From NCBI RefSeq assembly GCF_003325355.1, contig NZ_CP030850.1, positions 5,883,501 through 5,947,500 of the forward strand: DNA of 64,000 nt. The letters run 5' to 3'. The DNA comes from Runella rosea (GTDB taxonomy: Bacteria > Bacteroidota > Bacteroidia > Cytophagales > Spirosomataceae). A program made the position numbers and the translations under genes. The notes under the pieces are model-generated. The model did not search any database. It worked only from the letters and a program-made list of their open reading frames with translations, and was not told the origin of the DNA. The first letter of the stretch is position 1. Every line of letters begins with the position of its first letter. Positions 1 through 64,000 of this stretch are shown one piece after another.

Positions 1-153
1 GATTTTTTCGATTACGGCCTGATTGTCGGCCGCGCTGCGCCCGATGATGACGGGAATGGCTTCTTCGATGGCTAAGGTGCGGGCAATGGCTTCGCCGATT
101 CCTTTGGCTCCGCCCGTCACAATGATTACTTTTTCTCTAAGGTTCAGATTCAC
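1..153 (-). CDS. Short-chain dehydrogenase/reductase (SDR), N-terminal part
   Basis: Only the first 51 codons lie in the window; the gene runs off the left edge. Reading from a GTG at 151-153, the product has the Rossmann dinucleotide-binding motif TGGAKGIG (the TGxxxGxG signature of classical SDRs) after a short beta strand, followed by IGRS at the position where classical SDRs set NAD or NADP preference. It should be a cytoplasmic NAD(P)-dependent oxidoreductase, but its substrate cannot be told from this part. No ATG is found in frame, so GTG is the most likely start. The family is clear; the exact role is unknown. Confidence 0.8.
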   Translation of the reverse strand, partial: MNLNLREKVIIVTGGAKGIGEAIARTLAIEEAIPVIIGRSAADNQAVIEKI

Positions 154-731
154 TTGATTAAAGAAGATTTATTTGAAGAGAATAATAACGGTCATAAGCG
201 GCTTTATAATACAATTCTACTCTTTGGTTAACAGTCAAAACGAACGATGACCTACCGATAACTCGGCATCATGGGCGAGTTAATCGTTTTTCTTGCGTTA
301 AAGAGGAATTTTACCAAAATCCGGCACAATAATACTACTAAAAACTACTTCGGAAACGACTTTTTGTACCTGTTGTCGTAATAACCTTTTTTTTATTGAT
401 AAATCACTTCGTTTATACAAGGCCGTTCAGGGATGAAGAGGAGGTATTAGCCTTGACTTCTACGTTTGAATGGGGTAAAAAGTGTAGGTTCTACAATGAA
501 ATGTAATTTAGGGTTGCAAAAAATAGCCTATTGAGTGTTTTATTGATTTAAAATACCAATAAATGACCGTTTGATAACTTTTATTTAAATTTTTGGTATA
601 TTTTATTGTACAATATAGAGTATTGCATATATTTATATTACTATAAGATGTGGATATTTGGGGCGATAAAACCCAGTTGTGCCGCATTCATTCAGTAACT
701 ATTCTTAATCATTAAACCAACTTTACCTAAA
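154..731. other. AT-rich intergenic gap between divergent genes
   Basis: These 578 bases separate the SDR gene (leftward) from the lipoprotein gene (rightward). I see no convincing coding frame, tRNA or repeat. The right half is very AT rich and holds one plausible promoter for the lipoprotein gene (606-635). Confidence 0.6.
606..635 (+). promoter_or_regulatory. Candidate Bacteroidota promoter for the lipoprotein gene
   Basis: A TTG at 606-608 is followed after 19 nt by TATATTTA at 628-635, which is one base off the Bacteroidota -7 consensus TAnnTTTG. The start codon is about 96 nt downstream. The surrounding AT richness makes a chance match possible. Confidence 0.35.
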
Positions 732-1577
732 ATGAAAACAATCCGTTTAGTATGCCTGCTGGCCTTGGTCGGCAGCATGTTTGTCGCATGTCAAAAAGAG
801 GCATTAGATGCCTCTGCACCCTCAACAACTCCCTCCCACAGTGCGCTGAGAGAAGAGGGAGATTGTGATTGCGTAGAAGAGTACAGTGATGAAGATAAGG
901 TTATTTATGAGTACGATAGAGGTGTCAAAGTAGACGTTTGGAATGACGCTACAACTGTTTACTTCAAAGTGTATCGTTTAGACACCGACGCCAATAATGA
1001 CGACCAAATTGGAAATTTGGAAGTGGATGGCGTGAAAGAGGGTGGCGATAATCAAAATGTTTATGAGTTTACCAAGCCCATCGGCACATTGCAGGCTTGC
1101 GACAAACTGCTCACTGACCTGACCGTTATCGGTGCGGGCGGTCCCCCTATTGTAATAGAGGACTTGTCATATAGCATCGTTACACTTTGTCCGCCGCCAC
1201 CAGTTTGTACTTACACTTACGATACAGGCTTTGGCGGACCAAGCAAAGGGGCAGGTAAAGCTTGGTGGTATTACTACCCCGCAGGCTCGGGTGTGCAAAC
1301 CATTTATGCGGGTCAAACCAAAGTAGCGGGTACAGTGGTCATTGATGCCGCTGGCAATTATACCATTACTTTGGCGCCAGGCTGGTCATTAAAAACTGGT
1401 GAAGCCGAATCGGTAAAAATTCAGGGATACCCAACTGTTCCAGCCAGCCGACCCGCAGCAGGCTTGTTTTCTGGGCCTTCGAGCTACAAAGGCACAAGTT
1501 TGACAGGGTCAATTGCGCCTCAGTCGGTTTATGTGATTCACTTGGATTTGCAATATTGCACCTTGCAGGCACCATAG
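732..1577 (+). CDS. Secreted lipoprotein of unknown function
   Basis: The 281-residue product begins with a lipoprotein signal peptide: a KTIR n-region, a hydrophobic core, and the lipobox FVAC with the lipidated cysteine at residue 20. It should therefore sit in the outer membrane or on the surface. After an acidic stretch with a CDC pair (residues 45-47), two modules seem to be joined by a CPPPPVC linker near residues 153-159. The second module is rich in Gly, Tyr and Thr, which suggests a small beta-sandwich. I recognise no named family. The gene stands alone, with its own candidate promoter and a strong hairpin just downstream. The call of an expressed lipoprotein is solid; a function cannot be given. 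Confidence 0.8.
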   Translation: MKTIRLVCLLALVGSMFVACQKEALDASAPSTTPSHSALREEGDCDCVEEYSDEDKVIYEYDRGVKVDVWNDATTVYFKVYRLDTDANNDDQIGNLEVDGVKEGGDNQNVYEFTKPIGTLQACDKLLTDLTVIGAGGPPIVIEDLSYSIVTLCPPPPVCTYTYDTGFGGPSKGAGKAWWYYYPAGSGVQTIYAGQTKVAGTVVIDAAGNYTITLAPGWSLKTGEAESVKIQGYPTVPASRPAAGLFSGPSSYKGTSLTGSIAPQSVYVIHLDLQYCTLQAP

Positions 1578-1601
1578 TTTCAGCAATGATATTTTATTAA
1601 T

Positions 1602-1641
1602 GCAAGGAGGCTGCTTTACCGAAGTAAAGCAGCCTCCTTGC
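1602..1641. terminator. Strong bidirectional hairpin between convergent genes
   Basis: A perfect 18-bp inverted repeat (1602-1619 with 1624-1641) surrounds a 4-nt loop. It lies between the stop codons of the lipoprotein gene and the leftward radical SAM gene, so it probably ends transcripts from both sides. There is no long T run. Confidence 0.75.
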
Positions 1642-1660
1642 TATTCTGACTCCTGATAAA

Positions 1661-2683
1661 TCACGCCCACACCTGCGTGCCTTCGGTGCAGTTTTTGCAC
1701 ATTTCAATCTCCGAGCGTGACCGAATCAGTGTTTGGCGAAACTGACGGTAAGCGTCGCTTTGCCAAAGATTTTTGAATGTTGTTTCCGATACGTCACCTA
1801 ATCGGTAGTGCGCGTCTTTGTCAAAGCAGCAAGGAACCACCTTGCCGTCCCACGTGATGACGCACGAGTGCCACATCTTCCAGCAATGCCCGTCCAAACC
1901 GTTTTTGATTTGATAGGTGCCATCTGGTTTTTGGGAATAGCGAGAGTATTTATCAATGGTTGGAATCAGCGGGTCACCTTGTTCATAATCGTAAATTTGG
2001 GCGGTTTTGAGTCCCAATTCATCTACGCCCAGCTCGTCGGCAAGTCGTTTTACGTCTTCGATTTGGTGTTCGTTGGGTTGTACCACCAAAAACTGAAAGA
2101 CCACGTGCGGCGTTTTTGACTTCAGTTCGCGTTTCCATTTCAGTATGTTGCGGGTTCCGTCCAACACCTTTTCCAGTTTTCCGCCTACGCGGTATTGTTC
2201 GTACACATCCTGCGTAGTACCGTCGATTGACACAATAAGGCGGTCGAGGCCACTTTCCACCGTGCGGCGGGCGGTAGCGTCATTGAGATAATGGGCGTTG
2301 GTGGAGGTGGCGGTGTAGATGCCTTTTTTGGAGGCATATTTGACCAATTCCAAAAATTTGGGGTGCAGATAAGGTTCTCCCTGAAAATAAAAAATGAGGT
2401 ACAAAAGCGTATCCGAAAGCTCGTCGATGGTCTTTTTGAATAACCCATATTCCAACATTCCCGTAGGCCGGGTAAAAGACCGCAGGCCACTGGGACACTC
2501 TGGGCAGCGAAGATTGCAGCTCGTGGTAGGTTCAAAAGAGATGCTCATCGGCAAGCCGCGTTGGGTGGCTTTACCCGTCCATTTGGATTCGTAAAAACTA
2601 TAAATCACCTTCAGGGCATTCCAGACCCGCTTGCGGGAGAGTTTGGACAAGAAATTGAGCCCATCGTTTAGGTTCTGGTTCAT
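1661..2683 (-). CDS. Radical SAM / SPASM domain protein
   Basis: The 340-residue product carries the radical SAM cluster motif CNLRCPEC (CxxxCxxC) near residues 57-64, just after a typical SISFEPTTS lead-in strand. A later GEPYLHP segment and the SIDG strand fit the TIM-barrel core. The C-terminal 90 residues hold several more cysteines (CW, SCVI, PCCF, CKNC), the SPASM pattern that binds auxiliary iron-sulfur clusters. Such proteins modify peptides or small molecules using S-adenosylmethionine. No precursor peptide or partner gene is beside it, so the substrate is unknown. It is separated from the upstream leftward gene by a terminator and seems to form its own unit. Confidence 0.88.
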   Translation of the reverse strand: MNQNLNDGLNFLSKLSRKRVWNALKVIYSFYESKWTGKATQRGLPMSISFEPTTSCNLRCPECPSGLRSFTRPTGMLEYGLFKKTIDELSDTLLYLIFYFQGEPYLHPKFLELVKYASKKGIYTATSTNAHYLNDATARRTVESGLDRLIVSIDGTTQDVYEQYRVGGKLEKVLDGTRNILKWKRELKSKTPHVVFQFLVVQPNEHQIEDVKRLADELGVDELGLKTAQIYDYEQGDPLIPTIDKYSRYSQKPDGTYQIKNGLDGHCWKMWHSCVITWDGKVVPCCFDKDAHYRLGDVSETTFKNLWQSDAYRQFRQTLIRSRSEIEMCKNCTEGTQVWA

Positions 2684-2705
2684 TTGCGAGGAGTGGAAAT
2701 AAAAA

Positions 2706-2740
2706 AACTTTCCGAAAGGTAGTACATCTTTCGGAAAGTT
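2706..2740 (-). terminator. Rho-independent terminator
   Basis: A 13-bp perfect stem (2706-2718 with 2728-2740) is followed on the minus strand by a run of T (seven A on the plus strand at 2701-2707). It ends the transcript of the sugar-isomerase-like gene before the radical SAM gene. Confidence 0.8.
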
Positions 2741-2761
2741 GCTTGCCGTGCTTGATTTCTG

Positions 2762-3688
2762 CTATCCTAAAAACTGCCTCAAATAGTTCCTGCTGGTCAG
2801 AATAGCCTCTTTTACGTCATCAATGCTACCTTCGTAGGCTTTGTCTTCTACTTCAATACACACGGGGCCTCGGTAGCGCACGTCCGTTAATGCTGCGAAG
2901 AATTTACGCCAGTTTACATCACCCAAGCCCGGGAGCTTTGGGCTGTGGTACTCAAGCGGATTGGCCATAATGCCCACGCGGTCGAGCTTTTCTTTGTAGA
3001 GCTTGGCGTCTTTGAGGTGGATATGGTGCAGGCGGTTTTTGTAATCATAAATGGGTCTTGCTTCGTCCATCATCTGCCAAATCATGTGCGATGGATCGTA
3101 ATTTAAACCCAAAATAGGGCTTGGGATGATTTCAAACATGCGGTCCCACACAGCGGGCGTGGTAGCTAAGTTTTTGCCGCCGGGCCATTCGTCGTCTGTA
3201 AAAAACATGGGGCAGTTTTCGATGCCGATTTTGACGTTGTGGGCTTCGGCCACCTGAATAATTTCGGGCCATACTTTACCAAATGTTTTCAGGTTTTCGG
3301 TAATGCTTTTGGACGGGTCACGGCCGATAAACGTATTGACGTTATGTAAACCCAACTTCGCGGCGGCTTTGATTAATTGCTTAATATGTTCGCGGTAAAA
3401 AACGGCTTTTTCAGTATCTGGGTCCAAAGGGTTGGGGTAGTAGCCTAATGCTGAAATAGTTACTTGTTTTTCTTTGGCAAAATGAATGAGATTGTGGGCG
3501 TAGATGGTATCGGTGAGTACGCGGTCAGCATCAATGTGTGTGACACCCGCATAGCGCCGGGCGTCGGCGTTGTTGGTAGGCCAGCACATCATTTCAACGC
3601 AAGAGAATCCGTGATTTGCGGCAAAATCAATAACGTGTTCATAGCCAAAATCGGCCAAAATGGCGCTTACAAATCCAAGTTTTAACAT
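2762..3688 (-). CDS. Sugar phosphate isomerase/epimerase-like TIM barrel
   Basis: Starting at the ATG at 3688 the product is 308 residues and begins MLKLGFVSAIL, the usual first strand of the AP-endonuclease-2-like (xylose isomerase-like) TIM barrel. The open frame extends further upstream, but that part has no family character. Barrel motifs include IGIENCPM, GLNYDPSH and HHIHLKDAK, which carry the Glu, Asp and His residues that bind a metal in this superfamily. It probably isomerises or epimerises a sugar or cyclitol in the cytoplasm. The specific substrate cannot be told. It is transcribed alone and ends at a terminator. Confidence 0.85.
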   Translation of the reverse strand: MLKLGFVSAILADFGYEHVIDFAANHGFSCVEMMCWPTNNADARRYAGVTHIDADRVLTDTIYAHNLIHFAKEKQVTISALGYYPNPLDPDTEKAVFYREHIKQLIKAAAKLGLHNVNTFIGRDPSKSITENLKTFGKVWPEIIQVAEAHNVKIGIENCPMFFTDDEWPGGKNLATTPAVWDRMFEIIPSPILGLNYDPSHMIWQMMDEARPIYDYKNRLHHIHLKDAKLYKEKLDRVGIMANPLEYHSPKLPGLGDVNWRKFFAALTDVRYRGPVCIEVEDKAYEGSIDDVKEAILTSRNYLRQFLG

Positions 3689-3850
3689 GTTTAGGAATGT
3701 TTGGTGAATTTGCCTGCAACTTACTAAAAAGCCGTTGATGCAACGGAATTGTTCTTCAAAAAAGGCATTGTAATTATTCCACAAGTTCGTAGGGGAGAAG
3801 TGCGTTTGAGATGTCTTTTGCCTACTATACAAGCCATTAACATACATTTT

Positions 3851-5071
3851 ATGAAAACAACAGCCATTGCTCCCAAGGAGCGCATTCTACTCATTGACGG
3901 CCTGCGGGGTTTTGCCCTTTTAGGAATTCTCATTGCCCATATTACGTATTGGTTCAACGCAGGGCCGACCCCCGACGGTATTTTTCAGAAATATACCAAC
4001 GATATCGGTTTTCAAATTGCTGGGGCCTTCGAAGGGATTTTTATTTCGGGAAAATTTTACACCTTTTTCTCCTTTCTGTTCGGCTTAAGTTTCGCGCTTC
4101 AAATGGAGAGCAAAAGCTTTACCATCGGGCGGTTTGTGTGGCGTTTGTTTATTTTGGGATTGATTGGTTTGGCGCACAGCCTGCATTGGCGAGGCGACAT
4201 CCTGAGCATTTATTTTGTCGTAGGTTTGGTCATGATTTTGTTTCGCAATGCTTCCGACAAAGTGTTGATTATCGCATCGTTATTGCTGATTCTTAACCTA
4301 CCGATTCGCATCCGTGATGGGTACCGGTTTTTCTATCCAACCCCGCCGCCGACGGCCCAGCAACAAAAACAAAATGAACAAAAAACCAAGTCGTATTGGG
4401 ATACCGTAAAAAAGGGAAATTACCGTGAACTCATCGCGGCCAATGTGCCAGCGATGGTTGATAAATTTGACTTTCAGTTTGACAGCGGCCGCATTTACAT
4501 TACGCTCGGTTATTTTCTGTTGGGTTTGTTGGCAGGGCGACGCAAATGGTTTGCCAAATGGGAAGAGCACCGATTGTTTTTTAAAAAATGGCTTAAAATC
4601 AGCGGTTTTGCTACGTTGGGTATCATTGCGGTGGCGGTTCCGTTGGGAATAGCCTTTGGCAATGGCGAACCAAAACCGTGGTTTAACCTGCTGATGAGCG
4701 CGTTATATGATGTCCATTGTATGTTGCTGACTTTTTTCTACATCGTGGGCATGACGCTTTTGTTACAGAAGAAAAGTTGGAAGGGGGCGTTGCAAAACTT
4801 TTCGGTTATCGGCAAAATGGCTCTTACTTCTTATCTAAGTCAGACCCTGATTGGTATAATTCTTTTTTACGGGGTAGGTTTCAATCTGATGGGCGAGGTA
4901 AACCCTTGGATTTGCTTGCTGCTTACATTTCCTGTCTACGGAATACAGATTTTATTCAGCCGTTGGTGGCTTTCAAACTACACTTACGGGCCAGTCGAGT
5001 GGCTGTGGCGTTCGCTTACGTACTTGCGTTGGCAGCCTTTAAAACGTGGCGATTTGGTCGCTGAGTTTTAA
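3851..5071 (+). CDS. DUF418 family polytopic membrane protein
   Basis: The ATG at 3851 gives a 406-residue protein that begins with a charged segment and then the DGLRGFALLGILIAHI signature, as in YeiB-like and acyltransferase-3-like proteins. About eight to ten hydrophobic segments follow, and the C-terminal part holds GPVEWLWRSLTY, which is diagnostic of the DUF418 domain. The protein lies in the inner membrane. Its biochemical role is not established; relatives are suspected of transport or acyl transfer. An upstream extension of the frame lacks family character. It converges on the ABC permease gene with a shared terminator. Confidence 0.88.
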   Translation: MKTTAIAPKERILLIDGLRGFALLGILIAHITYWFNAGPTPDGIFQKYTNDIGFQIAGAFEGIFISGKFYTFFSFLFGLSFALQMESKSFTIGRFVWRLFILGLIGLAHSLHWRGDILSIYFVVGLVMILFRNASDKVLIIASLLLILNLPIRIRDGYRFFYPTPPPTAQQQKQNEQKTKSYWDTVKKGNYRELIAANVPAMVDKFDFQFDSGRIYITLGYFLLGLLAGRRKWFAKWEEHRLFFKKWLKISGFATLGIIAVAVPLGIAFGNGEPKPWFNLLMSALYDVHCMLLTFFYIVGMTLLLQKKSWKGALQNFSVIGKMALTSYLSQTLIGIILFYGVGFNLMGEVNPWICLLLTFPVYGIQILFSRWWLSNYTYGPVEWLWRSLTYLRWQPLKRGDLVAEF

Positions 5072-5074
5072 ACC

Positions 5075-5112
5075 AAACGTGCCGTCGGGTTCTCAAACCC
5101 GACGGCACGTTT
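5075..5112. terminator. Bidirectional terminator hairpin
   Basis: A perfect 17-bp inverted repeat (5075-5091 and 5096-5112) with a 4-nt loop sits just after the DUF418 stop codon and before the stop of the leftward permease-peptidase gene. It is GC rich in the core and flanked by A and T runs. Confidence 0.8.
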
Positions 5113-5184
5113 GCAAGAATTTAAAGATAGGCATTTATAAACGAGTGAAATTTTATGGAGCTTCCCATACGGCAAGCCTCCTCT

Positions 5185-8100
5185 CTACAACCCCTCCACC
5201 TTCGTCACATTATCATCCGAAATGCGGTCAATGAGCTTGTTGTACGGGTCAATCCCTGCTTTTTTGGGTTCGCCTTTGACGGTAAATTCGAGGGTGTGTT
5301 CACCGGGAGTAAGCCAGTGCTTTTTGAGATACAGCGGCACTTTTTTCTTCATACCTTTGGCATTTTTACCTTCTTCGGCAAAGATACCAATGTCAATATA
5401 ATCACGCCCTTTGCTCGTACTGATTTCCTTGCCTTGCTTGTCGTAGTAGAGTTTTTTGGCCTGTACGGTGAGTTTTACCTTGTACTCGTTGCCTTTTCCT
5501 TTGGTGGCTTCGGCTTTGGTGATTCGGTTTTCGTACAAGGCTATTTTCTCAAAACTATCTTCGGCAAAATACTGCAACGAATCCGGCACAACTTTTCGCA
5601 AAGCCGCAAACCATTTACCCGAGGTGGGATACGGCGGTTTTTCCAGAAACGCGTTTTCATTGGCAAAATCACTGAGGGCTTTGTTCATGTTTTTTTCGCC
5701 AATCAAATCCTGCAAAGCGTAGAGTACCAACGAGCCTTTGTCGTACCACACGTAAGAACGGCTGTCGTTTTCGAGCAGCGTTTCTTCAAATTTACTTTCA
5801 TTGGAACGCCCGCGCAGGTACGCATCCAAGCAGTACTTGAGGCGGTTTTGCATGGCATCTTCGCCGTATTCCTGCTTCAATACCATGAGCGAAGAGTATT
5901 CGGCCATAGATTCCGAAATCTGATTGGCGCCTCGGGTATAACTCGGACAAATTTGATGTCCCCACCATTGGTGCGCTACTTCGTGGGCGGTCACGTAATA
6001 GGCGTAGTCGGTGTCGTTGGGATCAGAGAAATCGGCTACCCAACCAAAACTTTCGGTGTAAGGCACGGTATTAGGAAACGATTGTGCAAAACCTGCGTAG
6101 CGCGGAAACTCAATAATCCGCATTTCGCTGTACTGATATGGGCGATAATTGACGTGATTGTACGCCAAGGCATCTTTTACGCCTTTGATGAAATGGCCTA
6201 AATTCTTCTCGTGGCCGGGGTGGTGATAAATCGCAATCTTGATTTCCTTGCCGTCGGGGGCTTTCCAAACGTCTTTCTTGACCACGTAGCGAGCCGAACA
6301 AACGTTAAAAAACAAGTCCATCAGCCCTTCTTGTTTGTAGTAAAAATACCGCCGTCCTTTATCGGTCCACTCTTTTTGGAGGTAGCCGGGCATGATGGCA
6401 ATCTGGTCGGGTTCGGTACTGACCGTGCCTTCAAACGTAACTAAGTCAGCATCGTCGTTGAAGAGCAACGTACTCAAGCCAAAAGCATCGGATTGGGTAG
6501 GTAACGTATATTTTTTTTCGGGCAATCCGTACTTTTTGCGGTACTTGTCCGAATCAATCTTGTCGCCTCCATAGCCCATTGAAGGAAAGATTTGAAGGTC
6601 AAAAAATGTCCCATTCTCAACAATTTCACGGCTCAAACCGCTGTTCTCAAATCCTCGGTTTTCGGCGCGTACAACTACCTCCATTTTTACAGTATCACCC
6701 GGTTGAAGCGTCTGCGGAAGACGATAAATCTGATACTCCAAATCTTTGTCATCCAAAATGATTTTTGGAGCTACCCCGTTGATAGTGAGCTTTTTTATAT
6801 CAGTATGTGCAATGGGGCTACCCATGTTCAAGTGGAGCGAATCAATGGGCACTTGGGTTTTGTTGACCAGAGTGAAAATTCCTTGGGCATCACACGCCCG
6901 CTCACTCGGGAAAAGGTCAATATTCACCTTCACGTCTATCACTTTGGGCTGGGGCGTACGTTCGTACTTTTTGTATTTCTTTTCGTAATTCGCGCCTTGC
7001 ACTCGCCCTTCTTCAATTCCGACATATTTGTTCAGGATACTGACGTTGTAATAAATGTAAGCACTCGCCCCCAGCCAAAGCACCGTAAAAAGCGTGAGCC
7101 ATGCGTATGATTTGCCACTGAGACGCTGCTTCATCAATTGCCAACGGGCTTTGAAAGCATCTTCTGACCCTCGGTTCCAAAACAAATTACCTACTACCAG
7201 AAGCAAAGCCCCCAACGCCAACCAGTTGAAATGAAACCAGAAAAGGGGCTTGGCAAAATGCCCAAACCCATTCATGTCGGAAATGCGGTAGTTGGGGAAA
7301 TAGCTGAAAAAGAACAGGTTGTAGTTGATTTCGGCAAAACTTTGAATGCTTCCCAACAAAAACCAAAGCCCAATGGTAAGAATGTGTCCGAGAAATTTTT
7401 GATTGACCAAAATGTGCATAAAAAAGGCCAACATCGCCAATTCGATGTATTCGGGAAACTCAATCAAATACAAGTCAGTAAAGTATTTATCAAACTCAAA
7501 GTTGAAATACCCTTTGATAATCTGATTAGCAACTCCGCTCACAATCACCAAATTAGCCATCACAAATCCTACCAGCACAATGGCCAAAAACTTAGAACCA
7601 TACACCATCCAGTTGGGCACAGGCAACGAATCCGAGATGAGGTTATACTTCACCGACTTGTCTCGATGAACGACTTCTCCCGTGTAAAAAATCAAGATAA
7701 TATACACGAACAAACCATAGTTGAAGTCTTTGACCTCAATCATGTAGTAGGTCAAGGGCAATGAGGGCGTGCCGAAGGTGGGAAAACCAAACCAACCATC
7801 TGTAAATAGAAAAAACAACGCCCCTACCATGATGGCAAGAAAGTACGGGTCACGAATAATCTGTCCAAATTCCAACCACGCTTGGCTGAACATTTGACGA
7901 AGAAAGATGCTGCTTGAATAGATTTTGTCGGCTATGGGCAAATCTGCCAGCGACAAACGGGTGGTTGGGCGCTCTTCGTCTTTTTGTTTCTTACCAAGTT
8001 TTACCGACAGAAACCGCTGAAAACTAAACCGATACAATACGCCCAAAAACACCACCAATCCCAAGCCCGTCCATATCAGGCGGTTGTAGAGGAGATTTCC

Positions 8101-8814
8101 TACGAGTGGGGCGGTGAGGGTATTTTGTTCAAAAGGAGTCCAGTATTTAGTAGCGTTGTTGAAAGTGGTTAGTCCGAAGGGGTCAATCAAATCCACGAGA
8201 TTTTGGTTTTCCAAATCACGGGTCAAAACGGTAGAAAGTAGATAAGCGATCAGCAACAAAATACCTCCTGAGTAGATGATAAACACCTTACGCGTAAGTG
8301 CTACCAAGCTAAAAAACAAACAACCCGTAAACAGCATATTGGGCACAACAAAAAGCAAATAGGGCTGCAAATGATGCCACAAATTGACGGGAGCAAAGCG
8401 GCTTGCGTTTTCGGCCAGTCCGAGCAGGGGCCCTAAAATTCCTCCTAGCATGATGCCTAATACCATGCCGAAGCAAACAAACAAAAGCGTAATAAATGAC
8501 CCCAAAAAACGCCCCAGTAAGTAGCCTTTTTCGGTAATGGGAAAGCTAAAAAAGTAATCTTTAGTGCCAAATTCTACATCGCGATAGACAGGGACGCCCA
8601 TGATGGCGGAGCTTATTAAACTGGCAAAAATGGAGATGATTATCAGCATCTGTGAGATGGCGTAGGGCGAATTGAGGTTGGCTTTTTCGGAAGCGGGACC
8701 GCTGCCGTAAATAATGTTCAGGAACATGAACAAAAACAGTAGGCCAAAATACAGATAAGTGGCAGGCCGCTTGAAGCGGTATTTTAACTCGAAAAGGAAT
8801 ATCTCTTTGAACAT
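5185..8814 (-). CDS. ABC-2 permease fused to an M1 family aminopeptidase
   Basis: This 1209-residue protein has two membrane modules of ABC-2 type (about residues 1-280 and 300-590, each with several hydrophobic helices) followed by a large extracytoplasmic domain. That domain has the M1 (gluzincin) zinc site HEVAH at residues 944-948 with a downstream glutamate in SESMAEY. The third ligand is reached after 19 residues instead of the 18 usual in classical M1 enzymes; from memory this is a feature of permease-linked M1 proteins. The cognate ATPase gene lies 76 nt upstream on the same strand. Family knowledge places the permease half in the inner membrane and the peptidase in the periplasm. What is exported or processed is unknown. 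Confidence 0.9.
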   Translation of the reverse strand: MFKEIFLFELKYRFKRPATYLYFGLLFLFMFLNIIYGSGPASEKANLNSPYAISQMLIIISIFASLISSAIMGVPVYRDVEFGTKDYFFSFPITEKGYLLGRFLGSFITLLFVCFGMVLGIMLGGILGPLLGLAENASRFAPVNLWHHLQPYLLFVVPNMLFTGCLFFSLVALTRKVFIIYSGGILLLIAYLLSTVLTRDLENQNLVDLIDPFGLTTFNNATKYWTPFEQNTLTAPLVGNLLYNRLIWTGLGLVVFLGVLYRFSFQRFLSVKLGKKQKDEERPTTRLSLADLPIADKIYSSSIFLRQMFSQAWLEFGQIIRDPYFLAIMVGALFFLFTDGWFGFPTFGTPSLPLTYYMIEVKDFNYGLFVYIILIFYTGEVVHRDKSVKYNLISDSLPVPNWMVYGSKFLAIVLVGFVMANLVIVSGVANQIIKGYFNFEFDKYFTDLYLIEFPEYIELAMLAFFMHILVNQKFLGHILTIGLWFLLGSIQSFAEINYNLFFFSYFPNYRISDMNGFGHFAKPLFWFHFNWLALGALLLVVGNLFWNRGSEDAFKARWQLMKQRLSGKSYAWLTLFTVLWLGASAYIYYNVSILNKYVGIEEGRVQGANYEKKYKKYERTPQPKVIDVKVNIDLFPSERACDAQGIFTLVNKTQVPIDSLHLNMGSPIAHTDIKKLTINGVAPKIILDDKDLEYQIYRLPQTLQPGDTVKMEVVVRAENRGFENSGLSREIVENGTFFDLQIFPSMGYGGDKIDSDKYRKKYGLPEKKYTLPTQSDAFGLSTLLFNDDADLVTFEGTVSTEPDQIAIMPGYLQKEWTDKGRRYFYYKQEGLMDLFFNVCSARYVVKKDVWKAPDGKEIKIAIYHHPGHEKNLGHFIKGVKDALAYNHVNYRPYQYSEMRIIEFPRYAGFAQSFPNTVPYTESFGWVADFSDPNDTDYAYYVTAHEVAHQWWGHQICPSYTRGANQISESMAEYSSLMVLKQEYGEDAMQNRLKYCLDAYLRGRSNESKFEETLLENDSRSYVWYDKGSLVLYALQDLIGEKNMNKALSDFANENAFLEKPPYPTSGKWFAALRKVVPDSLQYFAEDSFEKIALYENRITKAEATKGKGNEYKVKLTVQAKKLYYDKQGKEISTSKGRDYIDIGIFAEEGKNAKGMKKKVPLYLKKHWLTPGEHTLEFTVKGEPKKAGIDPYNKLIDRISDDNVTKVEGL

Positions 8815-8890
8815 AATTTCTAGAAGTGAGGGATGAGGAGTTTAAATCAGTGATAAACAAATAGTAAGCAGTGAAAATCGCCTGACAATA

Positions 8891-9772
8891 CTACACCGCT
8901 AATCCCACCCGTTTGGTTATTTCAGAGAAATAAACGTCTTCCAAATCGGCAGTGGTGAGTTCAAAATTGCTGAGTGGCTCCTCTGAAATGACCCTGATTT
9001 GGGTTTTACCCATTTTCAACGACGTAGAAATAACCTCATAATTGGCTTGATAATGCTCTAATTCCGCTTTATCAATCATTTTTTTCCACACCTTACCGCT
9101 GATTTCTTTCACCAAGTCGTTTGGATTGCCTTGAGCGACGACTTCTCCGAGGCAAATAATGGCCATGTCGGAACACAAATTAGTTACGTCTTCTACAATG
9201 TGGGTCGAGAGAATTACAATCGTATTTTCGCCGATTTCGGAAAGTAGATTATGAAAACGATTTCGTTCGGCAGGGTCGAGACCCGCGGTTGGTTCGTCCA
9301 CAATGATGAGTTTGGGATTGCCCAACAATGCCTGCGCGATGCCAAAACGTTGTTTCATTCCCCCCGAAAATGTCCCTAAATTCTTCTTCCTGACTTGAAA
9401 TAGATTTACTTTTTGCAACAGCCCTTCTACAATTTCTTTGCGTTGTTTGGCATTTTGGATGCCCTTCAAACTCGCAATGTGGTCGAGCATGGTTTCGGCC
9501 GTTACTCGTGGATACACCCCGAATTCCTGAGGCAGATAGCCCAACACTTTGCGGACTTCTTCTTTCTGACGAAGCACGTCTAAATCGCCCAACATAACGC
9601 TACCGCTGTCGGCTTCTTGGAGCGTAGCGATGGTTCGCATGAGCGATGATTTTCCAGCGCCATTGGGCCCCAGCAGCCCAAACATGCCTTGATTGATGGT
9701 CAACGATACGCCTTTGAGAGCATGCACTCCATTTGAATACGTTTTGGAGAGATCTTGGATAGTTAGTTTCAT
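8891..9772 (-). CDS. ABC transporter ATP-binding protein
   Basis: The ATG at 9772 gives 293 residues beginning MKLTIQDLSKTY, the standard start of an ABC-2-type ATPase; the frame is open further upstream but without family character. Walker A is GPNGAGKSS (residues 35-43), the Q-loop lies in LGYLPQEF, the signature is FSGGMKQR (135-142), and Walker B is LIIVDE (155-160) followed by the switch histidine in STHIVED. It should power the membrane protein encoded just downstream on the same strand, forming one exporter. An intergenic spacer of 76 nt separates the two genes, so co-transcription is likely. Confidence 0.92.
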   Translation of the reverse strand: MKLTIQDLSKTYSNGVHALKGVSLTINQGMFGLLGPNGAGKSSLMRTIATLQEADSGSVMLGDLDVLRQKEEVRKVLGYLPQEFGVYPRVTAETMLDHIASLKGIQNAKQRKEIVEGLLQKVNLFQVRKKNLGTFSGGMKQRFGIAQALLGNPKLIIVDEPTAGLDPAERNRFHNLLSEIGENTIVILSTHIVEDVTNLCSDMAIICLGEVVAQGNPNDLVKEISGKVWKKMIDKAELEHYQANYEVISTSLKMGKTQIRVISEEPLSNFELTTADLEDVYFSEITKRVGLAV

Positions 9773-9926
9773 AAAATATCTGTAAGGGTTGTTTTTACGA
9801 AAATAGTAAAAAGACATATACTGTTGGGATAATTTTGGGATTAAAGGCAACATAAGCAGATGAATGTCAAGTGGTAGTGCGTGAGTCAGATGTTTTTGTA
9901 TTTTTGTTAAAAACAAAGTCATAACA

Positions 9927-10454
9927 ATGATGCCTTATCATCTACGCCGTTGGCAACCAGGCGACGAACTGTCATTGGTCAAATACGCCAACAATTACCA
10001 AATTTGGCGCAACGTACGTGATTCCTTTCCGCATCCTTATACCCTCGACGACGCTCACCATTGGATTGAACTTTGTGAAATGGAAAAACGCCCTACCGTC
10101 TTTGCCATCGACGTGGAGGGAGAAGCCGTAGGGGGGGTGGGAATTATCCTGCAAAAAGACGTTTTTCGTAAAAATGCCGAGATTGGCTATTGGCTCGCTG
10201 AACCTTTTTGGGGTCGGGGAATTATGGCAGAAGCGGTGAAAGAAATGACCGAATATACCTTTAGACACTACGAGGTACATCGGCTGTACGCAGGTGTTTT
10301 TGAATACAACCGCGCTTCTATGCGCGTGCTAGAAAAGGCTGGTTATCAGTTTGAAACGGTATTGCGGCAGTCTGTCTGCAAAGAAGATAAAATATGGGAT
10401 GAACATGTTTATGTGAAATTCAGGGAAGAAACAAAAAACCCTGACAAGGTGTGA
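9927..10454 (+). CDS. GNAT family N-acetyltransferase (RimJ/RimL type)
   Basis: The 175-residue product has the GNAT fold in the arrangement typical of RimJ/RimL enzymes: an N-terminal LRRWQPGDE strand, the EIGYWLAEPFWGRGIMAEAV segment that contains the acetyl-CoA pyrophosphate-binding loop (GRGIM), and the C-terminal RLYAGVFEYNRASMRVLEKAGY motif. It probably acetylates an amino group of a protein or small molecule in the cytoplasm. Two adjacent ATG codons open the frame (9927 and 9930). It is divergent from the ABC ATPase gene, and TATTTTTG at 9899-9906 could be its -7 box although a matching TTG is not evident. The acceptor is unknown. Confidence 0.88.
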   Translation: MMPYHLRRWQPGDELSLVKYANNYQIWRNVRDSFPHPYTLDDAHHWIELCEMEKRPTVFAIDVEGEAVGGVGIILQKDVFRKNAEIGYWLAEPFWGRGIMAEAVKEMTEYTFRHYEVHRLYAGVFEYNRASMRVLEKAGYQFETVLRQSVCKEDKIWDEHVYVKFREETKNPDKV

Positions 10455-10466
10455 ATCTTATCAGGG
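10439..10466 (-). terminator. Terminator of the S9 peptidase gene
   Basis: A 10-bp stem (10439-10448 with 10457-10466) has one C/A mismatch if read on the plus strand but a G-U pair on the minus strand. A-rich sequence at 10433-10438 gives a T run on the minus strand. It overlaps the end of the GNAT gene. Confidence 0.65.
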
Positions 10467-10518
10467 CTATTGTGAAGCACACTTATGTATAACCGATAAC
10501 GGTTAACGCCGCCCGTGC

Positions 10519-13500
10519 TTAATCCTCAAAAATGCGGTTTTCCAAGTGTTTTTCTAAATCCAGCCGCGGAATACCCTTTGACCACCATTCGGGGGCGGGT
10601 TTGCCTTTCAGTTGCGCGTCAAAAAACTCCATCATTCTTACCGAATAATCTTTGCGGTTGGGCTGCTTGGCCAAGCCGTGGTTTTCGCCTTTGTACTGCA
10701 TCATCACAACGGGCTTTTTCAGGCGGCGCAAGGCCGTATAAAATTCCACACCCTGCGTAAAGTCTACGGCACCGTCGGCGTCATTGTGCAACAACAGCAG
10801 GGGTGTTTGTACTTTAGTGACGTGATAAATCGGTGAATTGCGGTGGTAGGCATCCCAGTTTTCCCAAGGAGCCACCAAGCGTCCCTGCGAACCCTCAAAA
10901 ATAGCCCCGTTGCTCGTACCCGTATTTTTATAGATGAGGTTATACATCGAAATCATGTCGGTTAGTGGTGCACCGGCGGCGGCGGCTTTAAACATATTGG
11001 TTTGGGTAATCAAGAAACTGGTCTGGTAGCCGCCCCACGAGTGCCCGTGAATGCCCATGCGGGCTTCGTCAATTACGCCCGTTTTGAGTGCCGCTTTTAC
11101 GCCTGGCAATACGCACCACACGGCCGACATACCGGGGTCGTTGAGTTTGTACACAATGTCGGGAATAAATACGGCGTAGCCGTTGGAGGTATAGATGGCT
11201 GGGTTCCAGCCTGTTCCTGAGTAGCTTGGGTTAGAGAAGTTGTGTAGTGATTGCGAAAGTTTTTCGTAGTAATAAATGATGGTTGGGTATTTTTTGCCCT
11301 GCTCATAGCCAGCTGGCAAAAACAGTGCTCCCTGCAACGAATCGCCTTTATCACTTACATAATCAACCAAACGAGCCCCTGCCGACCAAGCGTATTTGTC
11401 AAACGATGGCGCATTTTTGGTGAGTTGTTTTTCAGAAGTTAACTCCACACTGTTGCTCACAAAATACTGACGAGGCTTGGTGAAGGTTTCTTTAGCAAAC
11501 ACAAATACATCGGCTTTTTTTGCTTTGGAGAGGCTTCCGATGGCGGCATCTTCCCAAATCAAAGGTTTGACAACCAGCGTTTTCCCATTTTCAATGCGCG
11601 CCAGACCGCTTTTTTTGGTCCATTCGCCGTAGATGCGTACATAAATCGGTTTTTTCAAATCAATCCCTTTTTCTTCGGGGTCAAGTTGGTAGCGTTGCTC
11701 GTAGCGAATTTTATCGCGTTTGCCATTTTGGGTTAAGTTGAAGGGTGTCAATACTTTCCCTTTGGCGTCCTTCAAGTCGGTGGGCACTTGCCAAATGTCC
11801 CAACCATCGCTCAATAGTACCGCTTTGCTGTCGCTGCTCCAGCCGATGATGCCGTACGGTGGCGTTTTCTGGTTGTGGTCGTCTTCTACGTCAACAAAAG
11901 ATGTCTTGATGTCTTGGGTAAGATTGCGCGATGTTTTGTTGATCATATCGTACAAGAAATAATGTGTGCCTTCCCAGTAGAGAAATTTGGTTCCGTCGGG
12001 TGAGGGCTGCGGGCTGGCCCAGAAACTAGGCAAATAATGCTTTTCGCGGATTTTGTCGCGTTTGCCCGTTTTGAGGTCTACCAAATACACATCGACATAA
12101 TTTTGCCCGTCAAGGCTGCCTTCAAGTTCGTAGTTAGCATTGTCGGTTCCTAAGCCAAAGAGCTGTTTGGGCGCTGCTGATACGTTTTTGACGGTGCTGT
12201 CGGCTAGCTGGATAAACTTCTTGGTGGCCACGTCGTACATCGACAGGAAATTTTGGTTTTTATCCTGCGTTTCCTGCACTTGCTGCCGCGATTGGAGGCG
12301 TTTGTCCTGCCAATGCCAAACGGTCACTTCGGGTTTTTCGGCGTCGTCGGGTTTTGCAGCAACGGCAGTTTTGGTTGAATCCGTTTTAAGTTTTGCCAAC
12401 GCTTTTTGTAAGTCGTCAAGGGTTTTAAGGGTAGTATCGGCCTTGATTTTGGCTAATTTTTCGACGTCAGAAAGTTTTTTGGTCGTGTCCTTTTTGGCTT
12501 CGGTGGTTTTTTTATCGTCTTTCTTTGCCAGTTCAAGTTTATGAATTCCGAAGAACAAGCGCGTCAAATCTTCTGACCAATAAGGCGAACGGTTGGGGCT
12601 AACGGTCATTCCTTTCGGGAAATTGGTGCTGTCGGTCTTAGGTTCATACGCGGTCAACTCGGGCATGGTGCCAAAGTTTTTGATGCCCAATACGCTAACG
12701 CGTTCATTTTTGTATTTTTCGTCTTTAGTGCTTTTGAGCAAGGCCAGCGCGTCTCCTTTTTCGGTCCAGTTGAGCGACTGGTAACGGGCTTTATCATTGT
12801 CCATCGTGAGCGTTACGCCTGTGGTCATGTTGCGCAGCTGCACACCATTTCCCGCTTTCTCGTTGGCATCAATGGTTAGAGCTAGCCAGTTTCCAGATTT
12901 GTCAAACGCCATTTCGGCCACGTTTCCTACGTTTTGGGTTTTGCTCGTGGCAAGGTCAAACAATAATAAATCGGAGCCTTTGGCAGCATCGCCGCTTGGT
13001 GGTCCGGTAGGTGCACCTCCGCCCGCTGCGGTAAGCAACAGCGCTAAGTGCGTCGCTTTTTCGCCGTTAAAGGCAAAGGATTTTACGCGGTCAAATTCGG
13101 TTTTTTTGTTGGATGCCAATTCTACCAAAAATACTTTGTCAGGAATGGGCTTACCACCAGGCTTGGCGGCGGCTTTCTTGTCTTTGTCTTTTGCAAAAAC
13201 CTTGAAAGCAATCCACTTGCTGTTGTCCGAAAAACTCATCTGTGCAAACGACGGCGCACCGATGGGGTACACGTATTTGGTGGAATCGGTTGTTTTTTGG
13301 ATGATGAGTTCGGCGTCGCTTTCATACGTACTCAGCACGTATGCATACCACTGACCGTCGGGGGATAGTTGGGTGCCGCCAAAACTGGGTATTGCTTTCC
13401 ACGTCAGCACGTCTTTCCACGTCATTGCCGGCTTGGGTTTAGGTTGGGCAATGGCGAATGTGCTGAGGAAGAAACCAAGTAGCACAAAGAGTTTTTTCAT
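10519..13500 (-). CDS. Secreted S9 family (prolyl oligopeptidase-like) serine peptidase
   Basis: The 993-residue protein starts with a Sec signal peptide ending near FAIAQ, then a long beta-propeller-like region with WD-like repeats and a Lys-rich low-complexity insert (about residues 320-390). The C-terminal alpha/beta-hydrolase domain has the nucleophile in GHSWGG (Ser821), the acid in NDADGAV (Asp909) and the His in ENHG (His941), which is the S9 catalytic triad. It should be a periplasmic or outer-membrane-associated exo- or dipeptidyl-type peptidase. At 993 residues it is longer than most DPP-like enzymes because of the insert. It stands alone, bounded by a terminator downstream. Confidence 0.93.
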   Translation of the reverse strand: MKKLFVLLGFFLSTFAIAQPKPKPAMTWKDVLTWKAIPSFGGTQLSPDGQWYAYVLSTYESDAELIIQKTTDSTKYVYPIGAPSFAQMSFSDNSKWIAFKVFAKDKDKKAAAKPGGKPIPDKVFLVELASNKKTEFDRVKSFAFNGEKATHLALLLTAAGGGAPTGPPSGDAAKGSDLLLFDLATSKTQNVGNVAEMAFDKSGNWLALTIDANEKAGNGVQLRNMTTGVTLTMDNDKARYQSLNWTEKGDALALLKSTKDEKYKNERVSVLGIKNFGTMPELTAYEPKTDSTNFPKGMTVSPNRSPYWSEDLTRLFFGIHKLELAKKDDKKTTEAKKDTTKKLSDVEKLAKIKADTTLKTLDDLQKALAKLKTDSTKTAVAAKPDDAEKPEVTVWHWQDKRLQSRQQVQETQDKNQNFLSMYDVATKKFIQLADSTVKNVSAAPKQLFGLGTDNANYELEGSLDGQNYVDVYLVDLKTGKRDKIREKHYLPSFWASPQPSPDGTKFLYWEGTHYFLYDMINKTSRNLTQDIKTSFVDVEDDHNQKTPPYGIIGWSSDSKAVLLSDGWDIWQVPTDLKDAKGKVLTPFNLTQNGKRDKIRYEQRYQLDPEEKGIDLKKPIYVRIYGEWTKKSGLARIENGKTLVVKPLIWEDAAIGSLSKAKKADVFVFAKETFTKPRQYFVSNSVELTSEKQLTKNAPSFDKYAWSAGARLVDYVSDKGDSLQGALFLPAGYEQGKKYPTIIYYYEKLSQSLHNFSNPSYSGTGWNPAIYTSNGYAVFIPDIVYKLNDPGMSAVWCVLPGVKAALKTGVIDEARMGIHGHSWGGYQTSFLITQTNMFKAAAAGAPLTDMISMYNLIYKNTGTSNGAIFEGSQGRLVAPWENWDAYHRNSPIYHVTKVQTPLLLLHNDADGAVDFTQGVEFYTALRRLKKPVVMMQYKGENHGLAKQPNRKDYSVRMMEFFDAQLKGKPAPEWWSKGIPRLDLEKHLENRIFED

Positions 13501-13651
13501 AAAAATTTGGAGTTTAGAAGGGATGAATTAAGAATTTTGAACAAATGTAAGCAAGAGCAGCGTTACTTGGTAAAGCAATTATTTCGCAACTTTTGTGGAT
13601 GAAGATAAAAGAAAGGAAATTGTTATCTTCGCACCCTTAAAAAATTAAAAT

Positions 13652-13718
13652 AGAAGCGAGAGGAGAGGATAGAGAAGCGAGAATTACGGACTTCTTTCCT
13701 GCTTTCTTCTGGCTCTTT
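13652..13718. repeat. Degenerate 7-nt phased repeat in the smpB leader
   Basis: The heptamer AGAAGCG occurs at 13652 and again 21 nt later at 13673. The heptamers between and after them (AGAGGAG, AGGATAG, AGAATTA) all begin with AG. A pyrimidine-rich stretch with CTTCTTT and TCTTCTG follows at 13691-13718 in partly inverted arrangement. The pattern resembles the heptamer arrays near lepA and the S23-type gene, but is weaker. Confidence 0.45.
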
Positions 13719-13727
13719 ATCGTAGAA

Positions 13728-14165
13728 ATGAGCAGAACCATCAATATAAACAACCGCCGTGCTTCGTTTGAGTACTTCTTTTTGGAGACGTATACGGCTG
13801 GAGTGGTGCTGACTGGCACCGAAATTAAATCTATCCGAGAAGGAAAAGTTAACCTGACCGATGCCTACTGTATTTTTCAGGATGGCGAATTGCTCGTGCA
13901 TCATTTGCACATTTCGCCTTACGAAAAAGGCACTTACGCCAACCATAATCCCACGCGCGACCGCAAGCTGTTATTGAAAAAACGGGAGCTGAAAAAATTG
14001 CAGTTGAAGCTAAAAGACCAAGGATTGACGGTGGTGCCGACACGTATCTTTATCAATGAAAAAGGCTTAGCCAAAGTAGATGTTGCCCTCGCCAAAGGTA
14101 AAAAACTCTACGACAAACGCGAAACCATCAAAGAGCGCGACCTCAAACGCGGTAATGACGAGTAG
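13728..14165 (+). CDS. smpB: SsrA-binding protein SmpB
   Basis: The 145-residue product matches SmpB along its length: [10 protein letters not shown] and EAGVVL-type N-terminal beta barrel strands (here [20 protein letters not shown]), the conserved [19 protein letters not shown] segment, and the basic C-terminal tail with [15 protein letters not shown]. SmpB binds tmRNA and delivers it to stalled ribosomes for trans-translation. The start at 13728 gives the normal family length. The gene is alone, divergent from the S9 peptidase gene. The tmRNA gene itself is not in this window. Confidence 0.97.
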
Positions 14166-14172
14166 GGGCAGG

Positions 14173-14202
14173 CCTTGCGTCTGCCCGCCTTGCGTCTGCC
14201 CG
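14173..14202. repeat. Two tandem copies of a 15-bp unit after smpB
   Basis: The 15-mer CCTTGCGTCTGCCCG is present twice head to tail (14173-14187 and 14188-14202), starting 8 nt after the smpB stop codon. It is GC rich compared with its surroundings. No function is evident; slippage duplication is likely. Confidence 0.85.
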
Positions 14203-14395
14203 AAAGTCGAGAGAGAGATGTTTGATGGACTTGAAATTCTTAATTTCGAGGTTTTGATGAAATTATCCGTACGTAAATAAGAAATAACGACAGGCTCAAA
14301 GTTAAACAATTCTCCTTTCCCGTACTATTTTACCGTTGTGGCGGGAGCAAACCTTCAAGTAAAACCCACACAGGTCATGCAGGTAAAAACAAAAA

Positions 14396-14424
14396 AAGTA
14401 CAGCCCTACAAAAAGGCTGCACTT
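14396..14424 (-). terminator. Terminator of the rhodopsin gene
   Basis: A 10-bp stem (14396-14405 with 14415-14424) contains one G-U pair on the minus strand and is followed there by a long T run (A-rich 14384-14397 on the plus strand). It lies 40 nt beyond the rhodopsin stop codon. Confidence 0.75.
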
Positions 14425-14463
14425 TTTTACCTTAAACCCTAACTCTAACTTCAAAAACTACAA

Positions 14464-15228
14464 CTAAGCAACAGCTCCCTTCACTTTGGCAGATTCGGTA
14501 GCATTTTTAGCGATGCTGTATACAACCAAACCAAAGCCGATTTTATTGACGGCGTCGGCAATGTTGTACGCTAGATCGACGGGTGAACTCTTGGTTAAAT
14601 CTACGCCCTCAACGAGACCGCTTAAAAGATTACCAGGAAGCAACATGTAACCGATTGGATAGATAGCCCAGCCTACGAAGGTGAACCAACGCAGTACATT
14701 ATAACCATCTTTTACCGCTTGACTATCGGAAGCGGCGGCTACTTTTGAAGCCTCACCCATGTAGATTTCATAGATGATGGCGGCCCATCCAAGGGTGGAA
14801 ATGACACCCCAAAGCACATTTGATTCGGGACTGACGGCCTCACCAATGTAGCCCGCAACCAGCATGACAATCGACCCTAATAAAAGTCGGACAAGCATAC
14901 CGCTTTTGGCACCGGCAGGGCGCAAAATCAGGTAATACTCAATACACATCAACGGTACCGTCAAAGTCCAGTCGATGTATCTAAATTGCGTAGGAGAGGT
15001 ATGGGTTTCGAGCCATACGCCCCTCATGTAAAAATAATGTACGGCGGCAATGAATGTGATCAAAGCGGATACCAGCAGGGAGGTTTTCCACTTGTCGGCC
15101 ACAGTGCCGCGTTCAACGATAAAGAAAATGGATGCGGCCAACATTGACATGTAGCCCGTAAAAAAAGTAAAACCGATGTAATCACCTGCGGCGAGTGCAC
15201 CGTCTAAGAGAATGTTTAACATTTGCAT
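14464..15228 (-). CDS. Proton-pumping rhodopsin (proteorhodopsin, DTE motif)
   Basis: The 254-residue protein has seven hydrophobic helices and the microbial rhodopsin signatures. Helix C reads RYIDWTLTVPLMCIE, giving Asp86 (counter-ion), Thr90 and Glu97 (proton donor), the DTE set of outward proton pumps; His64 matches the conserved His of proteorhodopsin helix B. Met94 is at the spectral tuning site (Leu/Met means green light, Gln means blue). Retinal binds Lys229 in DAVNKIGFG of helix G. Gly141 aligns, through the shared IST triplet, with bacteriorhodopsin Trp138, the site that is glycine in carotenoid-antenna rhodopsins. It acts in the inner membrane. The blh and crtY genes about 3 kb away should supply retinal. 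The gene ends at a terminator and a 30-bp dyad lies about 80 nt upstream. Confidence 0.96.
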   Translation of the reverse strand: MQMLNILLDGALAAGDYIGFTFFTGYMSMLAASIFFIVERGTVADKWKTSLLVSALITFIAAVHYFYMRGVWLETHTSPTQFRYIDWTLTVPLMCIEYYLILRPAGAKSGMLVRLLLGSIVMLVAGYIGEAVSPESNVLWGVISTLGWAAIIYEIYMGEASKVAAASDSQAVKDGYNVLRWFTFVGWAIYPIGYMLLPGNLLSGLVEGVDLTKSSPVDLAYNIADAVNKIGFGLVVYSIAKNATESAKVKGAVA

Positions 15229-15306
15229 TTTAATAAAAAGGTTTAGAGATGATACTGTTTGAGAATGATTGTTTCTCGTAGTGTTAAAGAAAATGTTAAA
15301 TTATTT

Positions 15307-15336
15307 TGTTTATTATTTTTTAAAATAAATTAAACA
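15307..15336. promoter_or_regulatory. 30-bp dyad TGTTTA-N18-TAAACA upstream of rhodopsin
   Basis: Inverted hexamers TGTTTA (15307-15312) and TAAACA (15331-15336) flank an 18-nt AT-only centre, 79 nt upstream of the rhodopsin start. The same arrangement with the same spacing recurs at 15854-15883. It could be a shared operator or part of the promoter. Both lie in AT-rich DNA, so this is a candidate only. Confidence 0.4.
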
Positions 15337-15469
15337 AAAAATTGAAATTTATTGACGTATATTCTCCGTACGGGCCTCCTTGAATCATGGCAAAGAAATA
15401 ATTTATCGGTGGTGAAAAATTTACGCCAGCACTTATGTTCTGTTAAATCCTTCTACATGCCAATGCTGC

Positions 15470-15505
15470 GATTGAAGAAAATAAGCTTATATATTTTCTT
15501 CAATC
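15470..15505. repeat. Perfect 14-bp inverted repeat between rhodopsin and the small membrane gene
   Basis: Arms at 15470-15483 and 15492-15505 are exact inverses around an 8-nt loop that itself contains part of the palindrome AAGCTT. There is no T run directly after it on the minus strand, so it is not a classical terminator. It may end the upstream small transcript or act as an RNA element in the rhodopsin leader. Confidence 0.6.
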
Positions 15506-15610
15506 GTTACAGTGTTTCATTTATTCTTGTGGTTTCGAGATGTAAGGTTTTTTTTTGGTAAAATAGGTGTCTAATGCCTGATTTGTATTGCTTTGTCTTG
15601 TTTGTGGTAC

Positions 15611-15802
15611 TTATGAGTGGTCGGTGTCGGTCGAGTGTTGGATGACCGAACGAATGACAAAAAAGCTTGCAAGTGCTAAAACAATGTACAAGACATAGGG
15701 GGCTTGAATCAGGCGTTCAATCTGATAGTCGGTGTTGTGGAATACCACAAATGCTACCATTAAAACGTATAGGTATGGCGATACTAATTTTAAAAATTTC
15801 AT
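15611..15802 (-). CDS. Small two-helix membrane protein upstream of rhodopsin
   Basis: The ATG at 15802 gives 63 residues. A hydrophobic helix from about residue 6 to 20 and a second from about 32 to 50 are separated by a short polar loop (NTDYQIERLIQ), and the C-terminus is polar (HSTDTDHS). An upstream in-frame ATG at 15829 would add only a Lys-rich stretch encoded by A runs. I recognise no family. It lies on the same strand as the rhodopsin gene, 382 nt before it, and has a very similar 30-bp dyad in front. An accessory role for the rhodopsin or simple inner-membrane protein are both possible. That it is a real gene is likely but not certain. Confidence 0.6.
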   Translation of the reverse strand: MKFLKLVSPYLYVLMVAFVVFHNTDYQIERLIQAPYVLYIVLALASFFVIRSVIQHSTDTDHS

Positions 15803-15853
15803 ATTTTTTCTTTTTTTTATAATGTACAATACAAACGGAGTGTTTTTGATATT

Positions 15854-15883
15854 TGTTTAATAAATAAGTAAAATTATTAAACA
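15854..15883. promoter_or_regulatory. 30-bp dyad TGTTTA-N18-TAAACA upstream of the small membrane gene
   Basis: This site has perfect 10-bp inverted arms (15854-15863 and 15874-15883) and sits 52 nt upstream of the small gene's start. Its outer hexamers and 30-bp length match the site at 15307-15336. It may be a binding site for a common regulator. Confidence 0.45.
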
Positions 15884-16085
15884 AAAAAATGGGTTATTAA
15901 CGACTGGTAATGACGAATGGGGCTTCCGATTTTGAACGTATACAGTCAGGGTATATAAGATAACTGTTTTGTCAGGGAAGGGTGTCGTGAGTTTTATACC
16001 AAGGATTCGGTGGTTTGCCGCAAAAACGCGAACCATCAAACTAATTTTACTAATTTTGCCCCCTCAAATTTGACATTTTAACATT

Positions 16086-18149
16086 ATGAGTAAAAGATAC
16101 ACCGTCACCGCCGCCCTCATATATGCCAATGGACCCATTCACATCGGGCACTTAGCAGGATGTTATGTACCAGCCGATATTTATGTGCGCTATTTGAGGG
16201 CCAAAGGCGCTGACGTGACCTTCGTGAGTGGCACCGACGAGCACGGCGTGCCCATTACAATCCGCGCCAAAAAAGAAGGCCTGACGCCCCAAGCGGTCGT
16301 TGATAAATATTATACCCAAATTAAGCAGTCATTTGCGGATTTTGGGATTTCGTTTGATGTGTATTCGCGTACGAGTTTGCCCGTTCACCACGAAACATCG
16401 CAGGAGTTTTTCAAGACCATTTACGACAAAGACGGCTTCATTGAAGAAACCAGCGAGCAATACTACGACGAAGTGGCGCAGCAGTTTCTGGCCGACCGCT
16501 ACATCGTGGGTACCTGCCCCGTGTGTGCCAATCCCAATGCGTACGGCGACCAGTGTGAGCGTTGTGGTACGGCGTTGAGTCCATTGGAGTTAAAAAATCC
16601 GCATTCAACCCTGTCAGGTTCAAAACCAGTATTGCGGGCTACTAAAAACTGGTTTTTACCGCTAGATAAAATGCAGCCTGACATTGAAAAATACGTCAGC
16701 AGCCATACCGAGTGGAAAACCAACGTGGCTGGTCAATGCCAGTCTTGGCTGAAAGAAGGGCTACGCCCACGCGCTATGACCCGCGACTTGGATTGGGGCA
16801 TCAAAGTGCCGCTACCAGATACCGACGGCAAAGTGCTGTATGTATGGTTTGAAGCGCCAATCGGGTACATTTCGGCCACCAAAGATTGGCTGATTCAGAA
16901 AAACGGCACCGACGCAGGTTGGGAAACTTGGTGGCGGAGGTCGTCACCAGAAGACCAAGATACCAAATTGATCCACTTTATCGGCAAAGACAACATCGTA
17001 TTTCACTGCATCATCTTTCCGGCCACTTTGATGGCGATGGGTGACGACTATATTTTGCCCGACAATGTGCCCGCCAATGAATTTATGAACTTGGAAGGTG
17101 ATAAAATTTCGACCTCCCGCAACTGGGCCGTGTGGTTGCATGAGTTTTTGGAAGAAATGCCCGACAAGCAGGATGTGTTACGGTACGTACTGACGGCCAA
17201 TGCCCCCGAAACCAAAGACAGTGAGTTTACTTGGAAAGATTTCCAGACCCGCAACAACAGCGAATTGGTAGCTATTTACGGAAATTTCGTGAATCGTGCA
17301 GTGGTGTTGACGCACAAGTATTGTGATAGAAAAGTGCCCGCACGCGGTGAGTTGACCGATTTTGATAAAGAAACCTTGGCAACGCTAGCGGCTTTCCCCG
17401 CCCGAATCGCAGAGGCCATCGAAACCTACCGCTTCCGCGAAGGGTTGTCGTTTTTGATGGATCTAGCGCGTTTGGGAAATAAATACTTGGCCGAAACGCA
17501 GCCTTGGCAAGTCATCAAAACCGATGCCGAGCGGGTGAATACCATCATGAACATTGCGCTGCAAATTGCGGCCAACTTGGCCATTGTGAGTGAGCCGTTT
17601 TTGCCTTTTACGGGCAAAAAACTTCGTCAGCAATTGGGGAATGGTCAGTGGACATGGGAAGAAGCTGGAAGCGCAGATTTGTTGCCAGAAGGACAAGTGA
17701 TTAGCGATGCATTTTTGCTATTTGAAAAAATTGAAGATGCCGTCATTGAAAAACAAATCCAAAAATTACACGACGCAAAAAAAATGAATGAGTTAGAAAC
17801 TAAATCGGTACCTGAGTTGAAACCAACGGTACAATTTGATGATTTTGCCAAATTAGACCTTCGCATCGGTACCATTTTGGAAGCTGAGCGGGTGCCGAAA
17901 AGCGATAAATTATTGAAGTTTTTGGTTGACGACGGCTTTGAAAAACGGACCATTTTAAGCGGGATTGCCAAGCATTTCACGCCCGAAGAAATGGTAGGCC
18001 GCCAAGTGACCTTCATTGCCAACCTCGCCCCGCGCAAAATCATGGGGCAAGAATCTAACGGTATGATTCTAATGGCCGAAGACCGCGACGGAAGCCTCTC
18101 GCTGATTCAACCGCACAAAGAAGTGTGGGCGGGTGCATCGATTTCATAA
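16086..18149 (+). CDS. metG: Methionyl-tRNA synthetase
   Basis: The 687-residue enzyme charges tRNA-Met in the cytoplasm. The class I motif HIGH is at residues 19-22 and the KMSKS counterpart is KISTS at 340-344. A zinc knuckle is formed by CPVC and CERC (Cys144, 147, 157, 160). The last hundred residues form the EMAP/Trbp111-type tRNA-binding domain ([20 protein letters not shown] onward), which is fused in many Bacteroidota. Length and domain order are normal. TAATTTTG at 16051-16058 could be the -7 promoter box. The gene lies between the rhodopsin block and blh/crtY but on the opposite strand, and ends at a terminator. Confidence 0.98.
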
Positions 18150-18189
18150 CGTCGGCTAAAAGTATCGTTCCAAAATCTTTTCAGGAAAA

Positions 18190-18220
18190 GGGCAAACGGT
18201 TTTTTTGGACCGATTTGCCC
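18190..18220. terminator. Terminator between metG and blh (convergent)
   Basis: An 11-bp stem with one bulged base (18190-18200 with 18209-18220) is flanked by A on the left and a six-base T run on the right (18221-18226). It ends metG and, on the other strand, overlaps the end of blh. Confidence 0.8.
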
Positions 18221-18224
18221 TTTT

Positions 18225-19085
18225 TTAGTGAAATACCCCGTAAAGCCGGTGCATGACCAGAATATGAGGCAAGGTGATGAGCGATAAAAGAATGAAGGCT
18301 TCGCCAACCGCAAAACCCCGAAAATACACATACATTCCAAAGCCAGTCAAAGCCAAAAGACCAAAGGGAAGCAACGCGAAAGCAAATTGTCTGAATGTGC
18401 CTTTTTTCGTTGCTTTATAATAAATCAATTGATGTTGGAGCGATTGCATTGAATGCCAAAGACAAAATACCACAATAAAGCCAAACAGTAAAGGCGTGAG
18501 CCAATACCACGCTGTCACCACAGCCCATTGCAGGGCGTATCGTGGCCAATTTTCGCGTTCGTAACGAAGCAAAACGCTGAAGTAAAGGAGAGAAAAAGCG
18601 GCAGCAATACCCCAACGTGCTGTTTGGGTAATGGAGAAATTGACGCTTTTACCGCCAATCATCGTCCCAAAAATACCAAGCGCTTCTTCCCAATGCAATA
18701 ATACAGGAAAGGCCAGCAGCCATATACCCCAAAGTAAAGAGGGTAAATACCACACCGAAGGGTTTTCAAAGTTTGATTGTCCGAAATGATGAAGAGAAAT
18801 CGCAAAGAAAATGACAAGGGCGGCCGCAGGTGCTACCCACCAAACCGCCAAATAAGCGCCCATCGAGCCTAAATAAATACCTATGAAAGCCAATAAACCT
18901 CTTAAAGTGGTACTTTGACGGTACAAATGGTCGTTGGCTCCGTGGGGAATCCCGACGCTACACAGTAGCACCCCGCCGAGGACCGCCTGCTCGGCAGTGT
19001 TCCAATCCAACCACGCAAACAAACCGATAAGCAGGCCCTGCAATAGGCATTGGAAGATGAACAAAGGGGAGTGTACGTATTTCAT
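18225..19085 (-). CDS. blh: Brp/Blh family beta-carotene 15,15'-oxygenase
   Basis: The ATG at 19085 overlaps the crtY stop codon as ATGA, which suggests translational coupling and fixes the start; the 286-residue product begins MKYVHSPLF. It is a polytopic membrane protein with the iron-binding histidine motifs of Brp/Blh proteins: GIPHGANDH, SLHHFGQSN, LWHSMQSLQHQ and LPHILVMHRLYG. Blh cleaves beta-carotene symmetrically into two retinal molecules, the chromophore of the rhodopsin encoded about 3 kb away. Family length is normal (about 280-300). Confidence 0.94.
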   Translation of the reverse strand: MKYVHSPLFIFQCLLQGLLIGLFAWLDWNTAEQAVLGGVLLCSVGIPHGANDHLYRQSTTLRGLLAFIGIYLGSMGAYLAVWWVAPAAALVIFFAISLHHFGQSNFENPSVWYLPSLLWGIWLLAFPVLLHWEEALGIFGTMIGGKSVNFSITQTARWGIAAAFSLLYFSVLLRYERENWPRYALQWAVVTAWYWLTPLLFGFIVVFCLWHSMQSLQHQLIYYKATKKGTFRQFAFALLPFGLLALTGFGMYVYFRGFAVGEAFILLSLITLPHILVMHRLYGVFH

Positions 19086-20314
19086 AAGTTGAAATAATAA
19101 GAGGTTAAACTGCGGAGAAATAACCTGATAGGCAGGCGAATAAAAATCAGTATTTCTTCCCAAAGGTTGGTTTCTTCATCCAAAAATCGCAGAATACGGG
19201 GTACGGGCTGGGTTTCAAAAAGACGTTGAAACACGGCTTTGCCACGGTTAGGGTAGCGGGATAAAATTTGTAAAAGCAAGTGGTCGTAAAATCGAAATCG
19301 CCGCGCCCGCCGCATCGTGGGTAGTGGTTTCTGCTGTTTGAGGGCCTCAGCAAGAGCTTTACCGTAGGCTTGCATCCGTCTAAATCCGTAACCCGTGGTA
19401 GGCTTGATGGCCCCGCCCAAAGTGCCGAGGTAAATGAGCCGCGTTTGGGCGTTGAGGTACTTTCGTTGCATATCAAATTGAGGCGTCATTGGAATTGCCC
19501 CTTCTTCCTCCTCCAAAATTTGATAGGATATGTTTTTTTTGCCCATGTAATCACTCAAAGCTGCGTCGGCTTCATCTCTTGTGAGCCGGTACTCGCCAAA
19601 TCGGGTTATTTCGACCAGAGCCTCGGTACTTGAAAAAGGCAATTCGTACATGAATTGGGTACAGCCGTTTTGGGCTATATCAAATCGCATGAGGGTGGCG
19701 CAGGTCTCATCAAATACCGGTTCAACGGTTCGGACACGCCAGCCGACAAAGGTTTGCCACAGAAGGAGGTTTTTTTTGTCGCGTTTTTGTTTGCCTAAAA
19801 ATATAGTGAGTGCATTGGAAGAACCAAGTTCGCCGTTTGTCTGAACAGGCATTGCCGACATAAATACCCGACTGCTACACCAGGCCTCATCGGTGGTTTT
19901 TATCATCACTTTTGCTCCAGTGTCGTCAATTTCTACAACGGTCATTGTGCGCCAGATAATGTTGGCGCAACCCGCAAGTTGTTGCCTAATAGATGCGTAA
20001 AAATCGGCACTGCGTACGTGATGATAGGAGTAAGGGGATAAATCGTTGCGTTGGGAGAGGTCGTGGGGATTGAAAATGGAAGACCACGATTTGCTAATCA
20101 TTTGGTCGGGGGCCAATGGAGAAGTTGACCAATAACACCATGTACGGTCGTTTTGCTTTGTTGAATCACTTTCTACAATGCACAAATGCTTGGTTTTTAG
20201 CAATCCCTGCTCAAAAAGTGATAGAGCTAGCCAAAGACCTGACGCTCCCGCACCCACGATTGTATAATCAAAAAAAGGCAAAGTGTGGGTTGAAGTGGGG
20301 GAGGAGCGCGTCAT
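19082..20314 (-). CDS. crtY: Lycopene beta-cyclase (CrtY type)
   Basis: The 410-residue product has an N-terminal FAD/NAD-binding motif (IVGAGASGLWLA, residues 19-30), the NDRTWCYW segment typical of CrtY-type lycopene cyclases, and GTLGGAIKPTTGYGFRRM further on, which is conserved in that family. It converts lycopene to beta-carotene at the membrane. Together with the overlapping blh gene it completes the last two steps to retinal; earlier carotenoid genes (crtE, crtB, crtI) are not in the window. The frame begins MTRSSPTST; the family's conserved part starts near residue 15, so a slightly shorter start cannot be excluded. Confidence 0.93.
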   Translation of the reverse strand: MTRSSPTSTHTLPFFDYTIVGAGASGLWLALSLFEQGLLKTKHLCIVESDSTKQNDRTWCYWSTSPLAPDQMISKSWSSIFNPHDLSQRNDLSPYSYHHVRSADFYASIRQQLAGCANIIWRTMTVVEIDDTGAKVMIKTTDEAWCSSRVFMSAMPVQTNGELGSSNALTIFLGKQKRDKKNLLLWQTFVGWRVRTVEPVFDETCATLMRFDIAQNGCTQFMYELPFSSTEALVEITRFGEYRLTRDEADAALSDYMGKKNISYQILEEEEGAIPMTPQFDMQRKYLNAQTRLIYLGTLGGAIKPTTGYGFRRMQAYGKALAEALKQQKPLPTMRRARRFRFYDHLLLQILSRYPNRGKAVFQRLFETQPVPRILRFLDEETNLWEEILIFIRLPIRLFLRSLTSYYFNL

Positions 20315-20631
20315 TGTCTAATCTCTGTAGGTGTTGGTTTTGAGCCAACAATGGATTTTGGGTAGGGTTATTTTGGGAAAGCCTTTACTTAAAAATTACC
20401 AACATTTTGTTATTTAAGATTGTTTTACCGATTGTCGAAGCACGAGATTACTCAAGTACTCTCTTCAATCCGATTATCTCCTATTTCGTTTTTTAAATTA
20501 ATTTATTAATTTGCTTCCCTGTTGTTTTTCAATGGCTCAAAGGTTGGTGCATAATCCATGACTCGTCAACATCACCAATCCAAAATTCATGATTGACACT
20601 ATTTAATTAACCTTCAAATCCCTCCCATTTC
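20315..20631. other. Intergenic gap between divergent crtY and GH109-like gene
   Basis: These 317 bases must hold the promoters of both divergent genes. They are AT rich from 20390 on. I find no clear TTG / TAnnTTTG pair and no copy of the TGTTTA-N18-TAAACA dyad seen near the rhodopsin. Confidence 0.6.
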
Positions 20632-22035
20632 ATGAAAAATTTCTTGGAACGCCGTTCGTTTTTGAAAGCATCGGCGGCGATAGGTTCCGCTTTAGGATTA
20701 CCTTTTATCTCAAAAGCCAATAACAATTCTGTTGAGGCACAAATAGAACGAGCCAACTTTGCGCCCAAGCCCGTGGGTAAGTCTGTCATTGGTCTCAAAA
20801 TGCCACCCATTGCCCAAGTCCGTGTGGCCTTTATTGGGGTGGGAAATCGCGGTTCGGGGCACGTGAAGCTCGTTCACGCCTGCGGAACTAAGGCCAAAAT
20901 CGTGGCGGTTTGTGATATTCAGGAGCGCTACACCAATCGTACAAAACAGTGGTTAGAAAAACAAGGCGTAAATGACGTCGCCTACTACCACACCAAAGTG
21001 GATGCTTGGAAAGAAATGTGCCGCCGCGATGATATTGACTTGGTCATCATCGCTACGCCTTGGGAAGACCACGTGCCTATGTGCGTTTATGCCATGCAAC
21101 AGGGCAAACACGCCGCCACTGAAGTGCCCGCAGCGTATACCTTGGAAGATTGCTGGAAACTGGTCAACACCGCCGAGCAAACCCAGCGTAACTGTATGAT
21201 GCTAGAAAACGTCTGCTACGGCGACGAAGAATTATGGCTGCTCAACATGGCCAATGAAGGTCTTTTTGGCACGCTTACCTACGCAGAGTGCGGTTACATT
21301 CATGACCTGCGCGAGATGCTTTTCTCCAAGACAGATTACTACAATATGTGGCGTATTCGTCACAACTACGCCCGCGACGGAAACCTGTATCCGATGCACG
21401 GTTTGGGGCCCGTAGCTCAATACATGAACATCGACCGTGGCGACCGCTTCAATCACTTGGTTTCGATGAGCAGTTTGGAAGCAAGCCTAAGCGAAGACTC
21501 GACTGTGATGACAGACCCTACGAATGAGTTTCACGGACGCAAAGGATTTAAGAAAGGTGATATGAACAACACCTTGATTAAGACACATTTAGGTCGCTCG
21601 ATTTTAGTACAGCACGATATTGTTACGGCGCGGCCTTACAGTCGTATCAACATGTTGGCAGGAACCAAAGCGTTTCACATGGGCTATCCAAGTCATTTCT
21701 CGAAAAAAGGACAAGGCCACGGATTCTTGAAAGAAGAAGAATATAAAGCGCTCAGAGAGCAATACAAACACCCGATTTGGGCCAAAATGAAGGATGAAAT
21801 CGAGAAAAACGGCGGACACGGCGGGATGGACTTTGTGTTGATTTACCGTTTGATTGATTGCTTCAATCGGGGTACGTCGCTGGATATGGATGTGTACGAT
21901 GCCGCTTCGTGGTCGTCGGTTACGCCACTTTCGGCGCTTTCGATTCAGGGGGGCAATGCGCCAGTTAAATTCCCTGATTTTACCAGAGGGCGTTGGAAAG
22001 AAGCGCGTAAGCTGGGAATGTTGGTGAATGTGTAG
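20632..22035 (+). CDS. GH109-like Gfo/Idh/MocA family enzyme with Tat signal
   Basis: The 467-residue protein starts with a twin-arginine signal (RRSFLKASAA, Arg7-Arg8), so it should be exported folded. The nucleotide-binding motif FIGVGNRGSGHV marks the Gfo/Idh/MocA Rossmann domain. The segments EVPAAYTLEDCWKLV, CMMLENVCYG, GYIHDLR and NLYPMHGLGPVAQYMNI closely recall the GH109 family, whose founders are NAD-dependent alpha-N-acetylgalactosaminidases. A glycosidase acting on N-acetylgalactosaminides is therefore the best guess, with a plain oxidoreductase as the alternative. The gene stands alone and ends at a strong terminator. Confidence 0.87.
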   Translation: MKNFLERRSFLKASAAIGSALGLPFISKANNNSVEAQIERANFAPKPVGKSVIGLKMPPIAQVRVAFIGVGNRGSGHVKLVHACGTKAKIVAVCDIQERYTNRTKQWLEKQGVNDVAYYHTKVDAWKEMCRRDDIDLVIIATPWEDHVPMCVYAMQQGKHAATEVPAAYTLEDCWKLVNTAEQTQRNCMMLENVCYGDEELWLLNMANEGLFGTLTYAECGYIHDLREMLFSKTDYYNMWRIRHNYARDGNLYPMHGLGPVAQYMNIDRGDRFNHLVSMSSLEASLSEDSTVMTDPTNEFHGRKGFKKGDMNNTLIKTHLGRSILVQHDIVTARPYSRINMLAGTKAFHMGYPSHFSKKGQGHGFLKEEEYKALREQYKHPIWAKMKDEIEKNGGHGGMDFVLIYRLIDCFNRGTSLDMDVYDAASWSSVTPLSALSIQGGNAPVKFPDFTRGRWKEARKLGMLVNV

Positions 22036-22049
22036 TAAGGCGTAAAAAG

Positions 22050-22081
22050 ATAAAGCCCCGCTATCGAGAGCGGGGCTTTAT
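22050..22081 (+). terminator. Terminator of the GH109-like gene
   Basis: A perfect 13-bp stem (22050-22062 with 22069-22081) with a GC-rich core and a 6-nt loop lies 14 nt after the stop codon. Confidence 0.8.
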
Positions 22082-22158
22082 ACTGACTATTCCTAAACCC
22101 TTAACCTTTTCTACATGAAAAAACTAACTTTAAATTCTTTGCAGCTTTTCATTGGTTA

Positions 22159-22623
22159 TTAAAAACCGTTGAGCATGCTGATTGGTTCCCCAATGATTCT
22201 TTCTGTGTCGTGGGCGGGAGTCAATGTTTCCCAATCTACAGTCCACAGAAAATTTATATTGTGTGCCGTTTTGCGAACGTTTTCGAGCCAAATTTTTGCA
22301 TTTTCGTCATTGCTGCTCTTCATAGCATGATTCAATAACTTCACTGCACTTTTAAACTCTTGCTGCTTTTCGGCGTTTACATTCACTAACTTGGACGGGC
22401 TTTGGTTGTATAAAGTCACAACTTCTGTAAAAACTTTCCACTCGTCCTGCTCAATAAAAGGCGTAAAATGATCGGTAATGTACTGTTCAAATGCCTTTTC
22501 TCTTCCTTTTGATAAGCCCGCGGTATTTGCGGTACTTTTATCATCTTTTGCATTTGATTCGATTGAAATTAAACTCAAACAGAATCCTATTACAAATATA
22601 ATTAACTTAACTGGGTATTTCAT
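22159..22623 (-). CDS. Small secreted protein of unknown function
   Basis: The ATG at 22623 gives 154 residues starting with MKYPVKLIIFVIGFCLSL, a clear Sec signal peptide that probably ends at SNA (about residue 25). The open frame extends 13 codons upstream without adding signal character. The mature part is mostly helical and charged, with conserved-looking tryptophans (WKVF, IWLENV, WTVDWETL). I recognise no family. It lies alone, before an AT-rich gap, and likely acts in the periplasm. Confidence 0.7.
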   Translation of the reverse strand: MKYPVKLIIFVIGFCLSLISIESNAKDDKSTANTAGLSKGREKAFEQYITDHFTPFIEQDEWKVFTEVVTLYNQSPSKLVNVNAEKQQEFKSAVKLLNHAMKSSNDENAKIWLENVRKTAHNINFLWTVDWETLTPAHDTERIIGEPISMLNGF

Positions 22624-22863
22624 AATATAGTTCAATTCTCTTTTGCTGATTGAACGATACAAAGGTACGGCAAGATTTTATAAGTCCAAATTTTTAATTT
22701 TTACTATTCGAAATAATATTCTGTTTAATCTTTCATAAAACCCTGATTTTTAATAAAAAATAAAATGTTTTACGCTTTAATTCAAAATATTATTCCGATT
22801 AAAATAATACAACTTTAATAAAATTTTTATTTGCCAAAAAGTAAAATTCTTTAAAAAATACAA

Positions 22864-23424
22864 TCATTGATTGAAATTATTCATAGCGTTTTGGAGCCCC
22901 AAAGTACAAAAACTAAGTATTGCTTCTCCTGCACGGTCCAAATCAATGAGTAATTCTTCGAAACTATTTTCGGGAAAATTACTTAAAACATATTTTACCT
23001 GTTGTCCACGGGGAAAATCATCCCCAACTCCAAACCGCAACCGGGAGTACTCCTGAGTACCCAGCAATTCTTCAATATTTCGTAGGCCGTTGTGGCCACC
23101 ATTGGAGCCTTTGGGCTTGATTCGAATCTTGCCCTGCGGAAGTTGAATCTCATCTGTCACAACCAACACATTTTCAACGGGGATTTTCCACGCGTCCATG
23201 TAGTAGCGTAGGGCTTTACCGCTGAGGTTCATGTAGGTGGTCGGTTTGATGAAATAAATCTGCCGTCCTTTGTATTTAAACTCAGCGGTATAGGCCAATT
23301 TTTGCATCGAAAACTTAAAGTCATGTTGGGCGGCGAGTCGGTCAAGTACCATAAAGCCTACGTTGTGGCGCGTAAATGCGTATTCAGGTCCAATGTTGCC
23401 GAGACCTACGACAAGGTATTTCAT
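22864..23424 (-). CDS. pth: Peptidyl-tRNA hydrolase
   Basis: The 186-residue enzyme recycles peptidyl-tRNA released from ribosomes by cutting the ester bond. The N-terminal motif VVGLGNIGPEY holds Asn10, and FTRHNVGF holds the catalytic His20; Asp91 lies in VTDEIQLP at the usual place. The KPTTYMNLSGKA and KGSNGGHNGLRNI segments bind the peptidyl-tRNA in this family. Length is normal. It is followed downstream by an AT-rich gap, and hslV begins upstream on the same strand. Confidence 0.97.
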   Translation of the reverse strand: MKYLVVGLGNIGPEYAFTRHNVGFMVLDRLAAQHDFKFSMQKLAYTAEFKYKGRQIYFIKPTTYMNLSGKALRYYMDAWKIPVENVLVVTDEIQLPQGKIRIKPKGSNGGHNGLRNIEELLGTQEYSRLRFGVGDDFPRGQQVKYVLSNFPENSFEELLIDLDRAGEAILSFCTLGLQNAMNNFNQ

Positions 23425-23466
23425 AGAAAGTGTAATTGATTATAAAACAAAAAGTGAATCCAGCCT

Positions 23467-24009
23467 TTATTCTTTGACTTTCTCCACTACCAGATTGTGG
23501 TTGGTATAGATACAAATATCGGCAGCAATGTGTAGACTTTCGCGGACCATATCTTCGGCAGAAAGGTGCTGTGCGTGTTTTTTGAGCGCCAAGGCCGCAC
23601 TTTGGGCAAACATCGCTCCTGAGCCGATAGCAGCCACCTGATTGTCGGGTTCGAGTACATCGCCCGTGCCTGAGATAACGAGCAGCTCGTCTTTTCCCGC
23701 CACAATCATCATGGCTTCCAATTTGCGAAGGTATCGGTCGGTGCGCCAGTCTTTGGCGAGTTCAATGGCGGCGCGTTTGAGGTTGCCGCCGTAGGCATTG
23801 AGCTTTTCTTCAAAACGCTCAATGAGCGTAAACGCGTCGGCAGTAGAGCCAGCGAATCCCGCAATTACTTTTCCGCCCGCTAAACTTCTTACCTTACGAA
23901 CGTTGCTTTTGGCAACGGTATTTCCCATGGTGGCCTGTCCGTCGGCTCCTACTACTACTTCTCCGTTATGAATGATACCTACTACGGTTGTGGCATGAAT
24001 TGGTTGCAT
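23467..24009 (-). CDS. hslV: ATP-dependent protease subunit HslV
   Basis: With the ATG at 24009 the product is 180 residues and begins [12 protein letters not shown]; removal of the first residues would expose the N-terminal catalytic threonine of the TTVVG motif. The segments [20 protein letters not shown] and [12 protein letters not shown] match HslV (ClpQ), the proteasome-like peptidase that works with the HslU unfoldase. A longer frame upstream lacks family character. hslU is not adjacent and not in this window, although it is often next to hslV. pth lies 42 nt downstream on the same strand and may be co-transcribed. Confidence 0.95.
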
Positions 24010-24058
24010 GATGTAAATGAGTCTGATGATTGAAAAACAATTGATAGACAATAAAAAA

Positions 24059-24089
24059 TCCCTCTCCTAAAAACGGTATAGGAGAGGGA
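24059..24089 (-). terminator. Terminator of the pdhC gene
   Basis: A perfect 11-bp stem (24059-24069 with 24079-24089) is followed on the minus strand by a T run (A run at 24053-24058). It separates pdhC from hslV. Confidence 0.8.
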
Positions 24090-24118
24090 CCAAGGACGGT
24101 TGGCCGCCGTAAGGTTGA

Positions 24119-25741
24119 TTATACCAACATTCCGAGCGGATTCTCCAACAGTTTCTTAAACGTTTGGAGGAAGGCCGAACCAGTAGCGCCATCTACCACG
24201 CGGTGGTCGCATGAGAGCGTTACTTTCATGATGTTGGTTGGATAAATCGTACCATCTTCTTTGAAAGCGGCTACTTTCTTGATGCCTCCCACGGCCATGA
24301 TGCAGGAATCTGGCGGATTGATAATGGCCGTAAATTCGTCGATTCCAAACATTCCAAGGTTTGAAATAGAGAATGTGTTGCCTTCCCAATCTTTAGGCTG
24401 GAGTTTTTTATCCTTGGCTTTGGCGGCCATTTCTTTCACTTCTCCAGCAATGATTGAAAGTACTTTCTTATCGGCATCACGTACTACGGGAACCAACAGA
24501 CCTTCGTCAACGGCTACGGCAACCCCAATATTTACGTAATGGTATTTGCGAATCTTATCACCTAGCCACGCAGAGTTAACGGCAGGGTGTTGTTTCAATG
24601 CCAACGCAGCGGCTTTGATGACCATGTCATTAAATGATATTTTGACAGGGCTAACTTCGTTGATTTTGCCGCGCAATTCCATGGCTTTGTCCATGGTAAT
24701 TTCCATGGTAAGGTAGAAATGCGGAGCTGTAAACAAACTTTCACTCAAACGACGAGCAATGGTCTTGCGCATTTGCGACACTGGCACGTCCTCGTATTCG
24801 CCCGCGGGCGCAAGAGCGGCGGTTGGTGCAGGAGCAGCGGCCTGCGGTACAGCAGCTGGAGTGGCTACGGGCTTGGCAGGGGCTGATTGTGCGGCGTCAA
24901 TGTCTTTCTTAACAATACGTCCACCTTCGCCCGAACCCGTGATTTTGGTTAAATCAACGTTTTTATCTTTTGCCAACGCTTTTGCCAAAGGCGATGCTTT
25001 GATGCGAGAGTCGGTGCCGTTGTCTGAGACTTGCGGGGCCTGAGCAGCAGAAGTAGCGGCTGCAGGAGCAGGTGCTGCGACTGCAGCGGGGGCTGGTTGA
25101 CCATCGCTGTTCAATAAAGCTTGATAATCAGCGCCGTCTTCGCCAATGATGGCAATAACGCCATCTACGGCAACAGCTTCGCCTTCCTTGGCTCCAACGT
25201 AGAGTAAGGTGCCGTCTTCGTAGTTTTCAAGTTCCATGGTGGCTTTGTCGGTTTCGACTTCGGCCAAAATATCGCCTGATTTTACTTTGTCTCCTACTTT
25301 TTTTAGCCATGCTACCAGTACTCCTTCGGTCATGGTATCGCTCATTTTAGGCATCCGAACGATTGTCGCGTTGACATTCGCGGCGGGTGCAGGGGCTGCT
25401 GCTGCGGGAGCAGGTGCCGCCGCTGGTTGCTCAGCGGGAGCTGCGGCAGGCGCGGGTTGAGATGGAGCAGCACCGCCATCAAGCAGCGCCTTGTAATCTT
25501 CGCCGGGCGCACCCACAATCGCCATGATGCCATCTACGGGTACGGCAGCGCCTTTTTCTACCCCAATGTACAAAAGTGTACCTTCTTGGTACGACTCCAA
25601 GTCCATGGTCGCTTTATCGGTTTCTACTTCGGCTATGATGTCGCCTGATTTAATTACATCTCCTACTTTCTTGTTCCAAGCTGCTATGACGCCTTCGGTC
25701 ATGGTATCGGACATCTTGGGCATTCGGATTACTTCTGCCAT
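24119..25741 (-). CDS. pdhC: Pyruvate dehydrogenase E2, dihydrolipoamide acetyltransferase
   Basis: The 540-residue protein has two lipoyl domains, each with the ETDKATM motif; the lipoylated lysines are Lys43 and Lys166. Ala/Pro-rich linkers follow each domain. The peripheral subunit-binding domain lies at about 246-282 (RIKASPLAKALAKDKN) and the catalytic acyltransferase domain from about 310 to the end, with the active-site motif DHRVVDG (His513, Asp517). It transfers the acetyl group from pyruvate to CoA in the dehydrogenase complex. The E1 and E3 genes are not adjacent. Lipoyl type and PSBD argue for pyruvate rather than 2-oxoglutarate specificity, though this is by similarity only. Confidence 0.93.
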   Translation of the reverse strand: MAEVIRMPKMSDTMTEGVIAAWNKKVGDVIKSGDIIAEVETDKATMDLESYQEGTLLYIGVEKGAAVPVDGIMAIVGAPGEDYKALLDGGAAPSQPAPAAAPAEQPAAAPAPAAAAPAPAANVNATIVRMPKMSDTMTEGVLVAWLKKVGDKVKSGDILAEVETDKATMELENYEDGTLLYVGAKEGEAVAVDGVIAIIGEDGADYQALLNSDGQPAPAAVAAPAPAAATSAAQAPQVSDNGTDSRIKASPLAKALAKDKNVDLTKITGSGEGGRIVKKDIDAAQSAPAKPVATPAAVPQAAAPAPTAALAPAGEYEDVPVSQMRKTIARRLSESLFTAPHFYLTMEITMDKAMELRGKINEVSPVKISFNDMVIKAAALALKQHPAVNSAWLGDKIRKYHYVNIGVAVAVDEGLLVPVVRDADKKVLSIIAGEVKEMAAKAKDKKLQPKDWEGNTFSISNLGMFGIDEFTAIINPPDSCIMAVGGIKKVAAFKEDGTIYPTNIMKVTLSCDHRVVDGATGSAFLQTFKKLLENPLGMLV

Positions 25742-25831
25742 ATGAGTGAGAATGAATAGGGAATAGTTCCTTTAAGTTTCGAGTGTCAAAATTAGTAGAA
25801 ACACTCAAAAGTCGTTTATTTCTTTCAGAAA

Positions 25832-26422
25832 TTAGTTCGATGTTTGTTCATTAAAAATCACTCCGCTGTATAATTCAGAAAGCGGAATTTCGGCTTCGAT
25901 AGAATCTAACTGAACCATTTGGTCCAATTGTTCATACACCCGGTATTGCCAAGTCTTTTCGTCTATCTTAAAAAATACTTCTACCAACGGAAAGCGTTGT
26001 TCAATTAATACATATTCCCTGAAAGTAGGAATTTGACGGTATTTTTTAAATTTCTCACCGCGGTCGTACGATTCTGAACTTTCGGAAAGTACTTCTACAA
26101 TCAATACGGGGTTTTGGGCTGCTTCAGGATTCTCATCAAAATACTCTACAGGCCCGCAAATCACTGAAGCGTCGGCGTAGCGATATTTTTCTTCACTGAT
26201 TGCGATTTTAAGGTCGCTGTTGTAGGCATTACACGGGCGATTTTTGAGAACACGGCGGAGTTCTGCTACTGCGTTTCCCCCGATGAGGCTATGCGTGGCC
26301 GTTCCTCCGGCCATCGCAAATACTTCACCGTCTTCATACTCGTACTTAATGCCGGTTTGGCGTTCAAGTTCGAGGTATTCAGCAATGGTATAAAATTGAT
26401 GATTGCGTGCTGGCAAACCCAT
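25832..26422 (-). CDS. Uma2 family (DUF820) putative endonuclease
   Basis: The 196-residue product has the Uma2 layout: the N-terminal YTIAEYLELERQTGIKYEYEDGEV segment split over residues 11-34, an AMAGGTATHSLIGGN motif, and the PD-(D/E)xK-like core with ADASVICG and PVLIVEVLSESS. Uma2 proteins are predicted nucleases of the restriction-endonuclease fold, often in many copies in cyanobacteria and Bacteroidota, with unknown targets. It begins 9 nt after the lepA stop codon on the same strand, so it is probably read from the lepA transcript. A second member lies at 61756-62367. Confidence 0.88.
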   Translation of the reverse strand: MGLPARNHQFYTIAEYLELERQTGIKYEYEDGEVFAMAGGTATHSLIGGNAVAELRRVLKNRPCNAYNSDLKIAISEEKYRYADASVICGPVEYFDENPEAAQNPVLIVEVLSESSESYDRGEKFKKYRQIPTFREYVLIEQRFPLVEVFFKIDEKTWQYRVYEQLDQMVQLDSIEAEIPLSELYSGVIFNEQTSN

Positions 26423-26431
26423 ATTTATGCA

Positions 26432-28219
26432 TTAATTAATCTTTAACACCGCCATAAATGCCTCTTGCGGTATCTCTACGCTACCGACCTGACGCATCCG
26501 TTTCTTTCCTTTTTTCTGTTTTTCCAACAGCTTACGTTTACGGGAAATATCTCCTCCGTAACACTTGGCCAATACGTCTTTACGCATGGCTTTGACGGTT
26601 TCGCGGGCAATGATTTTTTGTCCAATAGCGGCTTGAATGGCAATTTCAAACATCTGACGCGGAATAAGCTCGCGCAATTTTTCGCAAAGTTTCTTTCCCC
26701 ATTCGTAGGCTTTGGTACGGTGTACAATGGCCGAAAGCGCATCTATCCCGTCGCCGTTGAGCATCACATCGAGTTTAATCATGTCTGACTCACGGTAGTC
26801 CAACAGCTCATAGTCGAGCGAAGCATACCCCCGCGAGATGGTTTTTAACTTATCGAAAAAGTCAAACACTACTTCGGCCAACGGCATTTCAAATACCAAC
26901 TCTACGCGTTCGGCGGTAAGGTAATTTTGGTTTTTGAGCAGGCCTCGCTTGTCCATACAGAGCTTCAAAATAGGCCCAATGTATTCTGACTTCGTGATGA
27001 TTTGTGCTTTGATAAAAGGCTCTTCAATCCACTCAATATAGTTTGGTTCGGGCATTTCAGAAGGCGCACTTACTTCGAGCATGTTTCCTTTGGTGGTCAC
27101 GACGTTGAATTTTACCGAAGGAACGGTCGTAATCACGGTCATGTCAAACTCCCGTTCTAGGCGTTCTTGCACGATTTCCATGTGCAACATTCCTAAGAAG
27201 CCGCAACGGAAACCGAAGCCTAACGCCGCCGACGTTTCTGGCTCCCACACGAGGGCTGCATCGTTGAGTTGCAGCTTTTCCATGGCTTCCCGCATTTCTT
27301 CAAACTCGCTGGTTTCGACGGGGTAAAGTCCCGCAAAAACCATTGGCTTTACTTCTTCAAAACCTTTGATAGGTTCTTTGGAAGGTTTATCTACGTGCGT
27401 AATCGTATCCCCAACTTTTACTTCACGGGCTACTTTGATACCCGAAATCAAGTACCCTACATCGCCGCATTCAATCACATCTTTGGGTTCTTTTTCCAGA
27501 CGTAGCGTCCCGATTTCGTCGGCATTGTATTCTTTGCCCGTGGCCACAAATTTTACCTTGTCGCCTTTGCGGATGCTTCCGTTCTGAACACGGAAAATAA
27601 CTTCAATACCTCGATAAGAGTTAAAAACAGAGTCAAAAATCAGGGCTTGGAGTTCAATATCAGGATTGCCTTTCGGGGCGGGAACACGCTCAATAATGGC
27701 CGCTAAAATTTCTTCAATGCCGATGCCTGCTTTTCCTGAGGCAGGAATAATATCGTCGCGGTCGCAGCCGAGGAGGTCTTCCATTTCGTCTTTGACTTCT
27801 TCGGGCATGGCACCGGGAAGGTCAATTTTGTTTAAAACGGGGATGATAACCAACCCCTGATTCATAGCTAAATATAGGTTGGAAATCGTTTGTGCCTCCA
27901 CGCCCTGCGAAGCATCTACGAGCAACAGCGCGCCTTCGCAGGCGGCAATTGAGCGCGATACCTCATAGCTAAAATCCACGTGGCCGGGCGTATCAATCAA
28001 ATTAAGGGTGTATTTTTCGCCTTTATATAAATAATCCATTTGGATGGCGTGGCTCTTAATGGTGATACCGCGCTCACGCTCCAAATCCATGTCATCAAGT
28101 AGCTGGGCTTGCATTTGACGGTTAGTGACCGTCTTGGTAAACTCCAATAAGCGGTCGGCCAGCGTGCTTTTGCCGTGGTCAATGTGGGCAATAATGCAGA
28201 AATTACGAATGTGTTTCAT
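26432..28219 (-). CDS. lepA: Elongation factor 4 (LepA)
   Basis: From the ATG at 28219 the product is 595 residues and begins [20 protein letters not shown], with the GTPase P-loop AHIDHGKS, the G3 motif DTPGH and the NKID motif. The C-terminal domain unique to LepA ([18 protein letters not shown], then [12 protein letters not shown]) is complete. LepA is a ribosome-binding GTPase that affects initiation and elongation under stress. The open frame continues upstream to 28270 but that part is the heptamer-repeat leader and not coding in my view. A Uma2 gene follows closely. Confidence 0.97.
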
Positions 28220-28712
28220 TAAAAATTTAGTATTGAGTGCAGCGTATTGAGTAGTAAAAGTTTGGTACAAAAACTGTACTCAATACTTAATACTCAATGT
28301 GGTTTGCAAAATTACGTCAGATTAGCCGAATAACAGCGGCTTTGGTAGGATTGTTTGCCCAACAATCGGTTGAAGCTGCATTTTATGGTTATATGCCACC
28401 GTAAGGTTAAGTGCAATTTAGCATACTAGGCATGCCAAACTCACGATCTCCAAAGGAAATGGATTAATAGTAAAGAACATAGCACCGGACAAAAATAAAA
28501 TTCTTGCTAAACTTCTGGTGTTTTTGTGGAGTCAGAACTCCGATAGGAAATGCTACGATACGGGAAATTTGTTACTGTAAACAAAGATTATAAACTCATG
28601 CGAGAAGGATAATGCTTACTCCCGAACTGGCACAGCAGTTAAAGACGTTGATTAAAGAAGAAGGTTAGATGGACTGATAGTACACACAGGTATAAATTTG
28701 TACCTTTGTGTA
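28220..28712. other. Gap upstream of lepA, probably decayed sequence
   Basis: The first 80 nt hold the heptamer repeat and leader of lepA. The rest shows only fragments of open frames; one is an 18-codon frame at 28612-28668 that starts 1 nt after a stop codon of another short frame, as in a gene pair that has decayed. I cannot name any of it. The stretch ends in an imperfect inverted repeat at 28679-28714. Confidence 0.45.
28231..28298. repeat. Inverted array of 7-nt repeats in the lepA leader
   Basis: ATTGAGT occurs at 28232 and 28246 (14 nt apart). Its complement ACTCAAT occurs at 28278 and 28292 with the variant ACTTAAT at 28285 between, so three tandem heptamers. The inner units form a 10-bp perfect stem (28244-28253 with 28277-28286) in the 5' leader of lepA. 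Confidence 0.8.
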
Positions 28713-28714
28713 CT
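28679..28714. repeat. 14-bp inverted repeat with one mismatch
   Basis: Arms at 28679-28692 and 28701-28714 pair with one mismatch around an 8-nt loop. It touches the stop codon of the following leftward gene and may end its transcript, although no T run follows. Confidence 0.6.
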
Positions 28715-28961
28715 ATACCAATTCTACATGTTTCAAAAAATCAATCACCTTTTCCTCAGGCATTTCGCAAGGTTTCAATAATTCGTTTTGGCGGGTAATA
28801 TAATAGTTCAAACTGATAAAATTAGTACCGCCCAACTCCTTTGCGTAGATTTTAAAGGAATGATGCTGATTAAAAACAGTTTTGGAAATGCCGTATTTGA
28901 CGCCCTTGTAGTGGCCTTCTGAATAGCCTTCAGGGAGTTGTTCGATGTAGGGAAGAAGCAT
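28713..28961 (-). CDS. Small conserved protein of 82 residues, function unknown
   Basis: The product begins MLLPYIEQLPEGYSEG and contains KYGISKTVFN, YAKELGGTNFISLNYYIT and a C-terminal LKPCEMPEEKVIDFL. This pattern recalls short Bacteroidota proteins that databases sometimes label as peptide methionine sulfoxide reductase, but none of the usual GCFW-type catalytic motif is present, so I would not use that name. It has no signal peptide or membrane segment and should be cytoplasmic. The complete, well-composed frame with a good start supports a real gene. Confidence 0.65.
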   Translation of the reverse strand: MLLPYIEQLPEGYSEGHYKGVKYGISKTVFNQHHSFKIYAKELGGTNFISLNYYITRQNELLKPCEMPEEKVIDFLKHVELV

Positions 28962-29063
28962 GTTTTTTAACTCTTATCCGTGACATGTTACGAAACCTAT
29001 GCAGTACTCTCCCTTTCGTAAACTGAATTAGGAGATGAATCAGAATTATTTTCAGTACATCTT

Positions 29064-29591
29064 TTAATAATCAACGATTTGACGGCTGGGTGGGGGAATG
29101 TTGGAATACTGCCGAATGGAGCGATGTTGATCGCTACGAGCTGTGATTTGAACTTCGTTTAAGATTTGGTATTCTCTTGAATAGTATTCTTTAGGAAGTT
29201 TATTGGTGGGATAGTCGTTAGAATTGTAGTAAATATTGTTGTAAACGAAAGCAATGGGTAAAATGTATTTGCCCTGATTCCTATTTCTCAAACGGGGTGT
29301 TTTGGACAATCCAGTTTTAATTTCGTGTTCAAACCCTAAAATGCCCATTGATTTTTTGTTCATTATCGGATAGATAACGTTTATATTCCGAACATATCCA
29401 GCTGAATCAATATCGAAGGAAGCATAAATTCGACCATAAACACTGTTTCTGATGGCTCCTATGGGATAGCGGATATTGTTGGAGGCCGATGCAGCTATAA
29501 TCGGGTCATTCAGTGTTGCCAGTCCTTGAGAGAACGCTTTATAGAGCATTGTTGAAACAAGTAGGAGCGAAAAAACAAGTATCTTTTTCAT
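29064..29591 (-). CDS. Secreted protein with a TonB C-terminal-like domain
   Basis: The 175-residue product starts with a Sec signal peptide (MKKILVFSLLLVSTMLYKAFSQ). The middle part, IRYPIGAIRNSVYGRIYASF followed by IDSAGYVRNINVI, resembles the TonB C-terminal fold, in which a YP..A...G.V.V.F.....G pattern is typical. It lacks a transmembrane anchor and Pro-rich spacer, so it is not a normal energy transducer. Similar stand-alone domains are common in Bacteroidota. The C-terminal 40 residues are polar. It may act in the periplasm; the partner is unknown. Confidence 0.65.
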   Translation of the reverse strand: MKKILVFSLLLVSTMLYKAFSQGLATLNDPIIAASASNNIRYPIGAIRNSVYGRIYASFDIDSAGYVRNINVIYPIMNKKSMGILGFEHEIKTGLSKTPRLRNRNQGKYILPIAFVYNNIYYNSNDYPTNKLPKEYYSREYQILNEVQITARSDQHRSIRQYSNIPPPSRQIVDY

Positions 29592-29672
29592 AGCTTTTTA
29601 GGTCTGGAATCATAGTGTAATGATACTGATTATCATACGAGTTGTCAAGTTTTACCTTTTGTAAATGTGCCC

Positions 29673-31913
29673 TTACAGGTTAAACCAATACGTCAGCTTG
29701 GCTTGGATAGAGCGGTTGCGGGATTGTCCATTGGCGGTGTTGTAGTTGTCGATGTAGACCAAAAAGAAATCTGACACGGGCGCAAATCGCCACTGAAAAC
29801 GCGTATTGATGTTCATGTTCTCAAATTGACTGTTGTATTGCATATAGGTTGTCAAAAAAACCTTTTTGGAGAACGTCCAGTCTAAGCGCGGGCCAATCAA
29901 AAAAACGTTGTTTTTACCGATGGGCAAATCAATGTGGTTGTAGGTGAAGTTCATTGCTAGCGCAATATAGGGTTGATAACGATAGTTGATTGAGCCAGCT
30001 AGACTCACGATGTTTCCGTCGTAATACTGCCCGATAAGCGGCTGGGCAAAAAGCCACCATTTTTTTCGTTGGTCTGAGAAATAATTGAGCGAAGCGTTGT
30101 AGTAAGTATACTCAGAACCTTTTCTCAAAGGAGTCAGTTTGTTGTTGCTACGCAACGCGTCAAAATCAGAAAAAAGATAGGTATAGTTTTGATTGATTGA
30201 AAACAGCATCCGTGCCGAGCTATTGAAAAACATTGACAAAAACGGCCCCGCTATGCGGTCGGTGGTACCGATGTTGGGCATCGTATACTGTTCCAAAGCC
30301 ACCCCAACACTGTACCGGTTGACGAGTTTGTTGCGCGGATAAAACGAAAATCCGAGTGTAGGGTTGATGCGCAGGTAATCTTTGCGCGGTACAAAACCCA
30401 CTTCGGCGTCGTAGCCCTTGCCCACCCAATCGTGCGCCCAGCGGAAAGTATATTTCAATACACTGTACATGATAGAGAATCCATTGGCAAAAGCATCTTT
30501 TTGCTTGGTTTCACTGAAAGATTGATGATAATAGGCTTTGCCTGTCCAGCGGCTGTCTTTGGAGGTAAAATTGTATTCCAAACCGCCCACCCGGTTAAAA
30601 TTCGTCAGTTTGGGGCTCATTTCGGGGTGTAAGGTCTGTTTATTGACAAAAATAGCCGCGATGTTTGACCGGTTAAATATCTTCCGTTGCACGGCCAGTA
30701 CGCCATAATTTGCCCCCGATATTCCCTTAAATTCATCATCGGCCGTTTGAGCGTTGAGTAGCCCAAGACGCCAGTTGTCGTCTATTTTTCCGCTCAAACG
30801 AGCGCCGTACACAATACGGTTAGGAACGCCTAAGCCCGTCGTGGAGTCGCGGGCGATGCCGATTTGACGCGAGAAAAAAGGACTGATGATTTGATTGCCT
30901 GCCCCACCGAGGTTGCTTTGCGGGGGCAAAAAAGGGTTGATGACGTAGCTGCCAAAACCCGAAAATAAATCCGAGTTTTCCAAGAAAAATTGCCGCTGTT
31001 CGGGAAAGTTGATGTCAAATCGGGAGAGGTTGATGATTTGTCGGTCGGCTTCTACATTGGAAAAATCAGGATTGATGGTCAAATCCAAATTAAGCCCCGA
31101 TGTAACGGCGATTTTGGCGTCTCCACCGAAGTTGAGCCGACTTCCATTATTGGGGTTTTTAGGATTTACGAAGTCTTGCGCGTTGCCCGCCGCAATGTAC
31201 GGAATCAGTGAGATATTGGCCCCTGATTTTTTCAAAGGTTTTTCGAATTCAATCGGAACGGCATAGCCCAAATTCATAATAATCTGATTTTGGGGGATTT
31301 GCACAAGTGTGCTTTGCTCGTTTATTTGGGTATCAAAACGATAACTTTTAAACAACCATTGAGGCGTGTTTTCTTTGAAACGTAGTGTTGTAAAGGGAAT
31401 TGCGATTTCGGTGGTCCAGTAGTTATCATAAATCTTTGATTCGCCCGTCCATTTATTGTCCCAAAATTCGCTAAAAAACGAGTTGTCGGTCGCGCCGTTG
31501 TAGAGCAACGCCTCCCGCATTACGCCCAAGGGGTTCATCCCAAACAAAAACGCGTTGGTCTTATCGTTGAACGTATCAATGACAAAGGTGACGTTGTCGT
31601 TTCCTCCTGCCCGATAATCCCGGCGGTAGGAGAGAATGACAAACTTGTTGCTTTTGGTATAGCATTTGGCGCTGATGTAAACGAACTTATCGTCGTACGC
31701 GATTTTTACATCTGTTTTGTACACGGCTTTTAAGGTATCGGTGGGAAAATATTGCCAAAAATCCCCTAATGTGGTACTTTTTTCCCAGATGGGTTCGTCC
31801 AAAACACCGTCAATTTTGATTTTCTCCGTCGTAAAATTGACCTTATAAGGTGCTTGCGATTGTGCGAATGCAAAAACAGGAAATAAAAGAAGTAGTAAAA
31901 ATCTCATTGGCAT
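29673..31913 (-). CDS. DUF5916 outer-membrane protein with CBM9-like N-terminus
   Basis: The 746-residue protein has a signal peptide (FLLLLLFPVFAFAQ), then a carbohydrate-binding family 9-like sandwich beginning KIDGVLDEPIWEKS (about residues 33-230), and then a DUF5916 region made of many amphipathic beta strands ending in an aromatic-rich segment (LTYWFNL), as in outer-membrane beta barrels. These proteins are common in Bacteroidota; ligands are not established. An ATG two codons in (31907) is an equally good start. It is flanked by other secreted proteins but not by SusC/SusD genes. Confidence 0.87.
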   Translation of the reverse strand: MPMRFLLLLLFPVFAFAQSQAPYKVNFTTEKIKIDGVLDEPIWEKSTTLGDFWQYFPTDTLKAVYKTDVKIAYDDKFVYISAKCYTKSNKFVILSYRRDYRAGGNDNVTFVIDTFNDKTNAFLFGMNPLGVMREALLYNGATDNSFFSEFWDNKWTGESKIYDNYWTTEIAIPFTTLRFKENTPQWLFKSYRFDTQINEQSTLVQIPQNQIIMNLGYAVPIEFEKPLKKSGANISLIPYIAAGNAQDFVNPKNPNNGSRLNFGGDAKIAVTSGLNLDLTINPDFSNVEADRQIINLSRFDINFPEQRQFFLENSDLFSGFGSYVINPFLPPQSNLGGAGNQIISPFFSRQIGIARDSTTGLGVPNRIVYGARLSGKIDDNWRLGLLNAQTADDEFKGISGANYGVLAVQRKIFNRSNIAAIFVNKQTLHPEMSPKLTNFNRVGGLEYNFTSKDSRWTGKAYYHQSFSETKQKDAFANGFSIMYSVLKYTFRWAHDWVGKGYDAEVGFVPRKDYLRINPTLGFSFYPRNKLVNRYSVGVALEQYTMPNIGTTDRIAGPFLSMFFNSSARMLFSINQNYTYLFSDFDALRSNNKLTPLRKGSEYTYYNASLNYFSDQRKKWWLFAQPLIGQYYDGNIVSLAGSINYRYQPYIALAMNFTYNHIDLPIGKNNVFLIGPRLDWTFSKKVFLTTYMQYNSQFENMNINTRFQWRFAPVSDFFLVYIDNYNTANGQSRNRSIQAKLTYWFNL

Positions 31914-32026
31914 AAAAGGAAGGTACGAACTACAATAGATTAAAGTAACCCAACACTCATTTTACCCTATTTTGTTCGTACATTTCCCATAAACCTTTGC
32001 TCACAGCTTTATTGGTAACTATAAAA

Positions 32027-32057
32027 AAATCCCCAATATTCTGTTTATTGGGGATTT
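32027..32057 (-). terminator. Terminator of the 152-residue secreted protein gene
   Basis: A perfect 12-bp stem (32027-32038 with 32046-32057) with a 7-nt loop is followed on the minus strand by a T run (A run at 32023-32029). It lies just after the stop codon at 32064. Confidence 0.8.
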
Positions 32058-32063
32058 CCATTG

Positions 32064-32522
32064 TTAGGGGATTTTAACATCAATATACAAATGCCCTTTA
32101 GTGACTCCTTTGGGCGTATATCTCAAGATAATTTTACCACCATAATATTCGGATATGTCTTGTACTTGTACTATCCCTTTTGAAAATTTCTTTGAACTGA
32201 CTAAATAGCCCAGTTTAGGATTGCAGTTCTCTTTTGGATAATAGTCGCACCCATCGTATCTGTTAAATTGCGCCGGGCCGTCTAATTCTCCGTGAATTAA
32301 ACTGATATACCCTTGTGGGTAACGATTTGGATCTACAAAAAAACGAAAGGTATGAGGCTTACTGGGGTTTTTGATTTCTAACCTCATGTTGATAAGGTGC
32401 TCTCTTGTTTTGCCAAACAGAAAATCTGAGATTTTGCGTAAATCTTCATCGCTACATGCTCTTAATCCTCCCAAAAAGACAAAAATGAACGCAAAAAATA
32501 ACGCGATGAATATTTTTTTCAT
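32064..32522 (-). CDS. Small secreted protein of unknown function
   Basis: The 152-residue product has a hydrophobic N-terminus (MKKIFIALFFAFIFVFLG) that acts as a signal peptide. LRAC at residues 20-23 could be a lipobox, but arginine at that place is unusual. The mature part has several cysteine and tyrosine residues and beta-rich segments (HTFRFFVDPN, KIILRYTPKG). No family is recognised. It begins 18 nt beyond the stop of the broken lipoprotein gene on the same strand, so the two were probably one operon before the insertion. Confidence 0.7.
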   Translation of the reverse strand: MKKIFIALFFAFIFVFLGGLRACSDEDLRKISDFLFGKTREHLINMRLEIKNPSKPHTFRFFVDPNRYPQGYISLIHGELDGPAQFNRYDGCDYYPKENCNPKLGYLVSSKKFSKGIVQVQDISEYYGGKIILRYTPKGVTKGHLYIDVKIP

Positions 32523-33553
32523 AATATTTTTTCACCATTACTATTGTAATCCACTACCATCAGTCGGAATGAGGCAACAATCCCCACTTACTCGACGGCC
32601 TTGACCATTGGTGATAGCTTGCAGGACTGTGTTGAACCCAAAAAAATCTGAAGACCACCAATTATAGTTTGAATTAATAAATGATACCCACAACTGTATT
32701 CCCAACATATTGTTATGTTTGTCCATCGCACTGTAAAGTGGATTGGCGTTTGAAGGGTCAAAGCGTTCGTGCACATCTCCTATAGCCATTGCATCTTCAA
32801 TGCCGTAAGTACGTGTATTGAGATAGCTCCAAATGGCATGAAAATAAGCATTGCCATTATTTTGGTTAGCTTGTCCATTAACACCATAATGTTGGTTTAC
32901 CAACTCATACGCTGTTAATCTATTAAGTGCTACTCCTAAAATTAGATAAGGGTGCTTAAAATAAAATAATTTTTCCCCGTCTGGAAGTGAATTGTAAAAA
33001 GCGCGGGCACGGCTATCCTGTAAGTAGCTATCTAGGGTGCTATTATTTCCTCCAAAATCACCATACGAATCACCACCGCCTCCATAACTGCCGCCGTAAC
33101 TTCCTCCACTGCCATTTGAGGTAGAAATGTAAGCGCTAGAACATACTTCTTTTGTGTAAGAAAACTCACAGTTCCAAGTCTGTCCACCGTTAGCGCTAGC
33201 ACATGAATAAATATCAATAGTTGAGCATTCAACTTCTATGTAATCTCCAACACGAGCATTTTTTGCTGTCGGTGCTTTAATTTCTCCAACAGTCTTTCCT
33301 TTATCATATTTAAATCCACCTTTTAGATTTCCGTTAAAATCTTCAAAAACGATTAGCCCTTCATAGGGGTAAGGTTTTTTACGTCTATTAGACTTTTGTA
33401 AGAAATTATCGGTGGGATAAAGAGTCATTACATCGTTACTTCCATCTTCTCTAATTATGAGGTATTGCAAATTATTCAAAGAAACATTGTAGGAATCGGG
33501 GGCTTTTTTATTTTTACCTGATTCTCTTAAAACGGGAGTAATGTTTTGGTTAT

Positions 33554-34485
33554 GAAGCTGTTTAAACTTTGAATAGATATTCCCAAAGAAGTGTGAATTT
33601 TGAGTTGCGAAATCAAAGACAACACTCAATGGGAATATTAAGTAAAAGTACAATCGAAAAGTGGATTTTGCCACATTTGACTGTTGGTCAACGTGGTTTT
33701 GAGACGACAGTACCCTTGACAGAGATCGTTGAGTGTATTTTTTATCGATTAAAAACAGGCTGCCAATGGCGTGAACTACCGACTAAGGAGTTTTTCAGTA
33801 ATAAGGTTTTGAACTGGAATTCGGTTTTTTACTACCATAACAAATGGTCAAAATTAGGGTGTTGGCAAAAGGTATGGATAGACTTATTAGGAGAACATCT
33901 ACGATATTTAGACCTATCAAGTATTGAAATCGATGGTTCTCATACACCAGCCAAGAATGGCGGAGATGCCGTTGGCTATCAAGGCCGTAAGGCCTGTAAA
34001 ACAACAAATTCTTTGTTCATAACAGATAATCAGGGAGTTATATTAGCTATGTCAACGCCGCAGGAAGGACAACACCACGATTTGTTTGAGATAAAGGCAT
34101 TATTTAGAGAAATAGGTGATTTATTAAAAAAAGCAGGAATAAATCTTGATGGGTTATTTCTTAATGCAGACCCAGGATTCGATTCTAATAGTTTTCGAGA
34201 AGCTTGTGCTGAGCAAAGCATAATAGCAAATGTTAAACCACATTCAAGAAATCAAACTGATGTAACAAAGATTGAACCCTATAAATCTGGCACTCATATA
34301 TTTGATGAAGAATTATATCGGGACAGATCTGTAATTGAACATTCAAATGCTTGGATTGACGGTTTTAAAGCACTTTTAGTGAGGTTTGAATTTTCAGTTA
34401 GAAACTGGATGGCACTGCATTTTATGGCATTCTCAGTCATTTTTTTACGTAAAATCAATAAAAAAACAAAAGTTTAAACAGTCTC
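33554..34485 (+). mobile_element. IS5-family insertion sequence, 932 bp
   Basis: The ends are imperfect inverted repeats: 33554-33570 (GAAGCTGTTTAAACTTT) and the inverse of 34469-34485 (GAGACTGTTTAAACTTT), 15 of 17 matching. The triplet TAT lies directly outside both ends (33551-33553 and 34486-34488) as a target duplication. The single transposase gene fills most of it. The element looks intact and recent, because removal restores the target reading frame exactly. If only TA is duplicated, the element is one base longer and the rebuilt target is the same. Confidence 0.9.
33629..34477 (+). CDS. IS5 family transposase
   Basis: The ATG at 33629 gives 282 residues beginning MGILSKSTIEKWIL. The N-terminal part has the LKTGCQWRELP motif of the domain found before the catalytic core in IS5 transposases. 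The DDE residues are seen in EIDGSHTPAKN, LNADPGFDS and DRSVIEHSNAWIDGFK. Length matches single-frame IS5 group members. The enzyme should cut and join the element's ends. The frame is open 20 codons further upstream into the left end, but that stretch is the terminal region of the element and is not conserved in character. Confidence 0.93.
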   Translation: MGILSKSTIEKWILPHLTVGQRGFETTVPLTEIVECIFYRLKTGCQWRELPTKEFFSNKVLNWNSVFYYHNKWSKLGCWQKVWIDLLGEHLRYLDLSSIEIDGSHTPAKNGGDAVGYQGRKACKTTNSLFITDNQGVILAMSTPQEGQHHDLFEIKALFREIGDLLKKAGINLDGLFLNADPGFDSNSFREACAEQSIIANVKPHSRNQTDVTKIEPYKSGTHIFDEELYRDRSVIEHSNAWIDGFKALLVRFEFSVRNWMALHFMAFSVIFLRKINKKTKV

Positions 34486-34883
34486 TATATCTTATCGGTA
34501 CTAAAAGTATTTTTTTACCATCTAACAAATGATAAAAGTACTCATTCCATTTTACCTGCTTTGTGGGAGTTTCATTACCTGAAATTCTCAAGCTGGCTGT
34601 AGATAAAACGGTAGTTTGAAACCAATTTTTAACAGATTCAATTTCTGAGAAATTAAATGGAGGTTTACTTGCCAACACAGACTGATTAGGCGTTACCTCA
34701 TTAATTTCTTTTTTGCATGATGAAATTAAAATGCAAAGGAGAAGTGAGAGTTTGAAAAGTGCTTTCATTTGTATGCTTGTTTAAAGTTGCTATTTCTTCG
34801 CCACAAAATAAAAAAGGCACTTTGTTTTTACCAAAAAAAATGTTTAAACGGTCAGTAAACGTTGTTTAAGCAGTTATTAAACG

Positions 34884-35219
34884 TCAAAAATACTGCCAAA
34901 ACCCCCATGCTCTACGAGTTTCTAAGTAATTTAGATTTTGGTCATTGCCATACGCTTCGCGCTCAAAACTAATATTTCTATATGCTAAATAGCGACGACG
35001 GTACTGAATCAGCCGCACGAGGAACTCTACCAAATACCAAGCGTAAAAAAGAAATATTCCCAGCTCAAGCTGCTGGCGAAGATGAATGCGCTCGTGATTG
35101 AGCAGCCATTTGGGCGGGCGGGCTTCACGGCAAAATACCCACGGAAAAAACGTCAGCCCCTCCACCCACAGAAAAGGGGTATGCACTAAAATCATGGGTA
35201 GACGAAATTGTTTTGGCAT
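34884..35219 (-). CDS. Small membrane protein with an HExxH motif
   Basis: The 111-residue protein carries NHERIHLRQQ, giving His42, Glu43 and His46 in a zinc-binding HExxH arrangement, followed by a hydrophobic helix (about residues 52-70) and then ISFEREAYGND, whose glutamates could provide the third ligand. This layout resembles M48/M56-like membrane metallopeptidases cut down to a minimum. Similar small proteins occur in Bacteroidota without known function. It is leftward, divergent from the adenine deaminase gene. Confidence 0.75.
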   Translation of the reverse strand: MPKQFRLPMILVHTPFLWVEGLTFFPWVFCREARPPKWLLNHERIHLRQQLELGIFLFYAWYLVEFLVRLIQYRRRYLAYRNISFEREAYGNDQNLNYLETRRAWGFWQYF

Positions 35220-35398
35220 GGTTTTCGTAAAAGGTTTGACAACTTTTTACGAAAGAACTAATTTTAGGCAACTTTCTCAACGGGTTGAGGGCTAAATCTA
35301 AAAGTGGCAAGGATATTTTTGCTTCTTTTCTTACCGATAATAAAGTATTTATTTGCGCTTAACTCTTTCATTTTAAACCCCTAACCCTTTTGGGAATT

Positions 35399-37042
35399 AT
35401 GCTATTTACAGCCAATTTACTTAATCTTTTTGACCACACCATTGGAAAGGCCGAAATTGAAGTAGCCGAAAAAAGAATCATAAGTATCAAAATAATTGGA
35501 GCCGAGGAGCCAGAACTGCCGTACATCATGCCCGGTTTTGTGGACGCCCACGTCCACATTGAAAGTTCGATGTTGACCCCCGCGCAATTTGCCCGTCTAG
35601 CGGTTGTCCACGGAACCGTCGCCACGGTCTCCGACCCGCACGAAATCGGCAATGTGTTGGGCGTGGCGGGCGTAGAATACATGATTGAAGACAGCAAACG
35701 CGTGCCGTTTAAGTTTTGTTTCGGTGCTCCTTCGTGCGTACCTGCTACTACCTTCGAAACCGCTGGGGCCGTGATTTCAGCCAAAGACGTTCGTCGGTTG
35801 TTGGCCATGAAAGAAATTGGTTACTTGGCCGAGATGATGAATTTTCCGGGCGTTTTGCACGAAGACCCTGATGTGATGATGAAAATCCGTTTGGCGCAGG
35901 CATTCAATAAGCCAGTAGACGGACATGCGCCGGGGCTGCGCGGTGCCGATGCCCAAAAATACATCGAAGCGGGCATCACGACCGACCACGAGTGCTTCAC
36001 GTACGACGAAGCACTTGATAAACTCCAACTTGGGTTAGATTATATTTTGATACGGGAAGGAAGCGCAGCCAAAAATTTTGAGGCGCTTATCCCGCTCATC
36101 GCCGACTTCCCCAACCGACTGATGTTTTGCTCGGACGACAAGCATCCCGATAATTTGGTGGAAGGCCATATCAATCAGTTAGTAAAGCGGGCGCTGGCCA
36201 AAGGCTACCCGCTCTTCAGCGTGTTGCGGGCGGCCTGTCTCAATCCCGTATTGCATTATCGTCTCAACGTCGGTTTGTTGCGTGAGGGAGACCCCGCTGA
36301 TTTTATTTTGGTCAACAATCTTCAAGATTTTGACATTTTGGAGACCTACATAGAAGGAGAGAAAGTATCCCAAAATGGCAGCTCAAATATCCCTGACCTG
36401 CGAAGCCCGCTGGTCAATCAATTTGACTGTAAATTTTTACAGGCCACTGATTTGAAAATAGAAACAACATCATCGTCTCTGACATTAAACGTTATTGAGG
36501 CGTTGGATGGACAACTCATCACAAATCAGTTGGAAGTGCCAGCGCTGATACAGGATGGCCTTATTGTGTCGGATACGGCCCAGGATATTTTGAAAATCGT
36601 CGTTGTAAATCGCTATCATCCTGCGCCTGTCGCGGTAGGATTTATTAAAAACATTGGATTGCAGGAAGGAGCGATTGCGTCGTCGGTGGCGCATGATTCT
36701 CACAATATCATTGCCGTGGGCTGTGACGATGAAAGTTTGGTACAGGCCATCAATTTGGTCATTGAAGCCCAAGGTGGCGTGAGTGCGGTCAGCCCTAAAG
36801 CGGATGCTACACATCTTCTACCGCTCCCAATTGCGGGTTTAATGTCGGACGTTGATGGATATAAAGTGGCGGAACAGTATACGCAAATTGATTTTTTTGT
36901 TAAATCTCAACTTGGTTCTAAGCTAAATTCGCCGTTTATGACGCTATCTTTTATGGGGCTTTTAGTAATTCCTTCGTTGAAAATGAGTGATTTAGGTTTA
37001 TTTGATGGGCAAAGCTTCAGTTTTACCAAATTATATTTTTAA
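35399..37042 (+). CDS. ade: Adenine deaminase
   Basis: Using the ATG at 35399 (a TTG nine bases earlier is also in frame) the product has 547 residues, normal for Ade. It has the amidohydrolase metal motif VDAHVHIESSML (His51, His53), GTVATVSDPHEIGNV, the conserved KPVDGHAPGL and FCSDDKHPDNL with later ligands, and the C-terminal GVSAV / LPLPIAGLMSD region found only in adenine deaminases. It converts adenine to hypoxanthine for purine salvage in the cytoplasm. No other purine gene is nearby. Confidence 0.96.
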   Translation: MLFTANLLNLFDHTIGKAEIEVAEKRIISIKIIGAEEPELPYIMPGFVDAHVHIESSMLTPAQFARLAVVHGTVATVSDPHEIGNVLGVAGVEYMIEDSKRVPFKFCFGAPSCVPATTFETAGAVISAKDVRRLLAMKEIGYLAEMMNFPGVLHEDPDVMMKIRLAQAFNKPVDGHAPGLRGADAQKYIEAGITTDHECFTYDEALDKLQLGLDYILIREGSAAKNFEALIPLIADFPNRLMFCSDDKHPDNLVEGHINQLVKRALAKGYPLFSVLRAACLNPVLHYRLNVGLLREGDPADFILVNNLQDFDILETYIEGEKVSQNGSSNIPDLRSPLVNQFDCKFLQATDLKIETTSSSLTLNVIEALDGQLITNQLEVPALIQDGLIVSDTAQDILKIVVVNRYHPAPVAVGFIKNIGLQEGAIASSVAHDSHNIIAVGCDDESLVQAINLVIEAQGGVSAVSPKADATHLLPLPIAGLMSDVDGYKVAEQYTQIDFFVKSQLGSKLNSPFMTLSFMGLLVIPSLKMSDLGLFDGQSFSFTKLYF

Positions 37043-37072
37043 AAATTAATTGTTAAAAAAACACTTTTTATT

Positions 37073-37103
37073 TTGCAACTTATTATAAAGAAAATTACAT
37101 TTG
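37073..37103 (+). promoter_or_regulatory. Bacteroidota-type promoter of the ECF sigma gene
   Basis: TTG at 37073-37075 (within TTTTG) is followed after 20 nt by TACATTTG at 37096-37103, a full match to TAnnTTTG. The start codon of the sigma factor lies 40 nt downstream. Confidence 0.65.
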
Positions 37104-37142
37104 AGGCGTGATTGTTTCTAAACCCCAAACCCCTCCACCCCA

Positions 37143-37724
37143 ATGCCTCGTTTTCACCTTACAACCCAAGAAGAGGTAACTCTCTGGAATCAGTTCCGCC
37201 AAGACGATGAGCCTTCTTTTGCACGTTTGTATCAATGTTATGTTCAACTTTTGTACAATTACTGTACACAATTCAGCGCCGATAAGGCTTTAATCAAGGA
37301 TTGTATCCACGATTTGTTTGTGGAACTTTGGCAACACCGCCACACGCTCGGCGATACCACTTCGGTACGCTATTATTTGATGGCTTCGATTAAACGTAAG
37401 TTGGTTCGGCACCTCAATGCCCAGCAAAAAAACACCAGCAGCGAGGAGATTCCGTTGGAGTATCATCATTTGTACACTGCTTCGGCTGAATCTTATGTGA
37501 TTGCTCAGGAGGATTATCTGCAAACCAATCGTAACCTGAATGAAGCACTAGAAAAACTGCCCCGCCGTCAGCGCGAAGCGATTTTCTTGAAATTCTACGT
37601 TAATATGACTAACGAAGAAATTTCTAACTTTATGAAAATCAATATCCAATCGGTGTATAACCTCGTATTTGGCGCATTGACCAGCTTGAAAAAACAACTG
37701 TCGATGGAGCGCGTAATTGTGTAG
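37143..37724 (+). CDS. ECF-type RNA polymerase sigma-70 factor
   Basis: The 193-residue protein has sigma region 2 (FARLYQCYVQLLYNY through IKDCIHDLFVELWQH) and region 4 (LPRRQREAIFLKFYVNMTNE, helix-turn-helix at the end), the two-domain form of extracytoplasmic-function sigma factors. It should direct RNA polymerase to a small regulon in response to a signal. In Bacteroidota such genes usually precede a FecR-type anti-sigma gene and a SusC/SusD pair, but none follows here; a terminator lies just downstream. The target and signal are therefore unknown. Confidence 0.92.
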   Translation: MPRFHLTTQEEVTLWNQFRQDDEPSFARLYQCYVQLLYNYCTQFSADKALIKDCIHDLFVELWQHRHTLGDTTSVRYYLMASIKRKLVRHLNAQQKNTSSEEIPLEYHHLYTASAESYVIAQEDYLQTNRNLNEALEKLPRRQREAIFLKFYVNMTNEEISNFMKINIQSVYNLVFGALTSLKKQLSMERVIV

Positions 37725-37762
37725 CGTTTAAAAGAATTTTGTTTTAATTTGATATTTAGGCC

Positions 37763-37792
37763 AACGCCCGTGGATGAATTTCTACGGGCGTT
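37763..37792 (+). terminator. Terminator of the ECF sigma gene
   Basis: A 12-bp stem with one mismatch (37763-37774 with 37781-37792) and GC-rich core is followed by TTTTG, 39 nt after the stop codon. Confidence 0.75.
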
Positions 37793-37966
37793 TTGTTTGG
37801 GGGGGCTGCCTAAGTATTGAAGGAAAATAAGACTTTCTAAGTTTTAGGTGTAAATTTTTGATAATCAAAGGTATAGTAGGCTGTGCGGCGGGCCGTTTGG
37901 AAAGTCTCTCTCAATTCTGCCTACTTACTTAATAGCATGGTGGTCATTTCATGCTTCTCGGTAATT

Positions 37967-38485
37967 TTAGATAGGCTGAAATTTTTTCCATACGTACCGC
38001 CAAACACGAACATTATTCCCACCAGGCATCATGTCTGAAAACAGGGCTTGTTTTTCCCCACCCACTTTTTCGTAAAAAAATCGGGCTGAGTGGTTGTCTT
38101 CGAGGACTTTTAAGTAGAGTTTGGGTTGGTCGAAATGTTGAAGACTCCAGTCAGACACTTCATGCATCAGATCTCTGCCAATTCCCCGTCCTTTAAATGA
38201 AGGTAGTACGTGAAGATTGTCAATAAATGTCCCGAATTCATCGGTTTGGCTTCCGTAAGCGCAAACAAAGCCAACGACGATATTGTCTATTTCTTTGACA
38301 AAAATAACTTGATTAGCAGGAGGCTCATTTATTTTCTGCGTCCAAACCTGAATCCGGTCCGCCAGGACGTGGTTGTCCAGATAATCATCTGAAAGCATCC
38401 CTCGATAACTGTTTTGCCAACTTAACGCGTGTAGGTTAGCGATTGTTTCAATGTCGTTAGGGGTGGCAATTCGGTAGTTGTTCAT
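37967..38485 (-). CDS. GNAT family N-acetyltransferase
   Basis: The ATG at 38485 gives 172 residues beginning MNNYRIATPNDIETIANLH, the common start of small-molecule GNAT enzymes; an ATG eight codons upstream is less likely. The acetyl-CoA loop is GRGIGRDLM (within SFKGRGIG), and the C-terminal LYLKVLEDNHSARFFYEKVG is the classical motif B region. It probably acetylates a small amine or protein N-terminus. It stands alone between a plus-strand sigma gene and plus-strand rarA. Confidence 0.87.
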   Translation of the reverse strand: MNNYRIATPNDIETIANLHALSWQNSYRGMLSDDYLDNHVLADRIQVWTQKINEPPANQVIFVKEIDNIVVGFVCAYGSQTDEFGTFIDNLHVLPSFKGRGIGRDLMHEVSDWSLQHFDQPKLYLKVLEDNHSARFFYEKVGGEKQALFSDMMPGGNNVRVWRYVWKKFQPI

Positions 38486-38592
38486 TTTTTTAAAGTAAAG
38501 AGTATTCAAAAATAATAGGAAGTTTGGAAGAGTCCTAGGATAGATTTATACGAGCATTTGTATTTTTGTGCCCACTATTAACTGCCGATGCT

Positions 38593-39855
38593 ATGCTTGC
38601 ACCCTTGCCCGAACGTATGCGCCCGCGCACGCTCAATGATTTTATCGGTCAACCCAAATTGTTGGGGGCCAACGGTGCTTTGCGCCGGGCTATCCAAAAT
38701 AATTTGGTGCCGTCCATGATTTTATGGGGTCCGCCGGGCGTAGGAAAAACAACGCTGGCGCTGCTCATTGCCGAATCTACCAAACGTACCCTCTACAGTT
38801 TGAGTGCGGTAAGCTCTGGAGTGAAAGAGTTGCGCGATGTATTGGCGCGCCCGTCGGGTCTTTTTTCGCCCGTGGTGTTTATTGATGAGATTCACCGCTA
38901 CAACAAAAGCCAACAGGATGCGCTGCTTGGCGCCGTCGAAAAAGGGCAAATTACCCTCATTGGCGCAACCACCGAAAATCCGTCTTTTGAAATCAATTCG
39001 GCTTTGCTGTCGCGCTGTCAGGTATATATTTTAGAAGCACTCGGAAAAGAAGAATTAATAAAAATGCTGCACCAAGCGGTGGAGAAAGACGAAGACTTGA
39101 AGACCAAAAACATTCAGTTTGAGTCGTACGATGCCCTGTTGCGGTTATCGGGTGGGGATGGACGAAAGCTATTGAATCTGCTGGAATTGGTGGTTAATGC
39201 ACACAGTCAGGAGTCGCTCATTGCGATTACCGATGAAATGGTGACCGAAGTAGCCCAGCAAAATATGGCGCGTTATGATAAATCGGGGGAGCAACATTAT
39301 GACATTATTTCTGCTTTCATCAAATCGCTGCGTGGAAGTGACCCCAACGCGGCCCTTTATTGGATGGCCCGCATGATAAAAGCGGGAGAGGACCCCGATT
39401 TTATCGCTCGGCGTATGTTGATTATGGCTTCTGAAGACATTGGAAATGCCAATCCGACGGCGGTAATCATGGCCAATGCCTGTTTGCAGGCTGTTAAGGT
39501 GATTGGCTATCCCGAGTCTCGCATTATCATGTCGCAGGTGGCGGTGTATTTGGCTACTTCGCCCAAAAGTAATGCGAGTTATTTGGCCATTGATGAGGCG
39601 TTGGCGTTGGCCGAACAAACCGCACATTTGCCCGTGCCGCTGCACCTGCGCAACGCCCCGACGAAGTTGATGAAAGAAATCGGTTATGGTAAAAATTACC
39701 AATATTCTCATAATCATCCGGGAAATTTTGCGGCTCAAAACTTTATGCCCGACGAGCTGAAAGGTACCGTTTTGTACCAACCGGGACAAAATGCCCGGGA
39801 AAATGAAATTCGTAAACAATTGCAAAAATGGTGGGGCGAATGGTACGAGTACTGA
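38593..39855 (+). CDS. rarA: Replication-associated recombination protein A (RarA/MgsA)
   Basis: The ATG at 38593 gives 420 residues; a TTG at 38566 is in frame but adds a non-conserved tail. The start LPERMRPRTLNDFIGQ is typical of RarA. Walker A is GPPGVGKTT (46-54), Walker B is VVFIDEIHR, and sensor 1 is GATTENPSF. The C-terminal clamp-loader-like and tetramerisation region (GSDPNAALYWMARMI, EDIGNANP) is complete. RarA is an AAA+ ATPase acting at stalled replication forks. TATTTTTG at 38561-38568 may be its -7 box. The next gene overlaps its end. Confidence 0.96.
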   Translation: MLAPLPERMRPRTLNDFIGQPKLLGANGALRRAIQNNLVPSMILWGPPGVGKTTLALLIAESTKRTLYSLSAVSSGVKELRDVLARPSGLFSPVVFIDEIHRYNKSQQDALLGAVEKGQITLIGATTENPSFEINSALLSRCQVYILEALGKEELIKMLHQAVEKDEDLKTKNIQFESYDALLRLSGGDGRKLLNLLELVVNAHSQESLIAITDEMVTEVAQQNMARYDKSGEQHYDIISAFIKSLRGSDPNAALYWMARMIKAGEDPDFIARRMLIMASEDIGNANPTAVIMANACLQAVKVIGYPESRIIMSQVAVYLATSPKSNASYLAIDEALALAEQTAHLPVPLHLRNAPTKLMKEIGYGKNYQYSHNHPGNFAAQNFMPDELKGTVLYQPGQNARENEIRKQLQKWWGEWYEY

Positions 39856-40772
39856 AACAAACCTTACAATACGCTCCTTGGTTGGTGCTTTTTGCCTCGT
39901 TGATTGGATATTTGGGTGAATACAGCCGTTGGTTTGATCATTTTTCCAGCTTCCGGGTGCAATACTGTTTTTTAGGTTTGATGTTAGCCATTTGGCAGCT
40001 TCTGCGGAAGCAATGGGCATTGACCGCTCTGAGTTTAACGGTGTTTTTAGGAAATGTGTGGTTGATAGAGGATTGGTTATTCTCGTCAAAATCAGCTTCT
40101 CAAAATAAAGCTGATTTTAAGGTTTATCACGCCAACGTTCTTTTCAAGAATCATGATTATTCGCTCGTTACCCAACAAATTCGGGAAGAAAAACCTGATT
40201 TTTTTTCTATCAATGAAGCCACACCGCCGCTTATCGCGCATTTGAAAAAGACGTTTGCGCAAGAATATCCGTATTCTTTTGTGGTTTTTGCCAAAAATGA
40301 CACTGAGGTATTTGTGGCAAGTCGTACGCCGATTGTGGTTGATTCGGCGGCGACTTTTGCCGTGAGAGGATTGATGCGATTGACCACTATTGTCAAAAAC
40401 AAACCCTTGACCATCATTGCGTGCCATGCCTACAACCCCATCAAGAAAGTGGATTTTATAATCCGTAATCAGGAATTGAAGCACATTGCTGCTTTGGTGA
40501 CCAAAGAACGAAACCCGACGCTCGTGATTGGTGATTTAAACATCACGCCGTGGTCGGTTATTTACCAAGATTTCATAATGAAGTCTGGGCTAACCAATTG
40601 CCGAGAAGGGTTTGGTCTTCATCCAAGTTGGCCCGTTTGGATGCCACTCATGTTGATTCCGATTGACCATTGTTTAATCAACAACCAACTAGAAACGGTC
40701 TCATTTCAGACGGGAAACTACACCAAGTCTGACCATTATCCACTGGTCATTCAGTTGCGGTTTCGGCCCTGA
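39840..40772 (+). CDS. Membrane-anchored endonuclease/exonuclease/phosphatase family protein
   Basis: The product (310 residues from the ATG at 39840, which follows a GGTGGGG stretch; 39828 is also possible) overlaps the end of rarA by 16 nt, so the two are co-transcribed. Three hydrophobic helices occupy about the first 90 residues. The rest is an EEP-fold domain with INEATPP, the VIGDLNITPWS motif and the final SDHYPLVIQL, which hold the metal-binding and catalytic Asp/Asn/His. The domain would face the periplasm. Relatives include nucleases and phospholipid or inositol phosphatases; the substrate is unknown. Confidence 0.86.
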   Translation: MVRVLKQTLQYAPWLVLFASLIGYLGEYSRWFDHFSSFRVQYCFLGLMLAIWQLLRKQWALTALSLTVFLGNVWLIEDWLFSSKSASQNKADFKVYHANVLFKNHDYSLVTQQIREEKPDFFSINEATPPLIAHLKKTFAQEYPYSFVVFAKNDTEVFVASRTPIVVDSAATFAVRGLMRLTTIVKNKPLTIIACHAYNPIKKVDFIIRNQELKHIAALVTKERNPTLVIGDLNITPWSVIYQDFIMKSGLTNCREGFGLHPSWPVWMPLMLIPIDHCLINNQLETVSFQTGNYTKSDHYPLVIQLRFRP

Positions 40773-40776
40773 TTTA

Positions 40777-41538
40777 TTAATTTTTTGCTTTCATTCGGGC
40801 AATAGCCGCCCGTGTAAAATCCGACAGCACGAGTCGGCCGCTGATGGCTGCACGCTCGGTCAGCAGTGTATTCCAATGTTCGGTTCCTTGCCAAAACACT
40901 TTCTTCAATTCTTGTAAAGCGGCGGGATGGTAGGCGGTAAGAGCGCGTGCAAAGGCGCTGATGGCTGTATCCAATTCGGCGGTTGTTTCAAAAACTTCGC
41001 TGTAAAGACCTTTATTTTGGGCCCAAGTAGCCGAATAAAAGGTAGAGGCATTGAGCGTAAGTTGTGAAAAGGCTGATACGCCTATCTTGTGCTCAATGGC
41101 AGGCCCGACTACAAACGGGCCGATTCCAATCAGTAATTCGCTTAAGCGAATGGCGGCGTGTTGGGTGGCAAAACAATAGTCGGTCGCGGCGGCTAAACCT
41201 ACCCCGCCGCCTACGGCTTTGCCCTGTACTCGTCCCAAAATAATCACTGGACTCGTGCGACAAGCATTGATGACGTTGGCGAAGCCCGAAAAAAAAGTCA
41301 AGCCTTCTTCTTCGGTTTGAATCGCGGCTAGTTCGTCAAAACTTGCTCCCGCGCAAAATGTACGCTCGCCTCCGCTTTGTAAAATAATGACTTTTGTGGC
41401 AGGATTCTGGCCCGTTTCTTGGATGGTTTCGGCCAACTGCCGTAACAGAAAACTGGGCATGGCATTTTGGGCGGGGTGAAAAAACGTAATTGTAGCGACT
41501 CCTTCGGGAGAAAGGTCGGCGGTGACATGAGGTTCCAT
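40777..41538 (-). CDS. Enoyl-CoA hydratase/isomerase family protein
   Basis: The ATG at 41538 gives 253 residues beginning MEPHVTADLS; the frame extends upstream into the neighbouring gene without crotonase character. The crotonase-fold oxyanion-hole segments are seen in TFCAGASFDEL and in VQGKAVGGGVGLAAATDYC. Sequence downstream (IRLSELLIGIGPFVVGP) has Glu at one of the two usual catalytic places. It likely hydrates an enoyl-CoA in fatty or branched-chain acid breakdown. Its start lies 7 nt after the stop of the DUF5723 gene upstream, so they are probably one transcript. The exact substrate is not clear. Confidence 0.88.
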   Translation of the reverse strand: MEPHVTADLSPEGVATITFFHPAQNAMPSFLLRQLAETIQETGQNPATKVIILQSGGERTFCAGASFDELAAIQTEEEGLTFFSGFANVINACRTSPVIILGRVQGKAVGGGVGLAAATDYCFATQHAAIRLSELLIGIGPFVVGPAIEHKIGVSAFSQLTLNASTFYSATWAQNKGLYSEVFETTAELDTAISAFARALTAYHPAALQELKKVFWQGTEHWNTLLTERAAISGRLVLSDFTRAAIARMKAKN

Positions 41539-41545
41539 AAGCGGA

Positions 41546-43090
41546 TTATCGTTTACGACGCGAGGATTTTTCGTAAGGTTGATACCAGCATTTGTTTGGA
41601 TCATCGGGTTTGCGATGGAAAAACGGAGCGTACAACCCAAAGTAAAAGTCTAGTCCTTGAGGTTTACCAATATCTAAAAGACCGCCCAGATGGTCGGTGC
41701 CGATAATAACTGGGCCAATTCGGGTGGCTAATCCCACGGTAAATACCCGGTAATTGTCAACCATCGCCAAAGGCGTAGATACTTCAAACCATTTGGTTTC
41801 GTAACGGGGTGTTACGGCAAATACCGATTGTGGTTTTATATCTATATAATTTTTGCCGCCCAGCCCCTGCACCCAAAGCGCATTGACGTACAAACGGCCT
41901 TTGTGATGATAATCAAAACTTGCGTTGAAAGAAGTGGGCAGACCTACCGTGAAGCCACGAGGATTATCAGCGGGACGTACGTCGAGGACTGTATTGACGG
42001 CCCTAATAGCGGCACTGCTTCCTGACAAACTATTAAAATTATTGTAATCAAACTGCTTAGCTGTCGTCGGATTTACGTCGATTTCTCGTACATAATTTAA
42101 GTTTTTGTACCGGATAGCCCCAATATCTGTCAGCGCCGCTGAAATACGGTATTTGTATTTATTTTTATTGGGGTCGTGGTGCCGACCGCCTCGTGGTCCA
42201 CCGATTTTGAGTTTTTGTACGTCTGGTCGGTACTCATATACTGCCCCGAGGTCAAAGCCCCAACCGCCCCCAGCGGAGCGGTTTCCGAACAAAAATTGAG
42301 GGTTAAGTCCTAGATTAGAGAAGGCTTCTTCGGTGGTGTAGCCGTAGGTAGCCTGTAATTTGGAGGCAACGATAAATTCACGTTCTGGATTGAGGCTTTC
42401 AACGTTGATTCGATAAGCCGCGTCTTTCATGTCGGCGTGGACATTATAAACGCCAACCAATCGCTTCACTGTCACACCTACCTTTAGAAAATCTTCGTCC
42501 CAATCCGCCAGTACGGCACCAAACGTAGCGCCCATTTCTACAAAGCCGTTGGTCGACAACTTAGCGGTTTGATTGGTGAAATCCTTACTTTGTAATTCAA
42601 CCAGATTGGTTCCGTAGCGAATCACGCGCGCGGTTTCTTCCGATACATCTGTTAGGTTGAGAGTATACCTACCTCGGGTAGTAAGTGCTATGGCAAAGCG
42701 ATTGTTTTTGAAAGAAAACAAGGCAGATGGCCCCCGCAAATCTCCGCCAGTATGAAAATGCTTCGGTTTACCGTTGAGGCGCTCGGCATAATAGGTGTCT
42801 TTCCAAATAATTAAACCGCGTTCGCTGCGGTATTTCTGAGAAACACTGTTGGTGATTAGACTTATAAATGAGTAAGGAGCATCGTAACGAAGGTAGTTGT
42901 TGATTAAAAAAAAATCGTTGCCAATAAGATTTATGTACAATTTATGTCGAGAGTCGGCGGCATGAGCAGGGTTTAAAAAAAGTGCATTCGTCCCTGCATA
43001 ATTGCTCGAAGATAGCCCCAGCCAGTGTTGAGCTTGGACAGATACGCAACTCAGTATTCCAACAATAATGACCAAAAGGCGACGTGTCAT
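41546..43090 (-). CDS. DUF5723 family outer-membrane protein
   Basis: The 514-residue protein starts with a signal peptide (MTRRLLVIIVGILSCVSVQA) and continues with the GLSSSNYAGTNALFLNPA opening and repeated beta strands with aromatic ends, as in DUF5723 proteins, which are predicted beta barrels related to PorV/FadL-like proteins. It should lie in the outer membrane. The C-terminal tail is basic and Gln/Lys rich. A function is not established. It is followed by an enoyl-CoA hydratase gene on the same strand. Confidence 0.87.
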   Translation of the reverse strand: MTRRLLVIIVGILSCVSVQAQHWLGLSSSNYAGTNALFLNPAHAADSRHKLYINLIGNDFFLINNYLRYDAPYSFISLITNSVSQKYRSERGLIIWKDTYYAERLNGKPKHFHTGGDLRGPSALFSFKNNRFAIALTTRGRYTLNLTDVSEETARVIRYGTNLVELQSKDFTNQTAKLSTNGFVEMGATFGAVLADWDEDFLKVGVTVKRLVGVYNVHADMKDAAYRINVESLNPEREFIVASKLQATYGYTTEEAFSNLGLNPQFLFGNRSAGGGWGFDLGAVYEYRPDVQKLKIGGPRGGRHHDPNKNKYKYRISAALTDIGAIRYKNLNYVREIDVNPTTAKQFDYNNFNSLSGSSAAIRAVNTVLDVRPADNPRGFTVGLPTSFNASFDYHHKGRLYVNALWVQGLGGKNYIDIKPQSVFAVTPRYETKWFEVSTPLAMVDNYRVFTVGLATRIGPVIIGTDHLGGLLDIGKPQGLDFYFGLYAPFFHRKPDDPNKCWYQPYEKSSRRKR

Positions 43091-43324
43091 TCCAAAAGAG
43101 TAAAGTGTTAGTTTGTATTAAAACCAGCGGAAAATAAGATTTGTTGGAAATACTATATCTTCCATTTCAAGAAACGTAAAAAGGTGACGCAAAGTACGAT
43201 ATAATCATACAATTTAAGAAATGTAAAATGAATGGGATAAATTGAGGTAGAAAATTTGGCTAAATTGTTATTTTGTACATATCTTGTTCGGCAAAACAAA
43301 TAACTCACCTACTTTTTCGCCATT

Positions 43325-44755
43325 ATGCATTTCTCTTTTAAAAATTATGACACCGAGAAGTTTTACGATGAAATGTTTTCGTCGGACGGCAGGATTCGCC
43401 CCGGGTGTGAGGCATTTAAACAACGCGTAGAACAACTGACCCAAACCGAATTGATGAATCGCCAGCATACCGCCGAAAGGGCGCTGATGTCAATGGGGAT
43501 CACGTTCAATGTTTATTCCGAAGGAGAAGGAACCGAACGTATTATGCCGCTTGACATTATCCCAAGGGTTGTGGCGGGCGACGATTGGAATCGACTGGAA
43601 AAAGGACTTATTCAGCGGATTACGGCCCTGAATATGTTTATTGACGATATCTACAACGACCAGAAAATTCTGGATGACGGAGTGGTGCCGAGAGATTTGA
43701 TTGAAACCTCAAAATGTTATCTCGAAGCTTGCAAGGGGTTGAAACCTCCGAAGGGAATTTGGTGTCACATTACAGGTACGGATTTGATTCGGGGCGACGA
43801 CGGAACATTCATGGTTTTGGAAGACAATCTTCGTTGCCCATCTGGCGTGTCTTATATGCTGGAAAACAGGGAGTTATCTAAGCAGATTTTTCCCGAAGTC
43901 TTGGCCCGCACTGGCGTACGGCCTGTGTCGGACTATCCAGCGCGTTTGTTTGAAATGCTTAAATTTATTGCCGACCGTCCTGATCCAAACATTGTGGTAC
44001 TGACGCCAGGGATTTATAATTCTGCTTACTTTGAGCACTCGTATTTGGCGCAGCAAATGGGCGTTGAACTCGTTGATGCCCGCGATTTGGTGGTTTCGGG
44101 AGGATACGTAAAAATGCGGACAACACGTGGATTTGAGATTGTGGATGTAATCTACCGTCGTTTGGATGATACGTTTTTGGACCCGCAGGCGTTTAATCCG
44201 CATTCGCTCATCGGGATTCCGGGAATATTTGATGTGTACAAAAAAGGCCGCGTAGCACTTGCCAATGCTCCTGGAACGGGTGTTGCCGACGATAAAGTGA
44301 TTTATGCGTACGTGCCGCGCATTATCAAGTATTATTTGGATCAAGAAGCCATGATTCCTAACGTTAAGACGTACATTTGCCGCGAAGCCGATGACCTGAA
44401 ATACGTACTTGAAAACGTGGAAAATCTGGTCATCAAAGAAGCCAACGAAGCAGGAGGCTATGGAATGCTGATTGGACCGAAAGCGACCAAAGAAGAACAT
44501 GAACTGTTCCGTCAAAAAATCAAAGATAATCCCCGTAACTATATTGCCCAGCCCGTGATTTCGCTCTCACGCGTGCCGTGTATCGTGGATGACCACGCTG
44601 AAGGTCGTCACGTGGATTTGCGCCCTTATATTCTTTATGGCGACGGCATCAATGTAATTCCGGGTGGACTCACGCGCGTAGCTTTGCGCAAGGGTTCATT
44701 GGTCGTAAACTCATCGCAAGGTGGGGGTGGAAAAGATACGTGGGTAACGTATTGA
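43325..44755 (+). CDS. Circularly permuted ATP-grasp type 2 protein
   Basis: The 476-residue product matches the circularly permuted ATP-grasp 2 family: FSSDGRIRPGCEAF near the start, DIIPRVVAGDDWNRLEKGL, VLEDNLRCPSGVSYMLENR, and NLVIKEANEAGGYGML, with metal and ATP-binding residues in the usual order. Such enzymes are thought to form an amide or peptide bond on an unknown substrate, together with an alpha-E helical protein and a transglutaminase-like protein encoded next door. Here neither neighbour is present; a terminator and a TetR gene follow. It is full length and probably cytoplasmic. Confidence 0.9.
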   Translation: MHFSFKNYDTEKFYDEMFSSDGRIRPGCEAFKQRVEQLTQTELMNRQHTAERALMSMGITFNVYSEGEGTERIMPLDIIPRVVAGDDWNRLEKGLIQRITALNMFIDDIYNDQKILDDGVVPRDLIETSKCYLEACKGLKPPKGIWCHITGTDLIRGDDGTFMVLEDNLRCPSGVSYMLENRELSKQIFPEVLARTGVRPVSDYPARLFEMLKFIADRPDPNIVVLTPGIYNSAYFEHSYLAQQMGVELVDARDLVVSGGYVKMRTTRGFEIVDVIYRRLDDTFLDPQAFNPHSLIGIPGIFDVYKKGRVALANAPGTGVADDKVIYAYVPRIIKYYLDQEAMIPNVKTYICREADDLKYVLENVENLVIKEANEAGGYGMLIGPKATKEEHELFRQKIKDNPRNYIAQPVISLSRVPCIVDDHAEGRHVDLRPYILYGDGINVIPGGLTRVALRKGSLVVNSSQGGGGKDTWVTY

Positions 44756-44792
44756 TAATTAATGATTTGTGATATTTTTGTATCTCTTCTTA

Positions 44793-44823
44793 TAAGCCTC
44801 TTGTGAAAAGAGGCTTATTTTTT
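44793..44823 (+). terminator. Terminator of the ATP-grasp gene
   Basis: A perfect 10-bp stem (44793-44802 with 44808-44817) with a 5-nt loop is followed by six T (44818-44823). Confidence 0.88.
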
Positions 44824-44845
44824 GTAAAAATAATTGATAAAAAAC

Positions 44846-44875
44846 TTGACATACTAACTGGTATGTTTACCTTTG
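44846..44875 (+). promoter_or_regulatory. Promoter of the TetR gene with an operator in its spacer
   Basis: TTG at 44846-44848, a 19-nt spacer, and TACCTTTG at 44868-44875 form a full Bacteroidota promoter that ends 7 nt before the ATG. The spacer contains the near-palindrome ACATACTAACTGGTATGT (44849-44866), which recurs upstream of the next gene. A repressor bound there would block the polymerase. Confidence 0.8.
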
Positions 44876-44882
44876 TGCCATC

Positions 44883-45470
44883 ATGACAGATACACGAACC
44901 GAAATATTACACAAAAACTATGAAGCTATTCACCGCAATGGCTTTCAGGGAGTTCGTGCCGATAAGGTGGTGGCTGAAATGGGGATTACGAAGGGGGCAT
45001 TGTATCATTATTTCCCCAATAAGTTTGATTTAGGTTACGCTATTTTGGATGAATTGCTGGCACCCCACTACCTAAAAATCTGGGAACCATTTGAACGCGC
45101 CGAGAAAAATTTTAGCGCTGTTTTGCTTGGCATATTAGAATCATATCGAGATTTTGCCAAGACTGACGAAGAAATCAAGCTTGGTTGTCCACTGACCAAT
45201 CTTACGCAGGAAATGCCACCTTTGGATGAAGGGTTTCGCAAAAGATTGCACCGAATTACCCATCAAATGCAGTTACAGGTTGAGACAGGGCTGAAAAATG
45301 CCCAATTATCGGGAGAATTTAAACTTGATTTTAACCCAACTCAGACCGCTTTTTTCTACTTATCGGCCATTGAAGGAGGTTTTAGCGTGGCCAAAGCCAT
45401 GCAAAGCCGGGCCGCTTTTGAAATGGTTATTGCCCAACTAAAACAATTTTCCGAAGGACTTAAAGTCTGA
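44883..45470 (+). CDS. TetR/AcrR family transcriptional regulator
   Basis: The 195-residue protein begins with the TetR DNA-binding domain: helix-turn-helix in VRADKVVAEMGITKGALYHY followed by FPNKFDLGYAIL. The C-terminal ligand domain includes KLGCPLTNLTQEM and resembles YxaF/LmrA-like regulators. It likely represses itself and the downstream NAD(P)-binding protein gene, because near-identical operators precede both. The ligand is unknown, perhaps a reactive or aromatic compound given the target enzyme. Confidence 0.92.
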   Translation: MTDTRTEILHKNYEAIHRNGFQGVRADKVVAEMGITKGALYHYFPNKFDLGYAILDELLAPHYLKIWEPFERAEKNFSAVLLGILESYRDFAKTDEEIKLGCPLTNLTQEMPPLDEGFRKRLHRITHQMQLQVETGLKNAQLSGEFKLDFNPTQTAFFYLSAIEGGFSVAKAMQSRAAFEMVIAQLKQFSEGLKV

Positions 45471-45483
45471 TTTTTTTTGCCCG

Positions 45484-45507
45484 CATACATACCAACTGGT
45501 ATGTATG
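45484..45507. promoter_or_regulatory. TetR operator upstream of the NmrA-like gene
   Basis: A palindrome with 10-bp perfect arms (45484-45493 and 45498-45507) around AACT contains ACATACCAACTGGTATGT, which differs at one base from the operator before the TetR gene. A TTG at 45477-45479 and TATGTATG at 45500-45507 may form the promoter it overlaps. Confidence 0.8.
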
Positions 45508-45548
45508 TATATTGAAAACAAATATAAATTAATTAAAACCAAAGAATC

Positions 45549-46439
45549 ATGTACGTTATTACAGGAGCCACAGGACACACCGGACACATCATTGCCGAAG
45601 AGCTGCTTGCAGCAGGAAAAAAAGTAAAAGCCGTTGTTCGCAACGCAACAAAGGGAGCCGCATTGGCCGAAAAAGGAGCCCAATTGGCCGTCGGTGATTT
45701 GGAAGATGCCGCATTTTTGAAAGAAACATTCAAAGGTGCCGAAGCCGTTTATTTGATGGTTCCTCCCAAATGGAACATTACCGATTGGCGGGCGTATCAG
45801 CGTGAAATCATTCAAAATTTTGTGGATGCATTGCAGGGGTCGGGTGTAAAATACGCTGTGGTACTGAGTTCAATGGGGGCACACATGCCGACGGGTGCTG
45901 GACCCGTAAGTGGATTGTACGATTTGGAACAGGCACTCAAAACGGTGGAAGGGTTGAACGTGCTCAATTTGCGAGCAGGGTATTTTATGGAGAATTTTTT
46001 CGGTAACATCGGTTTAATCAAGGCCGCGGGGATTCAGGGGTATACGCTCAATGCTGATTTAAAGGTTCCGTTGGTGCATACGCACGACATTGCAGAAGTG
46101 GCCGTTAAGCATTTGTTAACGCTTGATTTCAAAGGTCATTCCCACGTTTTTGTGGCGGGAGCTGCCGATTATACCATGAAGGAAGCAACCGCTATTTTGA
46201 GCGATACCGTTGGAAAACCTTTTCAGTATGTACAATTTTCGCCCGAAGATGCCCGCGCGGGGATGATTGGCGCCGGTCTGCCCGAAACCATCGCCGACGG
46301 TTATAACGAGCTTTTTGCGGGCTTAAACTCGGGAGAGTACCTCAATGGTTACGAGCGTGATGCCACCAATACCACCCCGACGACGTTGGAGGATTTTGCC
46401 AAAAAAGAATTTGCTGTGGCATTTAATGCGGTAAGCTAA
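45549..46439 (+). CDS. NmrA family NAD(P)-binding protein
   Basis: The 296-residue product begins MYVITGATGHTGHIIAEEL, a Rossmann motif of the atypical SDR/NmrA group (GATGHTG), and continues with VVLSSMGAHMPTG and the NLRAGYFMENF segment usual in that group. Members act as NAD(P)H-using reductases or as redox sensors. The gene lies 78 nt after the TetR gene and has its own operator, so it is the probable target of that repressor. It may detoxify a quinone or electrophile; this is inferred from context only. Confidence 0.9.
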   Translation: MYVITGATGHTGHIIAEELLAAGKKVKAVVRNATKGAALAEKGAQLAVGDLEDAAFLKETFKGAEAVYLMVPPKWNITDWRAYQREIIQNFVDALQGSGVKYAVVLSSMGAHMPTGAGPVSGLYDLEQALKTVEGLNVLNLRAGYFMENFFGNIGLIKAAGIQGYTLNADLKVPLVHTHDIAEVAVKHLLTLDFKGHSHVFVAGAADYTMKEATAILSDTVGKPFQYVQFSPEDARAGMIGAGLPETIADGYNELFAGLNSGEYLNGYERDATNTTPTTLEDFAKKEFAVAFNAVS

Positions 46440-46447
46440 TATTTTAC

Positions 46448-46476
46448 GGGCGGTTGTTGAATTTCAGCAATCGCCC
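46448..46476 (+). terminator. Hairpin after the NmrA-like gene
   Basis: A 13-bp stem with two G-U pairs (46448-46460 with 46464-46476) starts 8 nt after the stop codon. The T content after it is modest. Confidence 0.65.
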
Positions 46477-46528
46477 TTATTCTAGAAATTTTGGCGTTTA
46501 TGGGAAGTGTTGCCTTAGTGGGCGTTTG

Positions 46529-46548
46529 AGGGCTGATAGCCCTTTTTT
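46529..46548 (+). terminator. Second short terminator
   Basis: A 6-bp stem (46529-46534 with 46538-46543) is followed by five more T. It may back up the hairpin at 46448 before the next gene. Confidence 0.6.
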
Positions 46549-46621
46549 GATTTTAAATAATTCTATCATACAAAATCACGACAACTGACGTTGTATATCT
46601 TTTCCCATAAAAATCAATACT

Positions 46622-47350
46622 ATGAAAAAATTGTTATCGCTTACTCTTGCGTTGGCGGGAGCCATTTCAGTTCTGGCACAACAAGGAACGATTGAATACA
46701 AAATGACCATGTCGGGGCAAGGGCAAAGTAATGTATCGACCAGCAAAATGCAATTTGCGAGCGGAAAAGTGCGCATGGAAACCAGTCTCAATATGCCTGG
46801 AATGTCGCACAAGCAAGTAATGCTGATGCTTCCCAATAAGCCTAATACTATGATTATGCTGAATGAAGGGGCCAAAACCTACACCGAACTAAATACTAAT
46901 TCAACTCCCAAAGACCCCAACGCGGCTAAGGTGACGGTAAAAGTGGTGGGAAAAGAAAAGCTTCAAAACCTCAATTGCACACACATCGTGGTAACCATGA
47001 GCAACCGCCCCATGGACATGTGGACCACCAAAGACATCGCTGGCTATGAAAGCATGATGGGTTATTGGAAATCAAGCATGAGCGGCGGCAATGACCAAAT
47101 GTACAGCGAATTGAAAAAAGCGGGTGCCGAAGGTTTTGTGGTCAAAACGCAAATGAAAAATAAAGAAGGAGGAATGACGATGGAGTTGGTGAAATACGAT
47201 ACAAAGCCCGTGTCGGCCGCCCTGTTCAGCATTCCAGCGGACTATAAAAAAGGGACCTCCATTGATCCTAATAAAATACAGAATATGACGCCTGCCGAGC
47301 GTAAGAAAATCATGGAAGAAATGATAAAACAACACGGCAACAAGCAATAA
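46622..47350 (+). CDS. DUF4412 secreted protein
   Basis: The 242-residue product has a Sec signal peptide (MKKLLSLTLALAGAISVLAQ). The mature part begins GTIEYKMTMSG and contains KMQFASGKVRMET, followed by KTYTELN and VKVVGKEKLQNLNCTHI, the pattern of DUF4412 proteins, which resemble LolA/LolB-like lipoprotein-binding sandwiches. The C-terminal tail is basic (ERKKIMEEMIKQHGNKQ). A periplasmic role is likely; function is unknown. It stands alone and converges on the amidohydrolase gene. Confidence 0.85.
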   Translation: MKKLLSLTLALAGAISVLAQQGTIEYKMTMSGQGQSNVSTSKMQFASGKVRMETSLNMPGMSHKQVMLMLPNKPNTMIMLNEGAKTYTELNTNSTPKDPNAAKVTVKVVGKEKLQNLNCTHIVVTMSNRPMDMWTTKDIAGYESMMGYWKSSMSGGNDQMYSELKKAGAEGFVVKTQMKNKEGGMTMELVKYDTKPVSAALFSIPADYKKGTSIDPNKIQNMTPAERKKIMEEMIKQHGNKQ

Positions 47351-47355
47351 TGGTT

Positions 47356-47403
47356 AATACTTGCCAAGACTCGAAATAGAAACGCTGAGTCTTGGCAAGT
47401 ATT
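47356..47403. terminator. Bidirectional terminator hairpin
   Basis: A perfect 17-bp inverted repeat (47356-47372 with 47387-47403) with a 14-nt loop lies between the convergent DUF4412 and amidohydrolase genes. Confidence 0.8.
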
Positions 47404-47413
47404 TTACAAGCCT

Positions 47414-48799
47414 TTATTTGTTTCCGATTTCGTATTTGTCGTTGTACTTTTTGTACTGGCGTTTGTGGCGGTCGTCAAGGTCGGTCTTACGGCCCCTGAT
47501 GAAAGCGTGTTCAATGCCGTTGGAGCGCATATCCAGAATGTCGCCTTTGCAGACTACGAGTGTGGCTAGCTTCCCTTTTTCCAACGTCCCTACCTGTTTG
47601 TCAACGCCGAGAATTTTGGCGGGGGTAGACGTAATCATTTTTAACGCTTCTTCGCGGTCGAGGTTGCCAAATCCCGCGGCGGTTCCAGCCACAAAGGGCA
47701 AGTTGCGCGTACGCCAATAGGCTTCGCCGTAGCTTAATGCAACCGTGACCCCCGCTTTTTGCAACAACGAAGGCAGCTGATACGGCTGATACACAGGCTC
47801 ATCCTGACGGTTGGGGAGGCGGTGCGTTTCTCCCAACACCACAGGAATATTGTTTTCTTTCAAAAAATCTACCACCCTGAGCGCATCTTCCGCTCCCACA
47901 ATGACTGGTTTCTGAACCCCGTGCGATTTGGCAAATTTGACGGCTTCGATAATGTCTTTGCTGTTGTCGGCGCGGATGTACAAATTTTGATTTCCGCTAA
48001 AAAGACCCCGCAACGCTTCCAATTTGAGATTGGTAATGCTGGGATTTTTGATCTGGCTGTATGCGCTAGCATCCGAAAACAATTGCGCAAGATTATTGAT
48101 TACCTCCTGACGACGGCTGTTTCGCTGTAGGCTTACCGAAAAATCCTCAAAGTTGAATTCGCGGGTAAAAAACGGTGGCCACGTTAGCCACAAGCCGTCG
48201 TCTTTTTTCAGAACGGCATCCTCCCAATTCCATCCGTCGAGTTCCATCACTGATGACGAACCCGAAATCGTGCCCCCTTGGGGAGTCGCTTGGGTAAGCA
48301 ATAATCCATTGTTACGCAAAGTAGGAATAACCTCAGAATCAGTGTTATAAGCAACCAATGCCCGAACGTTAGGATTGAGCGCCCCGATTTCCTGATTGTC
48401 GGTAGTGGCCCGAACTGAGCTAATTTCGACCAAACCCGTTGTGGCACCCATCGCAATGAGGCCCGGATAGAGGTGTTTACCAGTTACATCAATGACTTCG
48501 GTGGCGTTACGGTCAAAAGTTGTGCTTGCATCGCCTACGGCGGTAAGGATTCCTTTATCAAATACCACCGTTCCTTTGTCAATCACGGTGCCGTTGCCTA
48601 CATGAACCGTGCCGCCCACCAGTGCAATAGGCTTGGTTTGGGGCTTCGCCGGCGCGGGGTTTTGGGCCGATACGGGCTGAAATAAGAGGCCAGAAATAAG
48701 CAGTAGGAAATAAGAAATAGGCTGTAAGAAATAAGATGCCTGAGCAAAATATAACTTTTTGACTTTTATGGGATAGTTAGAAGGTCTTCCAGTTCTCAT
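47414..48799 (-). CDS. Amidohydrolase-like protein lacking the metal motif
   Basis: The only ATG codons that open this frame (48799 and 48820) lie inside the 3' end of the preceding four-helix-bundle gene; I use 48799, which gives 461 residues. A signal peptide follows (SYFLQPISYFLLLISGLL, ending near VSAQ). The body has the composite amidohydrolase fold: VGGTVHVGNGTVID, GKHLYPGLIAM, and a C-terminal DREEALKMITSTPAKILGVD with GKLATLVV. At the place of the metal-binding HxH after PGLI it has MGATTG, and later ligands are also missing, so it is probably not an active hydrolase. It follows a larger paralogue on the same strand. Confidence 0.8.
   Translation of the reverse strand: MRTGRPSNYPIKVKKLYFAQASYFLQPISYFLLLISGLLFQPVSAQNPAPAKPQTKPIALVGGTVHVGNGTVIDKGTVVFDKGILTAVGDASTTFDRNATEVIDVTGKHLYPGLIAMGATTGLVEISSVRATTDNQEIGALNPNVRALVAYNTDSEVIPTLRNNGLLLTQATPQGGTISGSSSVMELDGWNWEDAVLKKDDGLWLTWPPFFTREFNFEDFSVSLQRNSRRQEVINNLAQLFSDASAYSQIKNPSITNLKLEALRGLFSGNQNLYIRADNSKDIIEAVKFAKSHGVQKPVIVGAEDALRVVDFLKENNIPVVLGETHRLPNRQDEPVYQPYQLPSLLQKAGVTVALSYGEAYWRTRNLPFVAGTAAGFGNLDREEALKMITSTPAKILGVDKQVGTLEKGKLATLVVCKGDILDMRSNGIEHAFIRGRKTDLDDRHKRQYKKYNDKYEIGNK
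48679..48735. repeat. 7-nt phased repeat inside the signal-peptide coding part
   Basis: GAAATAAG begins at 48679, 48693, 48707 and 48728, and GAAATAG at 48714, so all copies are at multiples of 7 nt. Because 21 nt equals 7 codons, the protein shows a heptad copy too (SYFLQPI, then SYFLLLI). The array lies on the 3' side of the S23-type gene; a similar array in inverse orientation lies on its other side. Confidence 0.8.
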
Positions 48800-49154
48800 G
48801 TAATTTCGAAAGTTTAGCACCGAGATATTCAGTATCGGTAGTTAGTTCTTTGTATGATTCTTGACTAATATATAGACAATCTAAAGCGAATAATAACCAA
48901 CATTTAGTCTCTTCAAGGGAGCCGATGGAGTCGATTAAATGTCTTTTGAATGTATTTTCAAATCTTCGCTTTCCCCAACCTTCTGCAATATTTGCTGCAA
49001 CGGAGCGAGAGGAACGTCGTATTTGATCGGTTAAGGAGTATTTTTCTTCAGAGGGAAATTTTGTGCTGAGCCAAAAAATTTTCATGGCTAATTGATGAGC
49101 CAAAGTATAAACTTGTAAATCTCGGAAAGTTTGGATTGGTGTTCTATTATCCAT
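48777..49154 (-). CDS. Four-helix bundle protein (S23 / IVP family)
   Basis: The 125-residue protein has the family features: an opening TFRDLQVYTLAHQLAMKIF, then SLTDQIRRSSRSVAANIAEG, and a C-terminal helix with KWL-type residues (ETKCWLLFALDCLYIS). The family was first seen in intervening sequences of 23S rRNA genes and later found scattered in bacteria; related Avd proteins serve in diversity-generating retroelements. No rRNA or retroelement is present here. It sits between two amidohydrolase genes and is flanked by inverted 7-nt phased repeats, which suggests insertion as a cassette. Its last codons overlap the start of the next gene. Confidence 0.92.
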   Translation of the reverse strand: MDNRTPIQTFRDLQVYTLAHQLAMKIFWLSTKFPSEEKYSLTDQIRRSSRSVAANIAEGWGKRRFENTFKRHLIDSIGSLEETKCWLLFALDCLYISQESYKELTTDTEYLGAKLSKLHENWKTF

Positions 49155-49165
49155 GATTTGTAAAA

Positions 49166-49200
49166 TTCTGAGCTCCTACGTCTTACTTCCTATTTCTTTT
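49166..49200. repeat. 7-nt phased repeat on the 5' side of the S23-type gene
   Basis: Successive heptamers TTCTGAG (49166), CTCCTAC (49173), GTCTTAC (49180), TTCCTAT (49187) and TTCTTTT (49194) share a common pattern and on the minus strand resemble GAAATAG and GAAGTAA. They are inverse to the array at 48679-48735. The array overlaps the last codons of the 1013-residue amidohydrolase gene. Confidence 0.6.
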
Positions 49201-52200
49201 CCCCCTCGCTTTGCTCTTCGCCTTCTGCCATAACGCCCTCTACATCTTCGCAATGCCACATACGCTGACGGCGGAAAGGCGGACGGATGGCGGTAGCGCC
49301 ACCTGTTTTGGCCGAAATCATTTTTTGTACCAAACGAGCGCGTTCTTTTTCTACTTCGTCGCGTCGTTTGTCATCGCCCTCTGTGGAGTAGTAAATCGCC
49401 CCTTCAACAATGGTATAGTCAGGACGGGCGTAGATCGAAAGCGGGTGGTTGTTCCACAATACCAAATCGGCATCTTTGCCCGTCTTGATGCTGCCCGTAC
49501 GTTTATCTAAGTGCATAATTTTGGCAGGGTTGATGGTCACCATTTTGAGGGCTTCGGTTTCGGCGATGCCGCCGTATTCCACTGCTTTGGCGGCTTCTTG
49601 ATTCAGGCGGCGGGCCATTTCGGCGTCGTCGGAGTTGATGCTGGTCAATACGCCTACTTTGGTCAAAATGGCAGCATTGTACGGAATCGCGTCTTTTACT
49701 TCCATTTTATATGCCCACCAGTCGGCAAAGGATGAACCTGCGGCCCCGTGTTTTTTCATTTTATCGGCTACTTTATAACCCTCTAAAATGTGCGTAAACG
49801 TGTTGATTTTGAAGCCTAAAGAATCAGCGACTTTTAGAAGCATATTGATTTCGGATTGTACGTACGAATGACATGTAATGAAGCGTTTAGCGTTGAGAAT
49901 TTCAACCAACGCGTCTAGTTCAATATCACGGCGAGGCACGGGCATTCCGATTTTGGTCTTCATCGAATTGTACGAATCCCAAGCGCGCTCATACTCGCGG
50001 GCACGGGTGAAATGATCCATAAATACCTGCTCAACGCCCATCCGCGTCTGCGGATAACGGCTCGTTGGATTGCCGCTGTTGGCCTGTTTTACGTTTTCAC
50101 CCAAGGCAAATTTGATAAACTGTGCTTCGGGCAGGAGCATCTCCGAAACATTGCCGCCCCATTTCAATTTTACCACGGCCGATTGCCCGCCGATGGAATT
50201 TGCGGAGCCGTGCAACAATTGCGACATGGTGACGCCGCCCGCCAATTGACGGTAAATATTGATATCGTCGGGGTTGATAACATCGCTCATGCGTACTTCG
50301 GCGGAACTGGATTGACCACCTTCGTTGATGGAGAAAAGCGCGATGTGTGAGTGCTCGTCGATAATACCCGGCGTCAGGTGTTTGCCTGTACCGTCAATCA
50401 CGCGGGCGTTGGCGGCAGAGAGGTTTTTGCCAATGCGGGCAATTTTACCATTTTCAACCAATACATCACTGTTTGGCAGCATCCCTGCGTCGTCGCTGGT
50501 CCAAACGCTGGCATTTTTAATCAACAACGTTTCTGATTTTGGTTTCTCGGCATTCCCAAATCCAACAAATGGAAACAGGGGTTTTCCTACATTCGGAGCA
50601 GGTTTGCGGGTTGAATCGCGGCGTGCTTCGGCCAATTTTATCGGCTCCTGTAGGGCCGCTTCCCACTTGGTAGGGGTGCCTTTGGCGGTTTCTCCGCTTC
50701 CTTTAAAGCCCGTTCCTTCCCGATAACCCGTCAGGCGAGTGGTGGCGTTGGGGGCTTTTCTGTCGGGTTGAAAATTGAGCGAAATCAGGTCGTTGAGGTA
50801 AGTTACTTTCGGCGTAATTTTCACAGTATCGCTCAGTACAATTTGATAATCAGGCTTCTCGGGTTTTCCAGTAATGATTAATTTCCCCTTTTCGGTCTCC
50901 ATGCTTAAGTTGTACGTTCCCCTAATATCGGCTTGGTTGAGGTTGTTGATGATGTATTTTTTACCCCGAATCCAGTTTTCGTAGATGACATTGTCTGCGT
51001 TGAACAAATTGCCCGAAGTAATGATAAAATTGGCCCAAGCGCCCGTTTTGAGGCTTCCTACTTTATCATCACATTTGAGGAGTTGGGCGGGAATCGCCGT
51101 GAGGGCTTCAAGGGCTTTGGTTTCCGACAAACCGTATTCAATGGCTTTGCGTAGGTTGGTCCAAAATTCCGTTTTTGTTTTGAGCAATGCCGAAGTCAGT
51201 ACAAAATTAACGCCCGCTTTTTCCAAGGCCGCCGCGTTGGCGGGAGCCATTTCCCAGTGTTTCATTTCGGCAAGGCTCACGTTGTCGGCATCCCAAACAT
51301 CTTCTACATCGAAGGCTGCTGGGAAGTTGAGCGGAACAATGAGCGTGCCACCCGACGCTTTTATTTCGTCAATGCGCTGGTATTCATCGCCATTGCCACG
51401 AAAAATGTATTGTGTTTTGAATTCATCACCCAGTTTGTCGGCCCTGAGCAAGCTCCATTTGTCGGTTGCTTCAAATACGGTCGGCAATCCGCTCAGGGCA
51501 TTAAAAGCATCGAGTGAGATGTTGTATTCAACATTTTTGCCCGCGTTTTTATACCATTCGGCATCGTAGTAGGTTTGGCGCAACAACGCCATTGCGCCCA
51601 TGGGTGAGTTGGGATATTGTTGGCCAGAAGAGCCTTTGCTGAACGATAAATGGGCAGAAACAGGACTACGAACAATGACGCTGTTTTCGCTGTCGGTAGC
51701 CAAAGTCACGAGCGCGCCGCTACCGCGTACGATGCCGTCGTGGTGGTGAGTGAGCACCGTAGCAAAGCCTAATTTGCGCAGCTCATCGGCTTTGGCATTG
51801 TTGACGGCAAATAATTTTCCTGCTTCTGTTTCGGGATTCAGGGCCTGATTCCAGCCGTAAGCACCTTTTTTATTGGATTCAATCTGCTGCGGTGCGCCGC
51901 GTCCGCCGCCTTGGGTGCGTTTGACTTCGGGCATTCCGTAGTCCGATTCCATGTCAATCAGGGCAGGATAGATGCGCTTGCCTTTGAGGTCGGTTACGAC
52001 GGTTCCGTTGGGAATTTGTAGGTCTTTGCCCACGCCAACGATTACGCCGTTTTTAATGATTAAAGTGCCATTTTCGAGTACGTTGCGTGCGTCAATGTAA
52101 ATGGTTGCGTTGGTGAAAGCGTACAATTCGGGGCGCTCGTCATACACGCCGTTGCGCGGAAAAGTGGGCGTTTGGGCCCAGATGTACGAACATACCGATA

Positions 52201-52231
52201 GTGTGATGAGAAGTGTAATCAGTTTTTTCAT
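49190..52231 (-). CDS. Tandem amidohydrolase family protein, secreted
   Basis: The 1013-residue protein has a signal peptide (MKKLITLLITLSVCSYIWAQ) and two amidohydrolase modules. The first (about residues 35-440) has the fold signatures VLENGTLIIKNG and GKRIYPALID but carries MESDYG where the HxH metal ligands should be. The second (about 570-980) is complete: LTPGIIDEHSHIALF gives HSH, and ITCHSYVQSE, FTHILEG and TSINSDDAEM provide the later ligands. The second half is therefore a likely periplasmic hydrolase of a cyclic or linear amide, while the first may be structural. The C-terminal tail is Glu-rich and low in complexity. It is the first gene of a leftward unit. Confidence 0.88.
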   Translation of the reverse strand: MKKLITLLITLSVCSYIWAQTPTFPRNGVYDERPELYAFTNATIYIDARNVLENGTLIIKNGVIVGVGKDLQIPNGTVVTDLKGKRIYPALIDMESDYGMPEVKRTQGGGRGAPQQIESNKKGAYGWNQALNPETEAGKLFAVNNAKADELRKLGFATVLTHHHDGIVRGSGALVTLATDSENSVIVRSPVSAHLSFSKGSSGQQYPNSPMGAMALLRQTYYDAEWYKNAGKNVEYNISLDAFNALSGLPTVFEATDKWSLLRADKLGDEFKTQYIFRGNGDEYQRIDEIKASGGTLIVPLNFPAAFDVEDVWDADNVSLAEMKHWEMAPANAAALEKAGVNFVLTSALLKTKTEFWTNLRKAIEYGLSETKALEALTAIPAQLLKCDDKVGSLKTGAWANFIITSGNLFNADNVIYENWIRGKKYIINNLNQADIRGTYNLSMETEKGKLIITGKPEKPDYQIVLSDTVKITPKVTYLNDLISLNFQPDRKAPNATTRLTGYREGTGFKGSGETAKGTPTKWEAALQEPIKLAEARRDSTRKPAPNVGKPLFPFVGFGNAEKPKSETLLIKNASVWTSDDAGMLPNSDVLVENGKIARIGKNLSAANARVIDGTGKHLTPGIIDEHSHIALFSINEGGQSSSAEVRMSDVINPDDINIYRQLAGGVTMSQLLHGSANSIGGQSAVVKLKWGGNVSEMLLPEAQFIKFALGENVKQANSGNPTSRYPQTRMGVEQVFMDHFTRAREYERAWDSYNSMKTKIGMPVPRRDIELDALVEILNAKRFITCHSYVQSEINMLLKVADSLGFKINTFTHILEGYKVADKMKKHGAAGSSFADWWAYKMEVKDAIPYNAAILTKVGVLTSINSDDAEMARRLNQEAAKAVEYGGIAETEALKMVTINPAKIMHLDKRTGSIKTGKDADLVLWNNHPLSIYARPDYTIVEGAIYYSTEGDDKRRDEVEKERARLVQKMISAKTGGATAIRPPFRRQRMWHCEDVEGVMAEGEEQSEGEKK

Positions 52232-52400
52232 GAAGTGATACGGATTTTAGATTAGGTTACGGTTTCCAAATCTACTTTGGAAAAGTGTTGAAAAAAAGGG
52301 AGGCGTAAAAAAGTGCAGTTATTTACTGAAAAGATAATGCAATATTGGATAATGCGGTAGTTAGGTGGGTTCATTTAAAAAATAAAAGCCATTGTTTTTC

Positions 52401-52853
52401 CTACAACTGCACTTCGGTGGAGTACTTCACATCGTGCAATACCACTATACTGCTGTGGACTTTTACCATCGGGATTTCGGCAAATGATTTTAAGAAGCTG
52501 TCGTATTCTTTGATGTCTTTGACGAGGACTTTCAGTTGATAATCAACCATCCCGGCCAGATGATAACATTCCATTACCTGCGGCATTTGGCGGACAATTT
52601 TCTCAAATGTCTCGATGTTTTCGGTGGTATAAACGGGCATCGAAACGTTGCAAAACACTACTTGTCCGCGTCCTACTTTCTCGGGGTTTACCAATGCCAC
52701 ATAATTATTGATGTAGCCTTCTTTTTCCAAGCGTTTGATACGTTCAAAAACGGGGGAGGTGGTTAGGTGAAGGGCTTCGGCCAATTCTTTGATGGTCAAC
52801 TTGGCGTTTTGCTGCAACAACGCCAAAATACGGAGGTCAGTTTCGTCAAGCAT
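52401..52853 (-). CDS. Lrp/AsnC family transcriptional regulator
   Basis: The 150-residue protein begins LDETDLRILALLQQNAKL and has the winged helix-turn-helix of the family (TIKELAEALHLTTSPVFERI), then the RAM/AsnC ligand-binding domain (VYTTENIETFEKIVR, CYHLAGMVDYQLKVLV). Such proteins sense amino acids and control their transport and metabolism. The gene is divergent from the D-aminoacylase fusion gene, 218 nt away, and an Lrp-like box lies just before its own start. It is thus the likely regulator of that operon and of itself. Confidence 0.93.
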   Translation of the reverse strand: MLDETDLRILALLQQNAKLTIKELAEALHLTTSPVFERIKRLEKEGYINNYVALVNPEKVGRGQVVFCNVSMPVYTTENIETFEKIVRQMPQVMECYHLAGMVDYQLKVLVKDIKEYDSFLKSFAEIPMVKVHSSIVVLHDVKYSTEVQL

Positions 52854-52889
52854 AATTTGCTTTTGGGAGGAGGTATTTGACTTTATTTA

Positions 52890-52904
52890 AAGCAAAATAT
52901 GCTT
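52890..52904. promoter_or_regulatory. Lrp-type binding site between the regulator and the operon
   Basis: AAGCAAAATATGCTT matches the enteric Lrp consensus YAGHAWATTWTDCTR at 12 of 15 positions by my count and is nearly palindromic. It lies 37 nt upstream of the lrp-like start codon. A second dyad, ATTCTTT-TTTT-AAAGAAT (52940-52957), is in the same gap. Confidence 0.5.
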
Positions 52905-53071
52905 ATTTTTTGTAAAATTCTATTTTTTATGACTAATAAATTCTTTTTTTAAAGAATAAAAGACTATTTTCGTTCACACTTCATCAACATTTAAGAATCA
53001 AACGGTAGGCTCCTTGTACGCTTTGCCACCTTCTTCCTGAATCTTTTATCGAAATTTTCAACCCCAACTTT

Positions 53072-55600
53072 ATGGCAGCCAAACGATTCTTTTCGGTACT
53101 CTGTGTGCTGTTGAGCATTCAGCTTTCTTACGCTCAATACAGTCCTTCAAAATTGAAAACGTTGGATTCGGCATTGACAATTTTGCACCAACGGGCATCT
53201 TTTAGCGGGGTGGTTTTGGTGGCAGAAAATGGAAAAACCGTGTACAAAAAGGCGTTGGGTATCGCTAATTTGGCCTTGCAAGAGCCGCTCAAAACAACCT
53301 CTTCCTTCAATTTGGCTTCGGTTTCAAAGCAATTCATGGCGATGATGGTCATGATGTTGAAAGAAAAAGGAAAACTACAATTTGACGATAAGGTTCAGCA
53401 ACATTTACCCGATTTTCCCTACGAAAAGATAAGCATTCGGCACCTGCTCACCCACACGAGCGGCTTGCCCGAATATTTTGAGTTGGCCCAGAAACACAAC
53501 AATACGCTGGATACGCTGACCAACGAAAAGCTGCTTCAATTGTTGAAAACCCACCAACCCAACCTAGAATTTGGCGTAGGAGAAAAATGGGAGTACAACA
53601 ATACAGGCTATGTGATTCTGGCGTCGGTGATTGAGAAAGCGGCGGGGATGCCCATTGAAGATTTCTTTAAACAACAGATTACGAGGCCGTTGGGGATGAA
53701 TGATACCTACATTTATTGCCTTCGTATGAAACAATCACCCGTCAATCGGGTAATGGGTTATCAGCGAAAAAACGGACGGAATGTACCTAATGATTTAATT
53801 CGTTTGGACGGAGTCGTTGGCGATGGCAATGTGTATTCTTCGGTCGAAGATTTGCTGAAATGGGATCAGGCGCTGTACACTCAAAAACTGGTCAGTGCCG
53901 CTACGTGGCAGGAGGCCATAACGCCGGTTAAATTCAACAACGGTCAAACACATCCTTATGGCTTTGCTTGGTTTATCGAAAATGACGGGAAGGTGCTGTC
54001 ACACACGGGAAGTTGGGTCGGATTTTTCAATGAGATTATCCGAAATATCGAAAAAAAACAAACGATTATTATCCTTTCCAACTCTACCGATGCGACGGTA
54101 AGGAAAGTGGTAAAGGACGTTTTGGCGGGTAACGTACTGAAGTTGCCCAAAACTGAACTGATTTCAAACATTAAACTCATTGACGGGTCGGGCACTGCTA
54201 GTCGGCCAGCGGCTGTACGTTTGAGAGACGACAAGATATGGGAAGTCGGTGATTTAGTGCCTTTCCCTAACGAACCCGTGACCGAGGGAAAAGGAATGAC
54301 GCTTGCACCGGGTTTTATTGACAGCCACAGCCACCATTTTGGCGGCTTGGAAGAGCATCCCGACGGGATTGCGGCGCTCAATCAGGGAATTACGACGATT
54401 GTAACTGGGCAAGACGGAGGCAGTACTCCGATGGATACGATACAAAGTTTTTTCAAAAAACGACCCGTTGCCATCAACGTCGCCACTTATACGGGACATT
54501 CTACATTGCGGGCCAAAGCGATGGGAGCCAAGAGTTTATACCGAACCGCCAAGCCAGAGGAGGTAGAAAAGATGAAGAACTTGCTGCGGGATGAAATGAA
54601 CAAAGGCTCGCTGGGATTGGCGACGGGGTTGGAATATGAGTCGGCTTTTTTTTCCAATCGAGACGAAGTATTGACACTAGCCAAAGTGGCGGCGGAGTTG
54701 GGCGGACGGTACATGAGCCATATTCGTAGTGAGGATATTAATCTGGATGAAGCCATTGACGAAATCATTGAAATCGGCCAACAAACGAAAATGCCCGTGC
54801 AGATTTCGCACATCAAAATTGCTAAACGTGACCAATGGGGAAATGCGTTGGCGCTGTTGGGCAAGCTCCAAAAAGCACGCGCTCAAGGGGTAAATATCAC
54901 GGCCGATTGTTACCCCTACGATTTTTGGAACTCTACGTTGCGGGTGCTTTTTCCCAACCGCGATTATACAAATAGTGCAAGTGCTGAGTTTGCCGTAACT
55001 CAGCTGTGTGACCCCGAAAAATCGGTGGTCGTGCGGTTTGCGCCCAATAAAGATTATGCGGGAAAAACCCTTTCTCAAATTGCCACGCTTCGCCAAGAAA
55101 AACCCGCCCAAACTTTGATGGCTTTGATTGCACAAGCGGCTGATTTTGAGGAGAGAAATCCAGATTATGAGGGTGGAATTGAGGCGATTATGGGGAAGTC
55201 GATGGATGAGTCCGATATTGCGGATTTCCTGAGTTGGTCGCACACAAATATCTGTTCCGATGGCGCATGGCGTGGGCATCCCCGTGGTCACGGGGCTTTT
55301 ACGCGGGTATTGGGAACGTACGTACGCGACAAAAAAATCATGCCTTTAGAAACCGCCATTCACAAAATGACGGGGCTAACGGCGGAGCATTTGGGGATGA
55401 CTGACCGTGGAATTGTACAATCGGGGTACTATGCTGATTTGGTGCTGCTAAACCCCGAAACCGTGAAAGACAACGCCAATATTCAAAATTCTACCGCGCT
55501 TTCGTCGGGAATTGAAAAAGTATGGGTCAACGGTCAACTCGTTTATGAGTCGCAGAAAACCACGGGTAAATTTCCTGGGGTATTTATCAAAAGACAATAG
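53072..55600 (+). CDS. Serine hydrolase (beta-lactamase family) fused to an N-acyl-D-amino-acid deacylase
   Basis: The 842-residue protein has a signal peptide (to about residue 22), then a class C beta-lactamase/D-peptidase domain with SVSK (Ser83, Lys86), YNN (Tyr175) and HTG (311-313). From about residue 364 follows an amidohydrolase domain of the D-aminoacylase family: LIDGSGT, then GFIDSHSHH (His419, His421), GLATGLEY, SHIRSED, ISHIKI and RGHPRGHGAF. The Cys usually found in the GNCG-type motif is replaced by Asp (GQDGG). The two halves could first cut D-amino-acid peptides or esters and then deacylate the product, in the periplasm. The next gene follows 54 nt downstream. Confidence 0.9.
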   Translation: MAAKRFFSVLCVLLSIQLSYAQYSPSKLKTLDSALTILHQRASFSGVVLVAENGKTVYKKALGIANLALQEPLKTTSSFNLASVSKQFMAMMVMMLKEKGKLQFDDKVQQHLPDFPYEKISIRHLLTHTSGLPEYFELAQKHNNTLDTLTNEKLLQLLKTHQPNLEFGVGEKWEYNNTGYVILASVIEKAAGMPIEDFFKQQITRPLGMNDTYIYCLRMKQSPVNRVMGYQRKNGRNVPNDLIRLDGVVGDGNVYSSVEDLLKWDQALYTQKLVSAATWQEAITPVKFNNGQTHPYGFAWFIENDGKVLSHTGSWVGFFNEIIRNIEKKQTIIILSNSTDATVRKVVKDVLAGNVLKLPKTELISNIKLIDGSGTASRPAAVRLRDDKIWEVGDLVPFPNEPVTEGKGMTLAPGFIDSHSHHFGGLEEHPDGIAALNQGITTIVTGQDGGSTPMDTIQSFFKKRPVAINVATYTGHSTLRAKAMGAKSLYRTAKPEEVEKMKNLLRDEMNKGSLGLATGLEYESAFFSNRDEVLTLAKVAAELGGRYMSHIRSEDINLDEAIDEIIEIGQQTKMPVQISHIKIAKRDQWGNALALLGKLQKARAQGVNITADCYPYDFWNSTLRVLFPNRDYTNSASAEFAVTQLCDPEKSVVVRFAPNKDYAGKTLSQIATLRQEKPAQTLMALIAQAADFEERNPDYEGGIEAIMGKSMDESDIADFLSWSHTNICSDGAWRGHPRGHGAFTRVLGTYVRDKKIMPLETAIHKMTGLTAEHLGMTDRGIVQSGYYADLVLLNPETVKDNANIQNSTALSSGIEKVWVNGQLVYESQKTTGKFPGVFIKRQ

Positions 55601-55654
55601 CAATCAACAAAGCCTAAACGCCTTTTTGGAGGCGATAAAGAAGAGGTACACATC

Positions 55655-56716
55655 ATGAACAAAGCAATTATTTTAACCAATGGCCTGCTTACCACCAACG
55701 ATGCAAAAACAGCACATGGCTTGATTCGGGGCACCGAGCGTTACGAAATCGTCGGAGTAATTGACCCGCCTACAGCGGGCCGCGACGCAGGCGACGTGCT
55801 GGATGGAAAAGCCAGAAATATCCCCATTTTTGATTCATTGTCAAGTGCACTTATTCAGTTACAAAAGATTGATTATCTGATTATTGGGGTAGCAACGGTG
55901 GGGGGTGTTTTACCAGAAAATATGTTTGGTATTGTAAAAGAAGCTATCCAACAGCAGATTTCCATCGTCAATGGGTTGCACGAATACTTGAGCGAAAAAC
56001 CTGAACTAGTTGCGTTGGCGACGCAATATCAAGTGCAGTTGATTGATGTTCGTAAACCCAAATCCCGCCAAGATTTACATTTCTGGACGGGAGAAATTTA
56101 CGATGTAACTGTTCCGATTATTGCGGTCATCGGCATGGATTGTGCGCTGGGAAAACGCACCACGGCGCGGATGGTTCGTCAGATGTGTGAAAGCCAAGGA
56201 ATAAACGCCCAGATGATTTATACGGGGCAAACGGGCTGGTTACAAGGCGGCAAATACGGCTTTATTTTTGACTCAACCCTTAACGATTTTGTGTCGGGGG
56301 AGGTCGAACACGCGATTGTTTCGTGTTGGAAAGAAACCCAGGCCGATGTGATTTTGGTAGAAGGGCAATCATCCCTACGCAACCCTAGCGGGCCGTGCGG
56401 GTTGGAGTTTTTGATTTCTGGTAATGCCAAACACGTTATTTTGGTTCATTCACCCAAACGAAAATATTTTGACAACGAACCCCATTGGGGCAGGATTCCG
56501 AGTGTAGAATCAGAAGTGGAAATCATTGAAAAATTTGGGGCAAAAGTAATTGCCTTGGCTTTAAATACGGAAGATTGCTCAACGCAGGAATCGCTTGATT
56601 ACCAGAAACATTACGAGCAACAATTGCAAATTCCTGTGTTGCTACCATTGGAAGAAGGGGTGGAGAAGTTGATGCCAACTTTGAAAGAATTGACGCGCTT
56701 GAACGTAGAGCATTGA
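55655..56716 (+). CDS. dgcN: DUF1611 family protein, probable D-glutamate N-acetyltransferase DgcN
   Basis: The 353-residue product has an N-terminal Rossmann-like domain (IILTNGLL, VGVIDPPTAGRDAGDVL) and a C-terminal P-loop domain with GMDCALGKRTT (Lys167), YTGQTGWLQGG and VEGQSSL, the full DUF1611 layout. From published work as I recall it, DUF1611 includes DgcN, which acetylates D-glutamate so that its partner DgcA can racemise it. The following gene here encodes just such a partner, which supports the assignment. Other DUF1611 proteins are poorly known, so substrate identity remains inferred. Confidence 0.82.
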   Translation: MNKAIILTNGLLTTNDAKTAHGLIRGTERYEIVGVIDPPTAGRDAGDVLDGKARNIPIFDSLSSALIQLQKIDYLIIGVATVGGVLPENMFGIVKEAIQQQISIVNGLHEYLSEKPELVALATQYQVQLIDVRKPKSRQDLHFWTGEIYDVTVPIIAVIGMDCALGKRTTARMVRQMCESQGINAQMIYTGQTGWLQGGKYGFIFDSTLNDFVSGEVEHAIVSCWKETQADVILVEGQSSLRNPSGPCGLEFLISGNAKHVILVHSPKRKYFDNEPHWGRIPSVESEVEIIEKFGAKVIALALNTEDCSTQESLDYQKHYEQQLQIPVLLPLEEGVEKLMPTLKELTRLNVEH

Positions 56717-56772
56717 TGACACAAACGAGGCTGATTAAGAAGGATTTAGGCCGTTAACCTTTGGGCTTTTTC

Positions 56773-57834
56773 ATGAAAATAAAATCGATTCGTGCTTATC
56801 TCAAAAATCTGGCGTTGAGTAAGCCTTACAGCATTGCGGGGTATACGTTTTCGGACGTAGAAAATGTATTTTTGGAAGTAGAGCTGGAAAATGGCATGGT
56901 GGGCAAGGGAGCAGCAAGCCCCGCAGAAGAAGTAGTGGGGGAAACTTGCAAACAGACTTTTAAAAACTGCCAATCTATATTTTTTGAAAACCTTGTAGGA
57001 CGGGATATTCGGCATTTTCGGCAGTTGATTGATGAAGTAAAACGCCATTTCCGGCAGTTGCCTGGCACGCAGGCCGCCCTTGATATTGCCCTTCACGATG
57101 CCTTCGGGCAGTTTTTAGGTATTCCAGTGGTGGAGTTTTACGGACAAAAAATAACGCAACTGCCTACATCCGTAACCATCGGAATCATGTCGGTGGAGAA
57201 TACGCTCAGAGAGGCGGCAGAATACTTCAGACTGGGCTTTAAAGTATTGAAAGTGAAAACGGGCGAGAATGTTGAGCAAGATATTGAGCGAGTTTTGAAA
57301 TTGCACGAACGTTTTCAAAACAAACTCAAAATTAGAGTCGATGCCAACCAAGGTTACGCATTGGTTGATTTACAAAGGTTTTTAAGAGATACACAAGCCG
57401 TTGATTTAGAATTGATTGAGCAGCCTTTGCCCGTGGGAAAAGAGCCAGAATTACTTAATTTGAAAGTGGAAGAACGGCGGCTTTTAACGGCTGATGAGTC
57501 TCTCAAAGATGCGCATTATGCGTTGCAATTGGCACAACAACCGCAACCTTTCGGTAGTTTCAACATCAAACTGATGAAATGCGGTGGAATCCTAAGCGCG
57601 TTGGAAATTGCTAACATTGCCCAACACGCGGGCATAGACCTTTTTTGGGGTTGCAATGATGAAAGCATCGTGAGCATTACGGCGGCACTACACGCGGCAT
57701 TTGCCTGTTCCAACACCCGTTACCTTGATTTGGACGGTAGTTTTGACTTGGCCGAGGATGTGGTAAGTGGCGGGTTCATCTTAGAAAATGGATGTATGAA
57801 ATTGACCAGAAAGGCGGGGTTGGGACTTAGTTAA
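56773..57834 (+). CDS. dgcA: Enolase-superfamily epimerase, probable N-acetyl-D-Glu racemase DgcA
   Basis: The ATG at 56773 gives 353 residues beginning MKIKSIRAYL; a TTG 12 nt earlier is also in frame. It has the muconate-lactonising/dipeptide-epimerase layout: KVLKVKTG (Lys160, Lys162), metal ligands Asp190 (DANQGY), Glu216 (EQPLP) and Asp241 (ADES), and the second catalytic lysine at NIKLMK (Lys266). The LDLDGSFDL motif near the end resembles the DxD of L-Ala-D/L-Glu epimerases. Beside a DUF1611 gene the best reading is N-acetyl-D-glutamate racemase; a murein dipeptide epimerase is the main alternative. It lies 56 nt after dgcN. Confidence 0.82.
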   Translation: MKIKSIRAYLKNLALSKPYSIAGYTFSDVENVFLEVELENGMVGKGAASPAEEVVGETCKQTFKNCQSIFFENLVGRDIRHFRQLIDEVKRHFRQLPGTQAALDIALHDAFGQFLGIPVVEFYGQKITQLPTSVTIGIMSVENTLREAAEYFRLGFKVLKVKTGENVEQDIERVLKLHERFQNKLKIRVDANQGYALVDLQRFLRDTQAVDLELIEQPLPVGKEPELLNLKVEERRLLTADESLKDAHYALQLAQQPQPFGSFNIKLMKCGGILSALEIANIAQHAGIDLFWGCNDESIVSITAALHAAFACSNTRYLDLDGSFDLAEDVVSGGFILENGCMKLTRKAGLGLS

Positions 57835-57944
57835 AAAGCCGATAAGGGTCAAGTTGAAGGAAAGAAAACAGAAAATGATTGTTTTTTCCTAACTTCGTCT
57901 TGGTCAAATATTACTTTTTAACAGCATCCAAAAATCAGTGCGGT

Positions 57945-60782
57945 ATGACTAGGCGTGTTCCATTGCTTTTTTTTAGCCTTCTTTTTTCTTATTTTTCATT
58001 TGCTCAGAAAATTAACAAAGATTTTATTGACGGAGAAATATACCTAAAAGTTACTAATAAGCCCGTCGGAACTTTGACGGCTACCGTCAATTTCGAGAGA
58101 GAGCTTCCATTTTTAAAAGATTTTTCTACCGATTTTGTCCTGACAAAAATGAACCGTGCATTCTTCACCACAGGTTCTGAAAAACTTCAAAAAATATATC
58201 GCCTTACCGTAAAAAAACCGGATAAAATAGATGCGCTGATTGATTTGCTCAAGCAAAATCCCGAGGTTGAATACGTTGAGAAAGTACCTTTTCGCACTAT
58301 CATTGCCATGCCCAATGATTCGCTTGTGGGGTCACAATGGTCTTTAACTAAAATCAAAGCATTTGAAGCTTGGGAGGTAAATGCGGGCGATACAAACATA
58401 GTGGTGGCGGTGGTAGACAATGCCATTCAAACAAACCACGTTGATTTACAGGCGAATATGCTCCCAGGGCGTGATTTGTCAGATAACGACTATAACCCGA
58501 ATCCTCCCAATACCAGTTTCAGTCATGGTACACACGTGGCGGGAATCCTCAGCGCAGTGAGCAATAATACGGTGGGAATAGCGTCGGCCTCTAACAATCG
58601 AATCAAGATTTTGCCCGTAAAAGCAACGCCCGATGCTGGAAGCCCGCAGGGAATTTATAATGGATTTGAAGGCATCACTTGGGCGGCCGACAATGGGGCC
58701 CAAATTATCAGCCTCTCATGGGGCGGGGCAGGGTATTCGCAAGCCGAGCAGGAAGTGATTGATTATGTACATTCAAAAGGAATTGTGATTGTGGCGGCGG
58801 CTGGAAATAACAACAACGATGTGGAAAGTTTTCCAGCGGCGTATACGCATGTAATTTCGGTTGCCAGCCTTGATGCTGACGATAAGAGAAGCTCGTTTTC
58901 TACGTATGGTTCTTGGGTCGATATTTCGGCGCCAGGGCGCGGTATTTTAAGTACGGTTCCCACTGATGGATACGCCTCTTTTAATGGTACGTCGATGGCT
59001 ACTCCATTGGTAGCCAGCGTATTAGGTTATATATGGTCGTGCTCTCCTTCGTTGACTCCTGCGGAGCTTGAAAGTATTTTGGTCAACACGGCTGATAACA
59101 TCGACGCCGCTAATCCTACCCAAATTGGGCTTTTAGGAGCGGGTAGAATCAACTTGTTGAAGGCGATTTCTTGCTCCACACAGGGGATATTTTCGGCAAC
59201 GATTACGGCCAATGGCTCAACTTATCTTTGCCAAGGTGAATCAGTTACGTTGTCGGCCAATACAGGCCCTGGCCTAAGTTATCAATGGCTGATAAATGGG
59301 GAAGAGACCACGAATGCCGCTGATTCATTGGTGGTTAGTGCCGCCAATGACTACCAAGTGATAATTTCAAAACAGCAATGCGTTATCAATTCTGGTACGG
59401 TCAAGGTAAGAAACAATACGCTCACTACGGCGGCTCCGAGCGTAACCAACAAAGAGGCACCTTATTGTACGCCTTTAACCATCGGAAACGGATTGTTGGC
59501 CAATGCGGCTGACTGCAACTACGCAGGCCCGACGACTTTCACGTACAACGGCCCGACCATAGGTTATGATGGATTTAGTAAAAATGGAGATGATCCAAGC
59601 GTGAATGCCGCAGGCTTGGGTGGATTAATCACTTCGGTGAAAGTGTCGATCACGTGGGAGAAAAAAGACCAAGGCGATGAAAATACCTGTGATGCAGCGG
59701 ATGGGGGTGGTAAGCCGTTCAACGAAGAGGTTTCTTTTAAACTTAAATCTCCATCGGGAACGGTCATTACCTTGATTGCAGCAAACACTTATGCGTCTGG
59801 AACAACTACTTCGGGAATTGTAACGACGGTTTTTGAAGAGGGTGCAAGCCCAATACTTCTAAACTCACTTCCAGTGTCGGGTACATTTGCGCCCACTCAA
59901 TCATTTTCGGCTTTTATCAATGAAGAACCCGCTGGTGCATGGACGCTTTTGGCCGAAGACAATGGTTTTATTGACCCCTTGTGTGTCAAAAATTTTTCAG
60001 TCACCCTTACCACCAACAGCCCAGTGCTGGCACCGACCGTTACTTGGTGGGATTCTGCCACTGGTGGAGCGCTTTTAGGCTCTGGAGCGGAGTATTTAGC
60101 CTTGACGACGACGGTCGGAGTGCAGACCTATTATGTGCAGTCCAGATGCGAAGGGCTTTGCCCCAGCCCTAGAACGCCCGTTACGCTGACGGTTAGGCCT
60201 GTACCTCAAGTCTATGTATTTCCGATTTCAATGAACTTAGCCAATGACAGTACGTTCAACAATTTTCTAAAAAATCAACCACTTCAGGTGACTAAAGATA
60301 CTAGTAATCAGTATATAATAGTTGATTCGACCATGGTAGGAGGTGTAGTTATTGGCAATACGCCACCGTTGACAAGCCCCGTCACGCTTTGTACGACGAA
60401 AACGTATTTGCTGCTGGCCATTGGTTGTCCAACGAATAAACTCTCGTGGTCGAATGGTAAAAAAAGTCAAGCGCTTCTCGTCACGCCATCCATGCCGATA
60501 AATTATTCGGCCACCTGCACAGATTCTATCGCTTCCTGCGCGCCCATTACGTCCAATACCGTCGCTTTTGTATCGCCGCTGACGAATGTATTGATTATGG
60601 ATAAAATTTACGCCAATTCGGTGCAGACTTTTACGGGAATGACCATTACGGCTTCTAATGAAATAGAAACCCCCGCCCAAATTCAATACCGAGCCAACAA
60701 TGCCATTCTCCTAAACCCAGGTTTTAGCGCAAGCGGAAACAGTGTTTTTACGGCGCAGGTCGGAACAGGTTGTGAAAATTAA
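57945..60782 (+). CDS. Secreted subtilisin-like (S8) serine protease
   Basis: The ATG at 57945 gives 945 residues and a proper signal peptide (VPLLFFSLLFSYFSFAQ). A short propeptide region precedes the S8 domain, whose triad is Asp158 (VVDNAI), His194 (SHGTHVAG) and Ser350 (NGTSMATP). An Ig-like domain follows (YLCQGESVTLSAN, QWLINGEE), then a P-domain-like sandwich (SFKLKSPSG, GAWTLLAEDN), another Ig-like part, and a final segment AILLNPGFSASGNSVFTA found in many Bacteroidota surface proteins. A classical type IX sorting domain is not obvious at the C-terminus. It probably degrades protein outside the cell and could feed the upstream amino-acid operon, but this link is only positional. Confidence 0.92.
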   Translation: MTRRVPLLFFSLLFSYFSFAQKINKDFIDGEIYLKVTNKPVGTLTATVNFERELPFLKDFSTDFVLTKMNRAFFTTGSEKLQKIYRLTVKKPDKIDALIDLLKQNPEVEYVEKVPFRTIIAMPNDSLVGSQWSLTKIKAFEAWEVNAGDTNIVVAVVDNAIQTNHVDLQANMLPGRDLSDNDYNPNPPNTSFSHGTHVAGILSAVSNNTVGIASASNNRIKILPVKATPDAGSPQGIYNGFEGITWAADNGAQIISLSWGGAGYSQAEQEVIDYVHSKGIVIVAAAGNNNNDVESFPAAYTHVISVASLDADDKRSSFSTYGSWVDISAPGRGILSTVPTDGYASFNGTSMATPLVASVLGYIWSCSPSLTPAELESILVNTADNIDAANPTQIGLLGAGRINLLKAISCSTQGIFSATITANGSTYLCQGESVTLSANTGPGLSYQWLINGEETTNAADSLVVSAANDYQVIISKQQCVINSGTVKVRNNTLTTAAPSVTNKEAPYCTPLTIGNGLLANAADCNYAGPTTFTYNGPTIGYDGFSKNGDDPSVNAAGLGGLITSVKVSITWEKKDQGDENTCDAADGGGKPFNEEVSFKLKSPSGTVITLIAANTYASGTTTSGIVTTVFEEGASPILLNSLPVSGTFAPTQSFSAFINEEPAGAWTLLAEDNGFIDPLCVKNFSVTLTTNSPVLAPTVTWWDSATGGALLGSGAEYLALTTTVGVQTYYVQSRCEGLCPSPRTPVTLTVRPVPQVYVFPISMNLANDSTFNNFLKNQPLQVTKDTSNQYIIVDSTMVGGVVIGNTPPLTSPVTLCTTKTYLLLAIGCPTNKLSWSNGKKSQALLVTPSMPINYSATCTDSIASCAPITSNTVAFVSPLTNVLIMDKIYANSVQTFTGMTITASNEIETPAQIQYRANNAILLNPGFSASGNSVFTAQVGTGCEN

Positions 60783-60908
60783 AGCTGAAACAATTCAAAG
60801 CTTTTAGAATAGAGCGAATGATGAAATGAAAACCGAACAAAGTAGTTTTGAGGCAGGTGAAGGCTTTGGCACATAAAACCTGTTCGTTTCTCCGCAAAAT
60901 ACACTATA

Positions 60909-61748
60909 ATGACGCGTCAATTTCGCATCCTTCTTTACTTATGGTTCATTGTTTCGGTATCTGTACACGCCCAAAAAAAACGTGAATATTTTGGTTGGGG
61001 CCTTGTTTGGGCCGATGAATTTAACGTTGACGGTGCGCCTGATAAAAACAACTGGACATTTGAAAAAGGGTTTGTACGTAACCACGAATTGCAGTGGTAT
61101 CAGCCCGAAAATGCCTATTGCAAAAAAGGCAAACTCATCATCGAAGCGCGCCGCGAAAACCGTCCGAATCCAAACTATGACCCCAACAGTCAGGACTGGA
61201 AAAAAAGCCGAAAAGAAATCGAATACACCGCGTCGAGCCTTAAAACGCAGGGGTTGCACAGTTGGAAATACGGGCGCATCGAAATGCGTGCTCGCATCGA
61301 CACCCGCGCTGGACTCTGGCCCGCCTTCTGGACGCTGGGCGTAGAAGGTGAATGGCCGCGCAACGGCGAAATTGATATTATGGAATTCTACCGGGGAATG
61401 TTGTTAGCCAACATCGCTTGGGGTAGCGAAACGCGTTTTAAGGGCGTTTGGCAAGACCTCAAGAAACCCATCGAAACCTTTGAAGACCGCCGTTGGGGCA
61501 AAAAATTTCACGTGTGGCGCATGGATTGGGACGAAAAAGCCATTCGTTTGTACGTAGACAACGAACTGCTCAATTTTGTGGAACTTTCCCAAACCGTTAA
61601 CCGGGATGGCTCAGGCAAAAATCCTTTCAAGCAACCCCACTATCTACTGCTCAACCTCGCCATCGGCGGCGATAATGGCGGCGACCCTTCGAGTACAAAA
61701 TTCCCCTCAAAGTATGAGATTGATTATGTGCGGGTGTATCAGCGGTAA
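60909..61748 (+). CDS. Glycoside hydrolase family 16 (beta-glucanase-like)
   Basis: The 279-residue protein has a signal peptide (ILLYLWFIVSVSVHA) and a GH16 jelly-roll. The catalytic motif is GEIDIMEF with Glu154 as nucleophile, Asp156, and Glu159 as acid/base. Nearby segments YGRIEMRARIDTRAGLWPAFW and WRMDWDEKAIRLYVD are typical of GH16 enzymes acting on laminarin, lichenan or similar beta-glucans. It should be exported and cut polysaccharide. No carbohydrate-binding module or SusC/SusD pair is nearby. It ends 7 nt before the convergent Uma2 gene. Confidence 0.94.
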   Translation: MTRQFRILLYLWFIVSVSVHAQKKREYFGWGLVWADEFNVDGAPDKNNWTFEKGFVRNHELQWYQPENAYCKKGKLIIEARRENRPNPNYDPNSQDWKKSRKEIEYTASSLKTQGLHSWKYGRIEMRARIDTRAGLWPAFWTLGVEGEWPRNGEIDIMEFYRGMLLANIAWGSETRFKGVWQDLKKPIETFEDRRWGKKFHVWRMDWDEKAIRLYVDNELLNFVELSQTVNRDGSGKNPFKQPHYLLLNLAIGGDNGGDPSSTKFPSKYEIDYVRVYQR

Positions 61749-61755
61749 AAATATT

Positions 61756-62367
61756 TTATTCGCCCAAATAGCGCCTTAACGGTTCGATGGGAGGCACGAA
61801 AGAAACTGCCTCATAAATAGCAGATACGGGCATCGTAAAATGCAAGCGTTCGAAAGAAATAATCTCAGTCATCTCTTCATAGGTTTGGTAAAGCCAAACA
61901 TCTGGATGTTGGGTACGACTATATAACTCAACGCTGCATTCATACTGAGAAACAATAAGATAGTACTGCAATGAAGGGATTTTTTTATACTTTTTTAGTT
62001 TAAAATCTTTATCGTATTCAGCCGTACTTCTGGAAAGAACTTCCACCAGAATCGAAGGGTGAGCCACTATGTATTCATCTTCTTTGTCACGATCATCACA
62101 ACTTACGACTACATCTGGATAAGGATAATAAGTGTTTTTAATCACCTCTAATTTAACGCTTTCACTAAATACATCACATCCTTTGGGGCGAAAAACGGCT
62201 TTAAAAAAGTCTCTAATATTATCAGTAATCAGGTTATGGTTTTTTGTGGTGCCTGCCATGGCAAACACTTCTCCTTCATAAAATTCATGTCGGATTTCAC
62301 CCTTATTATCCAATTCAAAATACTCTTCAACGCTGTAGTATTTTTTTTCGGTTTGTGGCAGTCCCAT
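61756..62367 (-). CDS. Uma2 family (DUF820) putative endonuclease
   Basis: The ATG at 62367 gives 203 residues beginning MGLPQTEKKYYSVEEYFEL. The core motifs mirror those of the copy at 25832-26422: GEVFAMAGTTKNHNLI, YPDVVVSC and PSILVEVLSRST. The predicted fold is that of a PD-(D/E)xK nuclease. A longer frame upstream lacks family character. The two copies in this window are clearly paralogous but differ a good deal, so they are not a recent duplication. Function is unknown. Confidence 0.88.
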   Translation of the reverse strand: MGLPQTEKKYYSVEEYFELDNKGEIRHEFYEGEVFAMAGTTKNHNLITDNIRDFFKAVFRPKGCDVFSESVKLEVIKNTYYPYPDVVVSCDDRDKEDEYIVAHPSILVEVLSRSTAEYDKDFKLKKYKKIPSLQYYLIVSQYECSVELYSRTQHPDVWLYQTYEEMTEIISFERLHFTMPVSAIYEAVSFVPPIEPLRRYLGE

Positions 62368-62430
62368 AGTATCTGAATGTTTATATAAAGAGAAAAGAAA
62401 GCATGACAAAAATACAAAATCTTTCGCCCA

Positions 62431-63936
62431 TTATTTATTGCGCAACTGATTCAAGGTATAAAATACCGCCCTGTTCATCAACAACTTACCGTCGGGAGTT
62501 TGTAGTTCTCCCATCTTTAGGTCATAAACATAACCCGCTTTCAATTCCGCTAGTTTGAACGTCACCTTACGGCCGTCGAGGGAGACTTTCACTTCTTTAA
62601 TGGCCACGTCGGCTACGTCGGTTTTGGGTGAACCGTAGGGTTGATGGTATTTGTAGTAATACCGTTGAAATTTGTAAAGTTCTGGATTAGAGGCGGTTTT
62701 AGGGTCTATGGGTAAGGAAAAGGTAAGTTCGAAGCCCTCCGCTGTTAAATTCATTGCCATAATATCAAGCGGTACTTTGCCTTTCCAGTGAATCCGAGAA
62801 AGCCCTTCGTCGCCCACCCAGCCGTGGTCGTTGTGCCCCACCCATAAGTCGCCGTTTTTATCAAAAACCAGTCGATTATTGCCTTTCAGTAGCCCCGTTC
62901 CGTCGCCGAAAGCAACGCAGGCCCCTTGCAATTGGCCATTTACCTCTTCCATCAACAGCCGTACCAATCGCGGATAATCCATTTCTCCGATGAATAATTG
63001 TCCCGCAAAAGGCCCGAATTTTCCTCCTGTATTATCTAGCAGCGGTTGGGTAGGAGAGTGGGCAATTTCGGTGTGGGGAAATGCAATGGATTCGCGGGTT
63101 CTCATGCTGTCGAGTTGCGCCACTGGCAACGACAAAGGCTTTACCCTCGGAAAACCTTCTTGCCAAATCAAACTGGCAACGTGACCATAGAATTTTCCTT
63201 TTTCGACGTGATACAGCGGGCTGGTTCCTCGCCAATCTCCCTGATTATCAGAAACAAATAATCGGCCTTTAGCGTCAAAGCCCAAGCCGTTGGGTGAACG
63301 GAACCCCGAGGCAAAAGGCTCCAGTTTTTTGGTTTTGACATTGTATTTCATAACCCAACCGCGATACGGCACACAGGAATACATCCGTCCTTCGCGACTA
63401 AGTGAGTCGTATTGCCCGCGTATTTCGGGACGAATGCCGGCGCCGTTGGAAGCTACATTGAGCGCCATAAAGAGGTTGCCGTCTTTGTCTTTCAACGGCC
63501 CAAAAGCAAATTCGTGGTAATTGCCCGACATTCCAAAATCGTCGGTAATGGTTTCGTACAGATCGGCTACGCCGTCGGCATTGGTGTCTTTGAGACGGGT
63601 CATTTCGGGGCGTTGGACAACCAAAATCTCCGAATTGCTGACGGCGACCACGCCCAACGGGTCATGTAGCCCTTCCGCAAACTTCTTCCACGTTTTTGTT
63701 TTAGGGTTGTAGGTCATTACTTCGCCCAAGTGAAAACACGCTACCAAGCGCCCATCGGGCATAAAATCCATGCCGCCCGTCTCAGCTCGCAGACCTTTGG
63801 GGAGTTTGATTTGTTCGGTTTCGTAGTAATTTGTGATGGTATCGCGTTGTGCAAAAGAATCGTTGAATGAGCCAAAAAGCAAGTAGGCAACGAAGAAAAA
63901 CGATACTAGCTGAGAGAATGAAGAATGTTTTTTCAT
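62431..63936 (-). CDS. Secreted beta-propeller, sorbosone dehydrogenase-like
   Basis: The 501-residue protein has a signal peptide ending near SFA and a repeated propeller of DxxGRL/DKDGNLF-type strands: GGMDFMPDGRLVACF, TRLKDTNADGVADLYE, GLGFDAKGRLFVSDN and RLVFDKNGDLWVGH. This is the pattern of PQQ-dependent sugar (sorbosone) dehydrogenase-like and related membrane-bound-dehydrogenase proteins of Bacteroidota and Planctomycetota. The C-terminal part (after about residue 400) is a separate Ig-like or Fn3-like domain. It lacks a CxxCH haem motif. It is likely periplasmic; whether it oxidises sugars is not shown by the sequence. Confidence 0.8.
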   Translation of the reverse strand: MKKHSSFSQLVSFFFVAYLLFGSFNDSFAQRDTITNYYETEQIKLPKGLRAETGGMDFMPDGRLVACFHLGEVMTYNPKTKTWKKFAEGLHDPLGVVAVSNSEILVVQRPEMTRLKDTNADGVADLYETITDDFGMSGNYHEFAFGPLKDKDGNLFMALNVASNGAGIRPEIRGQYDSLSREGRMYSCVPYRGWVMKYNVKTKKLEPFASGFRSPNGLGFDAKGRLFVSDNQGDWRGTSPLYHVEKGKFYGHVASLIWQEGFPRVKPLSLPVAQLDSMRTRESIAFPHTEIAHSPTQPLLDNTGGKFGPFAGQLFIGEMDYPRLVRLLMEEVNGQLQGACVAFGDGTGLLKGNNRLVFDKNGDLWVGHNDHGWVGDEGLSRIHWKGKVPLDIMAMNLTAEGFELTFSLPIDPKTASNPELYKFQRYYYKYHQPYGSPKTDVADVAIKEVKVSLDGRKVTFKLAELKAGYVYDLKMGELQTPDGKLLMNRAVFYTLNQLRNK

Positions 63937-64000
63937 GCTAAATAAGCATATATAAATGAGTGAATTACGTCTCTTAAAAATATAGTAAAATCAATGGCTG

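What the first reader, a model, noticed from the sequence alone, without database searches (positions are those of the whole stretch)
52401..57834. Probable D-amino-acid (D-glutamate) salvage operon under a divergent Lrp-type regulator
Three plus-strand genes with 54- and 56-nt gaps encode a serine hydrolase/D-aminoacylase fusion, a DUF1611 (DgcN-like) protein and an enolase-superfamily (DgcA-like) racemase. An Lrp/AsnC regulator is read divergently, with an Lrp-like box in the gap. From memory of the literature, DgcN and DgcA form a D-Glu to N-acetyl-D-Glu to N-acetyl-L-Glu route in marine bacteria. Here that pair is joined to an enzyme that could release D-amino acids from peptides or N-acyl forms, giving a possible full path from cell-wall fragments to L-Glu. 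The pairing with the fusion enzyme is the part I have not seen described.
Basis: partly seen in the sequence, partly recalled or inferred. Interest (0 to 1): 0.75.

Follow-up and report, generated by a model that had tools for sequence, protein, structure and literature searches.

The report
D-amino-acid salvage operon, not D-glutamate

Summary
In detail: divergent Lrp gene, 218-nt gap with a conserved palindromic box, then three plus-strand genes (54- and 56-nt gaps) for an S12-hydrolase/D-aminoacylase fusion with a signal-like start, a DUF1611 protein and an enolase-superfamily epimerase. The D-Glu reading does not hold. The epimerase is 49% identical to the Methylococcus dipeptide epimerase (PDB 3rit), 23-26% to DgcA, and groups with 3rit; two arginines conserved in DgcA are Gly and Glu here. 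DUF1611 lies outside the DgcN clade. Both fail the curated cut-offs, which real dgcN-dgcA pairs of other Bacteroidota pass. What is new is the module: in 150 family genomes 44 have both epimerase and DUF1611, 106 neither, and DUF1611 lies within 3.5 kb of 72 of 80 such epimerases in at least six phyla. The third gene varies (fusion, bare D-aminoacylase, another serine hydrolase, M55 D-aminopeptidase), mostly with signal-like starts. The operon's D-aminoacylase has Asp for the zinc-binding Cys in 53 of 62 aligned rows, all close homologues with that block. Most likely: an exported hydrolase releases D-residues, they are imported, and DUF1611 plus epimerase convert them to L. Substrate and DUF1611 chemistry are unproven.

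The parts
52401..52853 (-). Lrp/AsnC-family regulator, read divergently
   Evidence: Pfam AsnC_trans_reg and HTH_AsnC-type. A homologue over 100 bits is held by 13 of 43 other family loci.
52890..52904 (.). Lrp-box-like palindrome AAGCAAAATATGCTT
   Evidence: Identical in L033, L034, L057 and L067; AAGCAAATTATGCTT in L051; related palindromes such as AAGAATATTTTGCTT or AAGAATATTATTCTA in others. Consensus score alone is at chance level.
53072..53137 (+). signal-peptide-like start of the fusion protein (residues 1-22)
   Evidence: Hydropathy scan, a crude test and not SignalP.
53198..54109 (+). S12 (beta-lactamase / D-peptidase type) domain of the fusion protein
   Evidence: Pfam PF00144 8e-62. 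S83-x-x-K86, Y175-x-N177 and H311-T-G present.
54137..55600 (+). D-aminoacylase-type amidohydrolase domain of the fusion protein, with Asp448 at the place of the zinc-ligand Cys
   Evidence: PDB 9g5m, 1m7j and 3gip matches at 4.2e-59 or better. HxH, the two barrel His and the catalytic Asp are kept; NCG reads QDG.
55655..56716 (+). DUF1611 protein (Rossmann-like N-domain plus P-loop C-domain), non-DgcN clade
   Evidence: Pfam; best PDB 2g0t, then 2obn, then 7xrj; tree.
56773..57834 (+). enolase-superfamily dipeptide epimerase, Methylococcus (3rit) type
   Evidence: PDB 3rit 324 bits, 48.9% identity; K160/K162/K266, D190/E216/D241, DxD D319/D321.

Best explanation
A D-amino-acid / D-peptide salvage operon. 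The fusion protein, with a signal-like start, works outside the cytoplasm: its S12 and D-aminoacylase-type halves cut D-residues from cell-wall or other peptides or N-acyl forms. The products enter the cell; many relatives encode an APC permease after the epimerase, which this operon lacks. In the cytoplasm the DUF1611 protein and the dipeptide epimerase act as one module. The epimerase inverts the alpha-carbon of a peptide-bonded D-residue (two-lysine, Mg-enolate chemistry) so that ordinary peptidases can use it. DUF1611 most likely N-acylates or aminoacylates the free D-amino acid, because racemases of this superfamily act on amides rather than free amino acids (recalled). The preferred residue is probably not Glu and may be cationic or neutral. 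The Lrp protein probably senses amino acids and controls the divergent promoters. Shown by sequence: gene content, families, catalytic residues, clades, co-occurrence. Inferred: compartments, reaction order, substrate, regulation, DUF1611 chemistry.
For: DUF1611 and epimerase: 44 of 150 family genomes have both, 106 neither (two DUF hits of 22-25 bits counted as absent). Within 2.5 kb on one strand in 42 of 43 fetched family loci. DUF1611 within 3.5 kb, same strand, at 72 of 80 named loci of this epimerase type (58 of the 72 within 60 nt), in Bacteroidota, Gammaproteobacteria, Desulfobacterota-type bacteria, SAR324, Planctomycetota and Hydrogenedentota. Full-length fusion orthologue (over 1100 bits) in 30 of 150 genomes, all 30 with the pair, including 4 same-genus genomes where it lies elsewhere. 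In this genus 10 of 13 genomes have all three, 3 have none. Recurrent partners: D-aminoacylase 23 of 80 and Beta-lactamase2-type serine hydrolase 14 of 80 named loci, APC permease 31 of 43 family loci, M55 D-aminopeptidase in L128, M20 dipeptidase in L032. Signal-like N-termini on the fusions and most D-aminoacylases examined, on two serine hydrolases and the M55 protein; none on the window's DUF1611 or epimerase, the only ones of those checked. Lysines and metal acids kept in 131 of 131 clade rows. Two-lysine mechanism: PMC5808125, section 4 read.
Against: No biochemistry known to me for this clade of DUF1611. Signal peptides judged by a crude hydropathy scan. The window genome has no operon permease orthologue (best 35% identical), and the M20 of L032 also starts with a signal-like stretch, so the cytosolic last step has no linked gene. 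DxD is also present in DgcA, so it does not prove dipeptides. 9 of 25 linked fusions are divergent from the pair. 11 of 44 pair-holding genomes have neither fusion nor close D-aminoacylase. Two genomes without the pair (G084, G093) keep a 387-396-bit S12-only homologue of the fusion. 8 of 80 named loci have no DUF1611 in reach, one of them at a contig edge. Co-occurrence is not corrected for relatedness.
Confidence: 0.6

Rival explanations
1. One reading: DgcN-DgcA route. DUF1611 acetylates D-Glu, the epimerase racemises N-acetyl-D-Glu to N-acetyl-L-Glu.
For: Same two superfamilies side by side; DUF1611 keeps the core shared with DgcN (GxDxxxGK, TGQ, DF, EGQ).
Against: Both proteins fail the DgcN/DgcA model cut-offs, which L101, L102 and L143 pass; trees separate them; Arg at columns 23 and 53 of DgcA are Gly and Glu here.
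Confidence: 0.1
2. Murein recycling: the epimerase turns L-Ala-D-Glu into L-Ala-L-Glu, as YcjG and YkfB do.
For: Same subgroup of the superfamily; the best NCBIfam model is an L-Ala-D/L-Glu epimerase (212 bits, under its cut-off 500).
Against: No Arg at column 23 or 24, where YcjG/DgcA (23) and YkfB (24) have one (window; absent in 116 of 131 clade rows). That this Arg binds Glu is recalled. No NlpC/P60 or LD-carboxypeptidase domain among the 11 window proteins run against Pfam.
Confidence: 0.14
3. A specific form of the best explanation: catabolism of cationic dipeptides (Lys, Arg, Orn or diaminopimelate residues), as recalled for the Methylococcus enzyme. Its odds overlap with those of the best explanation.
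For: Asp296 is kept in 128 of 131 clade rows and in 3rit but not in YcjG, YkfB or DgcA; an acid at positions 51-53 in 109 of 131. The crystal ligand of 3rit and its cationic preference are recalled, not from a call.
Against: No structure with ligand could be examined; column 24 is Lys in 52 of 131 rows, which argues against a cation in part of the clade.
Confidence: 0.3
4. Biosynthesis or maturation of a D-residue-containing metabolite rather than catabolism.
For: Epimerisation is reversible; some distant relatives have threonine-synthase-like or creatininase/MftE-like partners.
Against: Where a third gene was identified in the window's family it is a hydrolase with a signal-like start (fusion 25, bare D-aminoacylase 3 of 43 loci), and an amino acid permease is present in 31 of 43.
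Confidence: 0.08

Closest known systems
Methylococcus capsulatus dipeptide epimerase (PDB 3rit/3ro6)
   Same: 48.9% identity over the full length, same clade, same WGC-x-DES and DLDGSFD blocks
   Different: Specificity loops (columns 22-30 and 51-53) differ; its own gene neighbourhood was not examined here. The species name is recalled; the call gives the molecule name only.
DgcN-DgcA D-glutamate pathway (EC 2.3.1.312 and 5.1.1.25)
   Same: DUF1611 protein plus enolase-superfamily racemase in tandem
   Different: Other clades of both families; Arg columns 23 and 53 not kept; different upstream enzyme; in three reference loci the pair comes with a LysR-type DgcR or a D-amino-acid transaminase
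YcjG / YkfB L-Ala-D/L-Glu epimerases with murein endopeptidase genes
   Same: Epimerase subgroup; idea of flipping a D-residue in a dipeptide for recycling (PMC5808125, section 4)
   Different: No Arg at column 23/24; DUF1611 partner; D-aminoacylase fusion instead of a murein endopeptidase gene
D-aminoacylases AfDam (1m7j), BbDam (3gip) and OngB
   Same: Same amidohydrolase type; HxH, barrel His pair and catalytic Asp kept (PMC12017989 passages)
   Different: Zinc-ligand Cys is Asp; fused to an S12 domain; signal-like start

Membership tests
DgcN (NF041892) | Curated score cut-off 480 bits | tested here: not met
   136 bits; controls L101, L102, L143 score 561, 545, 493
DgcN (NF041892) | Falls in the clade of annotated DgcN / PDB 7xrj | tested here: not met
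   Outside; the DgcN rows plus Bradyrhizobium L148 form a group at SH-aLRT 100, the window's side is split off at 98
DgcN (NF041892) | Acetyl-CoA-dependent N-acetylation of D-Glu | not testable with these tools
   Needs assay
DgcA (NF042940) | Curated score cut-off 400 bits | tested here: not met
   131 bits; controls L101, L102, L143 score 509, 501, 402
DgcA (NF042940) | Groups with annotated DgcA | tested here: not met
   The side with DgcA, YcjG, 4gfi and L148 is split from the window's side at SH-aLRT 100. DgcA itself is not one clade there: YcjG pairs with the Pseudoalteromonas row (88).
DgcA (NF042940) | Arg at columns 23 and 53 (5 of 5 DgcA rows) | tested here: not met
   Gly23 and Glu53; the role of these Arg is inferred
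Dipeptide epimerase (enolase superfamily) | KxK and second catalytic Lys, three metal acids | tested here: met
   K160, K162, K266; D190, E216, D241, each in 131 of 131 clade rows
Dipeptide epimerase (enolase superfamily) | DxD motif after the eighth strand (motif recalled) | tested here: met
   D319-L-D321, 129 of 131 rows, gaps in 2; also present in DgcA, so weak
Dipeptide epimerase (enolase superfamily) | Activity on dipeptides | not testable with these tools
   Needs assay
L-Ala-D/L-Glu epimerase | Curated cut-off of NF041118 (500 bits) or NF011708 (343) | tested here: not met
   212 and 68 bits
D-aminoacylase (subtype V amidohydrolase) | Zinc site Cys-His-His and catalytic Asp | tested here: not met
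   His550, His580, Asp730 and the HxH at 419-421 kept, but Cys is Asp448. It may still work like a D-aminoacylase.
S12 serine hydrolase | SxxK, YxN, (K/H)xG motifs (recalled) | tested here: met
   S83/K86, Y175/N177, H311-T-G313
Lrp/AsnC regulator | AsnC-type HTH and ligand-binding domain over Pfam cut-off | tested here: met
   57.7 and 59.8 bits against 27 and 25

The most novel reading that the evidence does not exclude
The DUF1611 clade paired with dipeptide epimerases is an acyltransferase or ligase that tags free D-amino acids with an amino-acid (or other acyl) group. The epimerase then flips the tagged residue, and a peptidase releases the L-amino acid: a general tag-flip-cleave pathway for D-amino acids, spread over at least six phyla, of which DgcN-DgcA (acetyl tag, D-Glu) would be one branch.
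Probability: 0.2. Interest if true: 0.85.

Novelty: new variant of a known kind. Interest (0 to 1): 0.55.

Why it matters
The in vivo role of many dipeptide epimerases and of most DUF1611 proteins is, as far as I know, open. An all-or-none pairing of the two over 150 genomes, kept across phyla and often next to some D-residue hydrolase, gives a direct, testable question: what compound does DUF1611 make for the epimerase? The Cys-to-Asp zinc ligand marks a separate D-aminoacylase subfamily. D-amino acids from cell walls are a nutrient pool, so a widespread use route in Bacteroidota would be of ecological interest. It also warns that 'DUF1611 plus enolase racemase' should not be annotated as DgcN-DgcA without a score or clade test.

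Tried and rejected
Rejected: DgcN-DgcA assignment (with positive controls). Rejected as diagnostic: the DxD motif, which DgcA shares. Rejected as chance-proof on its own: the Lrp box consensus score. Rejected: the downstream S8 protease and GH16 genes as operon members; among the 80 loci they directly follow the epimerase only in near relatives L033 and L034 (both) and, for GH16, L037, with a protease fragment at the edge of L045. Rejected: fusion as an invention of the window's family; fused forms also occur in MAGs or genomes titled Chitinophagaceae, Flavihumibacter and Saprospiraceae (L184, L178, L166). The tree needs four changes of the fused label, at least two forced by starred branches, so one gain with later loss of the S12 part, or repeated gain, cannot be told apart.

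Caveats on counts: Lrp was seen at only 2 of 80 named loci, but that test measured at most 3.5 kb from the epimerase and so misses Lrp genes beyond a fusion gene, as in L175. The ORF calls gave DUF1611 at 69 of 80 and missed some genes in GC-rich contigs; the tblastn recount gave 72. In the 40 phylum loci, 2 (L117, L139) had no DUF1611 ORF called and were dropped; 25 of the other 38 had an epimerase within 2.5 kb. The 131 clade rows were chosen by the W292-G293 motif, overlap in part (same genomes under two locus ids), and are not independent; 17 non-PDB rows without the motif and 8 PDB rows were left out, and 2 of 80 named loci were not added because the called ORF was too long. In one of the 30 fusion orthologues (G069) the tool reports an in-frame TAG, and G134 is cut by a contig end. 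The DgcN/DgcA reference set is small: three plasmid loci, two Bacteroidota loci, PDB 7xrj. Trees are quick IQ-TREE runs with SH-aLRT only, and several long branches are flagged.

Papers that I recall on DgcN-DgcA and on dipeptide epimerases are not held and nothing of them was read.
Full report
WHAT IS THERE. The window is G000:C1:5883501-5947500 of a 7.16 Mb genome. A same-genus genome, G111, has a 58,385-base contig of the same length and gene order as the one titled Runella sp. (L165), so the genus is probably Runella. The fusion starts with a signal-peptide-like stretch, then an S12 domain (residues 43-346) with all three motifs, then a D-aminoacylase-type domain.

EPIMERASE. By PDB sequence search the best match is 3rit/3ro6 'dipeptide epimerase', 324 bits over residues 1-352; the next is 182 bits. 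Identity is 48.9% to 3rit, 33.9% to 3jva, 27.8% to YkfB (1jpm), 25.5% to YcjG (1jpd) and 22.8-25.6% to three annotated DgcA. The tree of 56 rows puts it with 3rit and Bacteroidota relatives, split at SH-aLRT 100 from a side that holds the DgcA rows, YcjG, 4gfi and L148; DgcA is not one clade there, since YcjG pairs with one DgcA row at 88. Catalytic lysines and metal acids are kept in 131 of 131 clade rows. DgcA rows have Arg at columns 23 and 53 (5 of 5); the window has Gly and Glu. YkfB and 3rit have Arg at column 24; the window has Tyr. Arg at 23 or 24 is found in 15 of 131 clade rows. Asp296 is shared by 3rit and 128 of 131 rows. I read this as against a glutamate side chain. Cationic preference is a guess that leans on recalled facts about 3rit.

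DUF1611. It scores 136 bits on the DgcN model, cut-off 480. PDB order is 2g0t, 2obn, then 7xrj. 7xrj is close to the annotated Ruegeria DgcN (branches 0.018 and 0.0035). The window protein lies outside the DgcN group. The shared core is kept (G160, D162, G166-K167, T190-G191-Q192, D211-F212, G215, E218, E236-G237-Q238, R269), while many other conserved positions differ, for example W144, R168, T169, W195, Q197, N210, R242 and N243. So the chemistry may be alike and the substrate different. As a positive control, two other Bacteroidota loci (L101, L102) pass both the DgcN cut-off (561 and 545 bits) and the DgcA cut-off (509 and 501), as does the Pseudoalteromonas pair L143 (493 and 402): true dgcN-dgcA pairs exist in the phylum and the window's is not one.

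THE PAIR IS A MODULE. Searching 150 family genomes, DUF1611 gives 46 hits, of which two are weak fragments (22-25 bits, G025 and G077) that I do not count. The epimerase at E <= 1e-70 gives 44 hits, in exactly the other 44 genomes. I fetched all 43 besides the window's own. The epimerase is within 2.5 kb of DUF1611 on the same strand in 42 of 43 (one with an esterase gene between); the exception, L154, is a contig end. In the best 80 of 580 named relatives found with an alignment of this epimerase type, DUF1611 lies within 3.5 kb on the same strand in 72, in 58 of them within 60 nt. They include Desulfopila, Desulfobacterales, SAR324, Gammaproteobacteria, Planctomycetota and Hydrogenedentota. 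Eight have none in reach: L180 (contig edge), L186, L196, L202, L209, L214, L219, L223.

THE THIRD GENE. Family loci: fusion as one ORF in 25 of 43, 16 on the same strand and 9 divergent; a bare D-aminoacylase in 3 (L055, L154, L155); APC permease in 31 of 43; Lrp homologue in 13 of 43. Full-length fusion orthologues occur in 30 of 150 genomes and all 30 have the pair. In four same-genus genomes (G063, G086, G103, G129) the fusion gene is elsewhere in the genome, so co-occurrence does not rest on linkage alone. Of 13 genomes of the genus, 10 have fusion, DUF1611 and epimerase and 3 (G075, G119, G124) have none of these. Against this, 11 of the 44 pair-holding genomes have neither the fusion nor a close D-aminoacylase, and G084 and G093 keep an S12-only homologue without the pair. 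In the 80 named loci a D-aminoacylase occurs in 23 (19 close, 4 distant), a Beta-lactamase2-type serine hydrolase in 14, the permease in 14. Distant D-aminoacylases lie beside the module in Desulfopila (L212) and Planctomycetota (L241, L242). In the 40 phylum loci a threonine-synthase-like PLP gene is found in 8 and a creatininase-family gene in 4, all in a sister group; a Beta-lactamase2-type hydrolase in 4 and an M55 D-aminopeptidase in 1. The fusions and bare D-aminoacylases inspected in Bacteroidota carry signal-like starts save one truncated row (L169), as do two serine hydrolases (L131, L134) and the M55 protein (L128); L212 shows none, and L241 and L242 cannot be judged because their called ORFs are too long; the window's DUF1611 and epimerase show none (crude test). 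A D-residue hydrolase outside the cytoplasm that is swapped for another kind, beside a constant cytosolic pair, is the best clue to function.

A METAL-LIGAND CHANGE. PpOngB binds zinc with Cys, His, His and uses an Asp (PMC12017989, passages seen). In the alignment of 62 rows the NCG block with that Cys reads QDG in 53, the window among them; NCG in 5 (L212, L241, L242, 1m7j, 9g5m); E-G in 3 distant rows (L132, L133, one of two in L204) that are other amidohydrolases; and is missing in 1 truncated row.

REGULATION. The 218-nt gap holds AAGCAAAATATGCTT at 52890-52904; the same or a related palindrome begins 35-48 nt from the Lrp start in 12 of 13 relatives (judged by eye). As a lone consensus match it would be worth nothing.

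MECHANISM. Likely order: the fusion frees D-residues; import (permease not in this operon; best own-genome homologue 35% identical); DUF1611 prepares, epimerase inverts, peptidases finish. The two-lysine mechanism is from a review (PMC5808125, section 4). DUF1611 acylating the D-amino acid is inferred from DgcN and from the need of this superfamily for an amide (recalled).

LITERATURE. 'DUF1611' occurs in two held papers, both on Dickeya or its phages (listing only); 'PF07755' in none. DgcN, DgcA and D-glutamate together occur in one held paper (PMC10845958, one passage), and the two EC activities in another (PMC11747546, passages). One paper held both 'dipeptide epimerase' and 'D-aminoacylase' (PMC1431709, a superfamily gold-standard set, listing and abstract start only); no listing pointed to an operon of the two. 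The primary papers I tried are not held, and subscription journals are mostly missing, so this is weak evidence of novelty.

VERDICT. Observation confirmed; salvage idea kept; D-Glu assignment rejected; the real interest is the DUF1611-dipeptide-epimerase module and its exchangeable hydrolases.

Noticed in passing
47414-52231 (-): Two amidohydrolase genes (468 and 1013 aa) on the same strand as the Lrp gene and downstream of it, with a 125-aa 23S rRNA-intervening-sequence protein gene between them at 48777-49154. The amidohydrolase pair is kept beside the operon in L033, L034 and L037.
   Followed up: partly
57879-60782 (+): S8 subtilase with Ig_7 and a C-terminal coathanger-stack domain, 44 nt after the epimerase by its longest ORF; seen at this place only in the nearest relatives, where other genera have the permease.
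   Followed up: partly
L042 and L181 (Arsenicibacter): The S12 half of the fusion has lost Ser, Lys and Tyr of its catalytic motifs while the D-aminoacylase half is intact.
   Followed up: no
L142:6941-9192: On a Phaeobacter plasmid a DUF1611 gene (38.9% identical to the window's) overlaps by 4 nt a gene annotated as alanine/ornithine racemase family PLP enzyme: DUF1611 next to an unrelated racemase.
   Followed up: no
L108, L110-L114, L116, L121: Sister group of DUF1611-epimerase loci with a threonine-synthase-like PLP gene, and in some a creatininase/MftE-like gene; the epimerases of seven of these eight were aligned and lack the W292 motif.
   Followed up: partly
L105, L115, L118: Another DUF1611 clade in Bacteroidota lies next to aspartokinase-like or Orn/DAP-decarboxylase-like genes with no epimerase seen in the locus.
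   Followed up: no
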